A stretch of DNA of 64,000 bases from positions 62,001-126,000 of the forward strand of contig JAFAYL010000047.1 in the NCBI GenBank assembly GCA_019240405.1. The letters are read 5' to 3'. The notes beneath the pieces were generated by a model, which saw only the letters and a list, made by a program, of their open reading frames with translations, did not search any database and was not told the origin of the DNA. Shown here piece by piece: positions 1 through 64,000 of the stretch. Both the position numbers and the translations under genes were made by a program. Numbering within the stretch: the first letter of the stretch is position 1; every line of letters begins with the position of its first letter. Origin of the DNA: Acidobacteriaceae bacterium (lineage in GTDB: Bacteria > Acidobacteriota > Terriglobia > Bryobacterales > Bryobacteraceae).

Positions 1-398
1 CATTGAACTAGGGATTGCAGATTAACTGCGGTGCGGCTGGAAGGGGCGCGAGTTTTGGAATAATTCAACAGTCCGTCGATAAGGGCCGTCATTCTAGTTA
101 CGCCATCGATGATGAAGGAAATGAACTCTGCGGCTTGGCTATCGCTGCCGTAATGACGTTCCAGAAGTTGGGTGTTGCAAGTAATGGTGCGAAGCGGTTC
201 CTTTAGATCGTGACTCGCTGCGTAGCAGAAGCGTTGTAGCTCCTCGCTCGCCATGCGTGCGGCTTCCAAGTCTCGCGCACACTCCTCTTCACGATCTTTC
301 AACGCAATCCTGCACCGCTCTAGGGATTCGCTTAACTTCTGAATTTCACATTCCGCTTCAGCTAATGCCTGCCGAGGCGATTTGGAACTGGAGTCCAT
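1..398 (-). CDS. Sensor histidine kinase, N-terminal part (runs off left edge)
   Basis: An open frame reads leftward from an ATG at 398 (preceded in frame by TAA TTG CTG) through base 1 without a stop, so the C-terminus lies outside the window. Residues 8-55 are a charged, probably coiled-coil helix. They run into a HisKA dimerisation helix whose H-box reads ASHDLKEPLRTI, with phospho-acceptor His63. This SHDLKEP form is typical of phytochrome-like and hybrid kinases. The second HisKA helix ends near LIDGLLNYSK. No transmembrane segment or PAS domain lies before the H-box, so this part looks cytoplasmic. It starts 48 bp after the stop of the M3 peptidase gene and may be co-transcribed with it. 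The ATPase domain is not visible. Confidence 0.85.
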   Translation of the reverse strand, partial: MDSSSKSPRQALAEAECEIQKLSESLERCRIALKDREEECARDLEAARMASEELQRFCYAASHDLKEPLRTITCNTQLLERHYGSDSQAAEFISFIIDGVTRMTALIDGLLNYSKTRAPSSRTAVNLQSLVQ

Positions 399-446
399 CA
401 GCAATTAGCGCGAGCTGGAATCATGCTGCATTCTCAATCCGCCGTT

Positions 447-2489
447 TTACGCAGCGGAGCGCAAGCCCGAGCGCTCGAGCAGCGCATCCGGATCAGGATC
501 GCGGCCCATAAAATCACGGAACAGCAGAGACGGGTCTTCGCTATCACCTCGCTCCAGAATGTGCCGCCGGTAATCGGAACCGGTATTTGCGTTGAAAATC
601 CCCTCTTTTTGAAAGCGCGTGAAGGCGTCAGCATCCAAAACCTCGGACCATTTATAGGAGTAATAGCCGGCGCCATAAGCGACCGGACTCGAAAATAGGT
701 GGGTAAAGCTAGCGAGCATGGCGTAATTCGGGGCCAGCAGCGTGGGCGAAAACTGGGCCAAAATGGAGCGCGTGTAATCCAACACGTCTCCATCGCGATC
801 GGGCGTATATTCACGGTGCAGTTTCAAATCGACTATTCCGAATCCTAGCTGGCGCATCTGAGCGTTTGCGCTCCGAAATGTGCGCGCCTGTTTCATTTTT
901 TGGAACAGATCGTCCGGAAGCGCCTCTCCGGTCTTGTAATGTCTCGCGAACAGATGGAGGGCATCATGTTCCATGCACCAGTTCTCCATGATTTGCGAGG
1001 GTAGTTCGACAAAGTCCCAAGGCACGTTCGTACCGGCAAGCGTGCGGACCGGAACGCGGCTGAGGATATGGTGAAGCAAGTGGCCAAATTCGTGGAATAT
1101 CGTTTCCACTTCACGATGAATCAGAAGTGAAGGCATGTCGCCAACCGGGGGCGTGAGATTTCCGCAGATCAATCCAATATGAGGCCGGCCCTCATCAGGA
1201 TTCCCCGTGATAAGTGAATCCATCCATGCGCCACCCCGCTTGTTTTCGCGCGGGAACCAGTCCGTGTAGAAATTGCCCAGTAATTCGCCCGATGAATTAT
1301 CTTCTATTCGATAGCACTTGACGGCCGAGTCCCATCCAGGAATGTCTCGCTCCTCAATAATCTTGATGCAGAGAAGACGGCCAAAAATGTCGAACATTCC
1401 AGAGACAACGCGATCAAGCTGAAAGTAGGGACGCAGCTCTTCTTCGTCGAAATCATAAAGTGCTAATCGTTGCTTCTCCGCGAGATAACTGACGTCCCAA
1501 GCAAAAATCGACTCATAACCACAGTTCTTCGCCAATTCCGCCAGGCTTTGATTTTCCAGCTCAAAGAAAGGCTTTGTTTTGCGGTGCAAATCTTCAAGGA
1601 AAGCTTGCGCACCCTCTCCGTTCTGGGCCATGCGCTCTTCGAGAACAAGATCGGCAAAATCGTGGAACCCGAGCAGATTTGCCTTTTCCCGGCGCAAGCG
1701 CAGGATGTCAGAAATCAGCTCGCGATTGTCATAAGGCGGCGATGTCGCGCGCGTGTTATGCGCTTCCCAAAGCTGTTGGCGGATGCTGCGGTCGTCCAGG
1801 TAGGTCATTGCGGCAAAGTAGCTCGGAGCCTGTAACGTGAGGCGCCATCCTTCCCTGCCCTTCGCCTTCGCGCTTTCCCGTGCGGCCAATTTTGCCGATT
1901 CGGGTAATCCGGCAAGCCGTTCCTCTTCGCTGATCAGGAATTCGTATGCGTTCGTCGCATCCAAAACATGTTCAGAAAATTTAGTAGTCGCTTCCGTCAG
2001 TGCTACATCCAGCGCTTCGAGTTTCTTCTTACCTGCTGCGTCGAGGTCAGCTCCTGAGCGCCGAAAGCCGGAGACTGTCTTCGTCAAAAAACGCGCATGC
2101 GTAGGTAGAAGAGTTCGAGCTTCTGGACTCTCGTGTACTGCTTTAATCGCCCTCCAGAGATCGGCATTAAGCGGGATCGATGTATAGAAAACACTGACTG
2201 GCCCTTGGACCGCGTTATAGGCAGTGCGCAGCTCGGGAGTCGTGGCGACCCCCTCCAGATGGCGCACCAGTGCCATCGCAAAATCAAGCGGCTCCGTCAT
2301 TTTGTCCAGCGCGATTAGAATGCTCTCGTAAGTCGGCTGACTGGTCGGATTCCCTAATGCGGCCAAGCGGCGTCTCATTTCCTCAAGCAGTTGTTGAATG
2401 ACCGCTTCGATCTGCTCTGCGTCAACGCGATCAAATTGAATCGGGAAGTTTTGAACCAGAAGCGGACTGTCGAGGGCTGCTATCGGCAT
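447..2489 (-). CDS. M3 family zinc oligopeptidase (oligopeptidase A-like)
   Basis: This 680-residue protein has the normal length and architecture of the thimet-oligopeptidase/oligopeptidase A family (peptidase family M3). The zinc site is visible: HEFGH at residues 466-470 with the third ligand Glu495 in FVELPSQ. The N-terminal half is the long helical neurolysin-like domain. No signal peptide is seen, so it should act in the cytosol on short peptides, for example degraded signal peptides. The ATG at 2489 gives the family-typical N-terminus. A histidine kinase gene follows 48 bp downstream on the same strand. I leave the symbol blank because prlC and pepF-type members cannot be separated by eye. 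Confidence 0.95.
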   Translation of the reverse strand: MPIAALDSPLLVQNFPIQFDRVDAEQIEAVIQQLLEEMRRRLAALGNPTSQPTYESILIALDKMTEPLDFAMALVRHLEGVATTPELRTAYNAVQGPVSVFYTSIPLNADLWRAIKAVHESPEARTLLPTHARFLTKTVSGFRRSGADLDAAGKKKLEALDVALTEATTKFSEHVLDATNAYEFLISEEERLAGLPESAKLAARESAKAKGREGWRLTLQAPSYFAAMTYLDDRSIRQQLWEAHNTRATSPPYDNRELISDILRLRREKANLLGFHDFADLVLEERMAQNGEGAQAFLEDLHRKTKPFFELENQSLAELAKNCGYESIFAWDVSYLAEKQRLALYDFDEEELRPYFQLDRVVSGMFDIFGRLLCIKIIEERDIPGWDSAVKCYRIEDNSSGELLGNFYTDWFPRENKRGGAWMDSLITGNPDEGRPHIGLICGNLTPPVGDMPSLLIHREVETIFHEFGHLLHHILSRVPVRTLAGTNVPWDFVELPSQIMENWCMEHDALHLFARHYKTGEALPDDLFQKMKQARTFRSANAQMRQLGFGIVDLKLHREYTPDRDGDVLDYTRSILAQFSPTLLAPNYAMLASFTHLFSSPVAYGAGYYSYKWSEVLDADAFTRFQKEGIFNANTGSDYRRHILERGDSEDPSLLFRDFMGRDPDPDALLERSGLRSAA

Positions 2490-2564
2490 CGAGTGGGAGA
2501 CGAACCAATCTCTCGGGCCACTCCAGGCAGGCCGAGAACACGTATTTTCATCTAAACTTATAGT

Positions 2565-3170
2565 TTAAACAGCTCGCCTGCGCCTCTCTCGGAGTACCCA
2601 AAATACCGCTGCTAGTACAAAGGCGATGATTATGACTATTAGCACGTATTTGTGAACTGCGATCAAAGTCGCGCGCCAGTTCTCTCCGACGAAATAACCG
2701 AGGGCTAAAAAACTGCCGACCCAGATTGCCGCTCCCGGATAGGCATAAGCGGCGAATACACGGTATTCCAGATTCGACATGCCGGCGACTAAAGCCGTGA
2801 AATGACGAACGCCAGGAATGTAGTATCCGATCGTCAGTAGCCAGTGACCTACTTGATGGAACCACCGGTTCACATCGTTTACCCGCTTGGGCGAAAGGTG
2901 AATATAGCGTCCGTAGCGCTCGACGAAGCTGTGCCCGAATGTCTTCCCGATGAAGTAGCTGATGGAGATGCCGCTCGCGCTGCCACAGAATCCGGATGCG
3001 AATGCGAGAACGGGATGGAAGCGTCCGGTAGAGATCAGATAACCCGAAAAGACCAACAGAGTCTCATCCGGAACAGGCAATCCAACGATGCCGAGAACCA
3101 ATAAAAAGAACAAGCCGGCGTAGCCGTAGCGCGAAACCCAAATCAGGATCGAATCCATGCGGCGCGGCAC
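2565..3170 (-). CDS. DedA family membrane protein
   Basis: This 201-residue polytopic membrane protein belongs to the DedA (SNARE-associated/VTT) family, whose members take part in lipid-carrier recycling and proton-dependent membrane homeostasis. Visible family marks are the acidic GLPVPDETLL segment near residue 30, the glycine-rich SGFCGSASG stretch, and the YYIPGVRH motif containing the conserved PGxR arginine near residue 115. The C-terminus is a hydrophobic helix ending in a basic tail. A GTG at 3170 gives the longest form, and an ATG at 3158 four codons later is an equally plausible start. The substrate cannot be inferred from the neighbours. Confidence 0.92.
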   Translation of the reverse strand: MPRRMDSILIWVSRYGYAGLFFLLVLGIVGLPVPDETLLVFSGYLISTGRFHPVLAFASGFCGSASGISISYFIGKTFGHSFVERYGRYIHLSPKRVNDVNRWFHQVGHWLLTIGYYIPGVRHFTALVAGMSNLEYRVFAAYAYPGAAIWVGSFLALGYFVGENWRATLIAVHKYVLIVIIIAFVLAAVFWVLRERRRRAV

Positions 3171-3243
3171 TCAGAGGATAACAAGGGAGCCCAACACGCA
3201 TCTTCTATGAAGCGACCATAGCCTTCTGCGCTACCATTCCGAT

Positions 3244-3555
3244 ATGGCCAAGCGAACCAGCCAGGTAATTGATGTTGAGTGCCCGTGCTGCGGGTCAACG
3301 CTGCAGATCGATGTGGAAACCAAAGCTGTGATTCGGCATCGCGAGCCAGAAAAGAAGCCCCCCATCGAGGACTTGCACACCGCCGTGCAGCAGTTGAAAG
3401 GAGAAGCCGACCGCCGAAACGAAGTATTTGAGAAAAGCTTTGCCTCTCACCTCGGCAGCGAAAGGGTTCGGGAGAGGAAATTCGAGGAATTGCTGAAGCA
3501 GGCTAAGGAAGATAAATCGGGCGCGCCGCCTAAGCGGCCTTTTGATTTAGATTGA
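3244..3555 (+). CDS. Small hypothetical protein with N-terminal CPCCG zinc-ribbon-like motif
   Basis: This 103-residue protein has a short beta-rich N-terminus carrying a CPCCG knuckle at about residues 14-18, followed by a highly charged, probably helical remainder rich in Glu, Lys and Arg. The single CxCC-type knuckle resembles half of a zinc ribbon, so metal binding would need dimerisation or another ligand. It has no signal peptide. Its last 9 bases overlap the end of the convergent Nudix gene. I do not recognise a functional family. Its coding character rests on sensible composition and a clean single frame between flanking genes. Confidence 0.75.
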   Translation: MAKRTSQVIDVECPCCGSTLQIDVETKAVIRHREPEKKPPIEDLHTAVQQLKGEADRRNEVFEKSFASHLGSERVRERKFEELLKQAKEDKSGAPPKRPFDLD

Positions 3556-3981
3556 CCGGCGCTGTACTTCGAGCTGCTGTTCGAAATCACCCCGCGCTAA
3601 CCGGCGAACAAAATTGAGATCGCCTTCAAGAAAATCCAGAGTGGGAAGGTCATGGATCGACGTCCAACAGATCTGTTTGAAAACCCGCGCTTCCGGCTCT
3701 CCGGCGAACTGCGTAACAGCGAAAAACAACAGGTGAACACAACCGCCGCTTGGGTATTCGTGCTCATATCGAGCCAGTTCGCCATCAATTAACGCATCGA
3801 TTTGCAGCTCTTCCCGCAACTCACGAATGAGCGCCTGCTGAGGAGATTCGCCAAGTTCAACCTTGCCGCCGGGAAACTCCCATTTCAAAGGGTGCCTGTC
3901 GATTTCTCGCCGCTGTGCGACCAGCACATGTCGGTCTCGGCAGATGATTCCCGCTGCCACAAGTAGCGGGCGATTTCTCAT
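3547..3981 (-). CDS. Nudix hydrolase, MutT/8-oxo-dGTP diphosphatase-like
   Basis: This 144-residue protein carries a complete Nudix box, beginning with the FPGGKVELGESP segment and ending REELQI (pattern GX5EX7REUXEEXGU, catalytic Glu pair in REEL). The N-terminal strand VAAGIICRDRHVLVAQR and the WEFPGG arrangement match MutT-type nucleotide pyrophosphatases that remove oxidised dNTPs. Small Nudix proteins vary widely in substrate, so MutT activity is an inference. The start at 3981 is an ATG. The stop overlaps the convergent small gene by 9 bp. Confidence 0.93.
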   Translation of the reverse strand: MRNRPLLVAAGIICRDRHVLVAQRREIDRHPLKWEFPGGKVELGESPQQALIRELREELQIDALIDGELARYEHEYPSGGCVHLLFFAVTQFAGEPEARVFKQICWTSIHDLPTLDFLEGDLNFVRRLARGDFEQQLEVQRRSI

Positions 3982-4010
3982 GGCATGGTCGTCGGCACAC
4001 CGGCGGTTAT

Positions 4011-6695
4011 TTAAGAGGCGGGGCTGCTCCCGCCAGCCATCAACTGGCGCAGAACATACGGCAGGATACCGCCGTTCCGATAATATTCAAATTCCTGTAG
4101 CGTATCCAAGCGAGCCCGTACCTCAAATCTGACGGTCTTTCCGTTGGGTTTCTCGGCAATTACCTCAACCTGCTTCCCTGAGGAGAGCGCGTTAGGTACG
4201 CCGCGCAACTCATATGTCTCCTCGCCTGTGAGGCCGAGCGATTCGCGGTTTGCTCCCTCCAGAAATTGCAATGGAAGAACGCCCATTTGCACCAGATTTG
4301 ATCGATGAATTCTTTCGAAGCTCTCTGCGATTACCGCGCGTATCCCCAGCAGCAGAGTTCCCTTCGCCGCCCAATCGCGTGATGAGCCTGAGCCATACTC
4401 TTTGCCGGCAATCACCAGCAGCGGCACGCTTTCTGCTTTGTATTTCATCGCTGCGTCGTAAATAAACATCTTTTCGCCATCCGGCATATGCCGCGTCCAA
4501 CTGCCTTCCACGCCGGGCACCATTTGGTTTTTCAATCGAATGTTGCCGAATGTTCCCCGGACCATGACTTCATGATTCCCGCGGCGGGCTCCATAGCTGT
4601 TAAAATCAGCCGCCTTCACGCCAAGGCTAACGAGGTATTTGCCGGCCGGGCTGTCTACCGGAATGGAGCCGGCCGGAGAGATATGGTCAGTAGTAACTGA
4701 ATCGCCGAGGATCGCCAAAACCCGCAGTCCCGTCATATCTCGCACCGAAGTTAGAGGATCCGCTAGGGATTCAAAATACGGAGGCTGCTTGATATACGTT
4801 GAATCTCCACTCCATTCATAAATATTTCCTGTGGGAACTCTGATCGAATTCCAGTTTGCATCTCCCTCGAACACCTCCGAGTATTCTTTCCGGAAAAACT
4901 CCGTTCTGGCAGAGTGCTTCACAGCGTCTTCGACCTCTACAGGGCTGGGCCAAATATCTCGCAAATAGACTTTCTTGCCATGTGTGTCTTTGCCGAGCGG
5001 CTCTTTCGTTATATCGATGTCGACGCGGCCGGCAATCGCATATGCGACAACAAGCGGCGGTGAAGCTAAATAATTAGAGCGCACCAGCGGGTTCACTCGT
5101 CCCTCAAAATTCCGGTTACCGCTTAGAACAGCAGCGACGTTCAGCTTGTTCTCTAATACAGCAGTCGCTACGTTTTCTGGTAAAGGTCCACTGTTCCCGA
5201 TGCAGGTCGTGCATCCGTAACCGACTAAATGAAAGTTCAATTTCTCTAGGTACGGCATGAGGCCCGAATCGGTTAGATAGTCAAGCACCACCTTTGACCC
5301 CGGTGCGAGTGAAGTCTTCACCCACGGCTTAGCTGTCAATCCCTTCTCGACCGCTTTCTTTGCTAGTAAACCGGCTGCAATCATGACCGACGGATTCGAG
5401 GTATTCGTGCAGCTCGTTATCGCGGCAATCACAACAGCGCCATCGTGAATCTTTTCTTTGTGGCCGTTGACTGATACGCTCGCAGACTTTGGCGAGTGTT
5501 CAAGGCTTGCGAGAAAATTCTCTTTTACGCTCGGCAGGTCAATTCGATCTTGAGGTCTGCGTGGCCCTGCCATCGATGGAACAACTTTGGACAAATCCAA
5601 AGAGAGTGTATCCGAATAAACAGCCTCGTCAGAATCTGGCGTCAGAAAGAGGCTTTGCTCTTTGGCGTATGCTTCTATCAAATTTATCTGCTCAGCGCTG
5701 CGATTGGTGAGCTTCAGATAATCCAGAGTTACTCCATCAATCGGGAAAAAACCGATCGTCGCTCCGTACTCGGGAGCCATGTTACTGATGGTTGCGCGAT
5801 CGGCTAATGACAGCGCACTTACTCCCGAGCCATAAAACTCGACAAATTTGCCGACCACGCCCTTCTTTCGCAACATCTGAGTAACGGTGAGTACTAGGTC
5901 AGTGGCTGTAGCTCCCTCCGCGAGTTTGCCGGTGATCTTAAAGCCGACAACTTGGGGCAATAGCATCGAAATTGGTTGTCCGAGCATACAAGCCTCTGCC
6001 TCAATGCCGCCAACGCCCCAACCGACTACGCCCAAGCCATTGACCATCGTCGTGTGCGAGTCAGTTCCCATCAAAGTGTCTGGATAGGCCTGCAACGTGC
6101 CATTCACGGTCCCGCTAAACACAACACTCGCGAGATATTCCAGATTTACCTGGTGAACGATGCCCGTATCCGGCGGGACTACGCGAAAGTTCTGAAACGC
6201 CTTTTGCCCCCACCGCAAAAATGCATAGCGTTCTTGATTGCGCGAGAATTCGAGCAGTGCATTCTGTTGGAATGCGGCTGCGGAACCAAATGCATCAACT
6301 TGAACCGAATGGTCGATCACAAGATCCGCGGGAATGAGAGGATTCGCGAGTTGAGGATTCGCGCCCAGTCTCTTTAGCGCATCGCGCATGGAAGCCAAGT
6401 CGACAACGCAGGGAACACCTGTAAAATCCTGCAAGAGAATGCGGGCGGGCCGAAAATTGATTTCGTGCGGAGTCGTTTTTGCGTCCCACTTTGCAACCAT
6501 TTCTATATCGGTGCGCTTTACTGTCCGCTCATCCTCGAAACGAAGAAGATTTTCAAGCAAGACTTTAATCGCGTAGGGAATACGCGCAAGCTTTCCTAGG
6601 CCCGCTTTCTCCAACGAATCTAATCGAAAAATCTGATAATCAGTTTCGTTAACTCGTAGCGCCGCAGCAGCGCCATAGCTGTTCTTACTAGCCAT
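4011..6695 (-). CDS. acnA: Aconitate hydratase AcnA
   Basis: This 894-residue enzyme isomerises citrate to isocitrate in the TCA cycle using a 4Fe-4S cluster. Length and order match the AcnA/IRP1 branch. The cluster ligands are visible as Cys429 in ITSCTNTSN and the CTTC pair Cys495/Cys498 in [10 protein letters not shown]. Further marks are [12 protein letters not shown] near residue 210 and the C-terminal swivel-domain motif [15 protein letters not shown]. The ATG at 6695 fits the family N-terminus. argS lies upstream on the same strand, about 50 bp away. Confidence 0.97.
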
Positions 6696-6747
6696 TCTGA
6701 CTACAGTTTAGTGCAGCACCGAAGGTGAACAGGTATGCAGAGAGTAC

Positions 6748-8721
6748 TTACATGTATTCCGGCTGCTCGATTCCGAGTACGTCCATTGTCCGAAGCAGTT
6801 GTTGATGAACATATTGGGTAAGCCACAGCAGAGTGTTGCGGCGTTCCATATCTTCTTCGCCGAGAACCGGGGAGTGATGGTAAAAGTTATTGAAAGCCTG
6901 CGCAAGTTGGAATCCATACTTTGCGACATGCGCCGGCTCACCTGAGCCGATTGCTCGGTCAACAATGCTGTCGGCCTTTGACGCCAGCAACAACAATTGC
7001 CAGAGCTCCTCGGAATCGAAGCAGCGGGCCAGCGACTCGGGACTCAAGGATCGCTCGAAATCCGGGAGAACGCCCGAGCGCTCCTTGAATTTCCGGAGGA
7101 TGTTCTGGGCTCGCACGGCGGCATACTGGACGTACGGTCCTGTTTCACCTTCAAAGCCCAGCGCCTCGTGAAGGTCGAAAGCGATGAGCGAATTCCGCGT
7201 GAACTTTAACATGAAATAGCGCAATGCCCCGGCTGCGATCTGCGTAGCCACTTGGCGGCGTTGTTCGACGGGAGCATCGGGATGTCTCGACTCGACTTCC
7301 TCTAGTGCGGTCTCGATGAGTTTATCGATCAGGTCGTCTGCCTTAACGCCCAGACCTTTTCGACCGGAAACCTCGACGTAAGGGCGGCGCTTATCTTCAT
7401 CCGACAGCTCAATTCCTAGCTCCGCACACGTGCGGGGAGACAACATGACCATTTCGTACGAAAAATGAACCGATGCATCGGCTTCGCGCGTGAATCCGAG
7501 AGCGCGCAACCCGGCGACCACGACGTCTTGCAAATAAGCTTGGCGTGAATCGATGACGTTAAATACCTGGGCCGCTGCGCCAAAGGAGGGAGCCGTCGCG
7601 TAAGGCTTGTCATCGGTTACCCAAACCTGGTGGCCGTCCGGATAAGAGAAACCCGGCCGATAATAGAAGTCTTTGCCCAACAAGCCGAACTTCCAGAGCT
7701 GATAGGCAATATCTTTTCCGACGTAGGTAACCGTACCGTTCGAACGAACGATAACCTTGCTGTCCTCGCCCTCAGCCTCGCCTCTTTCTGATTCCGCGTC
7801 TGCCGTCCTGAATGCCGCGGCTGGCATAACCCAGCAACCCTTATTTTTACCTTGAGTTTCAAAATAAATTGCATTCCGCTGCTTTAGAAGTTCGAGTGCT
7901 GTTGCCCAGAACTTCAGGTGAAGGATTTCACTTTCCCTTGGAAGTACATCATATTTAATGCCTAATCTGCACATCGTTTTGAGATGTGCGCTCACGATAG
8001 CGTCTGAAACTATATGGCCGAGCACGACAAGGTCACTTTCGCCTGATTCAATTGCGTGCAGCGTCGCATCACGCCAGGCGAGCGATTCCGGATGCTCTTT
8101 GTAGTGCGCGGAAATTCGTGCATAGAGATCCCAACAGTGATAGTCAAAACGCGGACTAGCGCTTTCAATTAACGCCTTGACATCGTCAATACTTTTGTGT
8201 CCCAGATAATGGAATCCGGCAACAACATCGGCAACCTGCACGCCGGTATTGTCTATGTAGTTCTGAACCTCGACTCTATAACTCCGCTTGCGCAACATCC
8301 GGACAAATGTGTCGCCGAGAACTGCGTTTCGAAGGTGCCCGATATGAGCTGCCTTGTTGGGGTTGATGTTTGTGTGCTCGACGATAATTTTGTCGAGCGA
8401 CTGCTCGGGTTTCGTTTCGACGCCGCGAAGGATTGACCAGGCGTAAGCACCCCTGTCCAGCCGCAAGTTGATGTATCCGTTGCCGGCAATCTCAAAACAG
8501 GCGACGCCTTCGGGTTTCGGAAGGCCGGCAATCAGTTCTTCCGCGATTTGCTTCGGTGGACGTTTCAACTCACGGGCTAGCTGAAATGCAACTGGAATAG
8601 CCAACTCGCCAAACGAGCTTTGTTTCGGTTGTTCGAGCGTGACTTCACGGTTCAGGTTGAGTTTTGAAGCCAGTTGCTGTTTGAAGGCTCGTGAGACGGC
8701 AGCCTCAATCTGCGTGAACAT
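6748..8721 (-). CDS. argS: Arginyl-tRNA synthetase
   Basis: This is a 657-residue class I synthetase that charges tRNA-Arg. It has the N-terminal Add-1 domain that recognises the tRNA elbow (about residues 1-100), the HIGH signature at residues 126-129 in KAAHIGHLRN, a KMSKS-region variant around SGRKGLGVKADD, and the C-terminal anticodon-binding helical domain, including MLKFTRNSLIAFD and the terminal DVLGIEQPEYM. The final Met is the usual ArgS ending, so the gene is complete. The length is larger than the typical 550-590 residues because of insertions in the catalytic domain. Confidence 0.97.
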   Translation of the reverse strand: MFTQIEAAVSRAFKQQLASKLNLNREVTLEQPKQSSFGELAIPVAFQLARELKRPPKQIAEELIAGLPKPEGVACFEIAGNGYINLRLDRGAYAWSILRGVETKPEQSLDKIIVEHTNINPNKAAHIGHLRNAVLGDTFVRMLRKRSYRVEVQNYIDNTGVQVADVVAGFHYLGHKSIDDVKALIESASPRFDYHCWDLYARISAHYKEHPESLAWRDATLHAIESGESDLVVLGHIVSDAIVSAHLKTMCRLGIKYDVLPRESEILHLKFWATALELLKQRNAIYFETQGKNKGCWVMPAAAFRTADAESERGEAEGEDSKVIVRSNGTVTYVGKDIAYQLWKFGLLGKDFYYRPGFSYPDGHQVWVTDDKPYATAPSFGAAAQVFNVIDSRQAYLQDVVVAGLRALGFTREADASVHFSYEMVMLSPRTCAELGIELSDEDKRRPYVEVSGRKGLGVKADDLIDKLIETALEEVESRHPDAPVEQRRQVATQIAAGALRYFMLKFTRNSLIAFDLHEALGFEGETGPYVQYAAVRAQNILRKFKERSGVLPDFERSLSPESLARCFDSEELWQLLLLASKADSIVDRAIGSGEPAHVAKYGFQLAQAFNNFYHHSPVLGEEDMERRNTLLWLTQYVHQQLLRTMDVLGIEQPEYM

Positions 8722-8789
8722 TAGTTTCCAGTATGCCCAATCAAGTCTCGATTTCGGTGCCGCGGCATGCTGGTTGAGATAATGAGGGC

Positions 8790-9149
8790 GTGCCGAAGGT
8801 AACCTTCTTGCCGGAAAACAAGACGGTCGAATTCGAAGACGGCAAGCTTCCCTATGCTGACCACGGTAAGCCGGGATCAGTTTTGGATGTGGCGCTAAAT
8901 TTTGGGATCCACCTCGAGCATGCTTGTGGAGGAAGTTGCGCCTGTACGACGTGCCACGTCATTGTCGCTGAAGGCGAAAAGAACCTGTCGGAAGCCGACG
9001 ATGATGAGTTAGACCGGCTCGATATGGCTGCAGGCTTAACGCTTCGCTCGCGTCTGGGTTGTCAGGCCGTCGTTAACGGCGACGTAAAGGTCGAAATACC
9101 CGCTTGGAATCGCAACTATATCAGCGAGGGCGGGACGTCAATGTTATAA
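8790..9149 (+). CDS. 2Fe-2S ferredoxin (ISC-type, adrenodoxin family)
   Basis: This 119-residue ferredoxin has the cluster ligand pattern CX5CX2C...C at Cys46, Cys52, Cys55 and Cys91, with the ACTTCH segment typical of bacterial Fdx/adrenodoxin electron carriers used in iron-sulfur cluster assembly and some oxygenases. The N-terminus KVTFLPENKTVEF is the usual beta-grasp start. The start lies 68 bp from the divergent argS start. No other isc genes are adjacent. It could also serve as redox partner for the cytochrome P450 at 50714, but nothing here links the two. Confidence 0.93.
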   Translation: MPKVTFLPENKTVEFEDGKLPYADHGKPGSVLDVALNFGIHLEHACGGSCACTTCHVIVAEGEKNLSEADDDELDRLDMAAGLTLRSRLGCQAVVNGDVKVEIPAWNRNYISEGGTSML

Positions 9150-9153
9150 ACCG

Positions 9154-9165
9154 TTCCGGCCGGAA
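9154..9165. repeat. 12-bp perfect palindrome between convergent genes
   Basis: TTCCGGCCGGAA reads identically on both strands in the 33-bp gap between the ferredoxin stop and the convergent lipoprotein stop. It is flanked by GTTAT and ATAAC. It could contribute to a bidirectional terminator, but there is no T-tract and no loop, so the role is unproven. Confidence 0.3.
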
Positions 9166-9182
9166 ATAACAAACTGATTGCG

Positions 9183-10103
9183 TTATTGAGCCTTGACGTG
9201 CGAAATGGACGCCAAGAGTTTGTTGGTGAGCTCGGCATCGAAGTCTCCGCGAACGTGAATTATCGTTTTATCCTGATCGACGTGGATAGCGTCATAAAGG
9301 CGCAAAAGATCTAGTTGATCGTCTCTTGTGGTCAGACGCGCCAACCCGATTCCGCCGCGGAGCGCATCGCGAACACGCTGCGCGCCCGGATCGGAAATAC
9401 AGGTAAGATCAGCTCGTAGGTGGAGACCACTATCGACGCCGACCCCGATTGCTGTCCGGCTCACGTATCCGACAATGTTCGATAGCGCGGAACTTATCTC
9501 TGAGCGCATCGGAATGTTAGCGAATGGAAGCCCGTCTCGGCTAACGATCCAGATCTGATCTGTTCCCGGAATCGTTTGCAACTGCTGCTCCAATTCCGCC
9601 GGAATCCCCGTTTCGTTCTTCTGGTGCGTTACGATCAATTCTTCAATTGCACTTGTCGCACCTGCTAACACGAATCCTTTCCGTACGAACACGAGCGAAT
9701 TGTTCTCATCACCAAACAATCTATAGCTCTTGAACTCTCGCGGGTGGGCCCCGAGCGAAGCGAGCTTTGTCTCCCACTGAGTCTGGTTGAATTGACCACG
9801 CCCCATGGCAAACCATCGAATGCCATTCCACCCGCCTAAGACTGATGAAAAATCGCGCTTAAGATCAAAGCCGGTGCGTTCTGAAAAAGCATCAATTTGC
9901 GGAAGATCTAAGGCGTCCTTATGGTCTTGGTACAGGGGTGACTCGAGGAGCTTATCGATTTTCACACCCATCAAGACCTTCGTATTTTGAGGTATGAACG
10001 GCTTGAATTCAGAATCGACAACGATGCCCTTTGTCCCGAAATGCGTACAGCCCGTCGACGCGAGCAGAGCCATTAAGATCGCGCAGGGGAATAACAATCG
10101 CAT
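9183..10103 (-). CDS. Predicted lipoprotein of an ABC-exporter operon
   Basis: The ATG at 10103 starts a 306-residue protein with a bacterial lipoprotein signal: basic start, hydrophobic core, and lipobox ASTGC with Cys19 as lipidation site. This start shares one base with the stop of the upstream permease gene (TGATG), arguing for translational coupling. Longer in-frame starts within the permease would bury the signal peptide and are rejected. The mature part is a mixed alpha/beta protein I do not recognise, similar in style to DUF3352-like membrane-anchored proteins. The context suggests a partner of the ABC system encoded just upstream. Confidence 0.85.
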   Translation of the reverse strand: MRLLFPCAILMALLASTGCTHFGTKGIVVDSEFKPFIPQNTKVLMGVKIDKLLESPLYQDHKDALDLPQIDAFSERTGFDLKRDFSSVLGGWNGIRWFAMGRGQFNQTQWETKLASLGAHPREFKSYRLFGDENNSLVFVRKGFVLAGATSAIEELIVTHQKNETGIPAELEQQLQTIPGTDQIWIVSRDGLPFANIPMRSEISSALSNIVGYVSRTAIGVGVDSGLHLRADLTCISDPGAQRVRDALRGGIGLARLTTRDDQLDLLRLYDAIHVDQDKTIIHVRGDFDAELTNKLLASISHVKAQ

Positions 10104-10954
10104 CAAAAGTCTCGTTTCTGGAAGATATAGATTGCGCCCGACAGGACGATAATCCCGAAGACGGCCGAGCTCCATACGGGCGTTAGCCAATTCGCCTGCC
10201 GGTCATACTCAACGATCTGTCGCATGGCTGCCCCAAGATCAAACACTTTTGGCACGATCCAATAAAACGTCAGCCATAGTTGACGTGACCATTCGGAATC
10301 CAAAAGGCGGATCACGATCTGACGCTGGGCCAAAATCGTGCTTATTAACATCAGCGCTACAGAAACCATCACCGAAAGCGCTGCACTCTCGAAGACCACC
10401 CCGATCAGAACGACCACGCAGAGCAGCACAGCAAAGATAAACACGCTGATCGGAACCGCGAGAAGGAATCGCGGTTCCCATATCCTCGTTTTGATTCCCA
10501 GGATTAACCAAATGCTACAGATCAAGTAACTGTGATTCAGCGCGACGATAAGGATGTTTCCCAGATATCGCCCCATTAACAATGTAGTTCGAGTGAGTGG
10601 CTTGGAGAGAAGCAGCGAAATGCGACCGGCTTCGAGGACGCTTGGAATGAGTCCCGCCGAGGCGAATATCGCCAGAAATGTTCCCCAGATGTACAGGACA
10701 ATTGACACCCAGGCGTAAGAGACATTGACAAATCGTTGAATATCGTTCAAAGGCCGGCTAGTCGATTCGATTCCCATAAACGACACAGCACCTTGAACCA
10801 GATCGATTCTCAGAACGAATAGAAAAATGGCGATCAGCAATGTTGATAAGCCGAACAGGCCCCAAAAAAGCCAGCGTGCCCGAGCTTCCTGGAACGTGTC
10901 CGAAATTAGCGCGAGGACAACCTTAGGGAGCGATATCTCCGGTACAGCCCTCAC
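10103..10954 (-). CDS. ABC-2 type transporter permease
   Basis: This 283-residue protein has about six hydrophobic segments in the ABC-2/NosY-type layout, including LFGLSTLLIAIFLFVL near residues 33-50 and a large extracytoplasmic loop after it, ending with an IVLSGAIYIFQKRDF tail. It starts with GTG at 10954, overlapping the ATPase stop by 4 nt (GTGA). It should pair with the ATPase encoded immediately upstream to form an exporter. The substrate is not evident. The conserved SLLLSKPLTRTTLLMGRY segment is typical of this permease family. Confidence 0.9.
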   Translation of the reverse strand: MRAVPEISLPKVVLALISDTFQEARARWLFWGLFGLSTLLIAIFLFVLRIDLVQGAVSFMGIESTSRPLNDIQRFVNVSYAWVSIVLYIWGTFLAIFASAGLIPSVLEAGRISLLLSKPLTRTTLLMGRYLGNILIVALNHSYLICSIWLILGIKTRIWEPRFLLAVPISVFIFAVLLCVVVLIGVVFESAALSVMVSVALMLISTILAQRQIVIRLLDSEWSRQLWLTFYWIVPKVFDLGAAMRQIVEYDRQANWLTPVWSSAVFGIIVLSGAIYIFQKRDF

Positions 10955-11886
10955 GCCGCCATCTCGGGTTCGGTCGTTCGAATGAATACATCCTCCAAGC
11001 TGTTCGTCGAAGCAGATACGCTTTCGATGAACCCGCCCGCCGCGCGGATCTTATCGATGGTCGAATTCGCTTCATCGCGGCTCACAACGCTAATCTCGAA
11101 ACCACGATCTACAGGTTCTACTGAGGCTCCCTCAGAGCGGATCTCGTCCAGCACTCGTTCAGGGACGGTCGAAGTCACCACGCGGTAGCCCCGCTTAGCG
11201 AGCAAAAGCGCAATCTTTCCCTCCAGCGCGAGTTCGCCTTTCTTGAGAATCGCAACATAATCGCAAAAGGATTCAACTTCACCCAAAAGATGCGAGTTGA
11301 TGAAGATTGTGACGCCCGTTCCCATGAGCCCGTTCAACACTTCCCGGATATGCCGTCTGCCAACCGGATCTACTCCATCCGTGGGTTCATCCAGAATGAG
11401 CAATTTGGGTCGGTGAATCAGCGCTTGCGCTAATCCCAACCGCTGCAACATCCCCTTCGAATATTTCTTAATCCTGACGTCAGACCAGCCGTGCAAGCCA
11501 ACCAGATCCAGCAACTCTGGGATTCGCCGCTTCCGTTCACGCGATTCCAATCCCGAAAGGGCGGCGTAGAAATCCAACATGCTGAAGCCCGTGAGGTACG
11601 TAGGAAAACGGTGATTCTCCGGAAGATAACCAACAGGCCGGCGGGCTTCAGGATCGCGCGAATCTCTGCCGAATAGCGCCGCGGATCCCGAGGTCGCGTT
11701 TACTGCGGCGAGCAACATTTTTACGAACGTTGTCTTGCCTGCCCCGTTCGCGCCCAGTAAACCAAACTTCACTCCTGCGGGTACGCGGAGCGTCAAATTC
11801 GACACTGCTTTGATTTCGCGTCCTCGAAATCGTGAGCGATAGATCTTTTCCAGACTCGCCGCCTCAATGGCATAGTCCGTCGTCAT
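10951..11886 (-). CDS. ABC transporter ATP-binding protein
   Basis: This 311-residue CcmA/NatA-class ATPase carries Walker A GANGAGKTTFVK near residue 45, ABC signature YSKGMLQRLGLAQ near 140, Walker B LLILDEPTDGVDP and an H-loop in INSHLLGEVE. The C-terminal 80 residues are the regulatory extension common to exporters of the ABC-2 class. It is the first gene of a coupled three-gene operon (ATPase-permease-lipoprotein) transcribed leftward. The start is an ATG at 11886, with about 80 bp to the next gene upstream. Confidence 0.95.
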   Translation of the reverse strand: MTTDYAIEAASLEKIYRSRFRGREIKAVSNLTLRVPAGVKFGLLGANGAGKTTFVKMLLAAVNATSGSAALFGRDSRDPEARRPVGYLPENHRFPTYLTGFSMLDFYAALSGLESRERKRRIPELLDLVGLHGWSDVRIKKYSKGMLQRLGLAQALIHRPKLLILDEPTDGVDPVGRRHIREVLNGLMGTGVTIFINSHLLGEVESFCDYVAILKKGELALEGKIALLLAKRGYRVVTSTVPERVLDEIRSEGASVEPVDRGFEISVVSRDEANSTIDKIRAAGGFIESVSASTNSLEDVFIRTTEPEMAA

Positions 11887-11965
11887 TTCCTTCTCAGGAT
11901 ACGAATTAAAGCATGCATCGGTTCCGCTGGGAAATTATCCGCCCGTTCTCCGACGTTTAATTCCG

Positions 11966-13564
11966 TTACAATCCGAAAGCCGCGACACTATTCGTAGTGC
12001 CTACGTAAACTTTCCCGCCTGCAATTGTTGGAGTAATAAATTTGTTTCCCGCGCCAAAGTGATCACGGCCGGAGGGTGCATTGTTGCTGTTGTACAACTC
12101 GGTCGCAAGATCGTTTGCATTATAGGCGTGAAGAACTGCGGTATCGGTGTTCTCGACGGCCCACAGAATCGCGTTCGCGGTGCCATTCGCCGAAATAGCG
12201 GGGGAGACTCCAGGATATGGGAAAGCATGCTTTGTCACCGATGTCGGTGAGGACGACAGCTTCGCAAAACTTACTCTGAAAGCGCGAATTACATCGTTTA
12301 CCGATCCGTAATAAACCGTACCGTCAAACCACGCCGGTGAACTCCAGATGCCTCCCGGCAAAGCTGAAGGCAGTTCTTGATACAGAGTGCTGTTGTTGCT
12401 CGGATCGAACTTGCCCATGTTGTCGCGATCGAACACATAGATGTTTTTGTCCTTACCAGCACCTGTCCCTAGATGACGAATCTTGCCGTGTATGTCCTTG
12501 ACATCGGGTAAAAGCATCACGCCCCCAGAGCCCAAATCCTCGTCCGCATCGGATTCACTCACGGTGTTATCCATCGTCCAGTAGTCTACGGCTTTCAACC
12601 CGTTCGATACCACCAACTTCACAAATGCGTTCCCGAAATCGCTCTTGGCGGGAAACTTCTGCTTGTTCAGAGTAGTATCGAATGTTCCGTTCGCAACAGA
12701 AACGAAGAGGTTTCCAGCGGAATCGGCCGCAATGCCGCCCCCGGATCCCCAAACGCCGGCCTCATTCCCGTTCGGTGCAAAATTGAAGACGTTTTCCTGT
12801 TTTAGCGTTAGTTCGTTGTAGCCGATGATCCACCCAGTGTAAGGGCGGATATCGCAGTGCGATCCCCAACTCGAATAAACGACTCCGTTCGCAAGCAGTA
12901 GGCCCGGGCGGCTCTTGTACTGTTTGGGATCAAAAATGACCTTGCCTCCACTGCTGTTGTCTCCCGTTCCTGGATAGCTCGCTTCTATCTCAACGGGAGC
13001 TCCGAATTCTTCTGCGCCGCTGGTAATGTCGAGCGCATGCAGGCGCTGATGGTAATTGCCTCCCGAATCCTTGCTCATCGCGACCATGTAGATGGTGCCG
13101 TGTGCGCCGGCCTTCAAATCGATTACAGGCGTTCCGGTGATGCCGATTTCTGGTGTTACCTGGCCGCAGCCCCTGTCATCTGAAGGCGTCTCACCCTTTT
13201 TAAGCAATGAACGGTGCCAGTAAAGTGCACCCGTGTCGCCGTCGAACGCGTACGTGGAACCGTGTTCGGTGGCCGCAAAGACCACATTGTGAACGCCACG
13301 ATTCGAGATGCTTAGCCCCGATACGTAAAGCGGTTGCGCGTCGACCTTCCCATCCATAGAAACTGTGAAAAGCTTTTTAAAGCTCGTTTTTACATTCGAT
13401 GGTGTAAGAATTGTTTCCGCGAGGTTCTGAGCGGTTCGGGAATTATCGTTTCGATAGGTCAGAACATTCGTTCCGCCGAGTGCGGCCGAAGCAAAAGGTC
13501 CGAAAGACAGAAGTGAGAGCAGAATCACCGTGCCGCTCACAGATAGACGTAATCCAGCTTGCAT
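11966..13564 (-). CDS. Secreted PQQ-like beta-propeller protein
   Basis: This 532-residue protein has a Sec signal (hydrophobic residues about 5-28 ending FASAALG). The remainder consists of repeated propeller blades with AFDGDTGALYW, HALDITSG and VYVGTTNSVAAF-type motifs, as in PQQ-repeat/BamB-like folds. The segment DAQPLYVSGL is recurrent in this secreted acidobacterial-type family. It probably works extracytoplasmically as a binding scaffold or a cofactor-free propeller. PQQ dehydrogenase activity is not supported, because the usual Cys-Cys and calcium-site motifs are not recognisable. It is separated by 70 bp from a divergent isomerase-like gene. Confidence 0.85.
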   Translation of the reverse strand: MQAGLRLSVSGTVILLSLLSFGPFASAALGGTNVLTYRNDNSRTAQNLAETILTPSNVKTSFKKLFTVSMDGKVDAQPLYVSGLSISNRGVHNVVFAATEHGSTYAFDGDTGALYWHRSLLKKGETPSDDRGCGQVTPEIGITGTPVIDLKAGAHGTIYMVAMSKDSGGNYHQRLHALDITSGAEEFGAPVEIEASYPGTGDNSSGGKVIFDPKQYKSRPGLLLANGVVYSSWGSHCDIRPYTGWIIGYNELTLKQENVFNFAPNGNEAGVWGSGGGIAADSAGNLFVSVANGTFDTTLNKQKFPAKSDFGNAFVKLVVSNGLKAVDYWTMDNTVSESDADEDLGSGGVMLLPDVKDIHGKIRHLGTGAGKDKNIYVFDRDNMGKFDPSNNSTLYQELPSALPGGIWSSPAWFDGTVYYGSVNDVIRAFRVSFAKLSSSPTSVTKHAFPYPGVSPAISANGTANAILWAVENTDTAVLHAYNANDLATELYNSNNAPSGRDHFGAGNKFITPTIAGGKVYVGTTNSVAAFGL

Positions 13565-13633
13565 ATGACCATAATCGCAGTCCTGAGACGCGAAGAGACA
13601 TCCGCAAATATTCAGGCGCTAGAGTAGCTGTGA

Positions 13634-14479
13634 ATGCGTTCCTTAGAAGATCTGGAAATCGGCGTGATGTTCTGGGCCGGTGAGGACGCGCGCGAAACGT
13701 TGCGTTGGGTGAAGAGCTTCGGAGTAGGCGCCGGCCAGTTGGGCTTTCCAGGAGAACTGCCGCTACATAGCGCATCCAAAGTGTGGCGCAATGCGCTTGC
13801 GGACGAGAACTTTCTCGCAGTAACGGCTGTCGCAAGCTACACCGGCGAGGATTACTCCGACATTCCCTCTGTGCAGCGGACCGTTGGTCTTGTACCCGCA
13901 TCCACTCGCGAGCAGCGCGTTGCCAGAACAAAGGCCGTGATCGATGTGGCGGCGGAATTGGGAATTAACAGCATCGCGTGCCACATCGGATTCATACCTC
14001 ACAATGGAGACGAGTCGCTCTACGCGGCAATCTGCGATGTCACCCGCCAGATTTGCCATTACTGCGCTTCAAAAGGTCAAACCTTCGCGCTGGAAACAGG
14101 CCAAGAGCCGGCAAAGGTTCTGCTTCGGTTCATTGAAGATGTGGCTCGTCCAAATCTAAGGATCAATTTCGATCCCGCGAATATGATCCTTTACGGGACG
14201 GGCGATCCTATTGATGCGCTGGAAGTGCTTGGAAAAGACGTGATCTCAGTTCATTGCAAGGATGGTGATTGGCCCCCGGTCGCAAATCCGACTGCTCTTG
14301 GCATCGAGCGTGCGCTCGGGCATGGGAGTGTCGATTTCCCGCGTTTTGTCTCGAAGCTGAAGGAGCTGGGCTACCGAGGAATTTTGAGTATCGAGCGTGA
14401 AGAGCCCGACCCGGCGAGACGTGACCGCGATATACGGGATGCTGTTTTGCTGCTGAAGCGTCTGACTGGCCGGATTTGA
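13634..14479 (+). CDS. Sugar phosphate isomerase/epimerase, TIM-barrel family
   Basis: This 281-residue protein matches the xylose-isomerase-like TIM barrel (AP endonuclease 2 superfamily). Metal-binding positions are suggested by the Glu in ALETGQE, the Asp in RINFDPANM, the His in ISVHCKDGD and the Glu in LSIEREEPD, the usual order of ligands in this fold. It lacks a signal peptide. Members of the family act on keto sugars, inosose or hydroxypyruvate, and the substrate cannot be read from the sequence. The metallo-hydrolase gene begins 1 bp after its stop, so the two are probably co-translated. Confidence 0.9.
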   Translation: MRSLEDLEIGVMFWAGEDARETLRWVKSFGVGAGQLGFPGELPLHSASKVWRNALADENFLAVTAVASYTGEDYSDIPSVQRTVGLVPASTREQRVARTKAVIDVAAELGINSIACHIGFIPHNGDESLYAAICDVTRQICHYCASKGQTFALETGQEPAKVLLRFIEDVARPNLRINFDPANMILYGTGDPIDALEVLGKDVISVHCKDGDWPPVANPTALGIERALGHGSVDFPRFVSKLKELGYRGILSIEREEPDPARRDRDIRDAVLLLKRLTGRI

Positions 14480-14480
14480 G

Positions 14481-15485
14481 ATGATAAGTTATGCACGGCA
14501 TCCGATTCGGACAAAAATCGAAGACGTGAAGCCATCAAATCTGCGCAAAACTTCACTATCCATCAGGAAATCCGTCACGCCCTCGCGACGCGTTGCGCGA
14601 ACCGCTGAGTCAGTCAGGTTCTTCCAGCGAGCCGCTCCTGCGCTTCTGCGCCGGATCTCAGAAGAATGCAAGCGCGACGTGCTTCCGGCACCACTGCAAC
14701 CAAACCCTAAACAGTGGCCCGACAGGGGTCTGCACGCAGCCTGGATCGGCCATAGCAGCGTATTGTTGAAGATCGACGGATTCTCCATCCTGACCGATCC
14801 GGTGTTTAGCACGCGCATCGGCTTGAACCTCGGACCCCTCACCGTTGGAATCAAGAGACTTGTCGAGCCGGCAGCTTCTCTTCAAGAACTTCCACCCGTG
14901 GATCTTCTGCTCTTATCTCACGCCCATATGGATCACTTCGATCTTCCGAGCTTGCGCCAACTCGAAAGCCGCCGCACGCACGTGGTCACCGCCTATCGAA
15001 CGTCGGACCTGCTACGCAGGAAGCGCTATTTGCGCGTGCACGAGCTTGGCTGGAACGACAGAGTTCGGATAGGCCCGGTGGCAATCAAAGCTTTTGAAGT
15101 TGCCCACTGGGGTGCGCGCATGCGGAGTGACGTGTATCGTGGTTACAACGGCTATGTTCTTCAGACCGAACGACACAGGATCGTATTCGGTGGCGATACC
15201 GCTTATACGCACTCGTTCAAGCGATTGCGAGCTTCACGGAAGGTCGATTTGGCTATCATGCCGATCGGCGCTTACGATCCGTGGATTCACGTGCATTGTA
15301 ATCCCGAACAGGCATGGAGAATGGCCAATGATGCGGGTGCGGAATTCGTCCTCCCAGTTCATCACCAAACCTTTGAGCTGAGTCGTGAGAGCTATAGAGA
15401 GCCAATCGAACGGATTCTACAAGAAGCAGGCTCGGCGCCGGAGCGTATCTGCGTTCAACAGATCGGTCAAGAATTTCATTTGTGA
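14481..15485 (+). CDS. Metallo-beta-lactamase-fold hydrolase (NAPE-PLD/UlaG-like)
   Basis: This 334-residue protein carries the MBL metal motif HAHMDH after LLLSHAH at about residues 145-150, a later FGGDTAYTHSF ligand segment and a C-terminal VLPVHHQTFE histidine. The motif SVLLKIDGFSILTDPVFS is typical of the NAPE-PLD/UlaG branch, which cleaves phosphodiesters or lactones. About 75 N-terminal residues precede the domain and are basic and poorly ordered, so the true start may lie downstream of 14481. It directly follows the isomerase gene. Confidence 0.9.
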   Translation: MISYARHPIRTKIEDVKPSNLRKTSLSIRKSVTPSRRVARTAESVRFFQRAAPALLRRISEECKRDVLPAPLQPNPKQWPDRGLHAAWIGHSSVLLKIDGFSILTDPVFSTRIGLNLGPLTVGIKRLVEPAASLQELPPVDLLLLSHAHMDHFDLPSLRQLESRRTHVVTAYRTSDLLRRKRYLRVHELGWNDRVRIGPVAIKAFEVAHWGARMRSDVYRGYNGYVLQTERHRIVFGGDTAYTHSFKRLRASRKVDLAIMPIGAYDPWIHVHCNPEQAWRMANDAGAEFVLPVHHQTFELSRESYREPIERILQEAGSAPERICVQQIGQEFHL

Positions 15486-15509
15486 GCACGAAACGATAAA
15501 ATCCGAAGC

Positions 15510-16739
15510 GTGAAAGCAGCCCCGAGTAACGCCGGCCTCGAATTTGAAGAAGCGCGGCGGATCATCCTTGAGGCTATCCGTTCGCTCTCACCGGACCGGC
15601 AAGCGGAATCCGTGGCTTTAGAACAGGCGCACGGTCGTGTGCTTGCCGAGCCGGTTTTAGCGGACCGCGATTATCCGACACTGCGGAGATCGCTGCGGGA
15701 CGGGTTCGGCGTCAAATCAGACAATGTGCCCGCCATCTTAAGAGTTCGAGGTGAAATTCGAGCCGGCCAGTCTGAACAGGCACCCCTTGAGGACGGAGAG
15801 GCGTTGGAAATCATGACGGGCGCTCCCTTACCGGAAGGCGCGAATGCAGTTGTGATGGTGGAACACGTAGTTCGATTGCCCGAGGAGTCCGGAACTGAAC
15901 GGGTCAAGATCGACCGAACGGTCGAACCCGGACAGTTCATTAACGAGCGGGGCGCCGAGGCCAAGAGCGGCACCCTTTTAATTCCTTCCGGAACACAGAT
16001 AGACGCAAGCCATGTCGCAGCCCTCGCGATGACGGGTCACGTCTCGGTCCGAGTCGTTCCCCGCCCTTCTGTGGCCGTTCTTGCAACCGGCGACGAGGTT
16101 GTCGATCTGCACTCGACGCCCGCGGCGCACCAGGTTCGCAATTCCAACTCGTATATGTTGGCTTCGCTCGTTCTCGCTTCCGGTGGCGATCCCGTTGTTT
16201 TACCCATCGCGCAAGATACTCCCGAAGCGTTGCATCCACTTCTCGCCCGAGGATTAAAACATGACATGCTGTTGATCACGGGCGGCGTTTCGGCCGGCAA
16301 ATACGATTTGGTGAAGCCGGTGCTGCGAGAGCTGGGAGCGGAATTTCAATTTGAACGCGTGCGCATTCAACCGGGCCAACCGACCGCGTTCGGTATTGCC
16401 CAGAACACGCCGGTATTCGGGCTGCCCGGGAACCCAGGGTCAACTCTCGTTACGTTCCAGCTCTTCGCGCGACTGGCTTTAAATTTGCTATCCAAGCGGC
16501 GCGATCCCATCTTGCCGCTGCTTTGGACTCGACTGGAAGCTCCGTTCCAACACAAAGGAGGCTTGACTCGCTTCCTTCCCGCATGGCTAACCAGAGACGG
16601 CCAACATATTCGGCACATTCCATGGCAGGGTTCAAGCGACGTTCCCGCGCTAGCGAAAGCGAACGCGTTCTTGGTAGCTGACCACGACCGGCAACAGTGG
16701 GATGGTGGCGATTTAATTCGAGTCATGCTGAAATCATGA
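15510..16739 (+). CDS. moeA: Molybdopterin molybdenumtransferase MoeA
   Basis: This 409-residue enzyme inserts molybdate into adenylylated molybdopterin. Domains appear in the usual order: MoeA-N with the SLRDGFGV segment near residue 65 (a variant of the SAMDGYAV motif) and MTGAPLPEGANAVVMVE; the central MogA-like domain with LATGDEVV, ITGGVSAGKYD and FGLPGNPGS; and a C-terminal beta barrel. It starts with GTG at 15510. Its stop overlaps the moaC ATG (ATGA). This is the first gene of a three-gene molybdenum cofactor operon. Confidence 0.95.
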   Translation: MKAAPSNAGLEFEEARRIILEAIRSLSPDRQAESVALEQAHGRVLAEPVLADRDYPTLRRSLRDGFGVKSDNVPAILRVRGEIRAGQSEQAPLEDGEALEIMTGAPLPEGANAVVMVEHVVRLPEESGTERVKIDRTVEPGQFINERGAEAKSGTLLIPSGTQIDASHVAALAMTGHVSVRVVPRPSVAVLATGDEVVDLHSTPAAHQVRNSNSYMLASLVLASGGDPVVLPIAQDTPEALHPLLARGLKHDMLLITGGVSAGKYDLVKPVLRELGAEFQFERVRIQPGQPTAFGIAQNTPVFGLPGNPGSTLVTFQLFARLALNLLSKRRDPILPLLWTRLEAPFQHKGGLTRFLPAWLTRDGQHIRHIPWQGSSDVPALAKANAFLVADHDRQQWDGGDLIRVMLKS

Positions 16740-17230
16740 ACAAGCGGCTTTCCCATTACGATTCAGCGGGTCGCGCTTCCATAGTTGACGTTTCCGACAA
16801 GCCAATTACGGAGCGGAGTGCCACGGCGCGCGCGTTTGTGGCCATGACTCCGAAGGTCGTCAGTGCCCTACCGAATAACCGCAAAGGCGATCCGTTGGAG
16901 GTGGCTCGGATTGCTGGAATTTGCGCCGCGAAGAAAACGGCAGATCTCATACCGCTGTGCCATCCTTTGCCGCTCACACACATCGCCGTCGAATTTCGGG
17001 TGAACATAAATGGGATTGAGGTCGAAGCAACTGCCCGAACCGCCGCACGGACAGGAGTTGAGATGGAGGCGATGACTGCCGCCGCTATAGCGGCTCTGAC
17101 CATCTACGATATGACGAAAGGACTCGACAAAGGAATCGAGATTCGCGACATTTTCCTGTTGGAAAAGAGAGGCGGCAAGTCGGGCTTCTATCGCAGGCGA
17201 TCAGGGAAGAAACCCGAGGTCCGTGATTAG
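16736..17230 (+). CDS. moaC: Cyclic pyranopterin monophosphate synthase MoaC
   Basis: This 164-residue enzyme acts with MoaA in the first step of molybdenum cofactor synthesis, forming cyclic pyranopterin monophosphate. Motifs are the N-terminal VDVSDKPITERSATARA, the LIPLCHPLPLTH active-site segment and GVEMEAMTAAAIAALTIYDM. The ATG at 16736 overlaps the moeA stop by 4 nt. A longer in-frame start at 16697 inside moeA is rejected because it adds no conserved residues. The end overlaps mogA by 8 nt. Confidence 0.96.
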   Translation: MNKRLSHYDSAGRASIVDVSDKPITERSATARAFVAMTPKVVSALPNNRKGDPLEVARIAGICAAKKTADLIPLCHPLPLTHIAVEFRVNINGIEVEATARTAARTGVEMEAMTAAAIAALTIYDMTKGLDKGIEIRDIFLLEKRGGKSGFYRRRSGKKPEVRD

Positions 17231-17717
17231 GGCAGCCATCTTAACGGTTAGCGACTCAGTGGCCCAAGGTACGCGAGAAGATCTGTCCGGCCCGGCACTT
17301 GCACGCCGATGCAATCAGTTGGGATGGCCTATTGTTGCGAAAGCCGTGGTCCCGGATGACGAACAGGCTATTACTCAGCAATTGCGAAACTGGGCAGACG
17401 CGTCCATTACCTCGATTATCTTGACGACCGGAGGAACGGGTATTTCCTCCCGAGATATCACGCCGGAGGCGACACGTAACGTCTTGGATCGAGAGATCCC
17501 AGGGATTGCCGAACTAATTCGGATGAAAGGGTTAGAGCAGACAAAATTTGCGGTTTTATCCCGCGGCGTAGCGGGGAGCCGTAAACAAACACTTATCGTG
17601 AATTTTCCAGGCTCGCCTACTGGCGCCGTTCACGCGCTTGATGTGATCGCGGGTCTAATTCCGCATGTCATTGATCTGCTCGAAGGAAGAACCGCCCACA
17701 GTACAGTGCGAAACTGA
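17223..17717 (+). CDS. mogA: Molybdopterin adenylyltransferase (MogA/MoaB family)
   Basis: This 164-residue MPT-binding protein has the family motifs ILTVSDSVAQGTREDLSGP, LTTGGTGISSRDITPEAT and the C-terminal NFPGSPTGAVHAL. It adenylylates molybdopterin so that MoeA can insert molybdenum. MoaB and MogA cannot be separated with certainty by eye. It starts with GTG at 17223 inside the end of moaC. Only moeA, moaC and mogA are present here; moaA, moaD and moaE must lie elsewhere. Confidence 0.9.
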   Translation: MIRAAILTVSDSVAQGTREDLSGPALARRCNQLGWPIVAKAVVPDDEQAITQQLRNWADASITSIILTTGGTGISSRDITPEATRNVLDREIPGIAELIRMKGLEQTKFAVLSRGVAGSRKQTLIVNFPGSPTGAVHALDVIAGLIPHVIDLLEGRTAHSTVRN

Positions 17718-17762
17718 AGACAGATTGGAAACTCAAGGAACCTCGCTAACATCTCAGAGCAT

Positions 17763-18959
17763 ATGAAAAATCGGGCCCGGAAAGTCCGTCTGATGTGGAT
17801 TGAGGTTGTCGGCGGCGCTGGAATACTCCTCGCGCCCTTCGCCACGGCACTTGCCCAGTTGCCGCAACCAGGAGAGCTTTCGCCTCAACCGCCGCAACCA
17901 GGTCAGCTGGCGCCGGCGCGAACAAATCACAATTCCGGGACGGATCAACCCTTAAACCGCACAGATACGGCGATTCGAGTCCCGGTGAATTATGTGCTCG
18001 TCCCAACAACTGTCATCGACAAGGACACGGGTAGCTACATCAACGGGCTAAGCGCGTCGGATTTTCATCTTCTAGACAACGACAAAGCACAGAAAATTGA
18101 GTCCGATATGATTCAGCAGCCCCTCTCGCTCGTCCTTGTCGTTCAGGCCAATTCCGAAGTGGAGCCGATGATTCCTCAGATTAGGAAAACGGGCTTGCTG
18201 TTGCACGGCTTAGTTACAGGTCAGGGTGGCGACGTAGCTGTACTGGCCTTCGATCATCGCTTGCAGGTGATCCAGGATTTCACAACTGACCCGGACAAGC
18301 TGGATGATTCGATGCAGAAGATCAACGCAGGATCAAGCACTGCAGCCCTGATTGATGCAGTGATGAAAGCCGATCACATGTTGAAGGACCATGATCCACA
18401 GAATGCCCGGCGCCGCGTAATATTGCTGCTCAGCCGCAATGTCGACAAGGGTAGCGAAACGCATCTGCAGGAGGCGGTTCATGCAATGCAATTCGATAAT
18501 GTGATCGTCTACTGTATCAACATTTCAAAATTCATGACCGCACTCATGAAGAAGCCAGACTATCCGCCGAAACAGAATGGCGGTGTTCCTCCAGAAGCGC
18601 TTCCGAATCTCAGGGGTAACGGCGCTTACAGCGAAACCACTGTGATTCAGCAAGAAAATGGAAATGTATTAAATGCAGCTCCGCCGATCTTCCGTTCCAT
18701 CCGCGATCTCTTCAAGAAGACCGATGCGGAGGCATTCGCTTACTTTACGGGCGGGAAAATCTACAGTTTCGCGGGCGAGAAGGCATTGGAAGCGGCGGTT
18801 ACTGATATTGGCAAAGAACTGAACAGCCAATACCTGCTCAGTTACAATCCCAACGATAAGAATGAGCCGGGGTTCCACACCATACGGGTGGTTATCGATC
18901 GTCCGCGCCTCGAAATTCGCACACGCCCCGGCTATTGGTGGGGTGGCGGACAGCAGTAA
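17763..18959 (+). CDS. VWFA-related secreted protein (acidobacterial type)
   Basis: This 398-residue protein has a Sec signal (hydrophobic residues 14-31, AQ cleavage region), a proline-rich linker containing two similar QPG repeats, a short beta segment with VIDKDTGSYINGLSASDF, and a von Willebrand A-type domain. This order matches the VWFA-related family common in Acidobacteria. The canonical MIDAS motif DxSxS is absent: the equivalent strand reads LVLVVQANSE at about residues 123-132. Metal-dependent ligand binding is therefore doubtful. The C-terminal LNSQYLLSYNPNDKNEPGFH segment is typical of the family. It starts 45 bp after mogA. Confidence 0.88.
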   Translation: MKNRARKVRLMWIEVVGGAGILLAPFATALAQLPQPGELSPQPPQPGQLAPARTNHNSGTDQPLNRTDTAIRVPVNYVLVPTTVIDKDTGSYINGLSASDFHLLDNDKAQKIESDMIQQPLSLVLVVQANSEVEPMIPQIRKTGLLLHGLVTGQGGDVAVLAFDHRLQVIQDFTTDPDKLDDSMQKINAGSSTAALIDAVMKADHMLKDHDPQNARRRVILLLSRNVDKGSETHLQEAVHAMQFDNVIVYCINISKFMTALMKKPDYPPKQNGGVPPEALPNLRGNGAYSETTVIQQENGNVLNAAPPIFRSIRDLFKKTDAEAFAYFTGGKIYSFAGEKALEAAVTDIGKELNSQYLLSYNPNDKNEPGFHTIRVVIDRPRLEIRTRPGYWWGGGQQ

Positions 18960-18966
18960 TTCCAGC

Positions 18967-20184
18967 TTACGAGCGCGTAAACCGCATGGCTCCAAATGTA
19001 ACCACGCTGTGCGGATCGATCTGCCATTGATCGTAGTCGACCAGTTCTCCCTTCAGTCCGGGAACGGTTCTCAGGAGTGTGTAAAGGGGTGAGGCGCCGC
19101 ACCATTTCAGATCGTCTTGTTTCTCTTGCACAAGTCCCCAATAGTTGAGCGCGTCTCCGGCCTCGATATACCGAATCCGCTCTCGATCCCGTTCTTCAAT
19201 GCTTAACATCTCGCCGGATTTTGCAATGGCACGGAACGAGTCGCCGTAACGCCGTCCTATGTGCGTCATATCTACCCCGAGCACCCAAAAAAGCCGGCGC
19301 CCGTCGCGGGCGTAAATGTTTCCGAGGGCATCGAGGAATCGGGCCAGGCCATCATTCTCTTCGGGCAAACCACCTTCATAAATGCTTTTTACGAACGGGC
19401 CACATAGAATCGGTAAAATTTTTACTGAGGGTCCGTAAACATGCTGAAGAAACAGGATTTGAAACTCGATCGAGTGTTCCACGGCATGACAATAGTCTTC
19501 CATCCGAACTGCATCGCCTGCTGCGACATTTAATTCATCAACCAAGTCGACGTCCGTCTGTGCCTCGCCCAACGGTGTAATGAAATGCTTCCGCGTGACG
19601 CCAAACCGTTCCGGTGCTCCGTAATGCGAAGTGCCCAAAACAATGAACGTGAGGTTCTGAGCTTCACTGATGTTCGGCAGTGATTCATACGCCGCCCGAT
19701 AGGTGTTCCACCCTCCGTCAGGGCTTACATGCGGTGCGGCAATTCCAACCGTTGATGCTGTGCCCATCGGCTGTCTTATGTGTCTCGACAGCAGCGCCGT
19801 CACGTTCTTTGCCTCAGCCGGATACGCCGAACCGGCGAAGATCGCCTCCCGTTTTGGCTCGGATGCAAACTCAGCCTCTCGATGGGCTTTCAACTCGCGA
19901 TATGTGTCGTTTTCTAGGAAACCGGCGTCGCTGAGAGATTCGAACAGGTGCTTCTCGAGGGGACCGACCTGAATCTCTCCCGTGAGGCGAACAAGCTCCG
20001 AACGGAGGTCGAGTGTTGATTGCGTGCCATCAAAACATTGAAGCGCTTGCACCAGAATTGGTGGAACCAGGAGCGTCGCGTCCGAGTAGTGATACGGATC
20101 ACGAATAAACAAACCGGGCCGCGTGGGATCGGGTGAGGGCAGAAAATCTAAATTAAAGCGCAGCCTGGGCAGAACACTCGACAC
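18967..20184 (-). CDS. AmmeMemoRadiSam system protein B (Memo family) with PqqD-like N-terminal domain
   Basis: Residues from about 135 to 405 are the Memo domain, recognised by GIAAPHVSPDGG, FIVLGTSHYG, EHSIEFQILFLQHVYG and VLGVDMTHIGRRYGD; its histidines and Asp form the usual metal-site set. The first 110 residues are an extra domain whose pattern (VPPILVQALQCFDGTQS, then LFESLSDAGFLEN) resembles a PqqD-like winged helix. The Memo family acts with AMMECR1 and radical-SAM proteins in a system of unknown function, and neither partner is seen here. It converges on the VWFA gene with a 7-bp gap. Confidence 0.88.
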   Translation of the reverse strand: MSSVLPRLRFNLDFLPSPDPTRPGLFIRDPYHYSDATLLVPPILVQALQCFDGTQSTLDLRSELVRLTGEIQVGPLEKHLFESLSDAGFLENDTYRELKAHREAEFASEPKREAIFAGSAYPAEAKNVTALLSRHIRQPMGTASTVGIAAPHVSPDGGWNTYRAAYESLPNISEAQNLTFIVLGTSHYGAPERFGVTRKHFITPLGEAQTDVDLVDELNVAAGDAVRMEDYCHAVEHSIEFQILFLQHVYGPSVKILPILCGPFVKSIYEGGLPEENDGLARFLDALGNIYARDGRRLFWVLGVDMTHIGRRYGDSFRAIAKSGEMLSIEERDRERIRYIEAGDALNYWGLVQEKQDDLKWCGASPLYTLLRTVPGLKGELVDYDQWQIDPHSVVTFGAMRFTRS

Positions 20185-20225
20185 GCTTTTGATTGTACGA
20201 GGGCTTTCGGCGTGAGCTACCGTAT

Positions 20226-21128
20226 TCAGCGGTTTACTACGTGCTCTGCCCTCATTCGATCCAAGAACTCGCGGGGCACTCGCAAGTTGTTCCTGAATCC
20301 ACTGCCTAGTTGCACATCCGGTTTCACAGCGCCGTGGAAATCAGATCCTCCTGTAGGGAACAAGTCGAGTTCGTCGGCTAAGCGCCTATAATGTGCCTGT
20401 AAATGCGGCGGATGCTCCGAGTGGTATACCTCGAGGCCGAGTAAGCCGGCGTTCTTCAGCCTCAGCAGCACTTCGCGTTCGAGGTCGCGTGACAAGGAAA
20501 GCCTAACGGGATGGGCCACCACAGGAATTCCGCCGCCCTCGCGTACCATCCGAATCGTCTGTTCAGTCGTTTGGCTTTGGCGTTCCACATAGCTGGGCGC
20601 ATCTTCGCCGATGAACCTTTGGAACGCGTCGTCATAATCGGCCGCGTATCCTTTCTCGACAAGGATGCGCGCGAAATGGGGTCGTCCAGCCATGCTCTTG
20701 CCGCGCGCTTCAACTTCTTCGAGCGTGATGTCAATGCCCCTTTCGCGAAGTGCTTGAATCAGACGGCGGTTGCGCGAACGCCGATCCCGCTGGCCCTCAG
20801 CAATCCAGTCGCGGAACTCGCGGGAGGGCAAATCGCTCGGAAAGTAGGCGAGCAGATGAACATGGCGCTGGTTCCCGTTGTCCGGCACGGTCAATCTGGA
20901 GTTAAGTTCGATCCCCCGGACGAGATCAATTCCCGGTTTGAGCCCCAGAGCTTCAGCCTTCTCATACCCGGCGAAGGTGTCGTGATCAGTGATTCCAATC
21001 CCAGAGAGGCCTATTTGCTTGGCCAGATCGACCAGTTCACCCGGAGTCAGCGTCCCGTCCGATTCCGTGGTATGGGTATGCAGGTCGATGAAATCAGTTA
21101 GCAATTCCGAAGAACCAGTCCAAGACAC
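20226..21128 (-). CDS. PHP domain phosphoesterase (RNase AM/TrpH-like)
   Basis: This 300-residue protein carries PHP motif I DLHTHTTESDGTL at residues 17-29, the ITDHDTFAGYEKA segment, PVVAHPVRLS and C-terminal TGGSDFHG, which supply the metal ligands of the polymerase-and-histidinol-phosphatase fold. Relatives hydrolyse 3',5'-nucleoside bisphosphates or trim 5' ends of RNA. The GTG at 21128 overlaps the stop of the upstream gene by one base, indicating coupling. No signal peptide is visible. Confidence 0.92.
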   Translation of the reverse strand: MSWTGSSELLTDFIDLHTHTTESDGTLTPGELVDLAKQIGLSGIGITDHDTFAGYEKAEALGLKPGIDLVRGIELNSRLTVPDNGNQRHVHLLAYFPSDLPSREFRDWIAEGQRDRRSRNRRLIQALRERGIDITLEEVEARGKSMAGRPHFARILVEKGYAADYDDAFQRFIGEDAPSYVERQSQTTEQTIRMVREGGGIPVVAHPVRLSLSRDLEREVLLRLKNAGLLGLEVYHSEHPPHLQAHYRRLADELDLFPTGGSDFHGAVKPDVQLGSGFRNNLRVPREFLDRMRAEHVVNR

Positions 21129-21829
21129 TAGTGGGTTTTCAACTCCGGATATATCTCGAACGCAAACACTTCACCGCATGTATGCGCAACCAACCGGCCC
21201 GGGCCCAAACTTTTTTCCTTGGTGCGGTTCTCGAAAAAAATGGCGCCGTCTGTACTGTCGCCCGGTTTCAGCTTCGTGGGTACGAGAGTAATAGCAGAAG
21301 CGGCTGCTGCCGCCTTGAACCGCGGATTAACCCTCTGCGCCATAGCCGCTTCACGCCGCTGCTCGTAGCCGTTAGTCGAGCGGAAATTCGAGAGGGCGTA
21401 AATGCTCGCCTCATAGAGCAATTGCAACTTGATGACATCGTTATGGCTCGCCTTTTCAAGCAATGACGCTACGACCTCGTCTGCAGAGATGGCCTGCAAC
21501 CTGGTGCCATCCTGGCGCGCGAATGCGAAGTCACTCGGCTTCACCGTCCAAGGCACAGGCGAGCCATTCGTCACAGTCACTTGAACAATGTTGAAATCCT
21601 TCACATGGGGCGGCAAAGGAGCGAACATAACCGTGATCCCGCTTCGGGTGAGTGCCTCGTAATGCATCCCATGCGATTCGAAATCAATGGGTCCGGCAGA
21701 CGCGGCGGGTGGACTCTGTCCTGCAGGACTGTTGGGCAACTGAGGAGTGGCCGTCGCAGCCAAAATGATGAACAAAACCGGCACGAAACGCGCGCGCGGA
21801 GACGGGTCGCGCGCATTGAAATCAGGCAT
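21128..21829 (-). CDS. Secreted hypothetical protein
   Basis: This 233-residue protein has an N-terminal hydrophobic signal (about residues 15-29) followed by a Pro/Ala-rich linker. The body contains VQVTVTNGSPVPWTVKPSDFAF, which resembles an immunoglobulin-like or DUF4352-type beta sandwich, and a middle helical part. I do not recognise a named family. It is translationally linked to the PHP gene downstream (one-base overlap). A periplasmic or exported location is inferred from the signal. Confidence 0.7.
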   Translation of the reverse strand: MPDFNARDPSPRARFVPVLFIILAATATPQLPNSPAGQSPPAASAGPIDFESHGMHYEALTRSGITVMFAPLPPHVKDFNIVQVTVTNGSPVPWTVKPSDFAFARQDGTRLQAISADEVVASLLEKASHNDVIKLQLLYEASIYALSNFRSTNGYEQRREAAMAQRVNPRFKAAAAASAITLVPTKLKPGDSTDGAIFFENRTKEKSLGPGRLVAHTCGEVFAFEIYPELKTH

Positions 21830-21888
21830 TAAGACCCAATTTCATGATAGACGGAGCAGCAGCATGACTTCAGTGGCTTACTTTGATA

Positions 21889-22380
21889 CTAACTTGTTCC
21901 TGTGACCAACTTGGGAATCAGCAGCCATCGCAGAATGCCTCTCGGATGCGGGGGGAAATGCTCGAAATCGATCCGTACTATCGAGCCTTTTTTCATATCA
22001 ATCTGGACATCTCGAGCTCCCAGGAGATATCCCCCCAACGCATCAAAAAGCGGATTGTGCCCCACCAACATCAATGCCGATTCGTCGCGATGCGAGCGGA
22101 TCTCTTGCCAAACATCTTCGACGCGAGAATTCGGACTCAGCGCTTGAGTGCGTACAAGTTTACCCTTGTAGCCGAGAGCTTCCTGCGCAATCTCCGCTGT
22201 CTGCACCGCGCGTTTTAAAGGACTCGTTAACATCAACGAAATTTGAACGTCAGCTTCGGACAGAGCATCCAGAGTACGCCGTAATTTTCGACGGCCGTCT
22301 TGAGTGAGCGCACGATCCGCATCACTCAAACCGCTACGGCCTTCCTCGGCGATCCCGTGCCGAAGTAAGTAAACTTCCAT
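21889..22380 (-). CDS. sixA: Phosphohistidine phosphatase SixA family
   Basis: This 163-residue protein is a short histidine phosphatase with the RHG signature at the N-terminus (YLLRHGIAEEGRSGL), a second motif in LTSPLKRAVQTAEIA and the catalytic His region LMLVGHNPLFDAL. SixA dephosphorylates phosphohistidine in signalling or PTS proteins. The N-terminal RHGxAE form is characteristic of the SixA branch, but the true target is not known. It diverges from the O-antigen-ligase-like gene with a 39-bp gap. Confidence 0.9.
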   Translation of the reverse strand: MEVYLLRHGIAEEGRSGLSDADRALTQDGRRKLRRTLDALSEADVQISLMLTSPLKRAVQTAEIAQEALGYKGKLVRTQALSPNSRVEDVWQEIRSHRDESALMLVGHNPLFDALGGYLLGARDVQIDMKKGSIVRIDFEHFPPHPRGILRWLLIPKLVTGTS

Positions 22381-22419
22381 GGAATCCCTAAACCTTCATG
22401 CTGTCATACTGGTGCGTTT

Positions 22420-23667
22420 ATGTTTGCCTCCGAGGAGACACGGAACCAAATTTTGCTGGTGACTGCGATCAGCGCAGCAGCCCTGATCCATGTCTCGATA
22501 GCTGCTAGTCAAGTGCTCTTGGGGGTGGGCATTTTGCTGCTTCTTGTATTCCGGCAGCGCTTGGAATTTCCGCGAATATGGATACCGTTGGCGCTGTTTT
22601 TCCTGTGGACGGCGCTTGCCGACGTACTCTCGCCGGATCCGTGGGGCGGTCGCGCTCAAATCAAGAAATTCTTTGTATTTCTCTTCATTCCGCTTATTTA
22701 CGCCATCTTCTCCCGCCAATTCCAGAAAGTCTTTTATCTGGTGATTGCCTGGGCTGCGGCTGCAACGGCATCTGGTATTTGGGGCCTTGTCCAATTCGCT
22801 TCGAAGTATCAGGCGTACAAGGTCGCGCCTGAAGGATTCTACGTGGCTTACATTCGGCGGCGCATTACTGGATTTGAGAGCCACTGGATGACTTTCGGAG
22901 CCTTGCAACTCAGCGTGTTTTCGCTTTTGTTGGCGCAAGTCTTCTTTTCGAATCGGAGAATGCCAGCGTGGGCCTACAGCAGTCTCGCGGTTCTATCCGC
23001 TACGATTCTCATCGGATGGACGCGCAGCATTTGGCTGGCAGCCATTCCATCAACGCTCTACTTGATCTGGTTCTGGCGCCCGAAAATGACGCTTGCTGTC
23101 CCGGTGCTTGCTGCCCTCCTGTTTTTCATCGCCCCGCCAGCAACACGAAACCGCATGATGTCCCTCTTTCAGCCTCGCGAAGACGTGGACTCCAATCGTC
23201 ATCGAATCGTGACCTTTCGAACTGGATTGGAAATGATTAAAGCCCATCCGTGGTTTGGTCTCGGACCGGAGCAGATCCGTCGCAATTTTGACGCCTATGT
23301 TCCGTCGGATATTCAACGCCCGCTACCGGTCGGTTACTACGGCCATTTGCACAACGATTATGTGCAGTACGCGGCAGAGCGTGGGATCCCCGCTTTGCTG
23401 CTCATACTCTGGTTGATCGGCATGACAGTCTACGATTGTTTTCGCGGCATCCTTAACGCCGGACGTGCCACGTGTCAGGAGCTCTTCATTCTCCACGGCA
23501 CGATCGCAGTGATCATCGGTATTCTTGTGGGTGGATTATTTGAGTACAACCTGGGCGATAGCGAAGTTCTGATGATGTTTCTCAGCGTTGTGGGTTTAGG
23601 ATACGCCGCATTGAGCAGCCTCGCTATGATGGAGAAACATGGGAACTATAACGCTCAATCGGGCTGA
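22420..23667 (+). CDS. O-antigen ligase/polymerase-like membrane protein
   Basis: This 415-residue protein has about ten hydrophobic segments. A large extracytoplasmic loop ends in a Wzy_C-type pattern: [18 protein letters not shown], then [20 protein letters not shown], including the H-x-H-N-D-Y histidine motif typical of WaaL/Wzy ligases. It should join a glycan from an undecaprenyl carrier onto an acceptor in the outer leaflet of the inner membrane. The last 29 bases overlap the start of ahcY, although the functions are unrelated. The ATG at 22420 is preceded by only 39 bp to the divergent sixA. Confidence 0.9.
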
Positions 23668-25069
23668 AACAGAATATAGAGTCGCTGATTTATCGCTGGC
23701 AGATTGGGGCCGCAAAGAAATTGGTATCGCCGAGCAGGAAATGCCGGGTCTGATGGCAATTCGCGAGAAATACGCGCCCGAGAAGCCCCTCGCCGGCGTG
23801 CGAATTACGGGGTCATTGCACATGACCGTTCAGACGGCGGTCTTGATTGAAACGCTAATGAGCCTTGGAGCGGATGTTCGGTGGGCTAGCTGCAATATCT
23901 TTTCGACCCAGGACCACGCGGCAGCGGCAATTGCAGCTTCAGGCGTTCCGGTTTTTGCTTGGAAGGGAGAAACACTCGAGGAATATTGGTGGTGTACCTA
24001 CCAAGCCATCAGTCATTCGGGAGGGAAGGGGCCGCAGTTAGTAGTAGATGACGGAGGCGATGTAACTCTCCTCATTCACAAAGGCTATGAGCTGGAAGAA
24101 GGCAGCGATTGGGCGAATGCCCCCGCGTCCAATCACGAAGAGAAGGTGATCAAGGACCTTCTCAAGAGAATTTACGCCGAAGACCCAACGCGCTGGCACT
24201 CGATTGCAAGTGAGTGGCGGGGCGTCTCAGAAGAGACCACAACAGGCGTCCATCGTCTTTACAAAATGCAAGAAGCCGGAAAGCTGCTCGTGCCGGCGAT
24301 CAACGTGAACGACTCGGTCACAAAATCGAAATTCGACAATCTGTACGGCTGCCGCGAATCGCTGGCGGATGGAATCAAGCGTGCAACCGACGTGATGATG
24401 GCGGGGAAAGTTGCCGTGATCTGCGGTTACGGTGACGTCGGCAAAGGTTCAGCGCATTCGCTCCGAGGGATGGGCGCCCGGGTTGTAATTACCGAGATCG
24501 ATCCGATCAATGCCTTACAAGCAGCTATGGAAGGATTTGAGGTGACCACGATCGAGGAGACCCTCGGACGCGGCGATATTTACGTCACGTGCACGGGGAA
24601 TCTCGACGTCGTCACGATCGAGCACATGCGCTACATGAAGGATCAGGCGATTGTCTGCAACATCGGCCATTTTGATAATGAGATCCAGGTCGATCGCTTG
24701 AATGCTGAACCAGGGATCAGGAAAACGAATATCAAACCGCAAGTGGATATGTACGCCTTCCCGGATGGCCACAGCATCTTTCTGCTCGCCGAAGGCCGCC
24801 TGGTGAATCTTGGATGCGCTACTGGGCATCCGAGCTTTGTGATGAGCAACAGTTTCTCTAATCAGACGCTCGCGCAGATCGATTTGTGGAAGAACCGGGA
24901 CACTTATAAGATTGGCGTCTATACGCTGCCGAAAAAGCTTGATGAGGAAGTGGCGCGGCTACATCTGGAGAAGATCGGAGTTAAGCTGACAACGCTCACT
25001 CCGAAACAAGCCGAGTACCTAGGAGTGGCTATCGAAGGGCCCTATAAGTCAGATCATTATCGCTATTAG
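23639..25069 (+). CDS. ahcY: Adenosylhomocysteinase
   Basis: This 476-residue enzyme hydrolyses S-adenosylhomocysteine to adenosine and homocysteine, removing the product inhibitor of methyltransferases. The NAD site [17 protein letters not shown] lies near residue 260. Other marks are [28 protein letters not shown] and the C-terminal KSDHYRY. The length includes the approximately 40-residue insertion of the longer bacterial/eukaryotic subgroup. The ATG at 23639 lies inside the end of the preceding membrane-protein gene, overlapping by 29 bp, so translation may be coupled. Confidence 0.97.
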
Positions 25070-25105
25070 AGAGAATCTCAGTGATATCGTGACTAGAGAT
25101 TTGAA

Positions 25106-25270
25106 ATGCGATTGATCCAATTGATGCTCGCCTTATTCGCGGTTTCGCTCTTAACCGCGCCGCTTCAGGCTCAAGATTCGACGAATCGAAGACCGAGACA
25201 CGTACAGCGTCATCGTGCGGTTCATCACCCGGGTCACCACGCGAAACGCCACAAGGCTGTCAGACATTAG
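25106..25270 (+). CDS. Small secreted cationic His/Arg-rich peptide (54 aa)
   Basis: The ATG at 25106 opens a 54-codon frame. Residues 1-22 form a clear Sec signal peptide (MRLIQLMLALFAVSLLTAPL, then QAQ). The mature 31 residues are very basic and rich in His and Arg, with repeats of the type RH, HH and HAKRHK, and contain no acidic residue after the initial DST. It lies 36 bp after ahcY and ends 8 bp before the convergent rplK stop. Possible roles are metal binding, envelope association or acid response; none is proven. The signal peptide supports a real gene. Confidence 0.6.
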   Translation: MRLIQLMLALFAVSLLTAPLQAQDSTNRRPRHVQRHRAVHHPGHHAKRHKAVRH

Positions 25271-25278
25271 CCGTAACG

Positions 25279-25707
25279 CTAGACCACATCGACACCCATA
25301 CTGCGACAGGCGCCTTTGACCTGTTCGACAGCAGCGTCAATCGTAAAGCAGTTAAGATCTGGCATTTTGATCTTGGCGATTTCTTCTACCTGCTTTTGCG
25401 AGATTTTGCCGACTTTAGTTTTGTTTGGCTCGGCGGAACCTTTCGCTAAGTTCACCGCTCGCTTCACGAGGACCGCTACAGGCGGTGTCTTGGTGATGAA
25501 TGTAAAGGAGCGATCTGAGTAGATGGTGATGACGACCGGAATAATGAGGCCTTCCTGGTCCTTCGCCGAGGTCTTCGCATTAAAGGCCTTGCAGAACTCC
25601 ATGATATTTACACCCTGCGGACCGAGAGCGGTTCCGACAGGCGGTGCAGGAGTGGCTTTCCCCGCTGGAATCTGCAACTTTACTTCAGCTGTAACTTTCT
25701 TTGCCAT
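25279..25707 (-). CDS. rplK: 50S ribosomal protein L11
   Basis: This 142-residue protein has the standard L11 sequence: [20 protein letters not shown] at the N-terminus, [16 protein letters not shown], and a C-terminal rRNA-binding domain around [17 protein letters not shown] and [11 protein letters not shown]. It binds the GTPase-associated centre of 23S rRNA. It follows nusG by 37 bp in the usual order secE-nusG-rplK. rplA does not follow: the convergent ahcY and small peptide genes come next. Confidence 0.98.
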
Positions 25708-25744
25708 AAATTTCTAAGTAATTGCCTTGCCAAATTTGGGAGAC

Positions 25745-26437
25745 CTAGATTTTTTCGACTTGCAGGAAATCCAACTCTACGGGTGTTGATCGCCCGAAAA
25801 TCGTAACCATAACACGAAGGGTGTTGCGCTCTGTATTTATCTCGTCGACCTTCCCTGAGAAATTTGTGAATGGGCCATCGATGATCTTTACTGTCTCATT
25901 CTTTTCGAAGCTCATCTTGGGACGCGGACGGTCAGCGCTGGCCGCCTGCCGGTAGAGAACCGCGTTTACTTCGTCGGCCGTCAGCGGTACAGGTTTCGTG
26001 CCGCCTCCCACGAATCCGGTGACTCGCGGCGTCGACTTGACTGCGTGCCACAACTCGTCATCCATTTCCATCTCAACTAACACGTAGCCAGGGTAAAGGA
26101 GCCGTTTACTGATAACTTTTTTCCCGTTCCGCAGTTCCATCACTTCCTCGGTTGGAATGAGAATTTGACCCAACCGATCCGCAAACCCAAACGCCTCCGC
26201 GCGTGAACGCAGTGATTCGGCCACCTTTTGCTCGAACCCGGAGTATGCGTGAATGATGTACCAGTTCTTCTCGGAAGCGTCTACCTTGTCAGGAGATGGA
26301 ACATGCTGCTGAGGTTCGTTTTGTTCAGCCTCGGAATGCTCATTGTACTCGCTGATGCCGGCATCGACTAAGGGTTCCGACCGGCCGTCTGCGGCTGTCT
26401 GCACCGCTTCTTCATTCATGAGATTTTCTTCTTCCAT
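25745..26437 (-). CDS. nusG: Transcription termination/antitermination factor NusG
   Basis: This NusG protein of about 230 residues has the NGN domain (NWYIIHAYSGFEQKVAESL, then LLYPGYVLVEMEMDDELW and VTGFVGGGTKPVPL) and a C-terminal KOW domain (IIDGPFTNFSGKVDEI). It links RNA polymerase with Rho or the ribosome. About 55 residues before the NGN domain are acidic and low-complexity, longer than in E. coli NusG. The ATG at 26437 is my choice; an ATG at 26419 is possible, and a TTG at 26458 is unlikely. It starts 40 bp after secE. Confidence 0.95.
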   Translation of the reverse strand: MEEENLMNEEAVQTAADGRSEPLVDAGISEYNEHSEAEQNEPQQHVPSPDKVDASEKNWYIIHAYSGFEQKVAESLRSRAEAFGFADRLGQILIPTEEVMELRNGKKVISKRLLYPGYVLVEMEMDDELWHAVKSTPRVTGFVGGGTKPVPLTADEVNAVLYRQAASADRPRPKMSFEKNETVKIIDGPFTNFSGKVDEINTERNTLRVMVTIFGRSTPVELDFLQVEKI

Positions 26438-26477
26438 AACAATCCGATCTGAATACAAACTGAACTCGACCGCGTGG

Positions 26478-26696
26478 CTATTTGGTGAAGTATTTGATCA
26501 CCTGATTTATGGCCCCGCTTACAATGGCGTTGACAACCCAGAAATAGGCTGCGAACAGGAAAACGGCGGCTATCACGACGAGCGTAGTTGCGCGCACCTG
26601 TTTCCATGTCGGCCAAGTGACGCGCTGCATCTCGGCGCGAACATCTTCCATGTAGGATTTGGCCTGTCGTGGCCAGCCGACTGTATTTATCGCCAT
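26478..26696 (-). CDS. secE: Preprotein translocase subunit SecE
   Basis: This 72-residue protein has a short amphipathic helix (YMEDVRAEMQRVTWPTWKQ, the family motif ending VTWPTWKQV) followed by one transmembrane helix (VVIAAVFLFAAYFWVVNAIV). That is the minimal single-span SecE. With SecY and SecG it forms the protein-conducting channel. It lies between tRNA-Trp and nusG, the usual bacterial order. Confidence 0.97.
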   Translation of the reverse strand: MAINTVGWPRQAKSYMEDVRAEMQRVTWPTWKQVRATTLVVIAAVFLFAAYFWVVNAIVSGAINQVIKYFTK

Positions 26697-26755
26697 AACA
26701 CACTCAAACTTGAAAATTGACCGGCGCCTTCCCGATTTTCAGGAAGTACAGCTTT

Positions 26756-26831
26756 TGGCAGGGGCAGAGGGATTCGAACCCCCACTCGCGGTTTTGGAGA
26801 CCGCTGGTCTAGCCGTTAAACCTATGCCCCT
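26756..26831 (-). tRNA. trnW: tRNA-Trp (CCA anticodon)
   Basis: On the minus strand the sequence folds as a 76-nt tRNA including an encoded CCA. The acceptor pairs AGGGGCA with TGCCCCT, the discriminator is G, the anticodon loop reads CTCCAAA with CCA at its centre, and the T arm contains GTTCGAATC. It lies between rpmG and secE, the classical position for tRNA-Trp. Confidence 0.97.
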
Positions 26832-26861
26832 TTTGAGCTTCACCTCCAGGCTAGCAAAGCT

Positions 26862-27014
26862 TCACTTGGTCTCTCGGTGGAGCTGATGCTTCCTGCAATA
26901 CGGGCAAAATTTCTTGAGCTCCAGCCGCTCTGTTGTGGTCCGCTTATTCTTCGTCTTGCTGTAGTTTCGGTTTTTGCACTCCGTGCACTGGAACTGAATA
27001 ATTTCGCGGGGCAT
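26862..27014 (-). CDS. rpmG: 50S ribosomal protein L33
   Basis: The ATG at 27014 opens a 50-codon gene ending TGA at 26862. The protein begins [18 protein letters not shown] and contains the [20 protein letters not shown] segment of L33. Four cysteines (Cys10, Cys13, Cys37, Cys40) form a CxxC...CxxC zinc site, so this is the zinc-containing C+ form. It lies 20 bp after tuf and just before tRNA-Trp. Confidence 0.97.
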
Positions 27015-27033
27015 TTACTTGGTCCCTTGCTTT

Positions 27034-28221
<1,188 letters not shown>

Positions 28222-28250
28222 GCTGATCCTGACTTCGTTTTAGATGAATT

Positions 28251-28271
28251 CTTTGTCTTCTTTGGACAAAG
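28251..28271 (-). promoter_or_regulatory. Hairpin in the tuf 5' leader
   Basis: A perfect 7-bp inverted repeat, CTTTGTC and GACAAAG with a 7-nt loop, lies 30 bp upstream of the tuf ATG, in the transcribed leader if the promoter is in the gap before 28347. It may shape mRNA stability or translation. The stem is short and AT-balanced, so this is a weak call. Confidence 0.3.
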
Positions 28272-28346
28272 GAGGAATTAGCGTGCAAACGCAGACAACT
28301 GCCGTGCACACTTTCATCGATCATAGCATGTGTGGCCACAAAGGCT

Positions 28347-30023
28347 TTAGGGAATGATTAAGAAAGATCCTTGCGCCGGCATCCATGGGCCCCGACAGAG
28401 CCGGATACGATTGATATTGACTGGTCCGCGCTCTGCATCTTGATCGATGTGAATCAGACCCTGCCCGGCGGGATTGAGATCTGTCCAGTGAATCCAGACG
28501 CCGGAACGCAGCAACTCGTCCTCAGGCATGCGATATGCCACGTCAACGTCACACGGTCGTAGATTCGAGCTGAGGGAAAACGCCGCGTTCTGACGGCGGT
28601 GTATGACAGCAGGCGCAACTGCGATCCGCAGCGGAGGTCCTTGTTCCTGAGGCTGTACACGAGTTACGTATTTTGAGCCATTCCAGTCCAGCGTCATCGC
28701 ATAAAGGCTTAGGTCGGAGGGGTCGTATGCGCGGCCAAGCTGGAATGTTCGATCAACCCAAATTGTTGGGTCGCCATAGGCCAGCCGAATCGCGAACAGC
28801 GCTGACCACGGATTCTCAAGTGGGAATGGGTCGCGCAGGAGCAAGAGACGGCTGTTCGCCGCAAGCGACGGTGCAGAGGTTTTCGCGGCCTCGGCGAGGG
28901 TTCTCAGTTGACCCTGCTCCTCCGTGTAGAAATGCTCTGCATCGCGCGCCAAAGGTAGCTCTAGCATTAAGAGAAGAACCACCAAGGTACTGAAGAGGAC
29001 CGGTTCCAAGATCGCCGGCCTCAACGCGGAAATTCGCGCAAACACCGCACCCAGGTAAAGGGAGTATCCAAGCAGCGGCAGATACCACACGAATCCGGCG
29101 CGCGGGGCAATGACACAAACGGGAAGCAAAGTCACGAGCGTGAACAAGAGACCAAAGATCATGAATCGGCTGCGGAGAGCGAGACCGATGCATAGCGCGC
29201 CGATCAAGATCGCGATCAGCGAAATCAGGTTGAGCGCCGAACTGAACAGAAGCAAACGATGGTAATGCAGGTAAGCGGCGGCGATTTGCGATAAGGGCCG
29301 CCAAGGGCTGTACAGCTTATTCGTGCTCATCTGGTTCGGCACGAACACTTTGATCGAGATGCAGAGCAAAGCCATCGACGCAGTCAGCAGGATTGGCTTT
29401 ATGCGAATGAAGGGGTCCACTGGTTTCGGCCAGAACAGAACTTCATACAACACAAAGACGGCGGGCAGCATGATGGCCATCTCCTTACTGCCCAAAGCTA
29501 AGGCAAAGAGCGCGGCAATCTGAATCAGTTGCGGCGTCTCGAGATGTCGACCCGTTTTGCGAATTCGGACGTACAGGCTGAGAGCGAGAACGAAGAAGAA
29601 GAAACAGAGGACATCGTAGATAGTGCCGTCATTGAAATAAAGTTGTGAGAGCCCGGGGTGAAACGAGAAAAAGAGCGCCCCAAAAAACGTAGCTGGATAT
29701 AAATCGGTCAGAATTCTAAACCAGCGGCCCGCCAGAAATAGGTTCAGAAACAGCAGGCCAAAGAACACGACCCGGAACGGCAAGGGATGAAAGCCGAAGA
29801 GAGCATAGAGCGCGCGGTAATAAAGGCCGCCTACGGGCCGGTATTCGGGTGTGAATGTGGCAATCGCCTGGGCGAAGATGACACCAAAAGGAACGCGTCC
29901 GTAACCGTGCAGAAACTGGATATTCGTTACATCGTCGGGAGTGAAGTAGGTGAAGAGGCCGCGATAGGTGAGGAACAGGAAATAACAGGCGATCGCAAGA
30001 CTGGCCGTGATCAGCTTAGCCAT
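28347..30023 (-). CDS. GT-C-like polytopic membrane protein (PMT/ArnT-type)
   Basis: Starting at the ATG at 30023, this 558-residue protein has some ten or more hydrophobic segments. The first extracytoplasmic loop contains YFTPDDVTNIQF (acidic DD) and YRPVGGLYY, and a later segment is GSKEMAIMLPAVFVLYEVLF. These resemble GT-C glycosyltransferases that use polyprenyl-phosphate sugars. The C-terminal 130 residues are soluble. An earlier in-frame start at 30074 would lie inside tRNA-Thr and is rejected; the chosen ATG is 6 bp past the tRNA 3' end. The position between tRNA-Thr and tuf is unusual. Confidence 0.8.
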   Translation of the reverse strand: MAKLITASLAIACYFLFLTYRGLFTYFTPDDVTNIQFLHGYGRVPFGVIFAQAIATFTPEYRPVGGLYYRALYALFGFHPLPFRVVFFGLLFLNLFLAGRWFRILTDLYPATFFGALFFSFHPGLSQLYFNDGTIYDVLCFFFFVLALSLYVRIRKTGRHLETPQLIQIAALFALALGSKEMAIMLPAVFVLYEVLFWPKPVDPFIRIKPILLTASMALLCISIKVFVPNQMSTNKLYSPWRPLSQIAAAYLHYHRLLLFSSALNLISLIAILIGALCIGLALRSRFMIFGLLFTLVTLLPVCVIAPRAGFVWYLPLLGYSLYLGAVFARISALRPAILEPVLFSTLVVLLLMLELPLARDAEHFYTEEQGQLRTLAEAAKTSAPSLAANSRLLLLRDPFPLENPWSALFAIRLAYGDPTIWVDRTFQLGRAYDPSDLSLYAMTLDWNGSKYVTRVQPQEQGPPLRIAVAPAVIHRRQNAAFSLSSNLRPCDVDVAYRMPEDELLRSGVWIHWTDLNPAGQGLIHIDQDAERGPVNINRIRLCRGPWMPAQGSFLIIP

Positions 30024-30029
30024 GAGCGA

Positions 30030-30105
<76 letters not shown>

Positions 30106-30121
30106 CCGCCACGTCAGGAAC

Positions 30122-30210
30122 TGGTGGACAGGGAAGGATTCGAACCTTCGTACCTCGCAAGGAGGGACAGATTTACAGTCTGTTGGCTTTAACCACTCAC
30201 CCACCTGTCC
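30122..30210 (-). tRNA. trnY: tRNA-Tyr (GTA anticodon)
   Basis: An 89-nt type II tRNA on the minus strand with a long variable arm and an encoded CCA. The acceptor GGACAGG pairs with CCTGTCC, discriminator A then CCA. The anticodon loop CTGTAAA carries GTA. The variable arm runs TCCCTCCTTGCGAGGTACG before the T stem GAAGG. It is the first gene of the tRNA-tuf block. Confidence 0.97.
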
Positions 30211-30318
30211 ATGATCGGGCCTGTGCCACGCAGACACCCGCGGGCTTATCCACATTCTGACGAAAAGAGCATAGCACGGTGAGCGTTTAAGTATCGAAAA
30301 GTGAGCTAGATGGGTCAA

Positions 30319-30354
30319 TTTGCGAAACGAACTCAATTGGGTTCGTTTCGCAAA
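30319..30354. repeat. Perfect 14-bp inverted repeat upstream of thiG
   Basis: The arms TTTGCGAAACGAAC and GTTCGTTTCGCAAA are perfect reverse complements separated by 8 nt (TCAATTGG, itself centred on the palindrome CAATTG). The element sits in the 190-bp gap between the divergent tRNA-Tyr and thiG starts. As RNA it would make a 14-16 bp hairpin; as DNA it could be an operator. No T-tract follows on either strand. Confidence 0.75.
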
Positions 30355-30399
30355 ACAAGTGCGAGAACAGGGATTCTGCTTTTCTTCGCCGGGCGCATA

Positions 30400-31194
30400 A
30401 TGAACGGTATGCAAGATGTTTTCACCGTCGCCGGGCGAACCTTTCACTCACGCTTGTTCGTGGGAACGGGCAAATACCGGAGCAAGGCGTTGATGGCGCG
30501 ATGTCACGCCGCTTCAGGCACCGAGATGGTGACATTAGCCGTCCGGCGCGTCAACCTGACAGACCGATCGAAAGAATCGGAGCTCGATTTTATTGATCGG
30601 GCGAAGATCCATATTTTGCCGAATACCGCAGGCTGCTATACGGCAAATGACGCGGTTCGGACGGCTCGGCTTGCGCACGAAGTGGGGCTATCGAATTGGA
30701 TCAAGCTTGAGGTGATTGGGGACCAGAAGACGCTTTTCCCAGATAACGAGGGGCTGTTGGAGGCGACCCGGATTCTGGTTAAAGAAGGCTTTGTCGTGCT
30801 GCCTTATACGACGGACGATTTGGTGAATGCTCGAAAGCTGGTCGATGCGGGCGTGGCCGCGGTTATGCCGTTGGCGGCGCCGATCGGCTCGGGTTTGGGT
30901 GTACAAAATATCACAAACCTCAAAATTCTGCGCGAGGCGATTACGGCAGTTCCGCTGATTGTGGATGCCGGAGTCGGAACTGCATCTGACGCGACAATCG
31001 CGATGGAGTTGGGTTATGACGGGGTACTACTAAACACTGCCATAGCCGAAGCTGAAGACTCGGAGCTTATGGCGCGCGCGATGAAACTGGCCGTGGAATC
31101 AGGTCGCAAGGCATTTCTAGCTGGACGCATGGCAAAACGTGAATACGCGAGCGCGAGCAGCCCTGTCGCTGGGACGATTACCGCGGCAGTCTAG
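30400..31194 (+). CDS. thiG: Thiazole synthase ThiG
   Basis: This TIM-barrel enzyme (264 residues from the ATG at 30400, or 261 from the ATG at 30409) makes the thiazole phosphate of thiamine from DXP, ThiS thiocarboxylate and dehydroglycine or iminoacetate. Motifs are [16 protein letters not shown], the imine-forming lysine in [26 protein letters not shown] and [11 protein letters not shown]. Longer in-frame upstream starts run through an inverted repeat and add nothing conserved. No thiS, thiC, thiE or recognisable TPP riboswitch lies nearby, so this is a solitary thiamine gene. It converges on the ABC gene with a 12-bp gap. Confidence 0.95.
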
Positions 31195-31206
31195 GTGAAG
31201 GCGGCG

Positions 31207-32625
31207 TTAAAAGGTCACCGAATCGGCGACTCTCTCATCGTGCCCCGGTGCAGATTGCCCGTCGCCTTTCTCGACCTTCGATACCTTTACTCTTCGCTGA
31301 GGAGGCAGATAAGCGCCGAATACGTTGCGAGAGGTGTCGGGATCGGAGACACGCAGAATCTCAGCGTTGTCGATCCAATCCAAATAACGCGTCTCAATCT
31401 GGTTATAGGCAAGCGCCGGAGAGATACCATACACCCCCGGGCGCACGTCAATTCTGAACGTAAACCGATAATTGACGCGTTCGCCACGGTTGACCGGAGG
31501 GACCCGAGCATGCTCCTGAAACGTGTTTAGCCCGATAATGTCAGTACCTAAACGATCGCGAAGATAAAAGCCCATTATGTGCGTATCTTGATCGCTATAG
31601 AAGTCGGCATAGAACTCTAGCGACACGATCTCGCCCATGAAGACGGTACCGGTGACTTCGCCTCTACTGTTCCGAATCAAGATTTTGTTTATTCGCGCGG
31701 CTCCGTCTCCGTGGCGGTAATACTTGAATTCGTCTTCGAATTGCTTGAGGTCCAGCGCTGCCTCTCGTGTAGCATCGGCGCGGTTGACATCTACTTCCTC
31801 TAATGGAGCAAGGTCCTGAAGCGTGTGATCTTCCGAGGGCTCCTCCTGCTCGAGTGCAGCTTGTTCGATCATTTTTTGCCTTTCGAGATCGAAATTCACA
31901 CTCATAAGGGAGAGATACCAATTCGTCATGTTTATGGCACTGCCCTGGTTGACGACTCTCCCTCGCTCTAGAACGATCGCATGGTCGCAAAGGCGCCGCA
32001 CTGCATCGGAGTCGTGGCTAACAAAGAGAATGGAAACGCCCTGTTCGCGAAGCTGCTTGATCTTAGAGATGCATCTTTGTTGAAAGCGCGCATCACCCAC
32101 GGCCAGAGCTTCGTCAACGATCAGGATTTTCGGATTGACTGAGATGGCGACTGAGAATGCCAGGCGCATGTACATGCCGCTGGAGTATGTTTTCACCGGA
32201 TAATCCAGGAAATCGCCAATATCTGCGAATGCCGCAATATCATCGAACCGGGCTTCCATTTCTTCTTGAGTAACGCCCAGGATCCGCCCGTTATAGAAGA
32301 CGTTTTGACGCCCCGTAAACTCGGGATTGAAGCCAGTTCCTAATTCGAGCAGGGCCGAAATGCGGCCGTTTACTTGAACGGTTCCTCTGGTCGGTCTCAT
32401 GGTTCCGACAACGATTTGGAGCAACGTGCTTTTGCCCGAGCCGTTCCGTCCAAGGATCCCGATCGTATGGCCTTCTACGACCTCCATGTCGACATCCTTG
32501 AGCGCCCAAAATTCATGGCCGCGAGCAGATGAACGAAGTATGAGGTCGAGAACGCGATCACCCGTATTTTTGTAGCGCCGAAAGCTTTTTGAAACCCTGT
32601 CCAAACGAATGACGGTCTGATTCAT
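31207..32625 (-). CDS. Polysaccharide ABC exporter ATPase with Wzt C-terminal domain
   Basis: This 472-residue protein begins with the TagH/Wzt-type ATPase: Walker A GILGRNGSGKSTLLQ near residue 55, signature TYSSGMYMRLAFSVAI, Walker B ILIVDEALAVGD and H-loop LFVSHDSDAV. The last 170 residues form the Wzt carbohydrate-binding beta sandwich (from about IRNSRGEVTGTVFMG to GVYGISPALAYN), which in O-antigen exporters recognises the chain-terminal modification. The partner permease Wzm is not in this window. It diverges from the large glycosyltransferase gene across an 80-bp intergenic region. Confidence 0.94.
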   Translation of the reverse strand: MNQTVIRLDRVSKSFRRYKNTGDRVLDLILRSSARGHEFWALKDVDMEVVEGHTIGILGRNGSGKSTLLQIVVGTMRPTRGTVQVNGRISALLELGTGFNPEFTGRQNVFYNGRILGVTQEEMEARFDDIAAFADIGDFLDYPVKTYSSGMYMRLAFSVAISVNPKILIVDEALAVGDARFQQRCISKIKQLREQGVSILFVSHDSDAVRRLCDHAIVLERGRVVNQGSAINMTNWYLSLMSVNFDLERQKMIEQAALEQEEPSEDHTLQDLAPLEEVDVNRADATREAALDLKQFEDEFKYYRHGDGAARINKILIRNSRGEVTGTVFMGEIVSLEFYADFYSDQDTHIMGFYLRDRLGTDIIGLNTFQEHARVPPVNRGERVNYRFTFRIDVRPGVYGISPALAYNQIETRYLDWIDNAEILRVSDPDTSRNVFGAYLPPQRRVKVSKVEKGDGQSAPGHDERVADSVTF

Positions 32626-32705
32626 CTCATGCGTTAAACGGCAGAATCCGCGTTCAGTCGAACCAACACGCTAGACGCGTTCCCATTGCTATTCTAAGTT
32701 ACGGA

Positions 32706-35700
32706 ATGGCGGAGCAGGCCGTCTCAACTTTGGTGGCTAATGGACTCGGGCCGCGGCCAATTGACGAGCGGACTTTCCAACTTTCATTTGACCTGTACGA
32801 GCGATACAGCGCTCTGAAACAGATCGTGGAGTTTTTGTTTCCTCGCTATCAAGGACTGAAGGTCCTCGATGTTGGCGGAAATTCGCCGAATCTTTGGCCT
32901 TCTTTTTCCTCTTTGGTGAAAACCTTTCTTGCGGATGTACAATGCACGATCGTCGATGTTGACATGACAATCGGACTAGAAGGCGGCGTGCTGGCATCGG
33001 GCTTAGCATTACCTTTCGCAGATAACACGTTCGATGTGGTATGCGCTCTGGACACGCTAGAGCATATTGCGGATCCATTTCGCCGGCCTTTTATCGAGGA
33101 ACTTGTAAGAGTAAGTCAGGACGTAATTTATTTGACATTCCCTTATAACTCACCTGGCAGCGTTTGGGCCGAAAAAACAGTCAGGACCTACGTTGAGGAT
33201 GTTCTAGATAGCCCTTTGCTGCAATTACAAGAACATCATGAGTTAGGCTTACCAGAGCTTCCTTATATAGAGAGATGTCTCCCAGACGGCAATCTGGCGA
33301 TCAGCAAGCGCGGGCACGGGAACGTAGATATCTGGACGGTGATGATGTTGGCCTCGCATACGCTTCGCATGCACAGCGTGGAGATGCTTCGCGACCTGAG
33401 TGTACGTTTCAATCGCGAACTTGCAGCATACGATTGGGGCGACCCGACCTATCGAATTTCATACTTGATTTCCAAATCTAGAGCGCTGAGTGACACAGAA
33501 GAAGCGTTCTGGTCCGCTCGACCGAGAGATCGTGGAAATCTGCAACTGTCGGAAGCACTGAGGCTGATTCGGGAGTTTGCGGAATCCGGAGTTGCTCCTG
33601 GGATCATTCTGGACAAAGACCGGCACATTGAGAACCTCGAGACACAGCACTGCGCCCTGGAAAAGGCTGTGGAGGAAAAAGAACGTCACATCCAGAATCT
33701 TGAACTTCAACGCGAACAGTTTGAAATCACCCAGAGAAGATTGCAGCGGGCAATTGACGATAAGGACCGGCATATTGTCAATCTCGAGGCCGAGTTGGCC
33801 GCCGTCAAACGCCAAGCTTTCATAACTGCTGAGCTTCAACTTAGGCTTCAAAGAATAGAAGAAGGGTTTGGCCGAATAGCTGAGCAACAGAGCGCAGCAG
33901 AAGCAGATATCGAGGGATTGACAGAAAGGCTTTCGACGAAAACTCAACACCTACAGGATCTATTAGGCCGTGACATTGAGGAATTGACTCGCAAAGGGCA
34001 GCAGTTGATGAATACTGTGGCCTCTCAAGAGGCCCGTTTGAGTGCTCAGGAATTAGTTACAAAGCAACTGCTAAGTAGCCGTACTTGGCGTACGCTGCAA
34101 GCCGTGGGTACTGTAGCCAAGCTTGTAGTTCCATCTAAGTCTGTCGAGTCCGGATTGAAAACACCTGAAGAGACGCTTGAATCCAGAGCAGAGGTAACCG
34201 CCGGTCGTGAAGAAACTCCTCAAAATTACCAGGAACAGGTACCGATCGGGCCTAAGGTGCCGAGCGAAGAAGCGAATCCGACCGAGCTGAAGCTCATCGA
34301 TTCAAAAGAGCTGTACTTCGTTTGCGACGAGCCTTCCCCAACCGACAAGCGTCCGCGGAACAGAAACTTGATTGTGCGGGGCTGGGCCCTCGGTGAAGAG
34401 CATCTTGATTATGTCGATCTTGAAATTTCGGGGTTAGCTTTACAGAAGGCCTATATCACTGCACCCCGACCGGACATCAAGCACAATTTCCCAGATTTGG
34501 ATAAAACAGGTCGCGCGGGATTTTCAGCATCGGTCGATACCCAGCCGCTTCCAAACGGCCGGCACAAGCTCAAATTACGGTTAATCGCGGATGGTCAGGT
34601 GCTACGAGAGATTGAGACAGAGTTCCTCATCGACCATACCGTCGGTTACGCGTCCGATTACGAAGAGTGGATCGCGGAATTCGAGAAGCCTGCTGATGAA
34701 ATCATTTCGCTTAGGCTGCCCCGGTTAAACGATCGACCACTCATTAGCATCGTCATGCCGGTATTCAATACTCAGCCAAACGAACTGCAGGCTGCAATTG
34801 ACTCCGTGATCGCCCAGAGTTATTCGAACTGGGAGCTATGCATTGTGGATGATGGATCCACAAGAGGAGAAACGAAAGCTGTTCTCGCCGAATTTGGCAC
34901 AAGCCGCACGAATTTCAAAGTTGCTTACTCGGAGGAGCGAGGTGGAATTTCGGCGGCCTTGAACACCGGTCTTGGGCTTGCATCGGGAGAATATGTCGCA
35001 TTTCTCGACCACGATGACACGCTTTCCCCTCACGCCCTGGCTTACATCGTGGAGGCAATCAATCGTTATCCTGCTGCTGACTTGATTTACTCAGATGAAG
35101 ACAAATTGGACGAGCGCGGCGAGAGATATCAGCCCTTCTTCAAGCCGGATTGGTCACCAGATCTGATTCTTTCGCTCAATTATGTCTGCCACTTACTTGT
35201 GATTCGACGAGAGCTCTTGCACAACATCGGTGAATTCTGTTCTGAAACGGATGGCAGCCAGGATTACGACCTGATTCTCCGCGCATCAGAGCACGCGAGG
35301 CAAATCGTGCACGTTCCGCACGTTTTATATCACTGGCGAGCGGGTCCGAACTCGACTGCTCTTTCGGTACAGACCAAGCCATACACGATCGAGGCAAGCC
35401 GGCGCGTTCTGGAACGATATTGCGAACGCAATAGAAACGCGAAAGTCGAACCGGCTGCTGTTCCAGGGTGCTGGCGGTTACGTTACCCCATACCCCAAGG
35501 TAGCCGCGTAAGTATTATTATTGCCGCCGGCGGGAAGACCGATGTGTTGAGGCCTAATCTAGAAGGCCTATTTACACGGACAGACTACAAGAACTTTGAA
35601 GTCGTAGTAATCGATAATTCCCGCGAAGGCGATGTGTTCGATCTGGTTTCCCGGTTTGTTGAAAATGGGAACAGTATTCACTACATAGATTGGCGCAACA

Positions 35701-36326
35701 AACCGTTCAATTATTCGCGTATCAACAACGAAGCAGCCCGGCAATGCGGGACTCCATTGTTGCTTTTTTTGAATGATGATGTCTCGGTAATTAAGAGCGA
35801 CTGGCTGACCTCGTTGGTTGAACTTGTGGCCCGGCCCGAGGTGGGCGCTGTGGGCGGGAAGCTTTTGTTTCCAGACGGTAGCATTCAGCATGCGGGTGTC
35901 GTTATGGGCCTGTTCGAAAACTGCGGGCATGCGTTCCACGGACAAGACGGAGAATTGCCGCACTACTTTGCATTTAGCGATGTGATTCGAAATGTCAGCG
36001 CAGTAACTGGCGCGTGTCTCATGACGAAAGCAGATGTTTTTTGGGGCGTGGGCGGCTTTGACGAGGATCGACTAGCGGTGGCTTTTAACGATGTGGATCT
36101 ATGTCTAAAGATAGGGGCGAACGGCTATCGGGTATTATTCACACCGTTTGCACTACTTTACCATCATGAGTCATTCTCTAAAACGCAAAAGGACTTCATT
36201 CCTCACCCCACCGAAGTTGCGGTCATGCAATCTAAGTGGCGAGACGTGATTGCGTCGGACCCATATTACAGTCCAAATCTGACAAGACGAAAGGCAGATT
36301 ACTCACTTCCAACACTCTGGATGTAA
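32706..36326 (+). CDS. Multidomain methyltransferase-coiled coil-GT2-GT2 glycosyltransferase
   Basis: This is a 1206-residue fusion. Residues about 40-160 form a class I SAM methyltransferase (LKVLDVGGNSPN; VVCALDTLEHIADPF). Residues about 295-475 are coiled coil carrying a repeated KDRHIxNLE unit at 303, 324 and 352. Residues about 530-645 form a small beta-sandwich (NLIVRGWALGEEHLDYVDLE). A GT2 domain starts at about 678 (SIVMPVFNTQPNELQAAIDS, VDDGST, DHDDT). A second GT2 domain starts at about 932 (VIDNSREGD, LFLNDDVSV, GGFDEDRLAVAFNDVDLCLK). It likely modifies and extends a surface glycan at the inner membrane face. Confidence 0.92.
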   Translation: MAEQAVSTLVANGLGPRPIDERTFQLSFDLYERYSALKQIVEFLFPRYQGLKVLDVGGNSPNLWPSFSSLVKTFLADVQCTIVDVDMTIGLEGGVLASGLALPFADNTFDVVCALDTLEHIADPFRRPFIEELVRVSQDVIYLTFPYNSPGSVWAEKTVRTYVEDVLDSPLLQLQEHHELGLPELPYIERCLPDGNLAISKRGHGNVDIWTVMMLASHTLRMHSVEMLRDLSVRFNRELAAYDWGDPTYRISYLISKSRALSDTEEAFWSARPRDRGNLQLSEALRLIREFAESGVAPGIILDKDRHIENLETQHCALEKAVEEKERHIQNLELQREQFEITQRRLQRAIDDKDRHIVNLEAELAAVKRQAFITAELQLRLQRIEEGFGRIAEQQSAAEADIEGLTERLSTKTQHLQDLLGRDIEELTRKGQQLMNTVASQEARLSAQELVTKQLLSSRTWRTLQAVGTVAKLVVPSKSVESGLKTPEETLESRAEVTAGREETPQNYQEQVPIGPKVPSEEANPTELKLIDSKELYFVCDEPSPTDKRPRNRNLIVRGWALGEEHLDYVDLEISGLALQKAYITAPRPDIKHNFPDLDKTGRAGFSASVDTQPLPNGRHKLKLRLIADGQVLREIETEFLIDHTVGYASDYEEWIAEFEKPADEIISLRLPRLNDRPLISIVMPVFNTQPNELQAAIDSVIAQSYSNWELCIVDDGSTRGETKAVLAEFGTSRTNFKVAYSEERGGISAALNTGLGLASGEYVAFLDHDDTLSPHALAYIVEAINRYPAADLIYSDEDKLDERGERYQPFFKPDWSPDLILSLNYVCHLLVIRRELLHNIGEFCSETDGSQDYDLILRASEHARQIVHVPHVLYHWRAGPNSTALSVQTKPYTIEASRRVLERYCERNRNAKVEPAAVPGCWRLRYPIPQGSRVSIIIAAGGKTDVLRPNLEGLFTRTDYKNFEVVVIDNSREGDVFDLVSRFVENGNSIHYIDWRNKPFNYSRINNEAARQCGTPLLLFLNDDVSVIKSDWLTSLVELVARPEVGAVGGKLLFPDGSIQHAGVVMGLFENCGHAFHGQDGELPHYFAFSDVIRNVSAVTGACLMTKADVFWGVGGFDEDRLAVAFNDVDLCLKIGANGYRVLFTPFALLYHHESFSKTQKDFIPHPTEVAVMQSKWRDVIASDPYYSPNLTRRKADYSLPTLWM

Positions 36327-36354
36327 TAGAATCTTAAACCCTCCGTTTCCCAGG

Positions 36355-36459
36355 ATGACAAAGGCCGTTCGGGATTTCGTTGCATCGCGCAAGGGGAAGA
36401 TTCGTTTTTATCCGTTTGCAAACCAAAACGGGCTTGCTCTGCTTAAGAATCTGATCTGA
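36355..36459 (+). other. 34-codon frame in a gene-poor gap, possible remnant
   Basis: Between the large glycosyltransferase gene and the convergent methyltransferase gene there is a 181-bp gap. It holds a 34-codon frame encoding MTKAVRDFVASRKGKIRF and then FANQNGLALLKNLI. I recognise no family. It could be a decayed gene tail or chance. No clear terminator is seen in the gap. Confidence 0.15.
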
Positions 36460-36507
36460 ACAGAGATTGGCTTTCAAGAGAATATCTCAATTGTTGGACA
36501 CGTGATC

Positions 36508-37476
36508 TTATTTGAGGCATGCCGCCAGTAAGCTGACATAGTAAGCTGAATCGTTGAAATGACTCCGTCCAAGGCGACCGAACTCTATCTTCGAAAAATA
36601 TGGTTGTAATTTGCGGTTTAGACTGGTCTGCGTGAAGAAGTTCACATGAGTGCCTTCGAGTAAATGCCAGGGCACTGCTCCATGCCGAAAGCCCATGCCA
36701 ATCGCACTGGCATCTGGGACTGTAAAGACGACCTCATGAGTCGCAAGCCGGGCAATGTCTTGAATCGCGGCTTCGTAATTGGGGATGTGCTCTAACACCT
36801 CAGAGCAGAAGACCGATTTGAAGCTGCCACTCGGGAATGGCGACGGAAGCTGCCCATTGTAGAGAGTTACGAACGGCTGGACGGCAGGGCGAATTGACGT
36901 CTTTATGATTTCAGTATCTAGTTCCAAGCCCTGAGCTTTCAGCCCAAACTGACGTAGTTTCCCGATCAGAGCACCGCTGCCGCACCCGAAATCCAGAATG
37001 GGATCCTTCAATCGTCGGGCTATGGCGAACGTTTCCGGGTTGACTTCGGTATTCGGTGGACCAGAACCGTAAATATTCTCCCGATGATAGACCCAGTCAG
37101 CATCGAATAGCTCACGATAATGCGGTCTCATGAATTCAAATGTGCCGTTGAAGATAAGCGGCGCGCCGGATTCCGGCGTGAATGAGAGAGAAGCAAACCG
37201 CCGGTAAAGCAGTGGTTCTGGGACAAGATATTCAAGAACGAGACCTGCGTATTGGATGCCGATTTCCGCGGCACGCGCGACATCCGGCCGGTCCACCCGA
37301 TAATGCTGCAGGAACGGGATATCCTGCCCGTCTAGGGAAATGCGCGGCGGCATTGCCGCATCGAAAGATCTTCTTGACCAGCCGAGGATTCTGATAAATC
37401 CGCTTGGGTCGAGCTCGATTGAATCGAGGAATCCGTCTGGTATCGGACGAGCTAACGCAAAATGAGTGATTTGCAT
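36508..37476 (-). CDS. SAM-dependent methyltransferase with N-terminal beta-sandwich domain
   Basis: This 322-residue protein carries a class I methyltransferase in its C-terminal two-thirds: SAM-binding motif ILDFGCGSGALIGKL at about residues 157-171, acidic GLELD after the second strand, and SVFCSEVLEHIPNYEAAI. The N-terminal 110 residues begin with IRILGWSRRSF and contain RPDVARAAEIG, resembling the small domain in the adjacent glycosyltransferase. The likely substrate is a glycan or glycolipid, inferred from context. The ATG at 37476 leaves 85 bp to the end of pnp. Confidence 0.88.
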   Translation of the reverse strand: MQITHFALARPIPDGFLDSIELDPSGFIRILGWSRRSFDAAMPPRISLDGQDIPFLQHYRVDRPDVARAAEIGIQYAGLVLEYLVPEPLLYRRFASLSFTPESGAPLIFNGTFEFMRPHYRELFDADWVYHRENIYGSGPPNTEVNPETFAIARRLKDPILDFGCGSGALIGKLRQFGLKAQGLELDTEIIKTSIRPAVQPFVTLYNGQLPSPFPSGSFKSVFCSEVLEHIPNYEAAIQDIARLATHEVVFTVPDASAIGMGFRHGAVPWHLLEGTHVNFFTQTSLNRKLQPYFSKIEFGRLGRSHFNDSAYYVSLLAACLK

Positions 37477-37560
37477 CCGAATTTCTTATTATTCCGGATG
37501 CGAAAGAGCGAAGGCGGCGGCTGCCCCAGGGCCACTGGACGCGAGCCGCGCGGGGCTGGT

Positions 37561-39678
37561 TTACTGACTCCTGTCGGCTGCCGCTTTCAGTTTTTCGCGT
37601 TGTTCTTTGAGAATCGCTTTCCGGCTGAGCTTGATTTTGTTGCCTTCGAGCGCGAGTACCTTGACGAGAATCTGATCCCCTTCTTTGAGCTCGTCGCGGA
37701 CATTCTTGATCCGACTCTCAGAAATTTCACTGATGTGCAGGAGACCGTCGGTGCCAGGGAAGATCTCGACAAAAGCTCCGAAGTCGGCAATGCGAACGAC
37801 CTTGCCAAGATAAGTTTTCCCGATTTCGGCAACCGCTGCGATGTCGCTTACCATTTGTAGCGCGCGAGTGGCAGAGCCGCCATCGGAAGCGAAGATGTTG
37901 ACCGTGCCGTCATCGGTGACATCGATCTTTACGCCGGTCTGTTCGATGATTCCTTTGATCACCTTGCCGCCGGGCCCGATCAGCTCACGGATTTTGTCAG
38001 TCGGAATCTTGGTTGTGTAGATTCGTGGCGCGTATTGAGAGAGATGGGTGCGCGGGGCGGATATCGCGGCGTTCATGATTTGTAAGATCTCCAGGCGGCC
38101 TTTGCGCGCCTGCTCCAGAGCTTCTCTCATGATGCTGGTGGTCACGTTCGGAACTTTGATGTCCATCTGCAGGGCGGTAATGCCGTCGCTGGTGCCGGCC
38201 ACTTTGAAATCCATGTCGCCGTAATGATCTTCGGCACCCGCGATGTCGGTCAGGACGGCGTGCGAATCGCCTTCGAGCACGAGTCCCATGGCGATACCCG
38301 CGACCGGAGCGGCAACCGGGACGCCCGCGTCCATCAGCGATAGCGTTCCACCACAGACGCTGGCCATGGAACTGGAACCGTTCGATTCGAGAATGTCACT
38401 GACGAGCCGCAACGTGTATGGAAAATCCTTCTCATCCGGGATAACGGGCGCAAGCGAGCGCTCTGCGAGAGCCCCGTGACCGATTTCTCGTCGGCCTGGG
38501 CCACGCATAAACCCTACTTCTCCAACACTGAACGGAGGGAAGTTATAGTGCAGCATGAACCGCTTTGAAGTTTCGGTTGGGTCGAATAATTCGATGCGCT
38601 GCTCGTCATCCTTGGTTCCGAGAGTGGTTGTGACTAGCGCCTGCGTTTCCCCGCGGGTGAAGATAGCGGACCCGTGCGTACGGGGCAGAACACCGACTTC
38701 GCAGGTGATTGGCCGGATCTGATCGAAAGCCCGGCCGTCGGGGCGCCGGTGCTCTTTAAGCATCTGATCACGGAAGATACGTTCCTTCAGGTGATCGAAA
38801 AGTTTGCCGGCTTCGGCTTGCTCGGCCTCCTCTGGGAAGAGAGCAATGGCCTTTTCTTTGGCTTGATCGACGCGCGCGTAGCTTTCAAGCTTGGGATACT
38901 TCTGCGTATTGAGGGCATCGGTGAGCTCGGCGCGAACCGCATCGGAGATTTTGGTGAACATCTCCTGATTGAGTGCCGGCGGCGTGTATTTGCGCTTTGC
39001 TTTTCCAGCGAATTTGACAAGCTCTCGAATGCCTGCGGCGATTTTCTTGCAGCAGTCGTGACCGAACTCGATCGCCTCAATCACTGCGGCTTCGGAAGCG
39101 TCGTTTGCGCCGGCTTCGACCATGACGATGCCGTCCTCGGTTCCGGCTACAACGATGCTCAATCGCGCGTCTCTAGTTTCGTCATAGCTCGGGTTGGCGC
39201 GGTAGGTGCCGCTAACAAGTCCGACGCGGACGCCTCCAAGTACGTGGTGAAACGGTATATCGGAAATTGCCAGAGCGGCGCCTGCCCCAACGATTGCAAG
39301 CACGCCGGGGTCATGCTCCGGATCAGCCGAGAGCACCATAGCGATGAGCTGGGTTTCGTTGCTGAAGCCTTCAGGGAACAGGGGCCGGACGGGGCGATCG
39401 ATCAAGCGGCTAGTGAGAATTTCTTTTTCGGAGGGGCGGCCTTCACGTTTGATAAAGCCGCCAGGGAACCTTCCAGCCGCATAAGTGTACTCGCGGTAAT
39501 CGACGGTGAGCGGGAAGAAGCTAGCGCCAGGCTTGGGCTTCTCGGTGGAGACAGCGGTGACTAGCACGACCGAATCTCCAGAACGAACGACGACAGACCC
39601 GTTGGCCTGTTTGGCAACTTTGCCGGTCTCGAGCGAGACCTTTGACCCGTAGAGGTCAATTTCAACTGTGTGTGACAT
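37561..39678 (-). CDS. pnp: Polyribonucleotide nucleotidyltransferase (PNPase)
   Basis: This 705-residue exoribonuclease degrades RNA phosphorolytically in a trimer. Two RNase PH domains are present (the first near 10-140; the second from about 315, with [21 protein letters not shown]), linked by a helical domain. KH ([20 protein letters not shown]) and S1 ([20 protein letters not shown]) RNA-binding domains follow. The length is normal. It lies 125 bp downstream of rpsO, the conserved rpsO-pnp pair, where PNPase commonly autoregulates its own leader. Confidence 0.98.
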
Positions 39679-39803
39679 TTCTCAATTCCGATGCGCGGTT
39701 CGCATCACGTTTCTCCGTGCTTGGCGCCAGTCGAAGAGACGGGCTTGCCAGCTTGGTTCAGGATCAGGTGGAGGACTTAGAGCTTGAAAGGAAGAACCGC
39801 TCA

Positions 39804-40073
39804 CTAGCGGCGAATGCCGAGACTCTGGATGAGAGCCTGGTAACGCTCCGGACTGCGATCCTTCAAGTACTTCAGCAGTTTTCGGCGGCGGGCAACCATA
39901 CTAAGCAGGCCGCGCCGTGAGTGATGATCCTTCTGATGAGTTTTGAAGTGCTCTGTCAGATGCTGAATACGCTGACTCAGGAGCGCAACTTGAACTTCGG
40001 GCGAGCCGGAATCGGATTTGTTGATCCGGTACTTGTGGATTATCTGCGATTTCTGCTCTACCGCCAGACTCAT
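39804..40073 (-). CDS. rpsO: 30S ribosomal protein S15
   Basis: This 89-residue protein has the S15 pattern: [34 protein letters not shown] and [13 protein letters not shown]. It binds the three-way junction of 16S rRNA helices 20-22. The gene precedes pnp on the same strand. The 125-bp spacer between them is where RNase III or autoregulatory structures sit in other bacteria; I did not resolve a clear long hairpin there. Confidence 0.98.
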
Positions 40074-40171
40074 GCTGGGAAACGAAACTCCTCGGTCTTT
40101 ACCTTAATCTTGATTTTGTTCCCCTTTAATGTACCACAACCAACCTTTTTGCCGGCGCAACTTAGCAGGCC

Positions 40172-40408
40172 TCAGCAACGAGACTCAACAGGTTCGTGCT
40201 GCCGCAGAAATCCGAGCACAGCCATGACCTGTTCTCGGGTCACATCGAAGTTATCGAGTACCTCTTCGATCTCCTCCGCAGTACCGCCGCTGTGGATGTT
40301 ATTCGTAACAACGTTGACCGGGATACGTGTTCCTGCGAATACTGGAGCCCCGCTTTGCCGATTGGGATCTATTTCTATACCTGGGCACTTGGACCAGTCA
40401 ATTGCCAT
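40172..40408 (-). CDS. DUF433 family protein (putative antitoxin)
   Basis: This 78-residue protein matches the DUF433 (VapB45-like) family: CPGIEIDPNRQSGAPVFAGT, RIPVNVVTNNI, GGTAEEIEEVLDNFDVTREQ and VMAVLGFLRQHE. The fold is a short winged-helix-like DNA-binding module often paired with a PIN-like DUF5615 toxin immediately downstream. Here the downstream 98 bp leads straight to rpsO, so no toxin partner is present. It may be an orphan regulator or the residue of a lost module. Confidence 0.85.
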   Translation of the reverse strand: MAIDWSKCPGIEIDPNRQSGAPVFAGTRIPVNVVTNNIHSGGTAEEIEEVLDNFDVTREQVMAVLGFLRQHEPVESRC

Positions 40409-40433
40409 GCTTGATGGGTTCCCTCCCTTGAGG

Positions 40434-40462
40434 TTACAGCCTTTTAGTGGCGAAGGCTGTAA
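40434..40462. repeat. 10-bp inverted repeat upstream of the DUF433 gene
   Basis: TTACAGCCTT and AAGGCTGTAA are perfect reverse complements with a 9-nt spacer, 26 bp upstream of the DUF433 start on the minus strand. It is placed as an operator or leader hairpin. No T-run follows, so a simple terminator is unlikely. Confidence 0.5.
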
Positions 40463-40525
40463 TGTCGAAACGAAGCGAGGAGCGTTAGCGACCTTGTATC
40501 GGACCCAGACGCGTCAAATTCGCTT

Positions 40526-40554
40526 GTGCTCCTGGCTCTGTAGAAGCGGAGCAC
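40526..40554 (+). promoter_or_regulatory. 7-bp inverted repeat just upstream of the first Gfo/Idh gene
   Basis: GTGCTCC and GGAGCAC are perfect arms separated by 15 nt, ending 22 bp before the chosen start at 40577. It is close enough to influence translation initiation, but the stem is short and the spacer long. Confidence 0.25.
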
Positions 40555-40576
40555 TAGGATGAAACAGAGGATTGGT

Positions 40577-41728
40577 ATGGACCGAGTGAACCGGCGGTTG
40601 TTCCTAAAAGCAGTTCCTCCAGCGGTCCTGGCGCCCGCGCTTCCTGACGGAGCATCGCGCCCCATCCTGCACGAGAGGGCCGGGCCGGGGCGGAATCCGG
40701 ACGAGAAGCCGAATCAGACAATCAGATTCGCGGTTATCGGACTCGATCACTACCACATCATGGGCATGACAGCGGCGATCCAGCGTGGAGGCGGGCAACT
40801 TGTTTCGTTGTATGCGACCGATCCGAAGGCCATTGCGGATTTTCGGAAGCGCTTCGGGGATGTAAAGCTCGCGAGAAGCGAAGACGAAATTCTCGAAGAT
40901 AAGTCAATACAGCTCGTAGCGGCTGCGCCGATTCCGGATCAGCGCGCGCCGCTCGGGATTCGTGTGATGCGCCACGGGAAAGATTATTTGAGCGATAAGC
41001 CTGCGATTATCACGCTCGAACAACTGGTCGAAGTTCGGAAGACGATTCGAGAGACCGGGCGCATTTTCGCCATCATGTATTCGGAACGGCTGGAGGTGAA
41101 GGCAGCGGTGAAGGCGGGAGAATTAGTGAAGGCGGGCGCGATCGGCCGAGTGGTTCAGACGGTGAATCTCGCCCCACATAAGGTGAATGACATCACCCGT
41201 CCGGCCTGGTTCTGGGATCCGGCGCGGTACGGTGGAATTCTATGCGATATCGGGTCGCACCAAGCCGATCAATTTGTGTACTACACGGGATCCACTGCGG
41301 CGGAAGTGACGGCCTCGCAGATTGCTAATGTGAATCATCCGGACAAGCCGAAATTCCAGGATTTTGGGGACATGATGGTGCATGGGAACGGCGGGGCGGG
41401 ATATATCCGCGTCGATTGGTTCACTCCGAACGGGCTGGGAATCTGGGGCGATGGGCGGCTGTTCATTTTGGGAACGGAGGGTTACATCGAATTACGGAAA
41501 TACATCGATATAGCCGGGCATAAGGGCGGCAATCACCTCTTCATCGTTGACCAGAAGCAAACACGTTATATGGATTGCGACGACGTGGTCCTGCCGTTTG
41601 GGCCACAGTTTGTGAGCGATATTGTGAATCGAACGCACGTTGCGCAGGACCAGGAGCAGGCGCTGCTCGCGACCGAGCTGGTACTCAAGGCGCAGAAGAA
41701 TGCCAATCGGCTAGAATTTTCGACCTGA
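40577..41728 (+). CDS. Tat-exported Gfo/Idh/MocA family oxidoreductase
   Basis: This 383-residue protein starts at the ATG at 40577, chosen over 40559 because an AGAGGA sits at a good distance upstream and places the twin-arginine motif NRRLFLKAVPP at residues 4-14. The NAD(P)-binding Rossmann fold begins IRFAVIGLDHYH, the catalytic-site region includes YLSDKPAII (EKP-like), and the C-terminal domain contains ICDIGSHQADQF. Family members oxidise sugars or sugar derivatives. The substrate is unknown. A related gene follows 16 bp downstream, and the two probably form an operon. Confidence 0.9.
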   Translation: MDRVNRRLFLKAVPPAVLAPALPDGASRPILHERAGPGRNPDEKPNQTIRFAVIGLDHYHIMGMTAAIQRGGGQLVSLYATDPKAIADFRKRFGDVKLARSEDEILEDKSIQLVAAAPIPDQRAPLGIRVMRHGKDYLSDKPAIITLEQLVEVRKTIRETGRIFAIMYSERLEVKAAVKAGELVKAGAIGRVVQTVNLAPHKVNDITRPAWFWDPARYGGILCDIGSHQADQFVYYTGSTAAEVTASQIANVNHPDKPKFQDFGDMMVHGNGGAGYIRVDWFTPNGLGIWGDGRLFILGTEGYIELRKYIDIAGHKGGNHLFIVDQKQTRYMDCDDVVLPFGPQFVSDIVNRTHVAQDQEQALLATELVLKAQKNANRLEFST

Positions 41729-41744
41729 GAAGCGGCGGATTTGA

Positions 41745-43097
41745 ATGGCGCGTAATCCTGGGATCTCGAGACGCTCATTTCTGACAACGGCGGCTTTTCC
41801 GGCTATCGTGCCCTCGCGCGTTTTCGGGCAGATGCCCCCGAACAGCCGGATCAATGTCGGAGCAATCGGCGCCGGCCGCATCTCACGTATTCACGATTTG
41901 CCTGCCATCTTGAAGTACGATTCGGCGCGGGTGATTGCCGTTTGCGATCTGGATGCGAAGCGCTTGGAGCAGGGGAAACTGCTCGTGAATGAGTATTACG
42001 CGAAGTCATCGGGCAAAGTGTACGATGGCGTGACTGCGTATCACAACTATCACGAACTGCTATCGAACAAAGATATTGATGCGGTGGTCATATCGACTCC
42101 CGATCATCAGCACGCGATTGTAGCGGTGGATGCGGTACGGGCGGGCAAAGACGTTTATTTACAGAAACCGGCTTCGCTGACGATTGCCGAGGGCCGTTAT
42201 CTCAGCAACGCAGTGCAGGCTTCGGGACGAATTCTGCAGATCGGATCGCAACAACGATCGTGGAAACAGTTTCACCGGGCGTGCGAGCTTGCGCGAAATG
42301 GTCGCATCGGCGAAGTGAAGCATGTTGAGATCGGTCTCCCGGTGGACCCTGCGGGACCGGATGCTCCGGAAATGCCGGTTCCGCCGAACCTCAACTATGA
42401 TGCGTGGCTTGGATCGACGCCAGTGGTTTACTACACCGAGATGCGCGTGCATCCGCAGAATGGATTCGACCGGCCGGGCTGGTTGCGTTGCGAACAATTT
42501 GGAGCGGGCATGATTACCGGCTGGGGAGCGCATCACGTAGATACAGCGCATTGGGGAATGAACACGGAATACACAGGCCCGGTGGAAGTTTGGGGAACGG
42601 CGGAGTTTCCGAAACACGGATTGTGGGACGTGCATGGGAAGTTCAAGACGCAGGCGGTGTACGCGAATGGCGTGACAATGACGATTTCCGATGAATATCC
42701 GAACGGGATCAAATTCTACGGGACGAAGGGTTGGATTTTTGTGACGCGCGATACGCCGGTAACATCGAGCGACCCTGGTGCAAAAGGCCAAAAGATTCAG
42801 CCGTTATCCGCCAGCGATCCGAGAATTTTGGGCAGCGTAATCGGGCCGAACGAGATTCACCTTTACAAAAGCGAGGACCAGCATGGCAATTGGCTGGATT
42901 GCATACGGAGCCGGAAGCAGCCGATTGCTCCCGTAGAGATTGGACACAGAGCGTGCTCTACGTGCCTGCTACATCATATTGCGATGAAGACAGGGCGCAA
43001 GCTGCATTGGGATCCCATAAAAGAGCGGTTCAAGAATGACGACGATGCGAACGCGATGCTGAGCCGACCGCAGCGAGCGCCTTACATGTTCACCTAA
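41745..43097 (+). CDS. Tat-exported Gfo/Idh/MocA family oxidoreductase
   Basis: This 450-residue protein carries the Tat motif SRRSFLTTAAFPAIVPSRVF at residues 6-25. The Rossmann domain begins NVGAIGAGRISRIHDLP; DVYLQKPASLTIAEGRY contains the catalytic-type QKP (EKP variant); the substrate domain includes GAGMITGWGAHHVDTAHWGM. The GWGAHHVD form is shared with many planctomycete and acidobacterial Gfo/Idh members acting on glycans. It follows the previous oxidoreductase gene closely and converges on ccmD, overlapping by 4 nt. Confidence 0.93.
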   Translation: MARNPGISRRSFLTTAAFPAIVPSRVFGQMPPNSRINVGAIGAGRISRIHDLPAILKYDSARVIAVCDLDAKRLEQGKLLVNEYYAKSSGKVYDGVTAYHNYHELLSNKDIDAVVISTPDHQHAIVAVDAVRAGKDVYLQKPASLTIAEGRYLSNAVQASGRILQIGSQQRSWKQFHRACELARNGRIGEVKHVEIGLPVDPAGPDAPEMPVPPNLNYDAWLGSTPVVYYTEMRVHPQNGFDRPGWLRCEQFGAGMITGWGAHHVDTAHWGMNTEYTGPVEVWGTAEFPKHGLWDVHGKFKTQAVYANGVTMTISDEYPNGIKFYGTKGWIFVTRDTPVTSSDPGAKGQKIQPLSASDPRILGSVIGPNEIHLYKSEDQHGNWLDCIRSRKQPIAPVEIGHRACSTCLLHHIAMKTGRKLHWDPIKERFKNDDDANAMLSRPQRAPYMFT

Positions 43098-43246
43098 GGG
43101 TGTTTCGAGCTGACAAGGTTTCTAACCTGTTCAAGTTCTTTCTTGAGGCGAGCACCCCGGCGGGCAAGGCTCACTATATAAATCAGCACAATGAGCCAGG
43201 CGGCGAGAAAGCCGTAAAACATGAAAGTGAAGTTGCGTGTGTCCAT
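43094..43246 (-). CDS. ccmD: CcmD-like small membrane protein
   Basis: From the ATG at 43246 this 50-residue protein has one transmembrane helix (FMFYGFLAAWLIVLIYIVSL) followed by a basic helix (ARRGARLKKELEQV). That is the usual CcmD layout, and its position directly after ccmC supports the call. CcmD helps release holo-CcmE from the CcmABC complex. Earlier in-frame starts lie inside ccmC and are rejected. Confidence 0.8.
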   Translation of the reverse strand: MDTRNFTFMFYGFLAAWLIVLIYIVSLARRGARLKKELEQVRNLVSSKHP

Positions 43247-43250
43247 GGCG

Positions 43251-43937
43251 CTAAGCAGCATTGGCGAGGCGGCGGAGTGAATCAATCTCGCGGGCCATCG
43301 TTTCCTGGCGGGTTCGAACGAGAACCAGAGCCGCTGCGATCATCAGGATTGCAAGAAAATTTAGATACAGCATGTGTTCCATGGCGGGATCGATATTTCC
43401 GCCACCTGTACGAATGCTGAGCACAGGACTCGGATGCTGAGTTCGGAACCATTGGATGGACTTCCACACTAGAATCACGTCGGCGAAGCCGAAGATCGAG
43501 AGTGCGGCGGAAAGGCGGGCGCGCTGTGTTGGTTCGTCGATTGCCCGGCGCAGCATCAGATAGCCGCTGTAGATTAAAACACAAACCAGCATCGAGGTTA
43601 AACGGGCATCCCAGGTCCACCAGATGCCCCAAATAATGCGAGCCCAAATCATTCCGGTGACCAAATTGACGCACGCAAAAACCACGCCGACTTCAGTGAC
43701 CGAAGCGGCCAGCGAATCGTAACGCAAGTTGCCGGAGATTAGATACATGATGCTCAAAACAAGCGTCACAAAGAAGCCCGTGAAAGCTGTAATCGCGGCG
43801 GGCACGTGAAAGAAGATAATGCGGTAGATGGCGCCCTGCGCTGCTTCATCCGGCAAAACCAGGAAGATATGGTACAGGTTATAGGCCAGAAGAAGAGCTG
43901 CGATTGCAGCAAGCGCGATGACTAGTCTTTCCCGCAT
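43251..43937 (-). CDS. ccmC: Heme exporter/handling protein CcmC
   Basis: This 228-residue polytopic protein has six hydrophobic segments and the tryptophan-rich heme-handling motif IIWGIWWTWDARLTSM (WGxxWxWD) at about residues 106-121. A histidine lies in IIFFHVPAAITAF before the second helix. CcmC presents heme to CcmE on the periplasmic side. It lies 27 bp after ccmB and 4 bp before ccmD. Confidence 0.95.
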   Translation of the reverse strand: MRERLVIALAAIAALLLAYNLYHIFLVLPDEAAQGAIYRIIFFHVPAAITAFTGFFVTLVLSIMYLISGNLRYDSLAASVTEVGVVFACVNLVTGMIWARIIWGIWWTWDARLTSMLVCVLIYSGYLMLRRAIDEPTQRARLSAALSIFGFADVILVWKSIQWFRTQHPSPVLSIRTGGGNIDPAMEHMLYLNFLAILMIAAALVLVRTRQETMAREIDSLRRLANAA

Positions 43938-43964
43938 GCCGGTTGATCCATATCAATTCTGCTA

Positions 43965-44645
43965 CTAGTTGACCAAAATTGCTTCCGCGAGAGCTAGAGC
44001 GAGCGCGGTAAACACGACGTCGAAAACCACGAGAAGCCGGCCCCAAAGTAACTGATCGGGCGAGAGCGGCTGATTTCTGAATAGAGTGTCAGTCAGCTCG
44101 ACAGCCGCAATTAAGAGCGGGATCAATATTGGATAGATGATGACCGGAAGCATCAGCTCGCGAAGCCGCAGATTGACAGTGAGCGCGCCGAAGACGGCCC
44201 CGAGAATGGATATACCCCAGCTTGCAAGAATGCAAACGAGCGCGAGTTCGATGGGGCGTAGCCACCAGCGCAAGTTATAGAAGACGCCGAAGACAACCAG
44301 CGAGATTGCTTCGAGGAAAAGTAGGAGCACGAAAATTGCAGCCGCTTTCCCAAGCAGGAGACTCGCGGGCGAGATGGGAGAGGAAAGCAACACGTCAAGG
44401 CAGTCGTTCGGCAGCTCGCGGACGAAAGCGCGGTTGAAGATCAGCGCTCCGGAAAATGCGAACACGATCCAAAGGAGACCTGCTGCGATTTCGCGGGTGA
44501 CATCAGCAGCGGGGTCGAAGGCGAAACTGAAGAGCAACAGCATGACGACACTGAATGCGATCGCCGCGTTCAGCGATTCTTTAGTGCGAAGCTCGACCGT
44601 GAGATCTTTGCGCGCAATAGAGAGCGCCTGAAGCAGAGACCTCAT
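43965..44645 (-). CDS. ccmB: Heme ABC transporter permease CcmB
   Basis: This 226-residue membrane protein has about six spans and the family segments DLTVELRTKESLNAA at the N-terminus, the ALIFNRAFVRELPNDCLDVL cytoplasmic loop and LPVIIYPILIPLLIAA. It forms the membrane part of the CcmABCD complex that releases holo-CcmE. Its ATG overlaps the ccmA stop by 4 nt. Confidence 0.95.
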   Translation of the reverse strand: MRSLLQALSIARKDLTVELRTKESLNAAIAFSVVMLLLFSFAFDPAADVTREIAAGLLWIVFAFSGALIFNRAFVRELPNDCLDVLLSSPISPASLLLGKAAAIFVLLLFLEAISLVVFGVFYNLRWWLRPIELALVCILASWGISILGAVFGALTVNLRLRELMLPVIIYPILIPLLIAAVELTDTLFRNQPLSPDQLLWGRLLVVFDVVFTALALALAEAILVN

Positions 44646-45340
44646 TCCAAGTTCATTCGGTACAAAAGAGCCGGGTCTTCGAGCATCTCCGGCGTGCGCT
44701 CACCTGAAAAGCGCAATCTGCCGTTCTCGATCAGAGCGACATGGGAGGCAATGGTCAAGGCTTCCCGGAGCTGATGAGTCGAGATGAGGATGGTGGCGCC
44801 GGCCTTACGCGCTTCGTGCAGCAGCTCGGTTAGTGCCGCGATTGCATGATCATCGAGCGCAGTGAAGGGTTCATCTAGCACCAGAATTTTCGGCGAGTGT
44901 AGAAAGGCGCGTGCCAGCGCGAGGCGCTGGTGCATACCGCGAGAAAACTGGCGAACGGGCATGCCGGAAACGCGAGCGAGACCGACTCGCTCGAGTGAAG
45001 AATCGATCAAGCTGCTGTTGGTTTTCAGCCCGGCGATGCGGGCGAAAAAATACAGATTCTCGCGAGCAGTGAGGTCTTCATAAACACCGATACCATGCCC
45101 GAGAAAGCCGATCTGGCGGCGAGTTGTTTGCTTTCGCGGCGGTTCGCCGAACAGGCGAACGGTCCCGCGGTCAAACCGGGATAATCCAGCGAGAACCCGG
45201 AGCAAAGTCGTCTTCCCTGCCCCATTCCGTCCGATGAGCGCGCAACAGGCGTCCTCGGGGACGCTTAGCGTGAAATCACGAACAGCAGCGTAGTCGCCAT
45301 AGAATTTCCAGAGTTGGTCGATCTGGATTGCGTCGAACAT
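44642..45340 (-). CDS. ccmA: Cytochrome c biogenesis ATPase CcmA
   Basis: This 232-residue ABC ATPase has Walker A GRNGAGKTTLLRVL near residue 37, signature FSRGMHQRLALARAF near 135, Walker B ILVLDEPFTALDD and H-loop STHQLREAL. It drives release of heme-loaded CcmE from CcmC. It is placed by synteny, directly followed by ccmB. A 21-bp gap separates it from the upstream accessory gene. Confidence 0.95.
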   Translation of the reverse strand: MFDAIQIDQLWKFYGDYAAVRDFTLSVPEDACCALIGRNGAGKTTLLRVLAGLSRFDRGTVRLFGEPPRKQTTRRQIGFLGHGIGVYEDLTARENLYFFARIAGLKTNSSLIDSSLERVGLARVSGMPVRQFSRGMHQRLALARAFLHSPKILVLDEPFTALDDHAIAALTELLHEARKAGATILISTHQLREALTIASHVALIENGRLRFSGERTPEMLEDPALLYRMNLE

Positions 45341-45361
45341 GAAGGGAGCCAGCTGACGATT

Positions 45362-46375
45362 CTATTTTGCGTACGGTGAGCGGACGGGCGAGGTTCGAAA
45401 GAGAATGGCGAGACCAAGGCCCAGAATCGAAAACACAAGCACAAGGAGGAGGGTCAAATGCGAATAGATCTGCGGGTTGCCTTGCGTGACTTGAGGCGAG
45501 TCACTGTTATCGCCGGGAGCCGAGTTGTCGTTTCGAAGCGAGCCAGTTCCCGTGATATCGGCCGCAAAATTGTCGCTTGAGAGAACGTTGTAAACGCCGG
45601 CCTGTGTGGTTGGCTCAGTTCCTACCTGTTGAATATCCTTTCCCGCGAGAATCACGCCTTGGGGCGCGATCAACCGAAGAGGACCGCTCTGCATTCCTTT
45701 GATATCCACCACGCGGCCGTGGAACGTGAAGGGCGAGCCGACCGGCAATGCATAAGAAACCTGGAATTCTGTCTCGCCGGGCTTGATGGGAAATTGCACT
45801 TTGAAAATGTCACGTTGATCTGTTTTTTCAGCGGGACGGGGCAGAGGCATGCCTTGCGGGCCGCGGGCGGTGATACGCACTTGGCCGTTTGCCTCGCGCG
45901 GCAGATAGAAGCGAATGCCGCCGAGCGCGTCATTATTCAATGTTGTGTTCGAGTCGTTTTGGAGGATCACGGTCTCGTCCACATTGATGCGGCTGGAAGA
46001 TGGCTCGAAGAGAAGCATGCGTTGAGCGATTCGGGCTACGGAGGGCGATTTTGTGGATTCGTACACGTCAAGTTCAACACCCGATGTGGAAATATTCGGG
46101 GTCATCAGCTTGTTATAGTTGACGCCCTTATAAATAGCTTGCAGTAATTGTGGCCCGCCACCCGGCTGATCCCTTTCAAATTGAAAGTGACCTGCTGCAT
46201 CGCTTATGGTCCTGCCGAGCGTTTGCATGCCTTGCGCACCAGGCTTGACGAGCGTGATGTTTACCCCGGGCTGCGATTTGCCGGTTGTGCGATTGATAAC
46301 GTGTCCGTCAATTGACGCGAACGCGGCTCCAGCGCCGAAAAACAGCAGCACGGGAGCGCAGAGAGTCGTTCTCAT
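45362..46375 (-). CDS. Membrane-anchored carboxypeptidase-regulatory-like domain protein in the ccm operon
   Basis: From the ATG at 46375 this 337-residue protein has a signal peptide (residues 1-20, ending AAFAS). A carboxypeptidase-regulatory or Cna-B-like beta sandwich follows (IDGHVINRTTGKSQPGVNIT; DAAGHFQFERD), then further beta-rich domains and a C-terminal transmembrane helix (LTLLLVLVFSILGLGLAILF) with a basic tail. It should be periplasmic and anchored. The start overlaps the preceding gene's stop. It is not a known Ccm subunit; a role in presenting substrates or folding is only suggested by location. Confidence 0.82.
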   Translation of the reverse strand: MRTTLCAPVLLFFGAGAAFASIDGHVINRTTGKSQPGVNITLVKPGAQGMQTLGRTISDAAGHFQFERDQPGGGPQLLQAIYKGVNYNKLMTPNISTSGVELDVYESTKSPSVARIAQRMLLFEPSSSRINVDETVILQNDSNTTLNNDALGGIRFYLPREANGQVRITARGPQGMPLPRPAEKTDQRDIFKVQFPIKPGETEFQVSYALPVGSPFTFHGRVVDIKGMQSGPLRLIAPQGVILAGKDIQQVGTEPTTQAGVYNVLSSDNFAADITGTGSLRNDNSAPGDNSDSPQVTQGNPQIYSHLTLLLVLVFSILGLGLAILFRTSPVRSPYAK

Positions 46376-46788
46376 GCAATTGCTCTCCCGCATTCACCGC
46401 AATATTTGAGCGTTTGGGGGAACTCCGCTCCGCAATGGGGGCAAACTGTCGCGGGCTTTCGAGTGCTCGGCGCTGTCGATGGAGCGAGCTTCGGTGGAAC
46501 TCGTTGCGGCATTAATCCCAATCTTTTGATGGTTTCGTCGGTTTGCGCGAGAACCGTGGCCAGCTCCTTTTGTAGTGCCTGTTTCGTTTGCTGATAGTCA
46601 TGGTCCGAGAGTTTGCCGACCCGGTATTCGAATTGAAGGTCGCGCAGATTATCGTAGATGGCTTGCTTGCGATCTTCGAGATGCTGGATGGGTGAGACCG
46701 ATAAAGGCTCAGGGACGTCCTTCGGACGAATGAACAAGGTGAACACGAGAGCGCCGACTGCCAGCAGAGCTGCTACGAACACGATCAT
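46372..46788 (-). CDS. CcmI-like membrane protein with C-terminal zinc ribbon
   Basis: This 138-residue protein begins with a transmembrane helix (VFVAALLAVGALVFTLFI). A helical pair follows (IYDNLRDLQFEYRVGKLSDH, DYQQTKQALQKELATVL) that resembles the N-terminal part of CcmI/CycH, and a proline linker leads to a CPHCGAEF...CGECG zinc ribbon. The zinc ribbon is unlike proteobacterial CcmI, which ends in TPR repeats. Overlaps with both neighbouring genes (4 nt each side) place it firmly in the operon. Confidence 0.8.
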   Translation of the reverse strand: MIVFVAALLAVGALVFTLFIRPKDVPEPLSVSPIQHLEDRKQAIYDNLRDLQFEYRVGKLSDHDYQQTKQALQKELATVLAQTDETIKRLGLMPQRVPPKLAPSTAPSTRKPATVCPHCGAEFPQTLKYCGECGRAIA

Positions 46789-47312
46789 GTTCGAGAGTCC
46801 GGTCCGGGTTTGATCTCATGCGGCGCGGAAGGGCCATCCAGTTCACGCTCGATTTGCGACCGAAAGCGCTCGATGATCGCTTGATCGGCCGACGAAAGCG
46901 GCTCGGGTGAGCTGCGGTTGCGGCGTACGTACCAAGAATAGATCAAGAAGCCAACCGCTAGAGCGATGGGCGGCATGAGCCATGTGATCAAGCCGAAACC
47001 TTGGGCGGGCGGTGACGCGAGTGCCACGACGCCTTCTTCCCGAACGATGGTGTTTAGGACTGCATCGTCGCTCATTCTCCGGGCTTTCATCTGGTAAATC
47101 CGGCGGCGCATCGGATCAGCCGAGCTGCAATGGAGCATGGGGCAGTTGGCGACGGTGTTCCTGCATCCGCCGCAACGACAAGCGAGCTTATCGCCAACGC
47201 GCAGAACGTCTTGAGTTAGGAAGGAAGTGGGATCCTGCGCTACGACGGCAGTCATCGCCAGCAGGAAGGCGGCCGCGAGCTTACGATTCCACAGTCGCGG
47301 GCGTCGTAGCAA
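46785..47312 (-). CDS. ccmH: CcmH/CycL-like cytochrome c biogenesis protein with cysteine-rich motif
   Basis: This 175-residue protein has a signal peptide, then the redox motif ACRCGGCRNTVANCPMLHC at residues 44-62. The CGGC (Cys47/Cys50) occupies the place of the LRCxxC motif of CcmH, which reduces apocytochrome c cysteines; Cys45, Cys57 and Cys62 are extra. One transmembrane helix (GLITWLMPPIALAVGFLIYSW in part) is near residue 115, with a charged C-terminus. The first 32 bases overlap the end of ccmF, and a shorter start within this frame is possible. Confidence 0.88.
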   Translation of the reverse strand: MLRRPRLWNRKLAAAFLLAMTAVVAQDPTSFLTQDVLRVGDKLACRCGGCRNTVANCPMLHCSSADPMRRRIYQMKARRMSDDAVLNTIVREEGVVALASPPAQGFGLITWLMPPIALAVGFLIYSWYVRRNRSSPEPLSSADQAIIERFRSQIERELDGPSAPHEIKPGPDSRT

Positions 47313-49293
47313 TGCCTACTACCTCCGTGCGCGGATAGATCAAGCGCGCCTTCGGCGGGATCAGACAAATAACGGTCCCGAAGAGCAGCACCCAGTAGCC
47401 GATCCAGATCCAGGAGACAAGCGGAAAAATGTAAAGCTGGAAAATTGCCTTGCTATTATCGGGCATCACGCCTGAATAGTTAACGTACAAATCTTCGTTG
47501 AGACGGCGGCGGATGCCTACAAAGGAATTTTGTTGCTGGCTCGATTTATAAAACCGGATTTCGGGCTCGAGCTGATCAACCACTTTCCCGGCGCGTGAGA
47601 CTTCGAGAACGGCACGGCTAAGTTCGTAATTCGGATTCTCGCCATCGTTCACACTTAGCAATTTCAGACCGTAGTGCCCGAAGCGGAGACTCTGACCAAG
47701 ACCCAAATTGCGCGTGTCGTGCTGATTGAAAGCGCTCCCGGTGAAGCCGATGAACATGAATACGATTCCCATGTGAACGAGATAACCGCCATAACGGCGT
47801 GTATTGCGCCAGGTCAACTCAAAGGCGGCTTTGGGGAGCGGCAGTTTCTCTTTGGCTTGGATGGCGCGGGATCCCTTCCAGAATTCAGCGACAATGCTTA
47901 CAAAAACGAACGCGCACAAACCAAACGAGATTAGAGCAGCAAGGTGATGAATACCTGAGATTGCCAGCGTAGCAATCACGATCAGGCCGGCAATCGAAGG
48001 TACGAGGAATGCACGCTTGAGACTGTTCAGCGAGCTTTTGCGCCAAGCAATCAACGGGCCGACACCTGTCAGGAACAGTAGGAAGAGCGCAACGGGAACA
48101 TTGACGCGCGTGTAGTACGGTGCATCGATCGTCTCTTTTTCGCCGGTAAGTGCCTCCATCAGTACCGGGAACAGCGTTCCCCATAACACGGCAAAGCAAC
48201 TGGCGAGCAGTATCAAATTGTTAAACAGGAAGCCCGATTCGCGCGAGACGACGCTTTCGAGTTTCACTTCACTTTTTAGATACGGCAAATTCCGGAGGAC
48301 AGCGAACGCAGTCAGGGCGGTTGCGGTGATGATGAAGGTCGTGAAGTACGGCTTCACGGGCGACTGTGCAAATGCATGCACGGATGAAACCAGCCCTGTA
48401 CGTGTGAGCGTGGTTCCGAGAATACTCAACAGGAACGTAGCGGAGACCAGCACCATGTTCCAGACCTTCATCATGCCTTTCTTCTCCTGCATCATGACGG
48501 AATGCAGAAAGGCAGTAGCAGTGATCCAGGGCATGAGCGATGCATTTTCGACAGGATCCCAGCCCCAATAGCCGCCCCAACCAAGCACGGTGTAGGCCCA
48601 GCCCATGCCGAGCAGGATTCCTGTGCTTTGGAAGAGCCATGTAAGAATGGCCCAGCGGCGCGTGGTGTGAATCCAGCCTTCGCCAGGCTGCTTGGTAACA
48701 AGCGAGGCCATGGCGAACGCGAACGGCACAGTGAAGCCGACGTAACCGAGATACAGAAACGGCGGGTGGATTGCCATGGTCCACCACTGTAAAAGCGGGC
48801 TCAAACCCTGGCCGTCGCCTACGTCGATAATTCCCCGTCCCGCGATCAGGACTTGAAATGGGCTGGCAACGAACGTGATGAGGCCGACGAAGAACAGCTC
48901 CGTGGTCATCAGGATCGCGACGACGACCGGCATCATGTCTCGGAATTTTCGCCGGTTCGTGTAAGTCGCGATAGCCGAATAAGTGGCGAGCAGCCAGCTC
49001 CAGAACAGAAGCGATCCCTCCTGTCCGCCCCACCATGCCGTGAATTTGTACACGGTGGGCATTGCTCTGTTCGTGTGGCTGGCAACGTACGCGAGGCGAT
49101 AGTCACCCTGGATCAAAAGAGAAACGAGAACTGCCGAAGCGAGCGTCAGGAGCGCCCAGACCGCGTAAACAGCGCGTTCGGCGCTGACGACTAAAAAGGG
49201 GCGGCGCGCATGCTTCCCGGCGATTGCAGCAACAACAGAAAATGCGGCGAGACAGAAGGCCAGCAGAATCGAAAGCGCGCCGATGTTCTCCAT
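47281..49293 (-). CDS. ccmF: Cytochrome c heme lyase subunit CcmF
   Basis: This 670-residue polytopic protein contains the heme-handling motif GYWGWDPVENASLMPW near residue 240 and the WGGQEGSLLFWSWLLA segment near 90, both typical of CcmF/NrfE. It has about 15 hydrophobic segments and a large C-terminal periplasmic domain. CcmF ligates heme from CcmE to the CXXCH cysteines of apocytochrome c. It lies 7 bp after ccmE and overlaps ccmH. Confidence 0.96.
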   Translation of the reverse strand: MENIGALSILLAFCLAAFSVVAAIAGKHARRPFLVVSAERAVYAVWALLTLASAVLVSLLIQGDYRLAYVASHTNRAMPTVYKFTAWWGGQEGSLLFWSWLLATYSAIATYTNRRKFRDMMPVVVAILMTTELFFVGLITFVASPFQVLIAGRGIIDVGDGQGLSPLLQWWTMAIHPPFLYLGYVGFTVPFAFAMASLVTKQPGEGWIHTTRRWAILTWLFQSTGILLGMGWAYTVLGWGGYWGWDPVENASLMPWITATAFLHSVMMQEKKGMMKVWNMVLVSATFLLSILGTTLTRTGLVSSVHAFAQSPVKPYFTTFIITATALTAFAVLRNLPYLKSEVKLESVVSRESGFLFNNLILLASCFAVLWGTLFPVLMEALTGEKETIDAPYYTRVNVPVALFLLFLTGVGPLIAWRKSSLNSLKRAFLVPSIAGLIVIATLAISGIHHLAALISFGLCAFVFVSIVAEFWKGSRAIQAKEKLPLPKAAFELTWRNTRRYGGYLVHMGIVFMFIGFTGSAFNQHDTRNLGLGQSLRFGHYGLKLLSVNDGENPNYELSRAVLEVSRAGKVVDQLEPEIRFYKSSQQQNSFVGIRRRLNEDLYVNYSGVMPDNSKAIFQLYIFPLVSWIWIGYWVLLFGTVICLIPPKARLIYPRTEVVGIATTPATVES

Positions 49294-49299
49294 GTCTTG

Positions 49300-49737
49300 T
49301 CAGCTGACTTTGGATGCAGCCGCGGTTTCATGCGACAGACCACGTTGCGAAGGTTTCGCTTCGTACTTGGAGGCGCATTTCGCCTGTATTTTTGTGGCTT
49401 GGAATACGCCATCCGGACCGAGTCGTCCATCTGCGAGTGCCTGAGCGTTGTCTTTGAAGGTGTCAGGAAGCGGATCGGTACCGGAGTAGACGACATTCAG
49501 CGTTTGCGGTCCCTGATGTAGCGTGAAAAAGACTTGCGCTCCATGCCGAACGATGGAACCGGGCACGATGTCTCCGGCCACCCGAAGCCGCTGATCTTGC
49601 CGGTTCTTGGCCATTTCTGCGAGTTCCGGAATGGTCTTGTAGTACGTCTTGGTTTGGCTGATCCCGCCAAGTGCGAGCCACACGAGAGACCCGACGATCA
49701 GCGCGATCAAAACGCCAAACTTCACATACGTTTTCAT
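49300..49737 (-). CDS. ccmE: Heme chaperone CcmE, CxxxY variant
   Basis: From the ATG at 49737 this 145-residue protein has one N-terminal membrane anchor (VKFGVLIALIVGSLVWLAL) and an OB-fold body including LRVAGDIVPGSI and VVYSGTDPLPDTF. The covalent heme-binding site, AKHDENY in E. coli, reads QAKCASKYEAKP here, so Cys121 replaces the His while Tyr125 is kept. Such CxxxY CcmE proteins are known from archaea and some bacteria. Longer in-frame starts up to 49803 precede the anchor and are rejected. It is the first gene of the ccm operon. Confidence 0.95.
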   Translation of the reverse strand: MKTYVKFGVLIALIVGSLVWLALGGISQTKTYYKTIPELAEMAKNRQDQRLRVAGDIVPGSIVRHGAQVFFTLHQGPQTLNVVYSGTDPLPDTFKDNAQALADGRLGPDGVFQATKIQAKCASKYEAKPSQRGLSHETAAASKVS

Positions 49738-49844
49738 GGCAGGGACTTCACTCAGTATAGATCCGTATAGAAACGGGTCGAGGTCAAGCCTCCCGGCCGG
49801 CAAATTGAGTCACCAGCAAACCCGCTTTTTGAACTTGCGCGCAA

Positions 49845-50579
49845 TCAATCTCCGTAGCAATACCAATTCCTTTGCTCTGTATCTTGGCCAGCTTGGAGTT
49901 TCCGCAGATGCTCCATCACGTCGCGATCGGCTTTCCCGATGCTCACAAGCTCTTGGTAATCGCGAATGGCTCGCTCTCTCGCTTGAGCCGCGCCGTCCAG
50001 GAAATCCTCTGGCTTCAATTCAGCGTCTGCAATCACCGGATCATCCGGCGGCGATTGCGATAGGGACCACCATGTTTCGTAAGCTTCCGCCCGCATTTTG
50101 GTCAAGCGGGGATCTCGGAGGGCTTTCCACTTCCTAAACTCCAGAATGTCAATCACAGTTTTGAAATACGGAATCCACCCGGTCGCAATAGTCTGGCAAC
50201 CTGTCGGAAGGAGTCGAACCAGTGCTTCTGCGCCGTCTGGATCGCCCTGGTGAACCCTGGCAATTAGCTGAAGTAGATCGTGTTGATAGTTTTCCTGTCC
50301 TTGAATTTCGTTATAGCGATAATGCAGTTCCCAAGTGGCAACACGAATGCAACGCTCGCCACAAGCGCTATTTGGCTTACTATCCTCCAGCTTCTCCGCC
50401 TCGCGGTCTGCTTGCATGAGAAGGTTTGCCCACTCGACCGAGTCTTTCGAATTCGCTGCTCGATCCAGGAGAGCTTTAAGTTTATCGACCTGAGCTTGTG
50501 AGGAAGAATCCGCGCCGCAAAGAATTTGAGCCGTGAACAGAATCTGTACTAAAAGGCATTTCGTTTTCATTTGGCTCAA
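49845..50579 (-). CDS. Secreted hypothetical protein with conserved cysteines
   Basis: This 244-residue protein has a weak signal peptide (MSQMKTKCLLVQILFTAQIL, cleavage near CGADSSSQA; a lipoprotein site at Cys21 is possible). The rest is mostly helical and rich in charged and aromatic residues (ACGERC near residue 75; NWYCYGD at the end). No known domain is recognised. It lies 107 bp upstream of ccmE on the same strand, so a role in the operon is possible but not supported by sequence. Confidence 0.7.
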   Translation of the reverse strand: MSQMKTKCLLVQILFTAQILCGADSSSQAQVDKLKALLDRAANSKDSVEWANLLMQADREAEKLEDSKPNSACGERCIRVATWELHYRYNEIQGQENYQHDLLQLIARVHQGDPDGAEALVRLLPTGCQTIATGWIPYFKTVIDILEFRKWKALRDPRLTKMRAEAYETWWSLSQSPPDDPVIADAELKPEDFLDGAAQARERAIRDYQELVSIGKADRDVMEHLRKLQAGQDTEQRNWYCYGD

Positions 50580-50713
50580 CCTCCAAGGATCACGTCGGGC
50601 GGGTTTGCAGCGACCTCCAAACCGGTGGTTTTAGCCTACTTCATTCGCGCAGCTGTGTTATGCAGTTATAGATGGTGAGCACGCAACCACATCGGCGAAA
50701 TTCCTGTTAGCTC

Positions 50714-51988
50714 ATGAAAACTGACCAAAATACACAAAATGATACCGATGCAGGTCTGAGTCTATTCCAGCTCTTGGATCCCGAAGTCCTTGCTAATCCG
50801 TACCCACTCTTTCGGCGCATCCGCTCGACTGATCCTGTCCACTGGGACATGTTCCTACACGCCTGGGTCATAACGCGTTACGACGATGTGGTCCGGGTGT
50901 TCAAAACGTTTTCTGCGGATCGAACTCCAAGTCCACGCCAACTGAGCGAAATGGGGCTCGAGCACATGTCCCCTATAGCCGCCCTGATGGTCAAACAAAT
51001 GCTGTTCTTGGACCCCCCAACGCATACGCGCATCCGGAGTCTGGCTGCTTGCGTGTTTACTCCGCGCCGCGTATCCGTATTACGTGACCGGATTGAGAAC
51101 ATTGCCAGGAGATTGCTGCTCCGAGTAGCTGAAACAGGAGAAATGGACGTGATGGCGGATTTCGCGAGTCCGCTACCTGCGATTATCACAGCGACATTGC
51201 TTGGCGTTCCTGAGGAGGATTACGAGCAGCTAAAAGACTGGTCTGCTGATTTTGCGGAGATGCTGGGGAATTTCCAGCACAATCCCGATCGCACACCTCG
51301 GATCCTCAAGACTGTGGAAGAAATGACGACCTATTTTCGCGATCGAATCCGTGAACAGCATCAGCACCCGCGAGAAGGGCTGCTTCACTCCTTGTTAACC
51401 GCCGAGGTAAATGGCGACAAGCTGAGCGAGGAAGAGGTTATAGCGAATTCGATCATCACCATGATCGGAGGCCAGGAGACCACAACGAATCTGATCGGAA
51501 ACGGTCTCCTCGCGTTGCTTCGCAATCCAGCCGAGCTAGACCGATTACGCCGTGACGGTTCGCTGCTGGGATCGGCTGTCGAGGAACTGCTGCGTTACGA
51601 TTGCCCAAGTCAACATACTGCCAGAATTGCGCCCGCCGATATGGAGATGGGAGGAAAGCGCATTTCCGGCGGTCAGGCGGTGATTGCTGTGATGGCTGCT
51701 GCGAATCGCGATCCGGAGCGTTTCCCTGACCCAGATCGGCTCGATCTGTCGCGCGCTGACAACCGGCATTTAGCGTTTGGCTGGGCGAGCCACTTCTGTT
51801 TCGGCGCGCCACTTGCCCGATTAGAAGGCCAGATTAGTTTCTCGCTGCTAACGCAGCTTCCCAATCTGCACTTAACATCGGAGTCCTTGCAATGGCGCAA
51901 CAATCTCGGGCTGCGCGGTCTGGTGGCATTGCCTGTCCGTTTCGATCCTTCTCCGTCGCTTCGTTTCGACGAATCGAATCAGCGGTAG
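50714..51988 (+). CDS. Cytochrome P450
   Basis: This 424-residue soluble bacterial P450 has the I-helix oxygen-activation motif IGGQETTT at residues 251-258, the ExxR pair Glu291/Arg294 and the heme loop FGWASHFCFGAPLAR at 355-369 with Cys362 as axial ligand (Ala358 replaces a usual Gly). It needs an external ferredoxin and reductase. The stop is 18 bp from the stop of the convergent NRPS gene. By context it may hydroxylate the amino acid loaded on that carrier protein, as P450s do in several aminoacyl-carrier systems. That link is inference. Confidence 0.93.
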   Translation: MKTDQNTQNDTDAGLSLFQLLDPEVLANPYPLFRRIRSTDPVHWDMFLHAWVITRYDDVVRVFKTFSADRTPSPRQLSEMGLEHMSPIAALMVKQMLFLDPPTHTRIRSLAACVFTPRRVSVLRDRIENIARRLLLRVAETGEMDVMADFASPLPAIITATLLGVPEEDYEQLKDWSADFAEMLGNFQHNPDRTPRILKTVEEMTTYFRDRIREQHQHPREGLLHSLLTAEVNGDKLSEEEVIANSIITMIGGQETTTNLIGNGLLALLRNPAELDRLRRDGSLLGSAVEELLRYDCPSQHTARIAPADMEMGGKRISGGQAVIAVMAAANRDPERFPDPDRLDLSRADNRHLAFGWASHFCFGAPLARLEGQISFSLLTQLPNLHLTSESLQWRNNLGLRGLVALPVRFDPSPSLRFDESNQR

Positions 51989-52006
51989 ACTTTTTTACTT
52001 TCCACT

Positions 52007-54703
52007 TTATGCCGAACTCGAATCAGCGCTCGCCAATTTCGCGCCGCGGCAGCTTTGCAGACATTTCCGTAGCTTTTCCGCGACAACCGTAACAGCTGCC
52101 GACGGCCCTGGTGATGAATACCCTAACCGTGGAGCGAGGAAAATGCGCTGGTCACCGGGGATAACGTGTACCTCTACGCCTCCTTCGGCAACCTCACTCC
52201 AGCCCAGGCGGCGATCATGAAACGAGCGGAAGGCATAATCACCACCCCAAAACAAAACAACTCGGCCAGAGTAAGGTTTCGGAACATACGCGTCGTTAGC
52301 GCGTCTGTTCGCCTCTTCCAATTCCGCCGACCCATGAAGAATCGGGCCCGTGCCACTCATTTTTGTCCGTGCCCACCGTAGCCTGATGTTTGGTGCCAGT
52401 CGATACCACAGCAAGTAACTCAGGTACGATAATTTCTGCTTTCGCGACCGCCACAGGAACTCGCCCAAATAGCTATCGATGAACCAAAATAACGTGCGCC
52501 GGATAGGTCTTATTGGAAAATCGGCCTGTTCACCAGGGAAAAAGCTATCCATCAGGACGAGCAATGGAACGTCCTCTCCCTGGGCACGCAGCTGTTGCGC
52601 CATTTCAAAGGCCACAATGCCGCCGAAACAATAACCGCCAAGATGGTATGGCCCTTTAGGCTGAACTCTTCGAATCTCAGCAATATAGTTCGCGGCCAAA
52701 TCTTCGACGCAGAAATCAAAATTGCCGTCGCCTATGACCCCCGAGGGCTGCAGGCCATAAAAAGGCTGCTCCGGCCCTAACACGGCAGCCAACTTGTGAT
52801 GTATCTGGAGATCCCATCCATGAGCATGCACGCAGAAGAAAGCGCGTCGATTCCCTCCCGCTTGGATCTTAACCAGCGATGAGGATCCCGCCAGTTTTTC
52901 GTCGCGTTCGAAGAGCGCAATCTGGTGTGAGAGTGCTGCAACAGTAGGCGATTCGAAAATCGTGCGCAGTGGCAGATCAACACTGAAGGTTTTCCGGATA
53001 CGTGCAATAACCTGGGCAGCCAACAACGAGTGCCCGCCGAGCCGGAAAAAATTGTCGTTTAATCTCAGTTCGCGCCCACCTAGCAGACTGGAAAGAATGG
53101 ATGCCACCTGAACCTGAATTCCGTTCTCCAGTTCCCCAGCTCCGCCAGCCTGCTCCAACGAATTGAACGCATCAGGAGCCGGTAGCGCCCCGAAGTCAAC
53201 CTTACCGTTCGCCCTGATCGGCAACTCCCGGCGGCGCACAAAGACGGCCGGAGTCATGTAGGAAGGGACGTGCGCGGCCAAATGAGATCGAAGGTCATCA
53301 GCAGTAGCATCCGTTCTGAGCACAACATATGCGGCAAGTTGTTTGTACTCCTCACTTCCTACGGCTGTTACCGCTGCGGCTCCGACCGCGGGATGGCTTC
53401 GAAGCGCGGCAACAATTTCACTCGGCTCGATGCGAAACCCACGAATCTTGATCTGATCATCCAAACGTCCGTGAAAGTAAAATTCTCCGCTTGGAAGCTT
53501 TCGTCCGAGATCGCCTGTGAGATAAGCCCTAACGTCCCCCAAAGCTGAATTCTGGACAAAGCGCTCGTGGGTTAGATCGGGGCGACCGATGTACCCAGCG
53601 CCAACACCGGGACCGGCGATACAAATTTGACCGCAATCGCCATCAAGGACCGGCTGCAAACTGGAGTCCAGAATGTAGACGTCTGTTCCCGGTATTGGCC
53701 TCCCTATGGTTGGAATCGCGAATCCATTACGTTCACTTGGCACAATTCCCGATGTCGCAAGTACCGTGCATTCAGTCGGCCCATAATTGTTCACAACGTG
53801 AAATGGGAGTCCGGATGGCGGGAAGCTTCGCAGCGTGTCTGCACCAGTCAGCAGAAATCTAAGCCGTGTGTTCTGCGGCCACTCGAGTGAGATTAGCTGC
53901 TCGGCAATAGGAGTTACTGCGAAACAAAGCGTGATCCCCTGTGCAACCAAATAGTCGCGCAAACGCTCCGGTACGAGCACGCTGGAGCGTTCTGGAATAT
54001 ACAGGCTCGCGCCTGCAGCTAGGATGGGCCAAGTCTCTAGAACCGCAGCGTCGAAGGTGAGGGCAGCGAATTGCGTACCTTTGTCCTGTGGTGTTACATC
54101 GAAGGCCTCACCGTGCCATTTGACCAAATATCTTAAGTTCGCCTGCGTAACAGCTACACCTTTCGGCTGTCCCGTAGATCCCGAAGTGTAGATAACGTAC
54201 GCGAGATCCTCGGGTGCAGTCCTCCAAACACTCTCACTCACGTTTGGAACGGGTTCGGGCTGCGAACTACCGACAAGTTCGTCAATAAAACAGAGCTGCA
54301 CATCTCCACCCAAACCATGGAGGCTGGTGCGGTTTGTTGCCAACACCCGAACATCCGCCTCGGACAGAACACGATTTAGGCGTTCGAGGGGTTCCGCCGC
54401 GCTTACCGGCAAATAGGCACAACCAGTGCGCCAGACGGCAAGCGCGGCAATGATCATTTGAACGGAATCGTCGGTGGAAATCGCTACAATTCCACGCCTT
54501 CCTCCGAGAGTTGAACTAAGCGACGTTGCCAAGTGCGAAGCGCGTGCAACCAAATCACCGAAAGTGATCCGCTGGCGTTCAGACACAATTGCCGTAGCCG
54601 TTGGCGCAGATCCGGCAATTCGCCAGATGTGCTTTGCAACAGAGACGAACTCAGTGTTGCTGGATGCTTCTGACATGTGGTCCACGTTCTGAGTCTCCTT
54701 CAC
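52007..54703 (-). CDS. Single-module NRPS: adenylation-carrier-thioesterase (A-T-TE)
   Basis: This 898-residue protein has an adenylation domain at about 20-505 (YVIYTSGSTGQPKG at 170-182, NNYGPTE at 305-311, YLTGDLG, catalytic Lys501), a carrier domain at about 525-600 with phosphopantetheine Ser559 in LGGHSLLA, and a thioesterase at about 615-885. Asp218 takes the place that binds the amino group, so an alpha-amino acid is the expected substrate. The thioesterase nucleophile elbow GGYCFGG has Cys692 for Ser, and the usual PGDH reads PGDQ at 849-852. It starts with GTG at 54703, overlapping the PPTase stop; a GTG at 54685 has a better-spaced AAGGAG. No condensation domain is present. Confidence 0.93.
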   Translation of the reverse strand: MKETQNVDHMSEASSNTEFVSVAKHIWRIAGSAPTATAIVSERQRITFGDLVARASHLATSLSSTLGGRRGIVAISTDDSVQMIIAALAVWRTGCAYLPVSAAEPLERLNRVLSEADVRVLATNRTSLHGLGGDVQLCFIDELVGSSQPEPVPNVSESVWRTAPEDLAYVIYTSGSTGQPKGVAVTQANLRYLVKWHGEAFDVTPQDKGTQFAALTFDAAVLETWPILAAGASLYIPERSSVLVPERLRDYLVAQGITLCFAVTPIAEQLISLEWPQNTRLRFLLTGADTLRSFPPSGLPFHVVNNYGPTECTVLATSGIVPSERNGFAIPTIGRPIPGTDVYILDSSLQPVLDGDCGQICIAGPGVGAGYIGRPDLTHERFVQNSALGDVRAYLTGDLGRKLPSGEFYFHGRLDDQIKIRGFRIEPSEIVAALRSHPAVGAAAVTAVGSEEYKQLAAYVVLRTDATADDLRSHLAAHVPSYMTPAVFVRRRELPIRANGKVDFGALPAPDAFNSLEQAGGAGELENGIQVQVASILSSLLGGRELRLNDNFFRLGGHSLLAAQVIARIRKTFSVDLPLRTIFESPTVAALSHQIALFERDEKLAGSSSLVKIQAGGNRRAFFCVHAHGWDLQIHHKLAAVLGPEQPFYGLQPSGVIGDGNFDFCVEDLAANYIAEIRRVQPKGPYHLGGYCFGGIVAFEMAQQLRAQGEDVPLLVLMDSFFPGEQADFPIRPIRRTLFWFIDSYLGEFLWRSRKQKLSYLSYLLWYRLAPNIRLRWARTKMSGTGPILHGSAELEEANRRANDAYVPKPYSGRVVLFWGGDYAFRSFHDRRLGWSEVAEGGVEVHVIPGDQRIFLAPRLGYSSPGPSAAVTVVAEKLRKCLQSCRGAKLASADSSSA

Positions 54704-55503
54704 GCGACCTTGCAGCCGATAAAGCCAAAATCTGGATCTAAGTCAGGCATATTCGCGGATGGCAAGCTGGCCAAGAGTTGGTCAACCGTGATGTACCGAA
54801 ACATCCGGACCGCGCGCTTGGACCGAAGAGCTAGCGCGCCAACGTACCCCGGTGCGGGATGCAAATCACAAAGGGACCAGAGCCGGGCCTCCGACGCACT
54901 CCCATTCACGTCCAGAATGGCTGGAGGTTCGGTGGGAAGAAGCGTTACTTGAACGCTGTCCAGTGAAGCCCTAAGACCCTGCCCGGTTGCTTTGAGATAA
55001 GCTTCCTTTCGAGTCCAGCACGCGAAGAACGAAGCCAGCCGAGTCGGCCACGTCAAACTTTCTAGCTTTAAGAGCTCCTCAGGACAGAAAAACGACTCCG
55101 CGATGCTATGTATGTCGGGGTGTTCGCGGATCTGCTCGACGTCAATACCAAGCTCGCAGCCCTCGGTGAAGGCATACAAGGCCAGATTCCCTGAATAGGA
55201 GCTATTAAAGTGAAGAAACCGCGGTTCCGGGTAGAGGCGTGGTTTTGCTGCGTGCTCGTGAGAAAGGCGAATATCGCACGCTCTTGTGCCTGCGCCTAGG
55301 TACCGGGAAAGGAGAGTGCGTAATATTCCCCTTCGCAGGATAAATCTCGTTCGAGCACACTCCGATTGCAAGCCGCTGAGCCGAAACTTCTCATCCGAAG
55401 AGAGACTGAGAGAGAGTCGCCTAATGATTTCGGCGCCCGCGTCGATGACTACGGACCACACATGCACTTCAGAACAGGCACTTACACGATCTAGATTCCG
55501 CAT
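54700..55503 (-). CDS. 4'-phosphopantetheinyl transferase, Sfp type
   Basis: This 267-residue enzyme attaches the phosphopantetheine arm to carrier proteins. Motifs are HFNSSYSGNLALYAF (the usual SHS of Sfp reads SYS), the Mg-binding GIDVEQIRE near residue 120 and FFACWTRKEAYLKATGQGL near 160. It is coupled to the NRPS gene by a GTGA overlap, so it is almost certainly the dedicated activator of that carrier domain. The ATG at 55503 is preceded by a long noncoding region. Confidence 0.94.
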   Translation of the reverse strand: MRNLDRVSACSEVHVWSVVIDAGAEIIRRLSLSLSSDEKFRLSGLQSECARTRFILRRGILRTLLSRYLGAGTRACDIRLSHEHAAKPRLYPEPRFLHFNSSYSGNLALYAFTEGCELGIDVEQIREHPDIHSIAESFFCPEELLKLESLTWPTRLASFFACWTRKEAYLKATGQGLRASLDSVQVTLLPTEPPAILDVNGSASEARLWSLCDLHPAPGYVGALALRSKRAVRMFRYITVDQLLASLPSANMPDLDPDFGFIGCKVA

Positions 55504-55825
55504 CCTGATTAGGGTTCTCAGTTAGATGGATTTTTCAAAAAAAATTCTAGTATGAATATCGGGCATTGTCAGTGCTATGTATGTAGTAAAAGTGCAGTTT
55601 TCTTTAGCGTTTGGTACCAGAACTAGATGTTGTACTAGAAGTACTCTGGCGTTGCTCAAACGCTAGACCGCATGACATCACGCAGAGGCGCACATCACAT
55701 AAATCATGACGGCGCCGACGTCCAAGGCAAATTTGATTTCCACTTGGGGGTATTCGATTCTGCGCGATCTGAGCCTTAAACCGGCACTCCGGTACCGCCA
55801 AGTACACTTGTAGACACCGGAGCAC
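55504..55825. other. Noncoding region between PPTase and M20 peptidase genes
   Basis: This 322-bp divergent intergenic region is visibly richer in A and T near the PPTase start (an A-run of eight near 55540) and has no convincing gene on either strand. It contains a nested inverted repeat at 55605-55665, annotated separately. Promoters for both flanking genes are expected here, but I could not fix them. Confidence 0.6.
55605..55665. repeat. Nested inverted repeat (possible regulatory hairpin)
   Basis: Outer arms TAGCGTTTG (55605-55613) and CAAACGCTA (55657-55665) are perfect complements. Inner arms CCAGA (55617-55621) and TCTGG (55645-55649) are nested inside. The whole could fold as a long interrupted hairpin on either strand, in the only large gap of the biosynthetic locus. 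Function is unknown. Confidence 0.5.
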
Positions 55826-57136
55826 TTGTTGGCAACTCAACCCAAGACGTTTTCCGCAAATACCGTAGATGCCTCGGGCCGGCGGCGCATAGCTGAATTA
55901 GCAGAGCAGACCGCGCTTTCAGATGCGCAACGGTGGTTCACTCGCGAGCGCGCCTGGATTAATGAACAGCATCTAGCGCTGTGCCGCATTCCCGCTCCTA
56001 CCTTTTTCGAACAGCAGCGCGCGGAATGGTTCCGGTCACAACTGGAAACGCTCGGATGGAGTGCTCGCATCGATCGTGCGGGAAATGTGCTGGCGAAATT
56101 CGGTGCGCGTTCGAGTTTCGAAACCCGCGAGGCTCCCCTAATAATTTCCGCGCACCTGGACACCGTGCTTGCTCCGCGCCGGCCAGGGGAAATCTATTAC
56201 GGGCCGGATGGGCGGCTATTTGGTCCGGGTGTTTCCGACAACGGCACGGGGCTAGCGGCATTGTTTGCAATCGCGAGAATGCTGAAGGAGAGCCCCGAGT
56301 TGTATGAATTGGCAGCTTCGCTTCTCCTCATCGCGAACGTGGGCGAAGAAGGCGAGGGAAACCTGAGCGGAATGCGATATCTTTGCCGGCAAAGCTCATT
56401 TCCAAACTCCACTACGTTCATCGTTTTGGATGGGCCCTCGATCGAGCACATCACGGTGCAAGCTCTGGCGAGCCGGCGCTTCGAGATTACTTTGATTGGA
56501 CCAGGCGGACATAGCTGGAATGATTACGGCACGCCGAACCCGGTTCACGCTTTGACTCAAGCGGTGAGCGAATTCTTGCAATCCGCCGATTCGCGCATGA
56601 ATGGCGATCTGAAAGGACGCTGCTCTTACAACTTCGGAGTAATCGAGGGTGGGAGTAGCGTGAACTCAATTCCCGCGGAGGCACGCGCCAAACTCGATTT
56701 GCGCTCGGAAGAAGCGAACATGTTCGATGAGTTCTCGAGTTTGCTGAACTCCGCCGTGGAACACGCTCTCGAGCGCGAGAATAAAGGCCCGCGCACCGCC
56801 CGCTTAAGCGCAAAGATCAGGAGTCTGGGGGCACGTCCGGGAGGCACGCTTCCGGGCGGATCTCATGTCCTAAAAACAGTTCAAGCAGTTGATGAGCACC
56901 TGAAGATCCATTCTCGGATTGACTGTGCTTCCACCGACGCAAACATTCCTCTTTCGTTGGGTCTTCCGGCAATCTCCATCGGCACCGGCGGGCAGGGTGG
57001 GGGTGCACACACAACGGAGGAGTGGTATCAGCCCGAGGGCCGCGATCTGGGGCTGCAGCGCATTCTTCTGATCCTGGCTGCCCTTGCTGCTGACAAGCGC
57101 GGTGATCCGCGCTCCACACTGTCTGCGGAACTGTGA
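55826..57136 (+). CDS. M20 family metallopeptidase
   Basis: This 436-residue protein matches the M20/tripeptidase-like family. The metal ligands are seen in ISAHLDTVL, in GPGVSDNGTGLAAL and in NVGEEGEGNLSG (catalytic Glu-Glu); the dimerisation domain runs from about 240 to 350; the last ligand lies in GGGAHTTEEWYQPEG. No signal peptide is seen. It appears to start with TTG at 55826 (or TTG at 55829), which is uncertain. It is coupled by a GTGA overlap to an EamA transporter gene, suggesting release and export or uptake of a small peptide or amide. Confidence 0.88.
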   Translation: MLATQPKTFSANTVDASGRRRIAELAEQTALSDAQRWFTRERAWINEQHLALCRIPAPTFFEQQRAEWFRSQLETLGWSARIDRAGNVLAKFGARSSFETREAPLIISAHLDTVLAPRRPGEIYYGPDGRLFGPGVSDNGTGLAALFAIARMLKESPELYELAASLLLIANVGEEGEGNLSGMRYLCRQSSFPNSTTFIVLDGPSIEHITVQALASRRFEITLIGPGGHSWNDYGTPNPVHALTQAVSEFLQSADSRMNGDLKGRCSYNFGVIEGGSSVNSIPAEARAKLDLRSEEANMFDEFSSLLNSAVEHALERENKGPRTARLSAKIRSLGARPGGTLPGGSHVLKTVQAVDEHLKIHSRIDCASTDANIPLSLGLPAISIGTGGQGGGAHTTEEWYQPEGRDLGLQRILLILAALAADKRGDPRSTLSAEL

Positions 57137-58062
57137 GCAGCACACTTACAGAGATCCCCGCGCAGACGCCGGAAGCCCGCTCAAAAGCCGATGCAGCCTT
57201 GGTGCTGGTTGCACTGATCTGGGGGGCGACATTCGTCGTCGTCAAGCGCGCGCTGCTCGAAATCTCGACCATGTATTTTTTGGCCGTTAGATTCGCCTTC
57301 GCTAGCGTTTGCGTGGTGCTCATTTTCAGTCCGCGTTATGCCGGAATGCGTGTAGCGAGCGCATGGCGAGGTCTCGGTTGCGGCGCCATTGCGGGTGTCT
57401 TCTTGTGGCTGGGATATGTGCTTCAGAGCTATGGGTTGAAGTACACGAGCGCCGGCAATTCTGGCTTCTTAACCGGGCTCTACATCGTTCTCGTTCCGCT
57501 GATCAGCGCCTGCGTATATCGAAAATGGCCTCAAAGTATCGAGCTGCTTGGGATAGTTATTGCCGGCGTGGGGATTGTGTTCCTGACGCTCCCTACTCTT
57601 GATCGCAATTTCCAGATAAACCGGGGCGACCTGCTGACGATTGGATGTGCGATCGTCTTCGCATTTCATCTCCTCGTCCTCGGCTACTACTCGCAACGCG
57701 AGCGATTCGAAGTTGTAGCTCTAGGTCAGATTGTCTGCGCGGCCATCCTCTCCGCGATTTCGCTCATCGTGGAGCGACCGCGCGCGATATGGAGCGCCAG
57801 CGTTATTTTCGCGATCGTGTTAACAGGACTATTCGCTACAGCTCTGGCCTTCGCCTTACAGACTTGGGCGCAACAGTACACGACAGCGACCAGGACGGCC
57901 CTGATCTTCGCTCTTGAGCCGGTTTTCGCGTATGTTACCGCGGTAATTGCCGGCGGTGAGAGGCTAACACCTGGAGCGGTTTGCGGCGGCGCGCTGATTT
58001 TGGTTGGAATTCTTACGGTGGAATTGAAACCGGCACGCCTAGCCGGACATCGGAAGTCTTAG
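57133..58062 (+). CDS. EamA/DMT family transporter
   Basis: This 309-residue protein has about ten hydrophobic segments in two EamA repeats: VLVALIWGATFVVVKRAL and YTSAGNSGFLTGLYIVLVPL in the first, QTWAQQYTTATRTALIFALE in the second. Members export or import amino acids, nucleosides and other metabolites. It starts with GTG at 57133 inside the M20 stop, so the two are translated together. It may move a product or substrate of the neighbouring locus; that is inference. Confidence 0.93.
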   Translation: MSSTLTEIPAQTPEARSKADAALVLVALIWGATFVVVKRALLEISTMYFLAVRFAFASVCVVLIFSPRYAGMRVASAWRGLGCGAIAGVFLWLGYVLQSYGLKYTSAGNSGFLTGLYIVLVPLISACVYRKWPQSIELLGIVIAGVGIVFLTLPTLDRNFQINRGDLLTIGCAIVFAFHLLVLGYYSQRERFEVVALGQIVCAAILSAISLIVERPRAIWSASVIFAIVLTGLFATALAFALQTWAQQYTTATRTALIFALEPVFAYVTAVIAGGERLTPGAVCGGALILVGILTVELKPARLAGHRKS

Positions 58063-58145
58063 AAGAACTGGCCAAATCAGGGCCTGCACGCTTTGTCGAA
58101 GTTCTTTATACTGTTAGATAACGTCCGAAAGGTTCCTCTCGCCTC

Positions 58146-59753
58146 ATGCCGTTCCTTCAGCGAATAAAGCAGCAAAAATTACTGAGCGTATGTCTACTGC
58201 TGCTGACCCTTGTTCTGGGGATTGTCATCGGAACAATCATTAATACGGGCGTTAAGGCGGAGAGACAGAATCTCGCGGTTGCGCCTGACGCGACCCCGCT
58301 CATCGTTCCCCAAGCAGTTCCGATCTCGAACGAGTTTGCGAAGCTGGCCAAACGCTTGGAACACTCCGTTGTTTATATCGAGTCCGATTATCTACCGAAA
58401 TCGGGGAAACTTAAGAAACAAAAAGATTCCGATGATGTAGACAAGGACGATGAGGAGCAGAATCCCCACGGGCAAGATCCTTCCGACCTGTTCAAGCGAT
58501 TCTTCGGCAAATCCGAGCCGCGCAGCTTTCGAACCGAAGGATCTGGGACAGGCTTTATTGTCGACAAGAGTGGTTACATTCTAACGAATCAACATGTAAT
58601 CGATAAGGCCGACCGCATCAAAGTGAAGCTGAACGGCGAGAATGCGGAATACAAGGCGCGCGTGATCGGTTACGACAACGAGACGGACGTGGCTGTTCTG
58701 AAGATCGACGCGAAACGGGCACTGGAACCCGTTACAGTAGGCAATTCGGATAGCGTAGAAGTCGGCGACTGGGCGATTGCCATCGGCTCGCCCTTTGGCC
58801 TGCAGGCGACGGTTACGGCCGGCATCGTAAGCGCGACTAGCCGGGATCTGCCGGGCACACAGCAGTTCCAGCATTTCTTGCAGACTGATGCAGCGATTAA
58901 TCCCGGCAATAGCGGAGGTCCGCTGCTGAACATTCGCGGCGAAGTGATCGGCATGAACACGATGATCGCCACGCGCAGCGGCTCCTACGAAGGGATTGGC
59001 TTTGCGCTGCCATCGAACATGGCCGTTCGAGTCTATAACGACATCATTCGTCAAGGTCATGTAGTGCGAGGCTCGATTGGTATCAAGTGGTCGAGAGAAG
59101 GCAGCCAGGAAGAAACGTTACAGGCGTTCGGATTGGATCACGGCGTTCTGGTCGAGATAGTCGCGCCCGGTGGACCCGCGGCTAGAGCGGGACTAAAGGC
59201 AGACGACATCATCCTGGCGATGAATGACAGGCCAGTGAAGGATGGCGAAGAGCTGGTCGACAAAGTTGCCGACCTGCCGATCGGCTCGAGGGCGTTGTTT
59301 ACGGTGGACCGGAACGGGAAGCGCCTCGATTTTAAGGTCGATGTCGAGGAGCGCGCTGTCGTTTGGAAAGATAGTCCGCAGTTCGCCGAAAACCGTGAAG
59401 AACTGAACCAACCGGTTTCAAAAGAGACGCCTCACCAAGGGAAATTCGGGATTACAATCGTGCGTCTGACGGATAAGGAGCGCCAAGATCTGGGAATCGA
59501 GGACAACACTGGTGTGAAGGTGGTGTCGGTTGACCCCGGATCATTCGCTGAAGATATTGCGCTTCAGGAAAACGATGCGATCATATCGGTGAACCGGCAT
59601 CCCATCTCCTCGCCTGGCGATTTGATGAAGCTGCAATCGAGTTTGAAACCAGGCCAGGCTGTGGCGCTTCACATCGTGCGCAGTGGAACACTAAGCGGAC
59701 GCCGCATTCCTCCGACACGGATCTATGTTTCCGGCAGATTGCCGGAAGAGTAG
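58146..59753 (+). CDS. Do-like periplasmic serine protease (HtrA/DegP family)
   Basis: This 535-residue protease has an N-terminal membrane anchor or signal (LLSVCLLLLTLVLGIVIGTI), an acidic linker near residues 85-110, and a trypsin-like domain with the triad His150 (LTNQHVID), Asp181 (NETDVAVLK) and Ser256 (NPGNSGGPL). Two PDZ domains follow, the second from about residue 430. It should handle misfolded envelope proteins. It starts 84 bp after the EamA gene on the same strand but probably has its own promoter. Confidence 0.95.
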   Translation: MPFLQRIKQQKLLSVCLLLLTLVLGIVIGTIINTGVKAERQNLAVAPDATPLIVPQAVPISNEFAKLAKRLEHSVVYIESDYLPKSGKLKKQKDSDDVDKDDEEQNPHGQDPSDLFKRFFGKSEPRSFRTEGSGTGFIVDKSGYILTNQHVIDKADRIKVKLNGENAEYKARVIGYDNETDVAVLKIDAKRALEPVTVGNSDSVEVGDWAIAIGSPFGLQATVTAGIVSATSRDLPGTQQFQHFLQTDAAINPGNSGGPLLNIRGEVIGMNTMIATRSGSYEGIGFALPSNMAVRVYNDIIRQGHVVRGSIGIKWSREGSQEETLQAFGLDHGVLVEIVAPGGPAARAGLKADDIILAMNDRPVKDGEELVDKVADLPIGSRALFTVDRNGKRLDFKVDVEERAVVWKDSPQFAENREELNQPVSKETPHQGKFGITIVRLTDKERQDLGIEDNTGVKVVSVDPGSFAEDIALQENDAIISVNRHPISSPGDLMKLQSSLKPGQAVALHIVRSGTLSGRRIPPTRIYVSGRLPEE

Positions 59754-59778
59754 CCGCCGTACCGACTCGCGCGATCGT

Positions 59779-60750
59779 TTAGCCAAGCAATCTGCTCGCG
59801 CACTTCGCAAAATACGTCAGAATAAAATCCGCTCCGGCCCGGCGGATGCTGGTGAGCGATTCAATAATCGTCCGATCCAGATCGAGCCATCCATTGCTCG
59901 CGGCCGCCATAATCATGCTGAATTCGCCGCTGACTTGATAGGCACCCAGCGGGGGATCGAACCGCCGTCGCGCTTCGCTAAGGACATCGAGATAAGGCAT
60001 GGCAGGTTTCACCATGATCATGTCTGCTCCCTCTTCAATGTCCAGTGCAATCTCGCGCATTGCTTCGCGAGCATTTGCCGGATCCATTTGGTAGCCACGA
60101 CGATCGCCGAATTGGGGCGCGGATTCCGCAGCCTCACGAAAGGGTCCATAAAACGCGGAAGCGTACTTTGCGGCGTAAGACAGCACGGGAGTATTCGTGT
60201 GCCCCGCCCCATCGAGCGCTGCGCGGATAGCGGCAACGCGGCCATCCATCATGTCACTGGGGGCCACAATGTCTGCGCCGGCTTCCGCGTGTGAAACGGC
60301 CGTCTTTCCGAGCCATTCCAAGGTGGTGTCATTATCGACACCGCCATCTTTGACGAAACCGCAATGGCCGTGGCTCGTGTACTCGCAATTACAAACATCG
60401 GTAATTACAAGCAAACCTGAGATTTCCTGCTTTATCGCTCGAATCGCGCGCTGCGTAATCCCAGAGTGCGCGTAGGCTTCGGAAGCGAGCTCGTCCTTGT
60501 GCTCCGGAATGCCAAATAGAATCACTCCGCCTAGACCCAAAGACCTCGCCTGCTCGCATTCGCGTACGACATTATCGATCGAGAGCTGCGCGACGCCGGG
60601 CATCGCACCGATGTCTTTTCGCACTCCTTCGCCAGGGCAAACAAAGAGCGGCAGGATCAACTGGCACGGCGCGAGACGGGCTTCCCGGACCAAGCGCCGC
60701 AGCGGTTCCGATGAACGCAAGCGCCGCGGACGATGAATTGGAAAGGCCAT
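59779..60750 (-). CDS. hemB: Delta-aminolevulinic acid dehydratase (porphobilinogen synthase)
   Basis: This 323-residue enzyme condenses two 5-aminolevulinate molecules into porphobilinogen for heme synthesis. The zinc-type cysteine cluster is visible in [15 protein letters not shown], and the Schiff-base lysines lie in [14 protein letters not shown] and in [12 protein letters not shown]. The N-terminus [18 protein letters not shown] is typical. The gene converges on htrA with a 25-bp gap. Heme supply is relevant to the ccm operon and P450 in this window, though it is not linked to them here. Confidence 0.97.
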
Positions 60751-60795
60751 GTTTTCTCTCTAGTTTGTCAGAGCCGGCTGGCTGAAAATATCTCT

Positions 60796-61071
60796 ATGGA
60801 TCGCAAGCTCGCGAAGCGCTGGTTAGTAACGGGAGATGTGCAAGGCGTCGGATTTCGGGTGTTCGTGCAGCACAAAGCTGCCGCTCTCGGGCTATCTGGA
60901 TGGGCGCGGAATACAAGTGATGGCGGAGTCGAAGTGTATGCAGCAGGAGCGCCGGCACGTCTTGACGATTTGGCGACTGCGCTGCACACCGGGCCCCGCA
61001 TGGCGGAGGTGCGCTCGGTCGAAGAACGCGATGAGGCTGTCGAGGATTTTTCAGGTTTCTCGATCAGGTAA
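60796..61071 (+). CDS. Acylphosphatase
   Basis: From the ATG at 60796 this 91-residue protein matches acylphosphatases: GDVQGVGFRVFVQHKAAALG with the phosphate-loop arginine in GFR, and GWARNTSDGGVEVYAAG with the catalytic Asn. It hydrolyses acyl phosphates. A longer in-frame start at 60733 overlaps hemB and adds no conserved part, so it is rejected. The 46-bp gap to hemB presumably holds the divergent promoters. Confidence 0.94.
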   Translation: MDRKLAKRWLVTGDVQGVGFRVFVQHKAAALGLSGWARNTSDGGVEVYAAGAPARLDDLATALHTGPRMAEVRSVEERDEAVEDFSGFSIR

Positions 61072-61097
61072 GTGACTCACCTAAGTGAAACATTTCG

Positions 61098-63236
61098 CTA
61101 CAGCCCGCTCACTGCGTTGACGGCTTCGCTCACCACTTGATTCAGATCGTTCAAGCATTGCTCGACAACCTCTGTTTCCTGTTGGGCGAGTGGCCAATTC
61201 TTTGCGTCAACGGCCTCGCGGATGCCCGGAAGCGTTTTCACTCCGTACCCTGTATAGAAGCCGGGTGCATAAATCTGGTGCTTGTACCATTCTCGGTTCG
61301 GTAGGCCCTCGGGGCGGGTCAAGACGCGCTCTGTCCGCATCAGCGCCGTATTCAGAGCGCTGAGATGTCCTGCGTCGAGCGATTCCTTCATGAGTGCGCG
61401 ATCTAATAACGCGTCGTACCTGGCTCCATTATTCTTCAGAGAGTCAAGCTGCTTGCGGAGCGTGGCAAAATCCAGTTTCTGTCCGCTCTTCTTTGCCTCA
61501 TCTCTGATTTCATCCAGATATCCATTTACCGTGCTCGCAAAGTGACCCAATTCAAACGGAAGAACTGCCGTATTCGCGAGCCGCAGCAGCGCGAGCGCCG
61601 TATACTGCGAGAGCGCTTTGCCGTCAACGAAAGTGGTGTCGGAGAAATGCGTGTACCAATAGATGGAATCGTAGACCGAGTGATAGATGCCGCTCTTGGC
61701 TTCGCCTCCAAAGCCCTCGTTCATGCTTGCGATTCCCAAGAAATCGAGGAATGCAACATAATCAGACCCCGCGCCAAGAGCTCCGATCGAGAACGTCTTG
61801 TCTTTCTTCGCCGATTCTGTTTCGTCTGGATCCTCGGTTGCCGGATGATGAACTGCATACTCGGCCAAGGTCTTTGTCGTTCTTGGCTGCTCGATGGAGC
61901 CCGCAACTTCGGTAGCGAATTCTTCGAGCGTATGCGACCCGCTAATGTGAATCCAGCCGCGGCTATTGCTATCTGAATTCAAATAAGCAATAGCGTTCCG
62001 CTTGAGCTCATCCTGATGTTTCTCGGCCCATTCGGTTGAGCCAAGCAGGCCAAATTCCTCTCCATCCCAGACAGCGATTTTGATCGTTCGCCTCGGTTTC
62101 CATCCTTCTTTTTGCAACGTCGCAAGTGTCCGAGCAGTTTCCAACAGGGCTACCGCGCCTGAAACTGGATCATCGGCTCCATTCACCCAAGCATCGTGGT
62201 GATTGCCCGCGATGATCCATTGATCGGGAAACTCAGAGCCGGGAATTGTAGCGATCACGTCGTAAAGCGGCTTGTTCGTCCAGTCGTAATCCGTTTTCAG
62301 ATGAACGCGCGTCGCGCCTGGCCCAGCGTGATACGTGATTGGCAGAGAGCCGCGCCAATCGCGAGGCACGACAGGGCCTGTGAGTTGCTCCAGAATCGGC
62401 TGCGCATCGGCATATGACAGCGGCAGGACCGGAATCTTCATTAAGGTTTTGGCTTCTGCAAGAGACAGGCGCTTGGAGCCAGCCTCCGAGGCCCACCCTG
62501 GAGAGAGCGGATCGCCCGGGTACAAGGGCATGTCAAGCACGCTGCCACGCTGGACACCGTTGGGCGGCCGCATCGGGCCTTTGGGATAGACGTCTTGCTG
62601 AAAATACCCGTCCTCGTGTGGATCTGAGTAAATGAGGCAGCCGATCGCGCCATGCTCGGCAGCTACTTTTGGCTTAATTCCGCGCCAGCTTTTGCCGTAG
62701 CGCGAAATTACGATTTTTCCTTTCACACTGATCCCCTGCTTATCGAGCCACTCATAGTCATCCGGCACACCGAAGTTCACATACACAACTTCGCCGGTAA
62801 CATCGCCCGTGGCGGCGTAAGCGTTGTAAGTGGGAAGTTGGTGCGCATCACCGCTATTCGGGTCTTGCGGGACGACTGGCTCTTTCAATTTCGCTGTATA
62901 GGGTTTGGGCTCGAGTACTTCCACCTGTCGCGCCGTAGGATATGGCATCAGAGCTTCAAATTGTTCGATGTGCGCGTCGAGGCCCCACTCTTTGAAAGAA
63001 CCGAGGATGTATTCGGCGACGGCTTTGGACCGCGAAGAGCCCGCATTGTGCGGCTCGCCCGACATGAATTCCATATACCGGCGCAAACGTGCCGGACTTG
63101 GCGCAGCTTGCGCCTGCTCTTCTAGCTTTTGCTCCGCGGGGATATCTTTAACAAGGAAACCGCGGATGGCAAGGCCCTGCGCAAACGCGCAGCCCGGCAG
63201 TATCATGGAGAAGGCGAGTGCGGCAAAAGATCGCAT
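61098..63236 (-). CDS. PSMA-like M28 metallopeptidase (glutamate carboxypeptidase II family)
   Basis: This 712-residue secreted protein has a signal peptide (MRSFAALAFSMILPGCAFAQ), a protease-associated domain near 150-290 (GKIVISRYGKSWRGIKPKVA), the M28 catalytic domain (IIAGNHHDAWVNGADDPVSG, WDGEEFGLLGSTEW, LNSDSNSRGW) and a C-terminal helical TFR-dimer domain. The order is that of PSMA/NAALADase, which releases C-terminal glutamate or trims peptides. Zinc ligands are present. It acts outside the cytoplasm. It lies 78 bp upstream of the response regulator stop. Confidence 0.94.
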   Translation of the reverse strand: MRSFAALAFSMILPGCAFAQGLAIRGFLVKDIPAEQKLEEQAQAAPSPARLRRYMEFMSGEPHNAGSSRSKAVAEYILGSFKEWGLDAHIEQFEALMPYPTARQVEVLEPKPYTAKLKEPVVPQDPNSGDAHQLPTYNAYAATGDVTGEVVYVNFGVPDDYEWLDKQGISVKGKIVISRYGKSWRGIKPKVAAEHGAIGCLIYSDPHEDGYFQQDVYPKGPMRPPNGVQRGSVLDMPLYPGDPLSPGWASEAGSKRLSLAEAKTLMKIPVLPLSYADAQPILEQLTGPVVPRDWRGSLPITYHAGPGATRVHLKTDYDWTNKPLYDVIATIPGSEFPDQWIIAGNHHDAWVNGADDPVSGAVALLETARTLATLQKEGWKPRRTIKIAVWDGEEFGLLGSTEWAEKHQDELKRNAIAYLNSDSNSRGWIHISGSHTLEEFATEVAGSIEQPRTTKTLAEYAVHHPATEDPDETESAKKDKTFSIGALGAGSDYVAFLDFLGIASMNEGFGGEAKSGIYHSVYDSIYWYTHFSDTTFVDGKALSQYTALALLRLANTAVLPFELGHFASTVNGYLDEIRDEAKKSGQKLDFATLRKQLDSLKNNGARYDALLDRALMKESLDAGHLSALNTALMRTERVLTRPEGLPNREWYKHQIYAPGFYTGYGVKTLPGIREAVDAKNWPLAQQETEVVEQCLNDLNQVVSEAVNAVSGL

Positions 63237-63314
63237 AATGCGATTTATTCTAGCCTGTGAAACCTGGACCGCGAAGACTTGATGATATTGGGGAGGAGCG
63301 AAGCGAATTCCAGT

Positions 63315-64000
63315 TTACGTCAGGCTCGCTACTGCGCTGGACGACTGCACGGCTTCGGATTGCACAAGCGCATCGTTGAAGCTGTAGCCGAATCCGCGGA
63401 CGGATCGGATGAACTGGGGATTAGCGGGGTCCACTTCAATCTTTTGCCGGAGCCGAAGCACGTAAACATCCACTGTTCGATCCGTAACGGCGCGATCATG
63501 TCCCCAGACAGCGTCTAAAAGCTGCTCGCGGCTGAATACGACACCGGGACGGCTCATGAGAAACTCGAGCAGCCGAAATTCGGTCGCTGTCATTGTCAAG
63601 AGCGCTCCATCAAGGCGGACGCGGCAACTTGTGCGATCCAATTCGAGATTCCCTGCCCTAAGCAATCGTGCGGCCGTCGTCTGGCCTCGAAACTGAATTT
63701 TGATCCGCGCGATCAGCTCACGAATGAAAAACGGTTTCACGATGTAATCGTTAGCGCCGAGCTCCAGTCCGACGATCCGGTCCGTCTCCGAAGCGCGAGC
63801 GGTCAGGAAGATGACCGGAATGTTTGCAAGCTCCTGATGCCTTCGAATCAATTTGCAGATATCCAGCCCGTCGGAATCCGGCAGCATGATATCCAGAAGA
63901 ATCAGGTCGGGCCGTTCACGCCGGCAAAAATCGATAGCGCCCTTTCCGGTCTGTAGGCCCGCGAAAGCGAACCCCTCTTTTTCGAGGTTGTATTTCAGGA
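63315..64000 (-). CDS. OmpR/PhoB-type response regulator (runs off right edge)
   Basis: The frame continues to base 64000, so the N-terminus is outside the window. The visible 228 codons include the receiver domain, with the phospho-acceptor Asp in LILLDIMLPD and the conserved Lys in NDYIVKPFF. A C-terminal winged helix follows (TATEFRLLEFLMSRPGVVFS, then REQLLDAVWG, VDVYVLRLRQKIEVDP, RSVRGFGYSF). It is a PhoB-like DNA-binding regulator. The visible part needs only a few more N-terminal residues. No kinase gene is visible beside it. Confidence 0.95.
   Translation of the reverse strand, partial: LKYNLEKEGFAFAGLQTGKGAIDFCRRERPDLILLDIMLPDSDGLDICKLIRRHQELANIPVIFLTARASETDRIVGLELGANDYIVKPFFIRELIARIKIQFRGQTTAARLLRAGNLELDRTSCRVRLDGALLTMTATEFRLLEFLMSRPGVVFSREQLLDAVWGHDRAVTDRTVDVYVLRLRQKIEVDPANPQFIRSVRGFGYSFNDALVQSEAVQSSSAVASLT

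Follow-up and report, generated by a model that had tools for sequence, protein, structure and literature searches.

A compact P450, A-T-TE NRPS and phosphopantetheinyl transferase locus from an Acidobacteriaceae bacterium as a probable minimal cassette for oxidation of a carrier-tethered amino acid

What could an NRPS release that keeps a carrier (T) and a thioesterase (TE) yet has no condensation (C) domain, when a cytochrome P450 gene faces it and a phosphopantetheinyl transferase (PPTase) gene overlaps it? This question is raised by a locus in the window, the stretch of 64,000 nucleotides of Acidobacteriaceae DNA analysed here. The P450 gene (50714..51988, + strand) encodes 424 aa and matched the Pfam p450 model (1e-25); its intact motifs and the linkage of its orthologs make it a predicted hydroxylase of carrier-bound leucine. 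The NRPS gene (52007..54703, − strand) has a GTG start and encodes 898 aa. Pfam placed AMP-binding at residues 30-371, AMP-binding_C at 432-501, PP-binding at 533-593 (7.4e-15) and Thioesterase at 623-726 (7.1e-20), and gave no match to a Condensation domain in this protein. The T domain (residues 533-593; 52925..53107, − strand) carries a GGHS motif with the Ser. The third gene (54700..55503, − strand) encodes an Sfp/HetI-like PPTase of 267 aa (ACPS, 3.7e-19; HetI model, 1.6e-43, which is under the cut-off of that model; Sfp structure 1qr0, 4.5e-11). The sequence-only reading had described these three genes, the missing C domain beside a retained carrier and TE, and a P450 facing the NRPS with 18 bp between the stops. 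All three ORFs were intact, the Pfam domains agreed, and the stops at 51988 and 52007 do converge at that distance. The PPTase gene lies upstream of the NRPS gene and its stop shares 4 bp (GTGA) with the NRPS start, so that the translational coupling proposed earlier is plausible.

To which of these genes does conservation extend? A P450 search yielded matches at E ≤ 1e-60 in 30 of 150 relatives (39 places, 30 of them taken as loci). An A-T gene lay within 1.5 kb of the P450 in 10 of the 11 loci with 54-100% P450 identity (window included), and a contig end cuts off the A-T neighbourhood of the eleventh. P450s of 32-44% identity had an A-T neighbour in 0 of 19 loci. When named genomes were scanned with the P450 by alignment, 182 stretches were confirmed, and the best 80 of these 182 (61-77% identity) were kept as loci; scanning with the single A-T-TE protein as query gave no match in the named genomes. 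The concern of the sequence-only reading that the genes might not co-occur in relatives was allayed, since an adenylation (A) domain gene without C lay directly upstream of the P450, on the same strand, in 74 of the best 80 loci. The exceptions were L114, L116 (with an intervening C gene), L150, L163, L166 and L171. Conservation of the P450, A-T-TE and PPTase trio as such was not upheld: among the best 80 loci, a PPTase was present in 26 and a C domain was found within 6 kb in 66.

By their record titles, the 80 loci come from Acidobacteria, Chloroflexi (Thermogemmatispora, Dictyobacter, Ktedonosporobacter), Verrucomicrobia, Rokubacteria, an Isosphaeraceae MAG (Planctomycetes), Alphaproteobacteria (Sphingomonas, Stakelama, Roseomonas, Hephaestia) and Actinobacteria MAGs, where MAG labels can err. 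A close P450 ortholog was present in 13 of 396 genomes drawn evenly from the phylum (own genome included). All 12 loci newly taken from this draw had A upstream and C downstream, although four of them have P450s identical to those of named loci. The locus sets overlap (L105 = G024, L148 = G006, L159 = G012, L172 = G062, L179 = G079) and their counts include near-identical entries such as L157/L160. P450 and A-T, with mean identities of 66% and 50%, respectively, had correlated distances (r 0.70, n=82; 0 of 2000 permutations), a co-variation that is partly due to shared descent, and the carrier Ser was kept in all 86 A-T sequences, window included. These comparisons indicate that the conserved unit is A-T plus P450, that the exact trio is not conserved and that the window carries a compact variant. 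Most relatives would hand the residue to a C-containing NRPS; in a few, a GNAT-like gene or a TE encoded separately is present instead. Given the domain E-values and the conserved A-T/P450 linkage, a chance origin of the three-gene set can be regarded as excluded.

Several loci depart from the common arrangement. In 12 of the best 80 loci the P450 is in one frame with C-A-T-TE or A-T-TE domains; two of these apparent fusions were confirmed by Pfam (L107:7899-13346 and L129:5780-9796), the remainder being L109, L112, L113, L118, L120, L122, L130, L135, L140 and L162. In L148, L153, L159, L172, L173 and L179, A-T and P450 are followed by a GNAT-like protein of ~380 aa, mostly behind a glycosyltransferase, and aminoacyl decoration of a polysaccharide is possible there. 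L107:2615-6078 and similar Acidobacteriota loci encode a bacterial sugar transferase and an acyl/AMP ligase of ~530 aa immediately ahead of A-T, which would fit a lipopeptide or glycoconjugate context.

Which amino acid would be loaded? The A domain (approximately residues 30-503; 53195..54616, − strand) has the code DALFLGNVLK, the positions of which we take to follow GrsA numbering. Its pocket is aliphatic and Leu-like and keeps the amine-binding Asp (Asp218), whereas aromatic-keto-acid A domains of A-T-TE synthetases lack this residue. Among 86 A-T sequences (window and duplicates counted, at least four duplicated, two incomplete), the code was exactly DAWFLGNVVK in 71, DAWFLGNVLK in five and DALFLGNVLK in three, including the window. 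Second-module A domains in the same clusters have widely varying codes, which ties the Leu pocket to the pair with the P450. In a smaller set of sequences, the association has exceptions on both sides: the code of a more distant pair, G008 (P450 identity 54%), is DVMEQGNVVK and not Leu-like, and two A-T genes without a P450 nonetheless have a Leu-like code (L044, DALFVGQVVK; L046, the Leu code). In the parts of the literature consulted, a survey that covers 224 Leu domains names DAWFLGNVVK first when it gives the most frequent codes for Leu, Ile and Val (PMC12283262), and this code is the Leu pocket of laxaphycin-type synthetases, the products of which contain 3-hydroxyleucine (PMC7524897). 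Judged by its code, the A domain most likely uses leucine. The same evidence bears on the idea that the protein is a furanone or quinone synthetase acting on aromatic keto acids, next to an unrelated P450. The A-T-TE order is identical in the excerpts on such fungal enzymes (PMC9047271, PMC12105029), but Asp218, the Leu-like pocket and the near relatives, which are A-T didomains within amino-acid NRPS clusters, make this already disfavoured explanation hardly credible.

The ExxR motif and the haem Cys were present in 93 of 93 P450s, window included, and the I-helix Thr in 92. The closest solved P450 was P450BioI (PDB 3ejb; 273 bits, profile 354), an enzyme that acts on fatty acyl-ACP, cleaving the chain; a carrier-bound substrate is what we predict for the window P450 too. 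No solved amino-acid-PCP P450 was recognised among the best 60 PDB matches, nor was NikQ, NovI, OxyD or P450sky, and on this comparison the window P450 does not appear especially close to them. Matches in 54 plasmid records were all below 60% P450 identity. The nearest, on Nostoc pNLP2 (45%), has as neighbours a PKS and a carrier-bearing fatty acyl-AMP ligase, whereas two more plasmid P450s that were inspected (39-42%) had no adjoining AMP ligase. These relationships suggest a P450 ancestry on carrier-bound substrates. The earlier proposal that the P450 acts on an amino acid tethered to A-T gains support from the linkage to A (74 of the best 80 of 182 stretches), from the contrast between 10 of 11 and 0 of 19 loci, and from the correlation of distances (r 0.70).

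Taken together, our findings make it probable that the locus is a minimal cassette oxidising a carrier-tethered amino acid. In the proposed sequence of steps, the PPTase would convert T to holo-T and the A domain would activate L-leucine and load it onto T. The P450 would then bind leucyl-S-T and hydroxylate it, most likely at C3, and the residue would pass to Cys692 of the fused TE, to be released as 3-hydroxyleucine or transferred onto an acceptor. That the P450 acts on the loaded T is likely. Position C3 is favoured because of the PlyR and Qui15 precedents and is, by this analogy, reasonably likely. Hydrolytic release as the free amino acid is somewhat doubtful. Several observations speak against this reading: a TE without the His, the code of G008, Leu-like A-T genes without a P450, six of the best 80 loci without an A gene directly upstream, the two plasmid P450s without an adjoining AMP ligase, and no MbtH protein found in the genome although Qui18 needs one.

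The TE region (residues 601-898; 52010..52903, − strand) has Cys692 (GGYCFGG) instead of Ser as nucleophile and Asp719 at the common position. At the place where the His is expected it has Gln852, followed by approximately ten extra residues. The loss of this His makes release as the free amino acid a tentative proposal. The nucleophile was Ser in 26 of 57 TE segments, Cys in 30 and unreadable in one. All 26 Ser-TEs had the His, as did 18 of the 26 Cys-TEs readable at that position; the other eight had Gln (two: window and L146), Pro (three, two of them near-identical), Asn (two) or Thr (one, L121, a doubtful case with a His one place further on). Cys together with Asn for His was seen in the TE of a C-T-TE protein without an A domain that follows the P450 in L165 (9291-11906) and L174. 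Of 39 conserved columns the window TE retained 92%, against a median of 85%, deviating at residues 621, 645 and 852, and the loss of the His therefore reads as a specific change. Decay of the TE was considered and is disfavoured by this test (0.92 against a median of 0.85). Three-frame translation revealed no frameshift behind the lost His, which may, coming from one genome, be a sequencing or assembly error.

If the change is real, the TE might be non-hydrolytic, keeping the hydroxyleucyl thioester and transferring it to an acceptor (a glycan, an amine or another carrier). A Cys nucleophile combined with Gln for His in an otherwise conserved domain would fit such a role. So would the neighbourhoods of relatives: in eight of the best 80 of 182 stretches a GNAT-like gene lies no more than 6 kb from the P450 (immediately after it in six of these), often beside a glycosyltransferase, and polysaccharide-type genes occur in 26 of the 80 and beside the closest relatives of the window, L104 and L105. 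However, no acceptor enzyme or polysaccharide gene was matched in the window, and the GNAT call is weak (of four proteins, one gave a Pfam match at cut-off and a second one below it). We consider this explanation unlikely. Alternatively, the new hydroxyl could be used by the TE to form a β-lactone or an oligo-ester of 3-hydroxyleucine, comparable to the lactone of ObiF or the trilactone of EntF. The Cys-TEs of ObiF and SulM close small β-substituted rings (PMC6668435, PMC11298585, excerpts), but in the same accounts they have the His and an Asp on a later strand, and the activity of ObiF falls without either. The window TE, which has Gln in place of the His and its Asp where it commonly lies, is a poor candidate, and lactone or oligo-ester formation is quite improbable.

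How did this compact form arise? The window P450 and A-T are sister to those of L105 (strain KBS 96) and L104 with a support of 1.0. Those loci comprise A-T, P450, a discrete C and A-T-TE beside Wzz, Wzy, sugar transferase and glycosyltransferase genes. In contrast, the window TE groups with the TEs of G008 and G012 (support 0.82). With its A-T and TE placed apart in this way, the fused NRPS is a chimera from which the second module has gone, and the locus in the window is a chimeric compaction. Other loci also had no C within 6 kb: L146, L161 and L177 have A-T, P450 and a discrete TE (the TE ORF of L161 is 137 aa), L168 has A-T, P450 and PPTase, and in L162 the contig ends. In L147, A-T-TE, P450 and PPTase occur in a run that is preceded by a C-A-TE protein.

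The chimeric TE, the lost module and His, and an inversion of the P450 relative to the other loci could also mean that a former two-module pathway is in decay here and that the locus is what remains of it. In line with this, the P450 kept 95% of 181 conserved columns and A-T 91% of 150, both below the median (ranks from the bottom, 15 of 93 and 19 of 84). Yet the three ORFs are intact, the carrier, P450 and PPTase motifs are all kept, column retention of the TE is above the median, and the Cys/Gln combination is shared by L146, another locus without C. Decay is therefore an improbable explanation, and a minimal oxidising cassette is the reading that we retain.

Could partners be encoded elsewhere in the genome? 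The genome assembly has 4.45 Mb, with a completeness of 95.8% and a contamination of 3.8%. It yielded neither a Condensation domain match by the Pfam model nor an MbtH protein, and one additional, weak Thioesterase match (E 1.1e-5). A second ACPS-family match sits in a 129-aa frame, which leaves the PPTase of the locus as the only one of Sfp size found in the genome. The cassette is thus self-contained, unless a partner sits in the missing few per cent. The trio lies in a block between ccmE and an M20 gene (49804..55825), an apparent insertion that is missing from the same junction in three relatives. Among eight M20 regions compared, ccmE and M20 were 0.1-1.1 kb apart in L210, L213 and L214, and no P450, NRPS or PPTase was matched between them. 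The junction is not universal, as no ccmE was seen beside M20 in the stretches examined from L209, L211, L215 and L216. L212 has 3.2 kb of other genes there (6286-9503; glyoxalase-like and esterase-like by eye), and the junction is possibly a variable site. M20 (55826-57136) was present in 37 of 40 genomes, the source genome among them, and most of these M20 genes had no cassette; M20 and EamA (55826-58062) were accordingly dropped as cassette parts. Between ccmE and the P450 lies an orphan ORF (49845-50579, 244 aa, GC 0.516, no Pfam match), which matched one of the 40 genomes, its own, and none of the 39 others. Base composition gave no sign of foreign origin (GC 0.547-0.551 for the trio against 0.545-0.577 for six flanking genes), and promoter and terminator patterns at the locus were fewer than the shuffled mean.

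To the sequence-only reading the gene set had looked undescribed. This can hold for the cassette family within the literature searched, much literature lying outside that search: no description was found, and the text on P450s and adenylation in PMC6497799, PMC9723581, PMC7298704 and PMC8692599 does not mention the cassette. It does not hold for the chemistry, as P450 hydroxylation of tethered amino acids is already known (NikQ, Qui18/Qui15, PlyR). What looks new is a widespread leucine cassette with interchangeable off-loading, together with its fused, His-less compact form. A bolder and rather unlikely proposition joins two claims: that a leucyl-carrier and P450 pair has been plugged into pathways across phyla with swappable off-loading parts (a C-containing NRPS, a GNAT-like transferase in polysaccharide operons, a discrete TE, or a fused Cys-TE that lacks the His), and that the Cys-TE of the window and L146 is a non-hydrolytic carrier or transferase that makes conjugates. 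If this were true, the product of these two loci would be hydroxyleucyl conjugates rather than a peptide. One enzyme pair across several phyla allows a cheap and sharp prediction, leucine in and hydroxyleucine out, which bears on pathways in soil bacteria, most of them uncultured. With its three proteins, the locus in the window is the smallest complete test object and poses the question of what a Cys-TE without the His does.

Among known systems, NikP1/NikQ of nikkomycin and NovH/NovI of the aminocoumarins pair an A-carrier protein with a P450 that hydroxylates the tethered amino acid. They differ from the window in their substrate (His or Tyr), their host (Streptomyces) and their TE, which is discrete or absent. 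Of the TEs compared, that of AB3403 (PDB 4zxh) has Asp at the common position, as in the window, and aligns with a His where the window has Gln; the Cys-TEs of ObiF1 and SulM share the nucleophile but keep the His (PMC6668435, PMC11298585, excerpts). In the echinomycin pathway, as far as described in the excerpts of PMC3578932, the P450 Qui15 hydroxylates only Trp bound to Qui18, an A-T didomain that needs the MbtH protein Qui5, although MbtH is not always needed in such systems. A TE (Qui14) is nearby. The window shares the A-T and P450 pair, whereas tryptophan, the MbtH partner and a separate TE, the release step of which is not studied in those excerpts, set echinomycin apart. For polyoxypeptin, the relevant passages of PMC3943440 describe a free-standing A, a PCP, the P450 PlyR (37% to NikQ) and the TE PlyS for 3-hydroxyleucine, with steps that were proposed from a knock-out and not reconstituted. 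Leucine on a carrier, hydroxylation by a P450 and proposed release by a TE are common to both systems, but in polyoxypeptin these functions reside on separate proteins within a large NRPS-PKS cluster.
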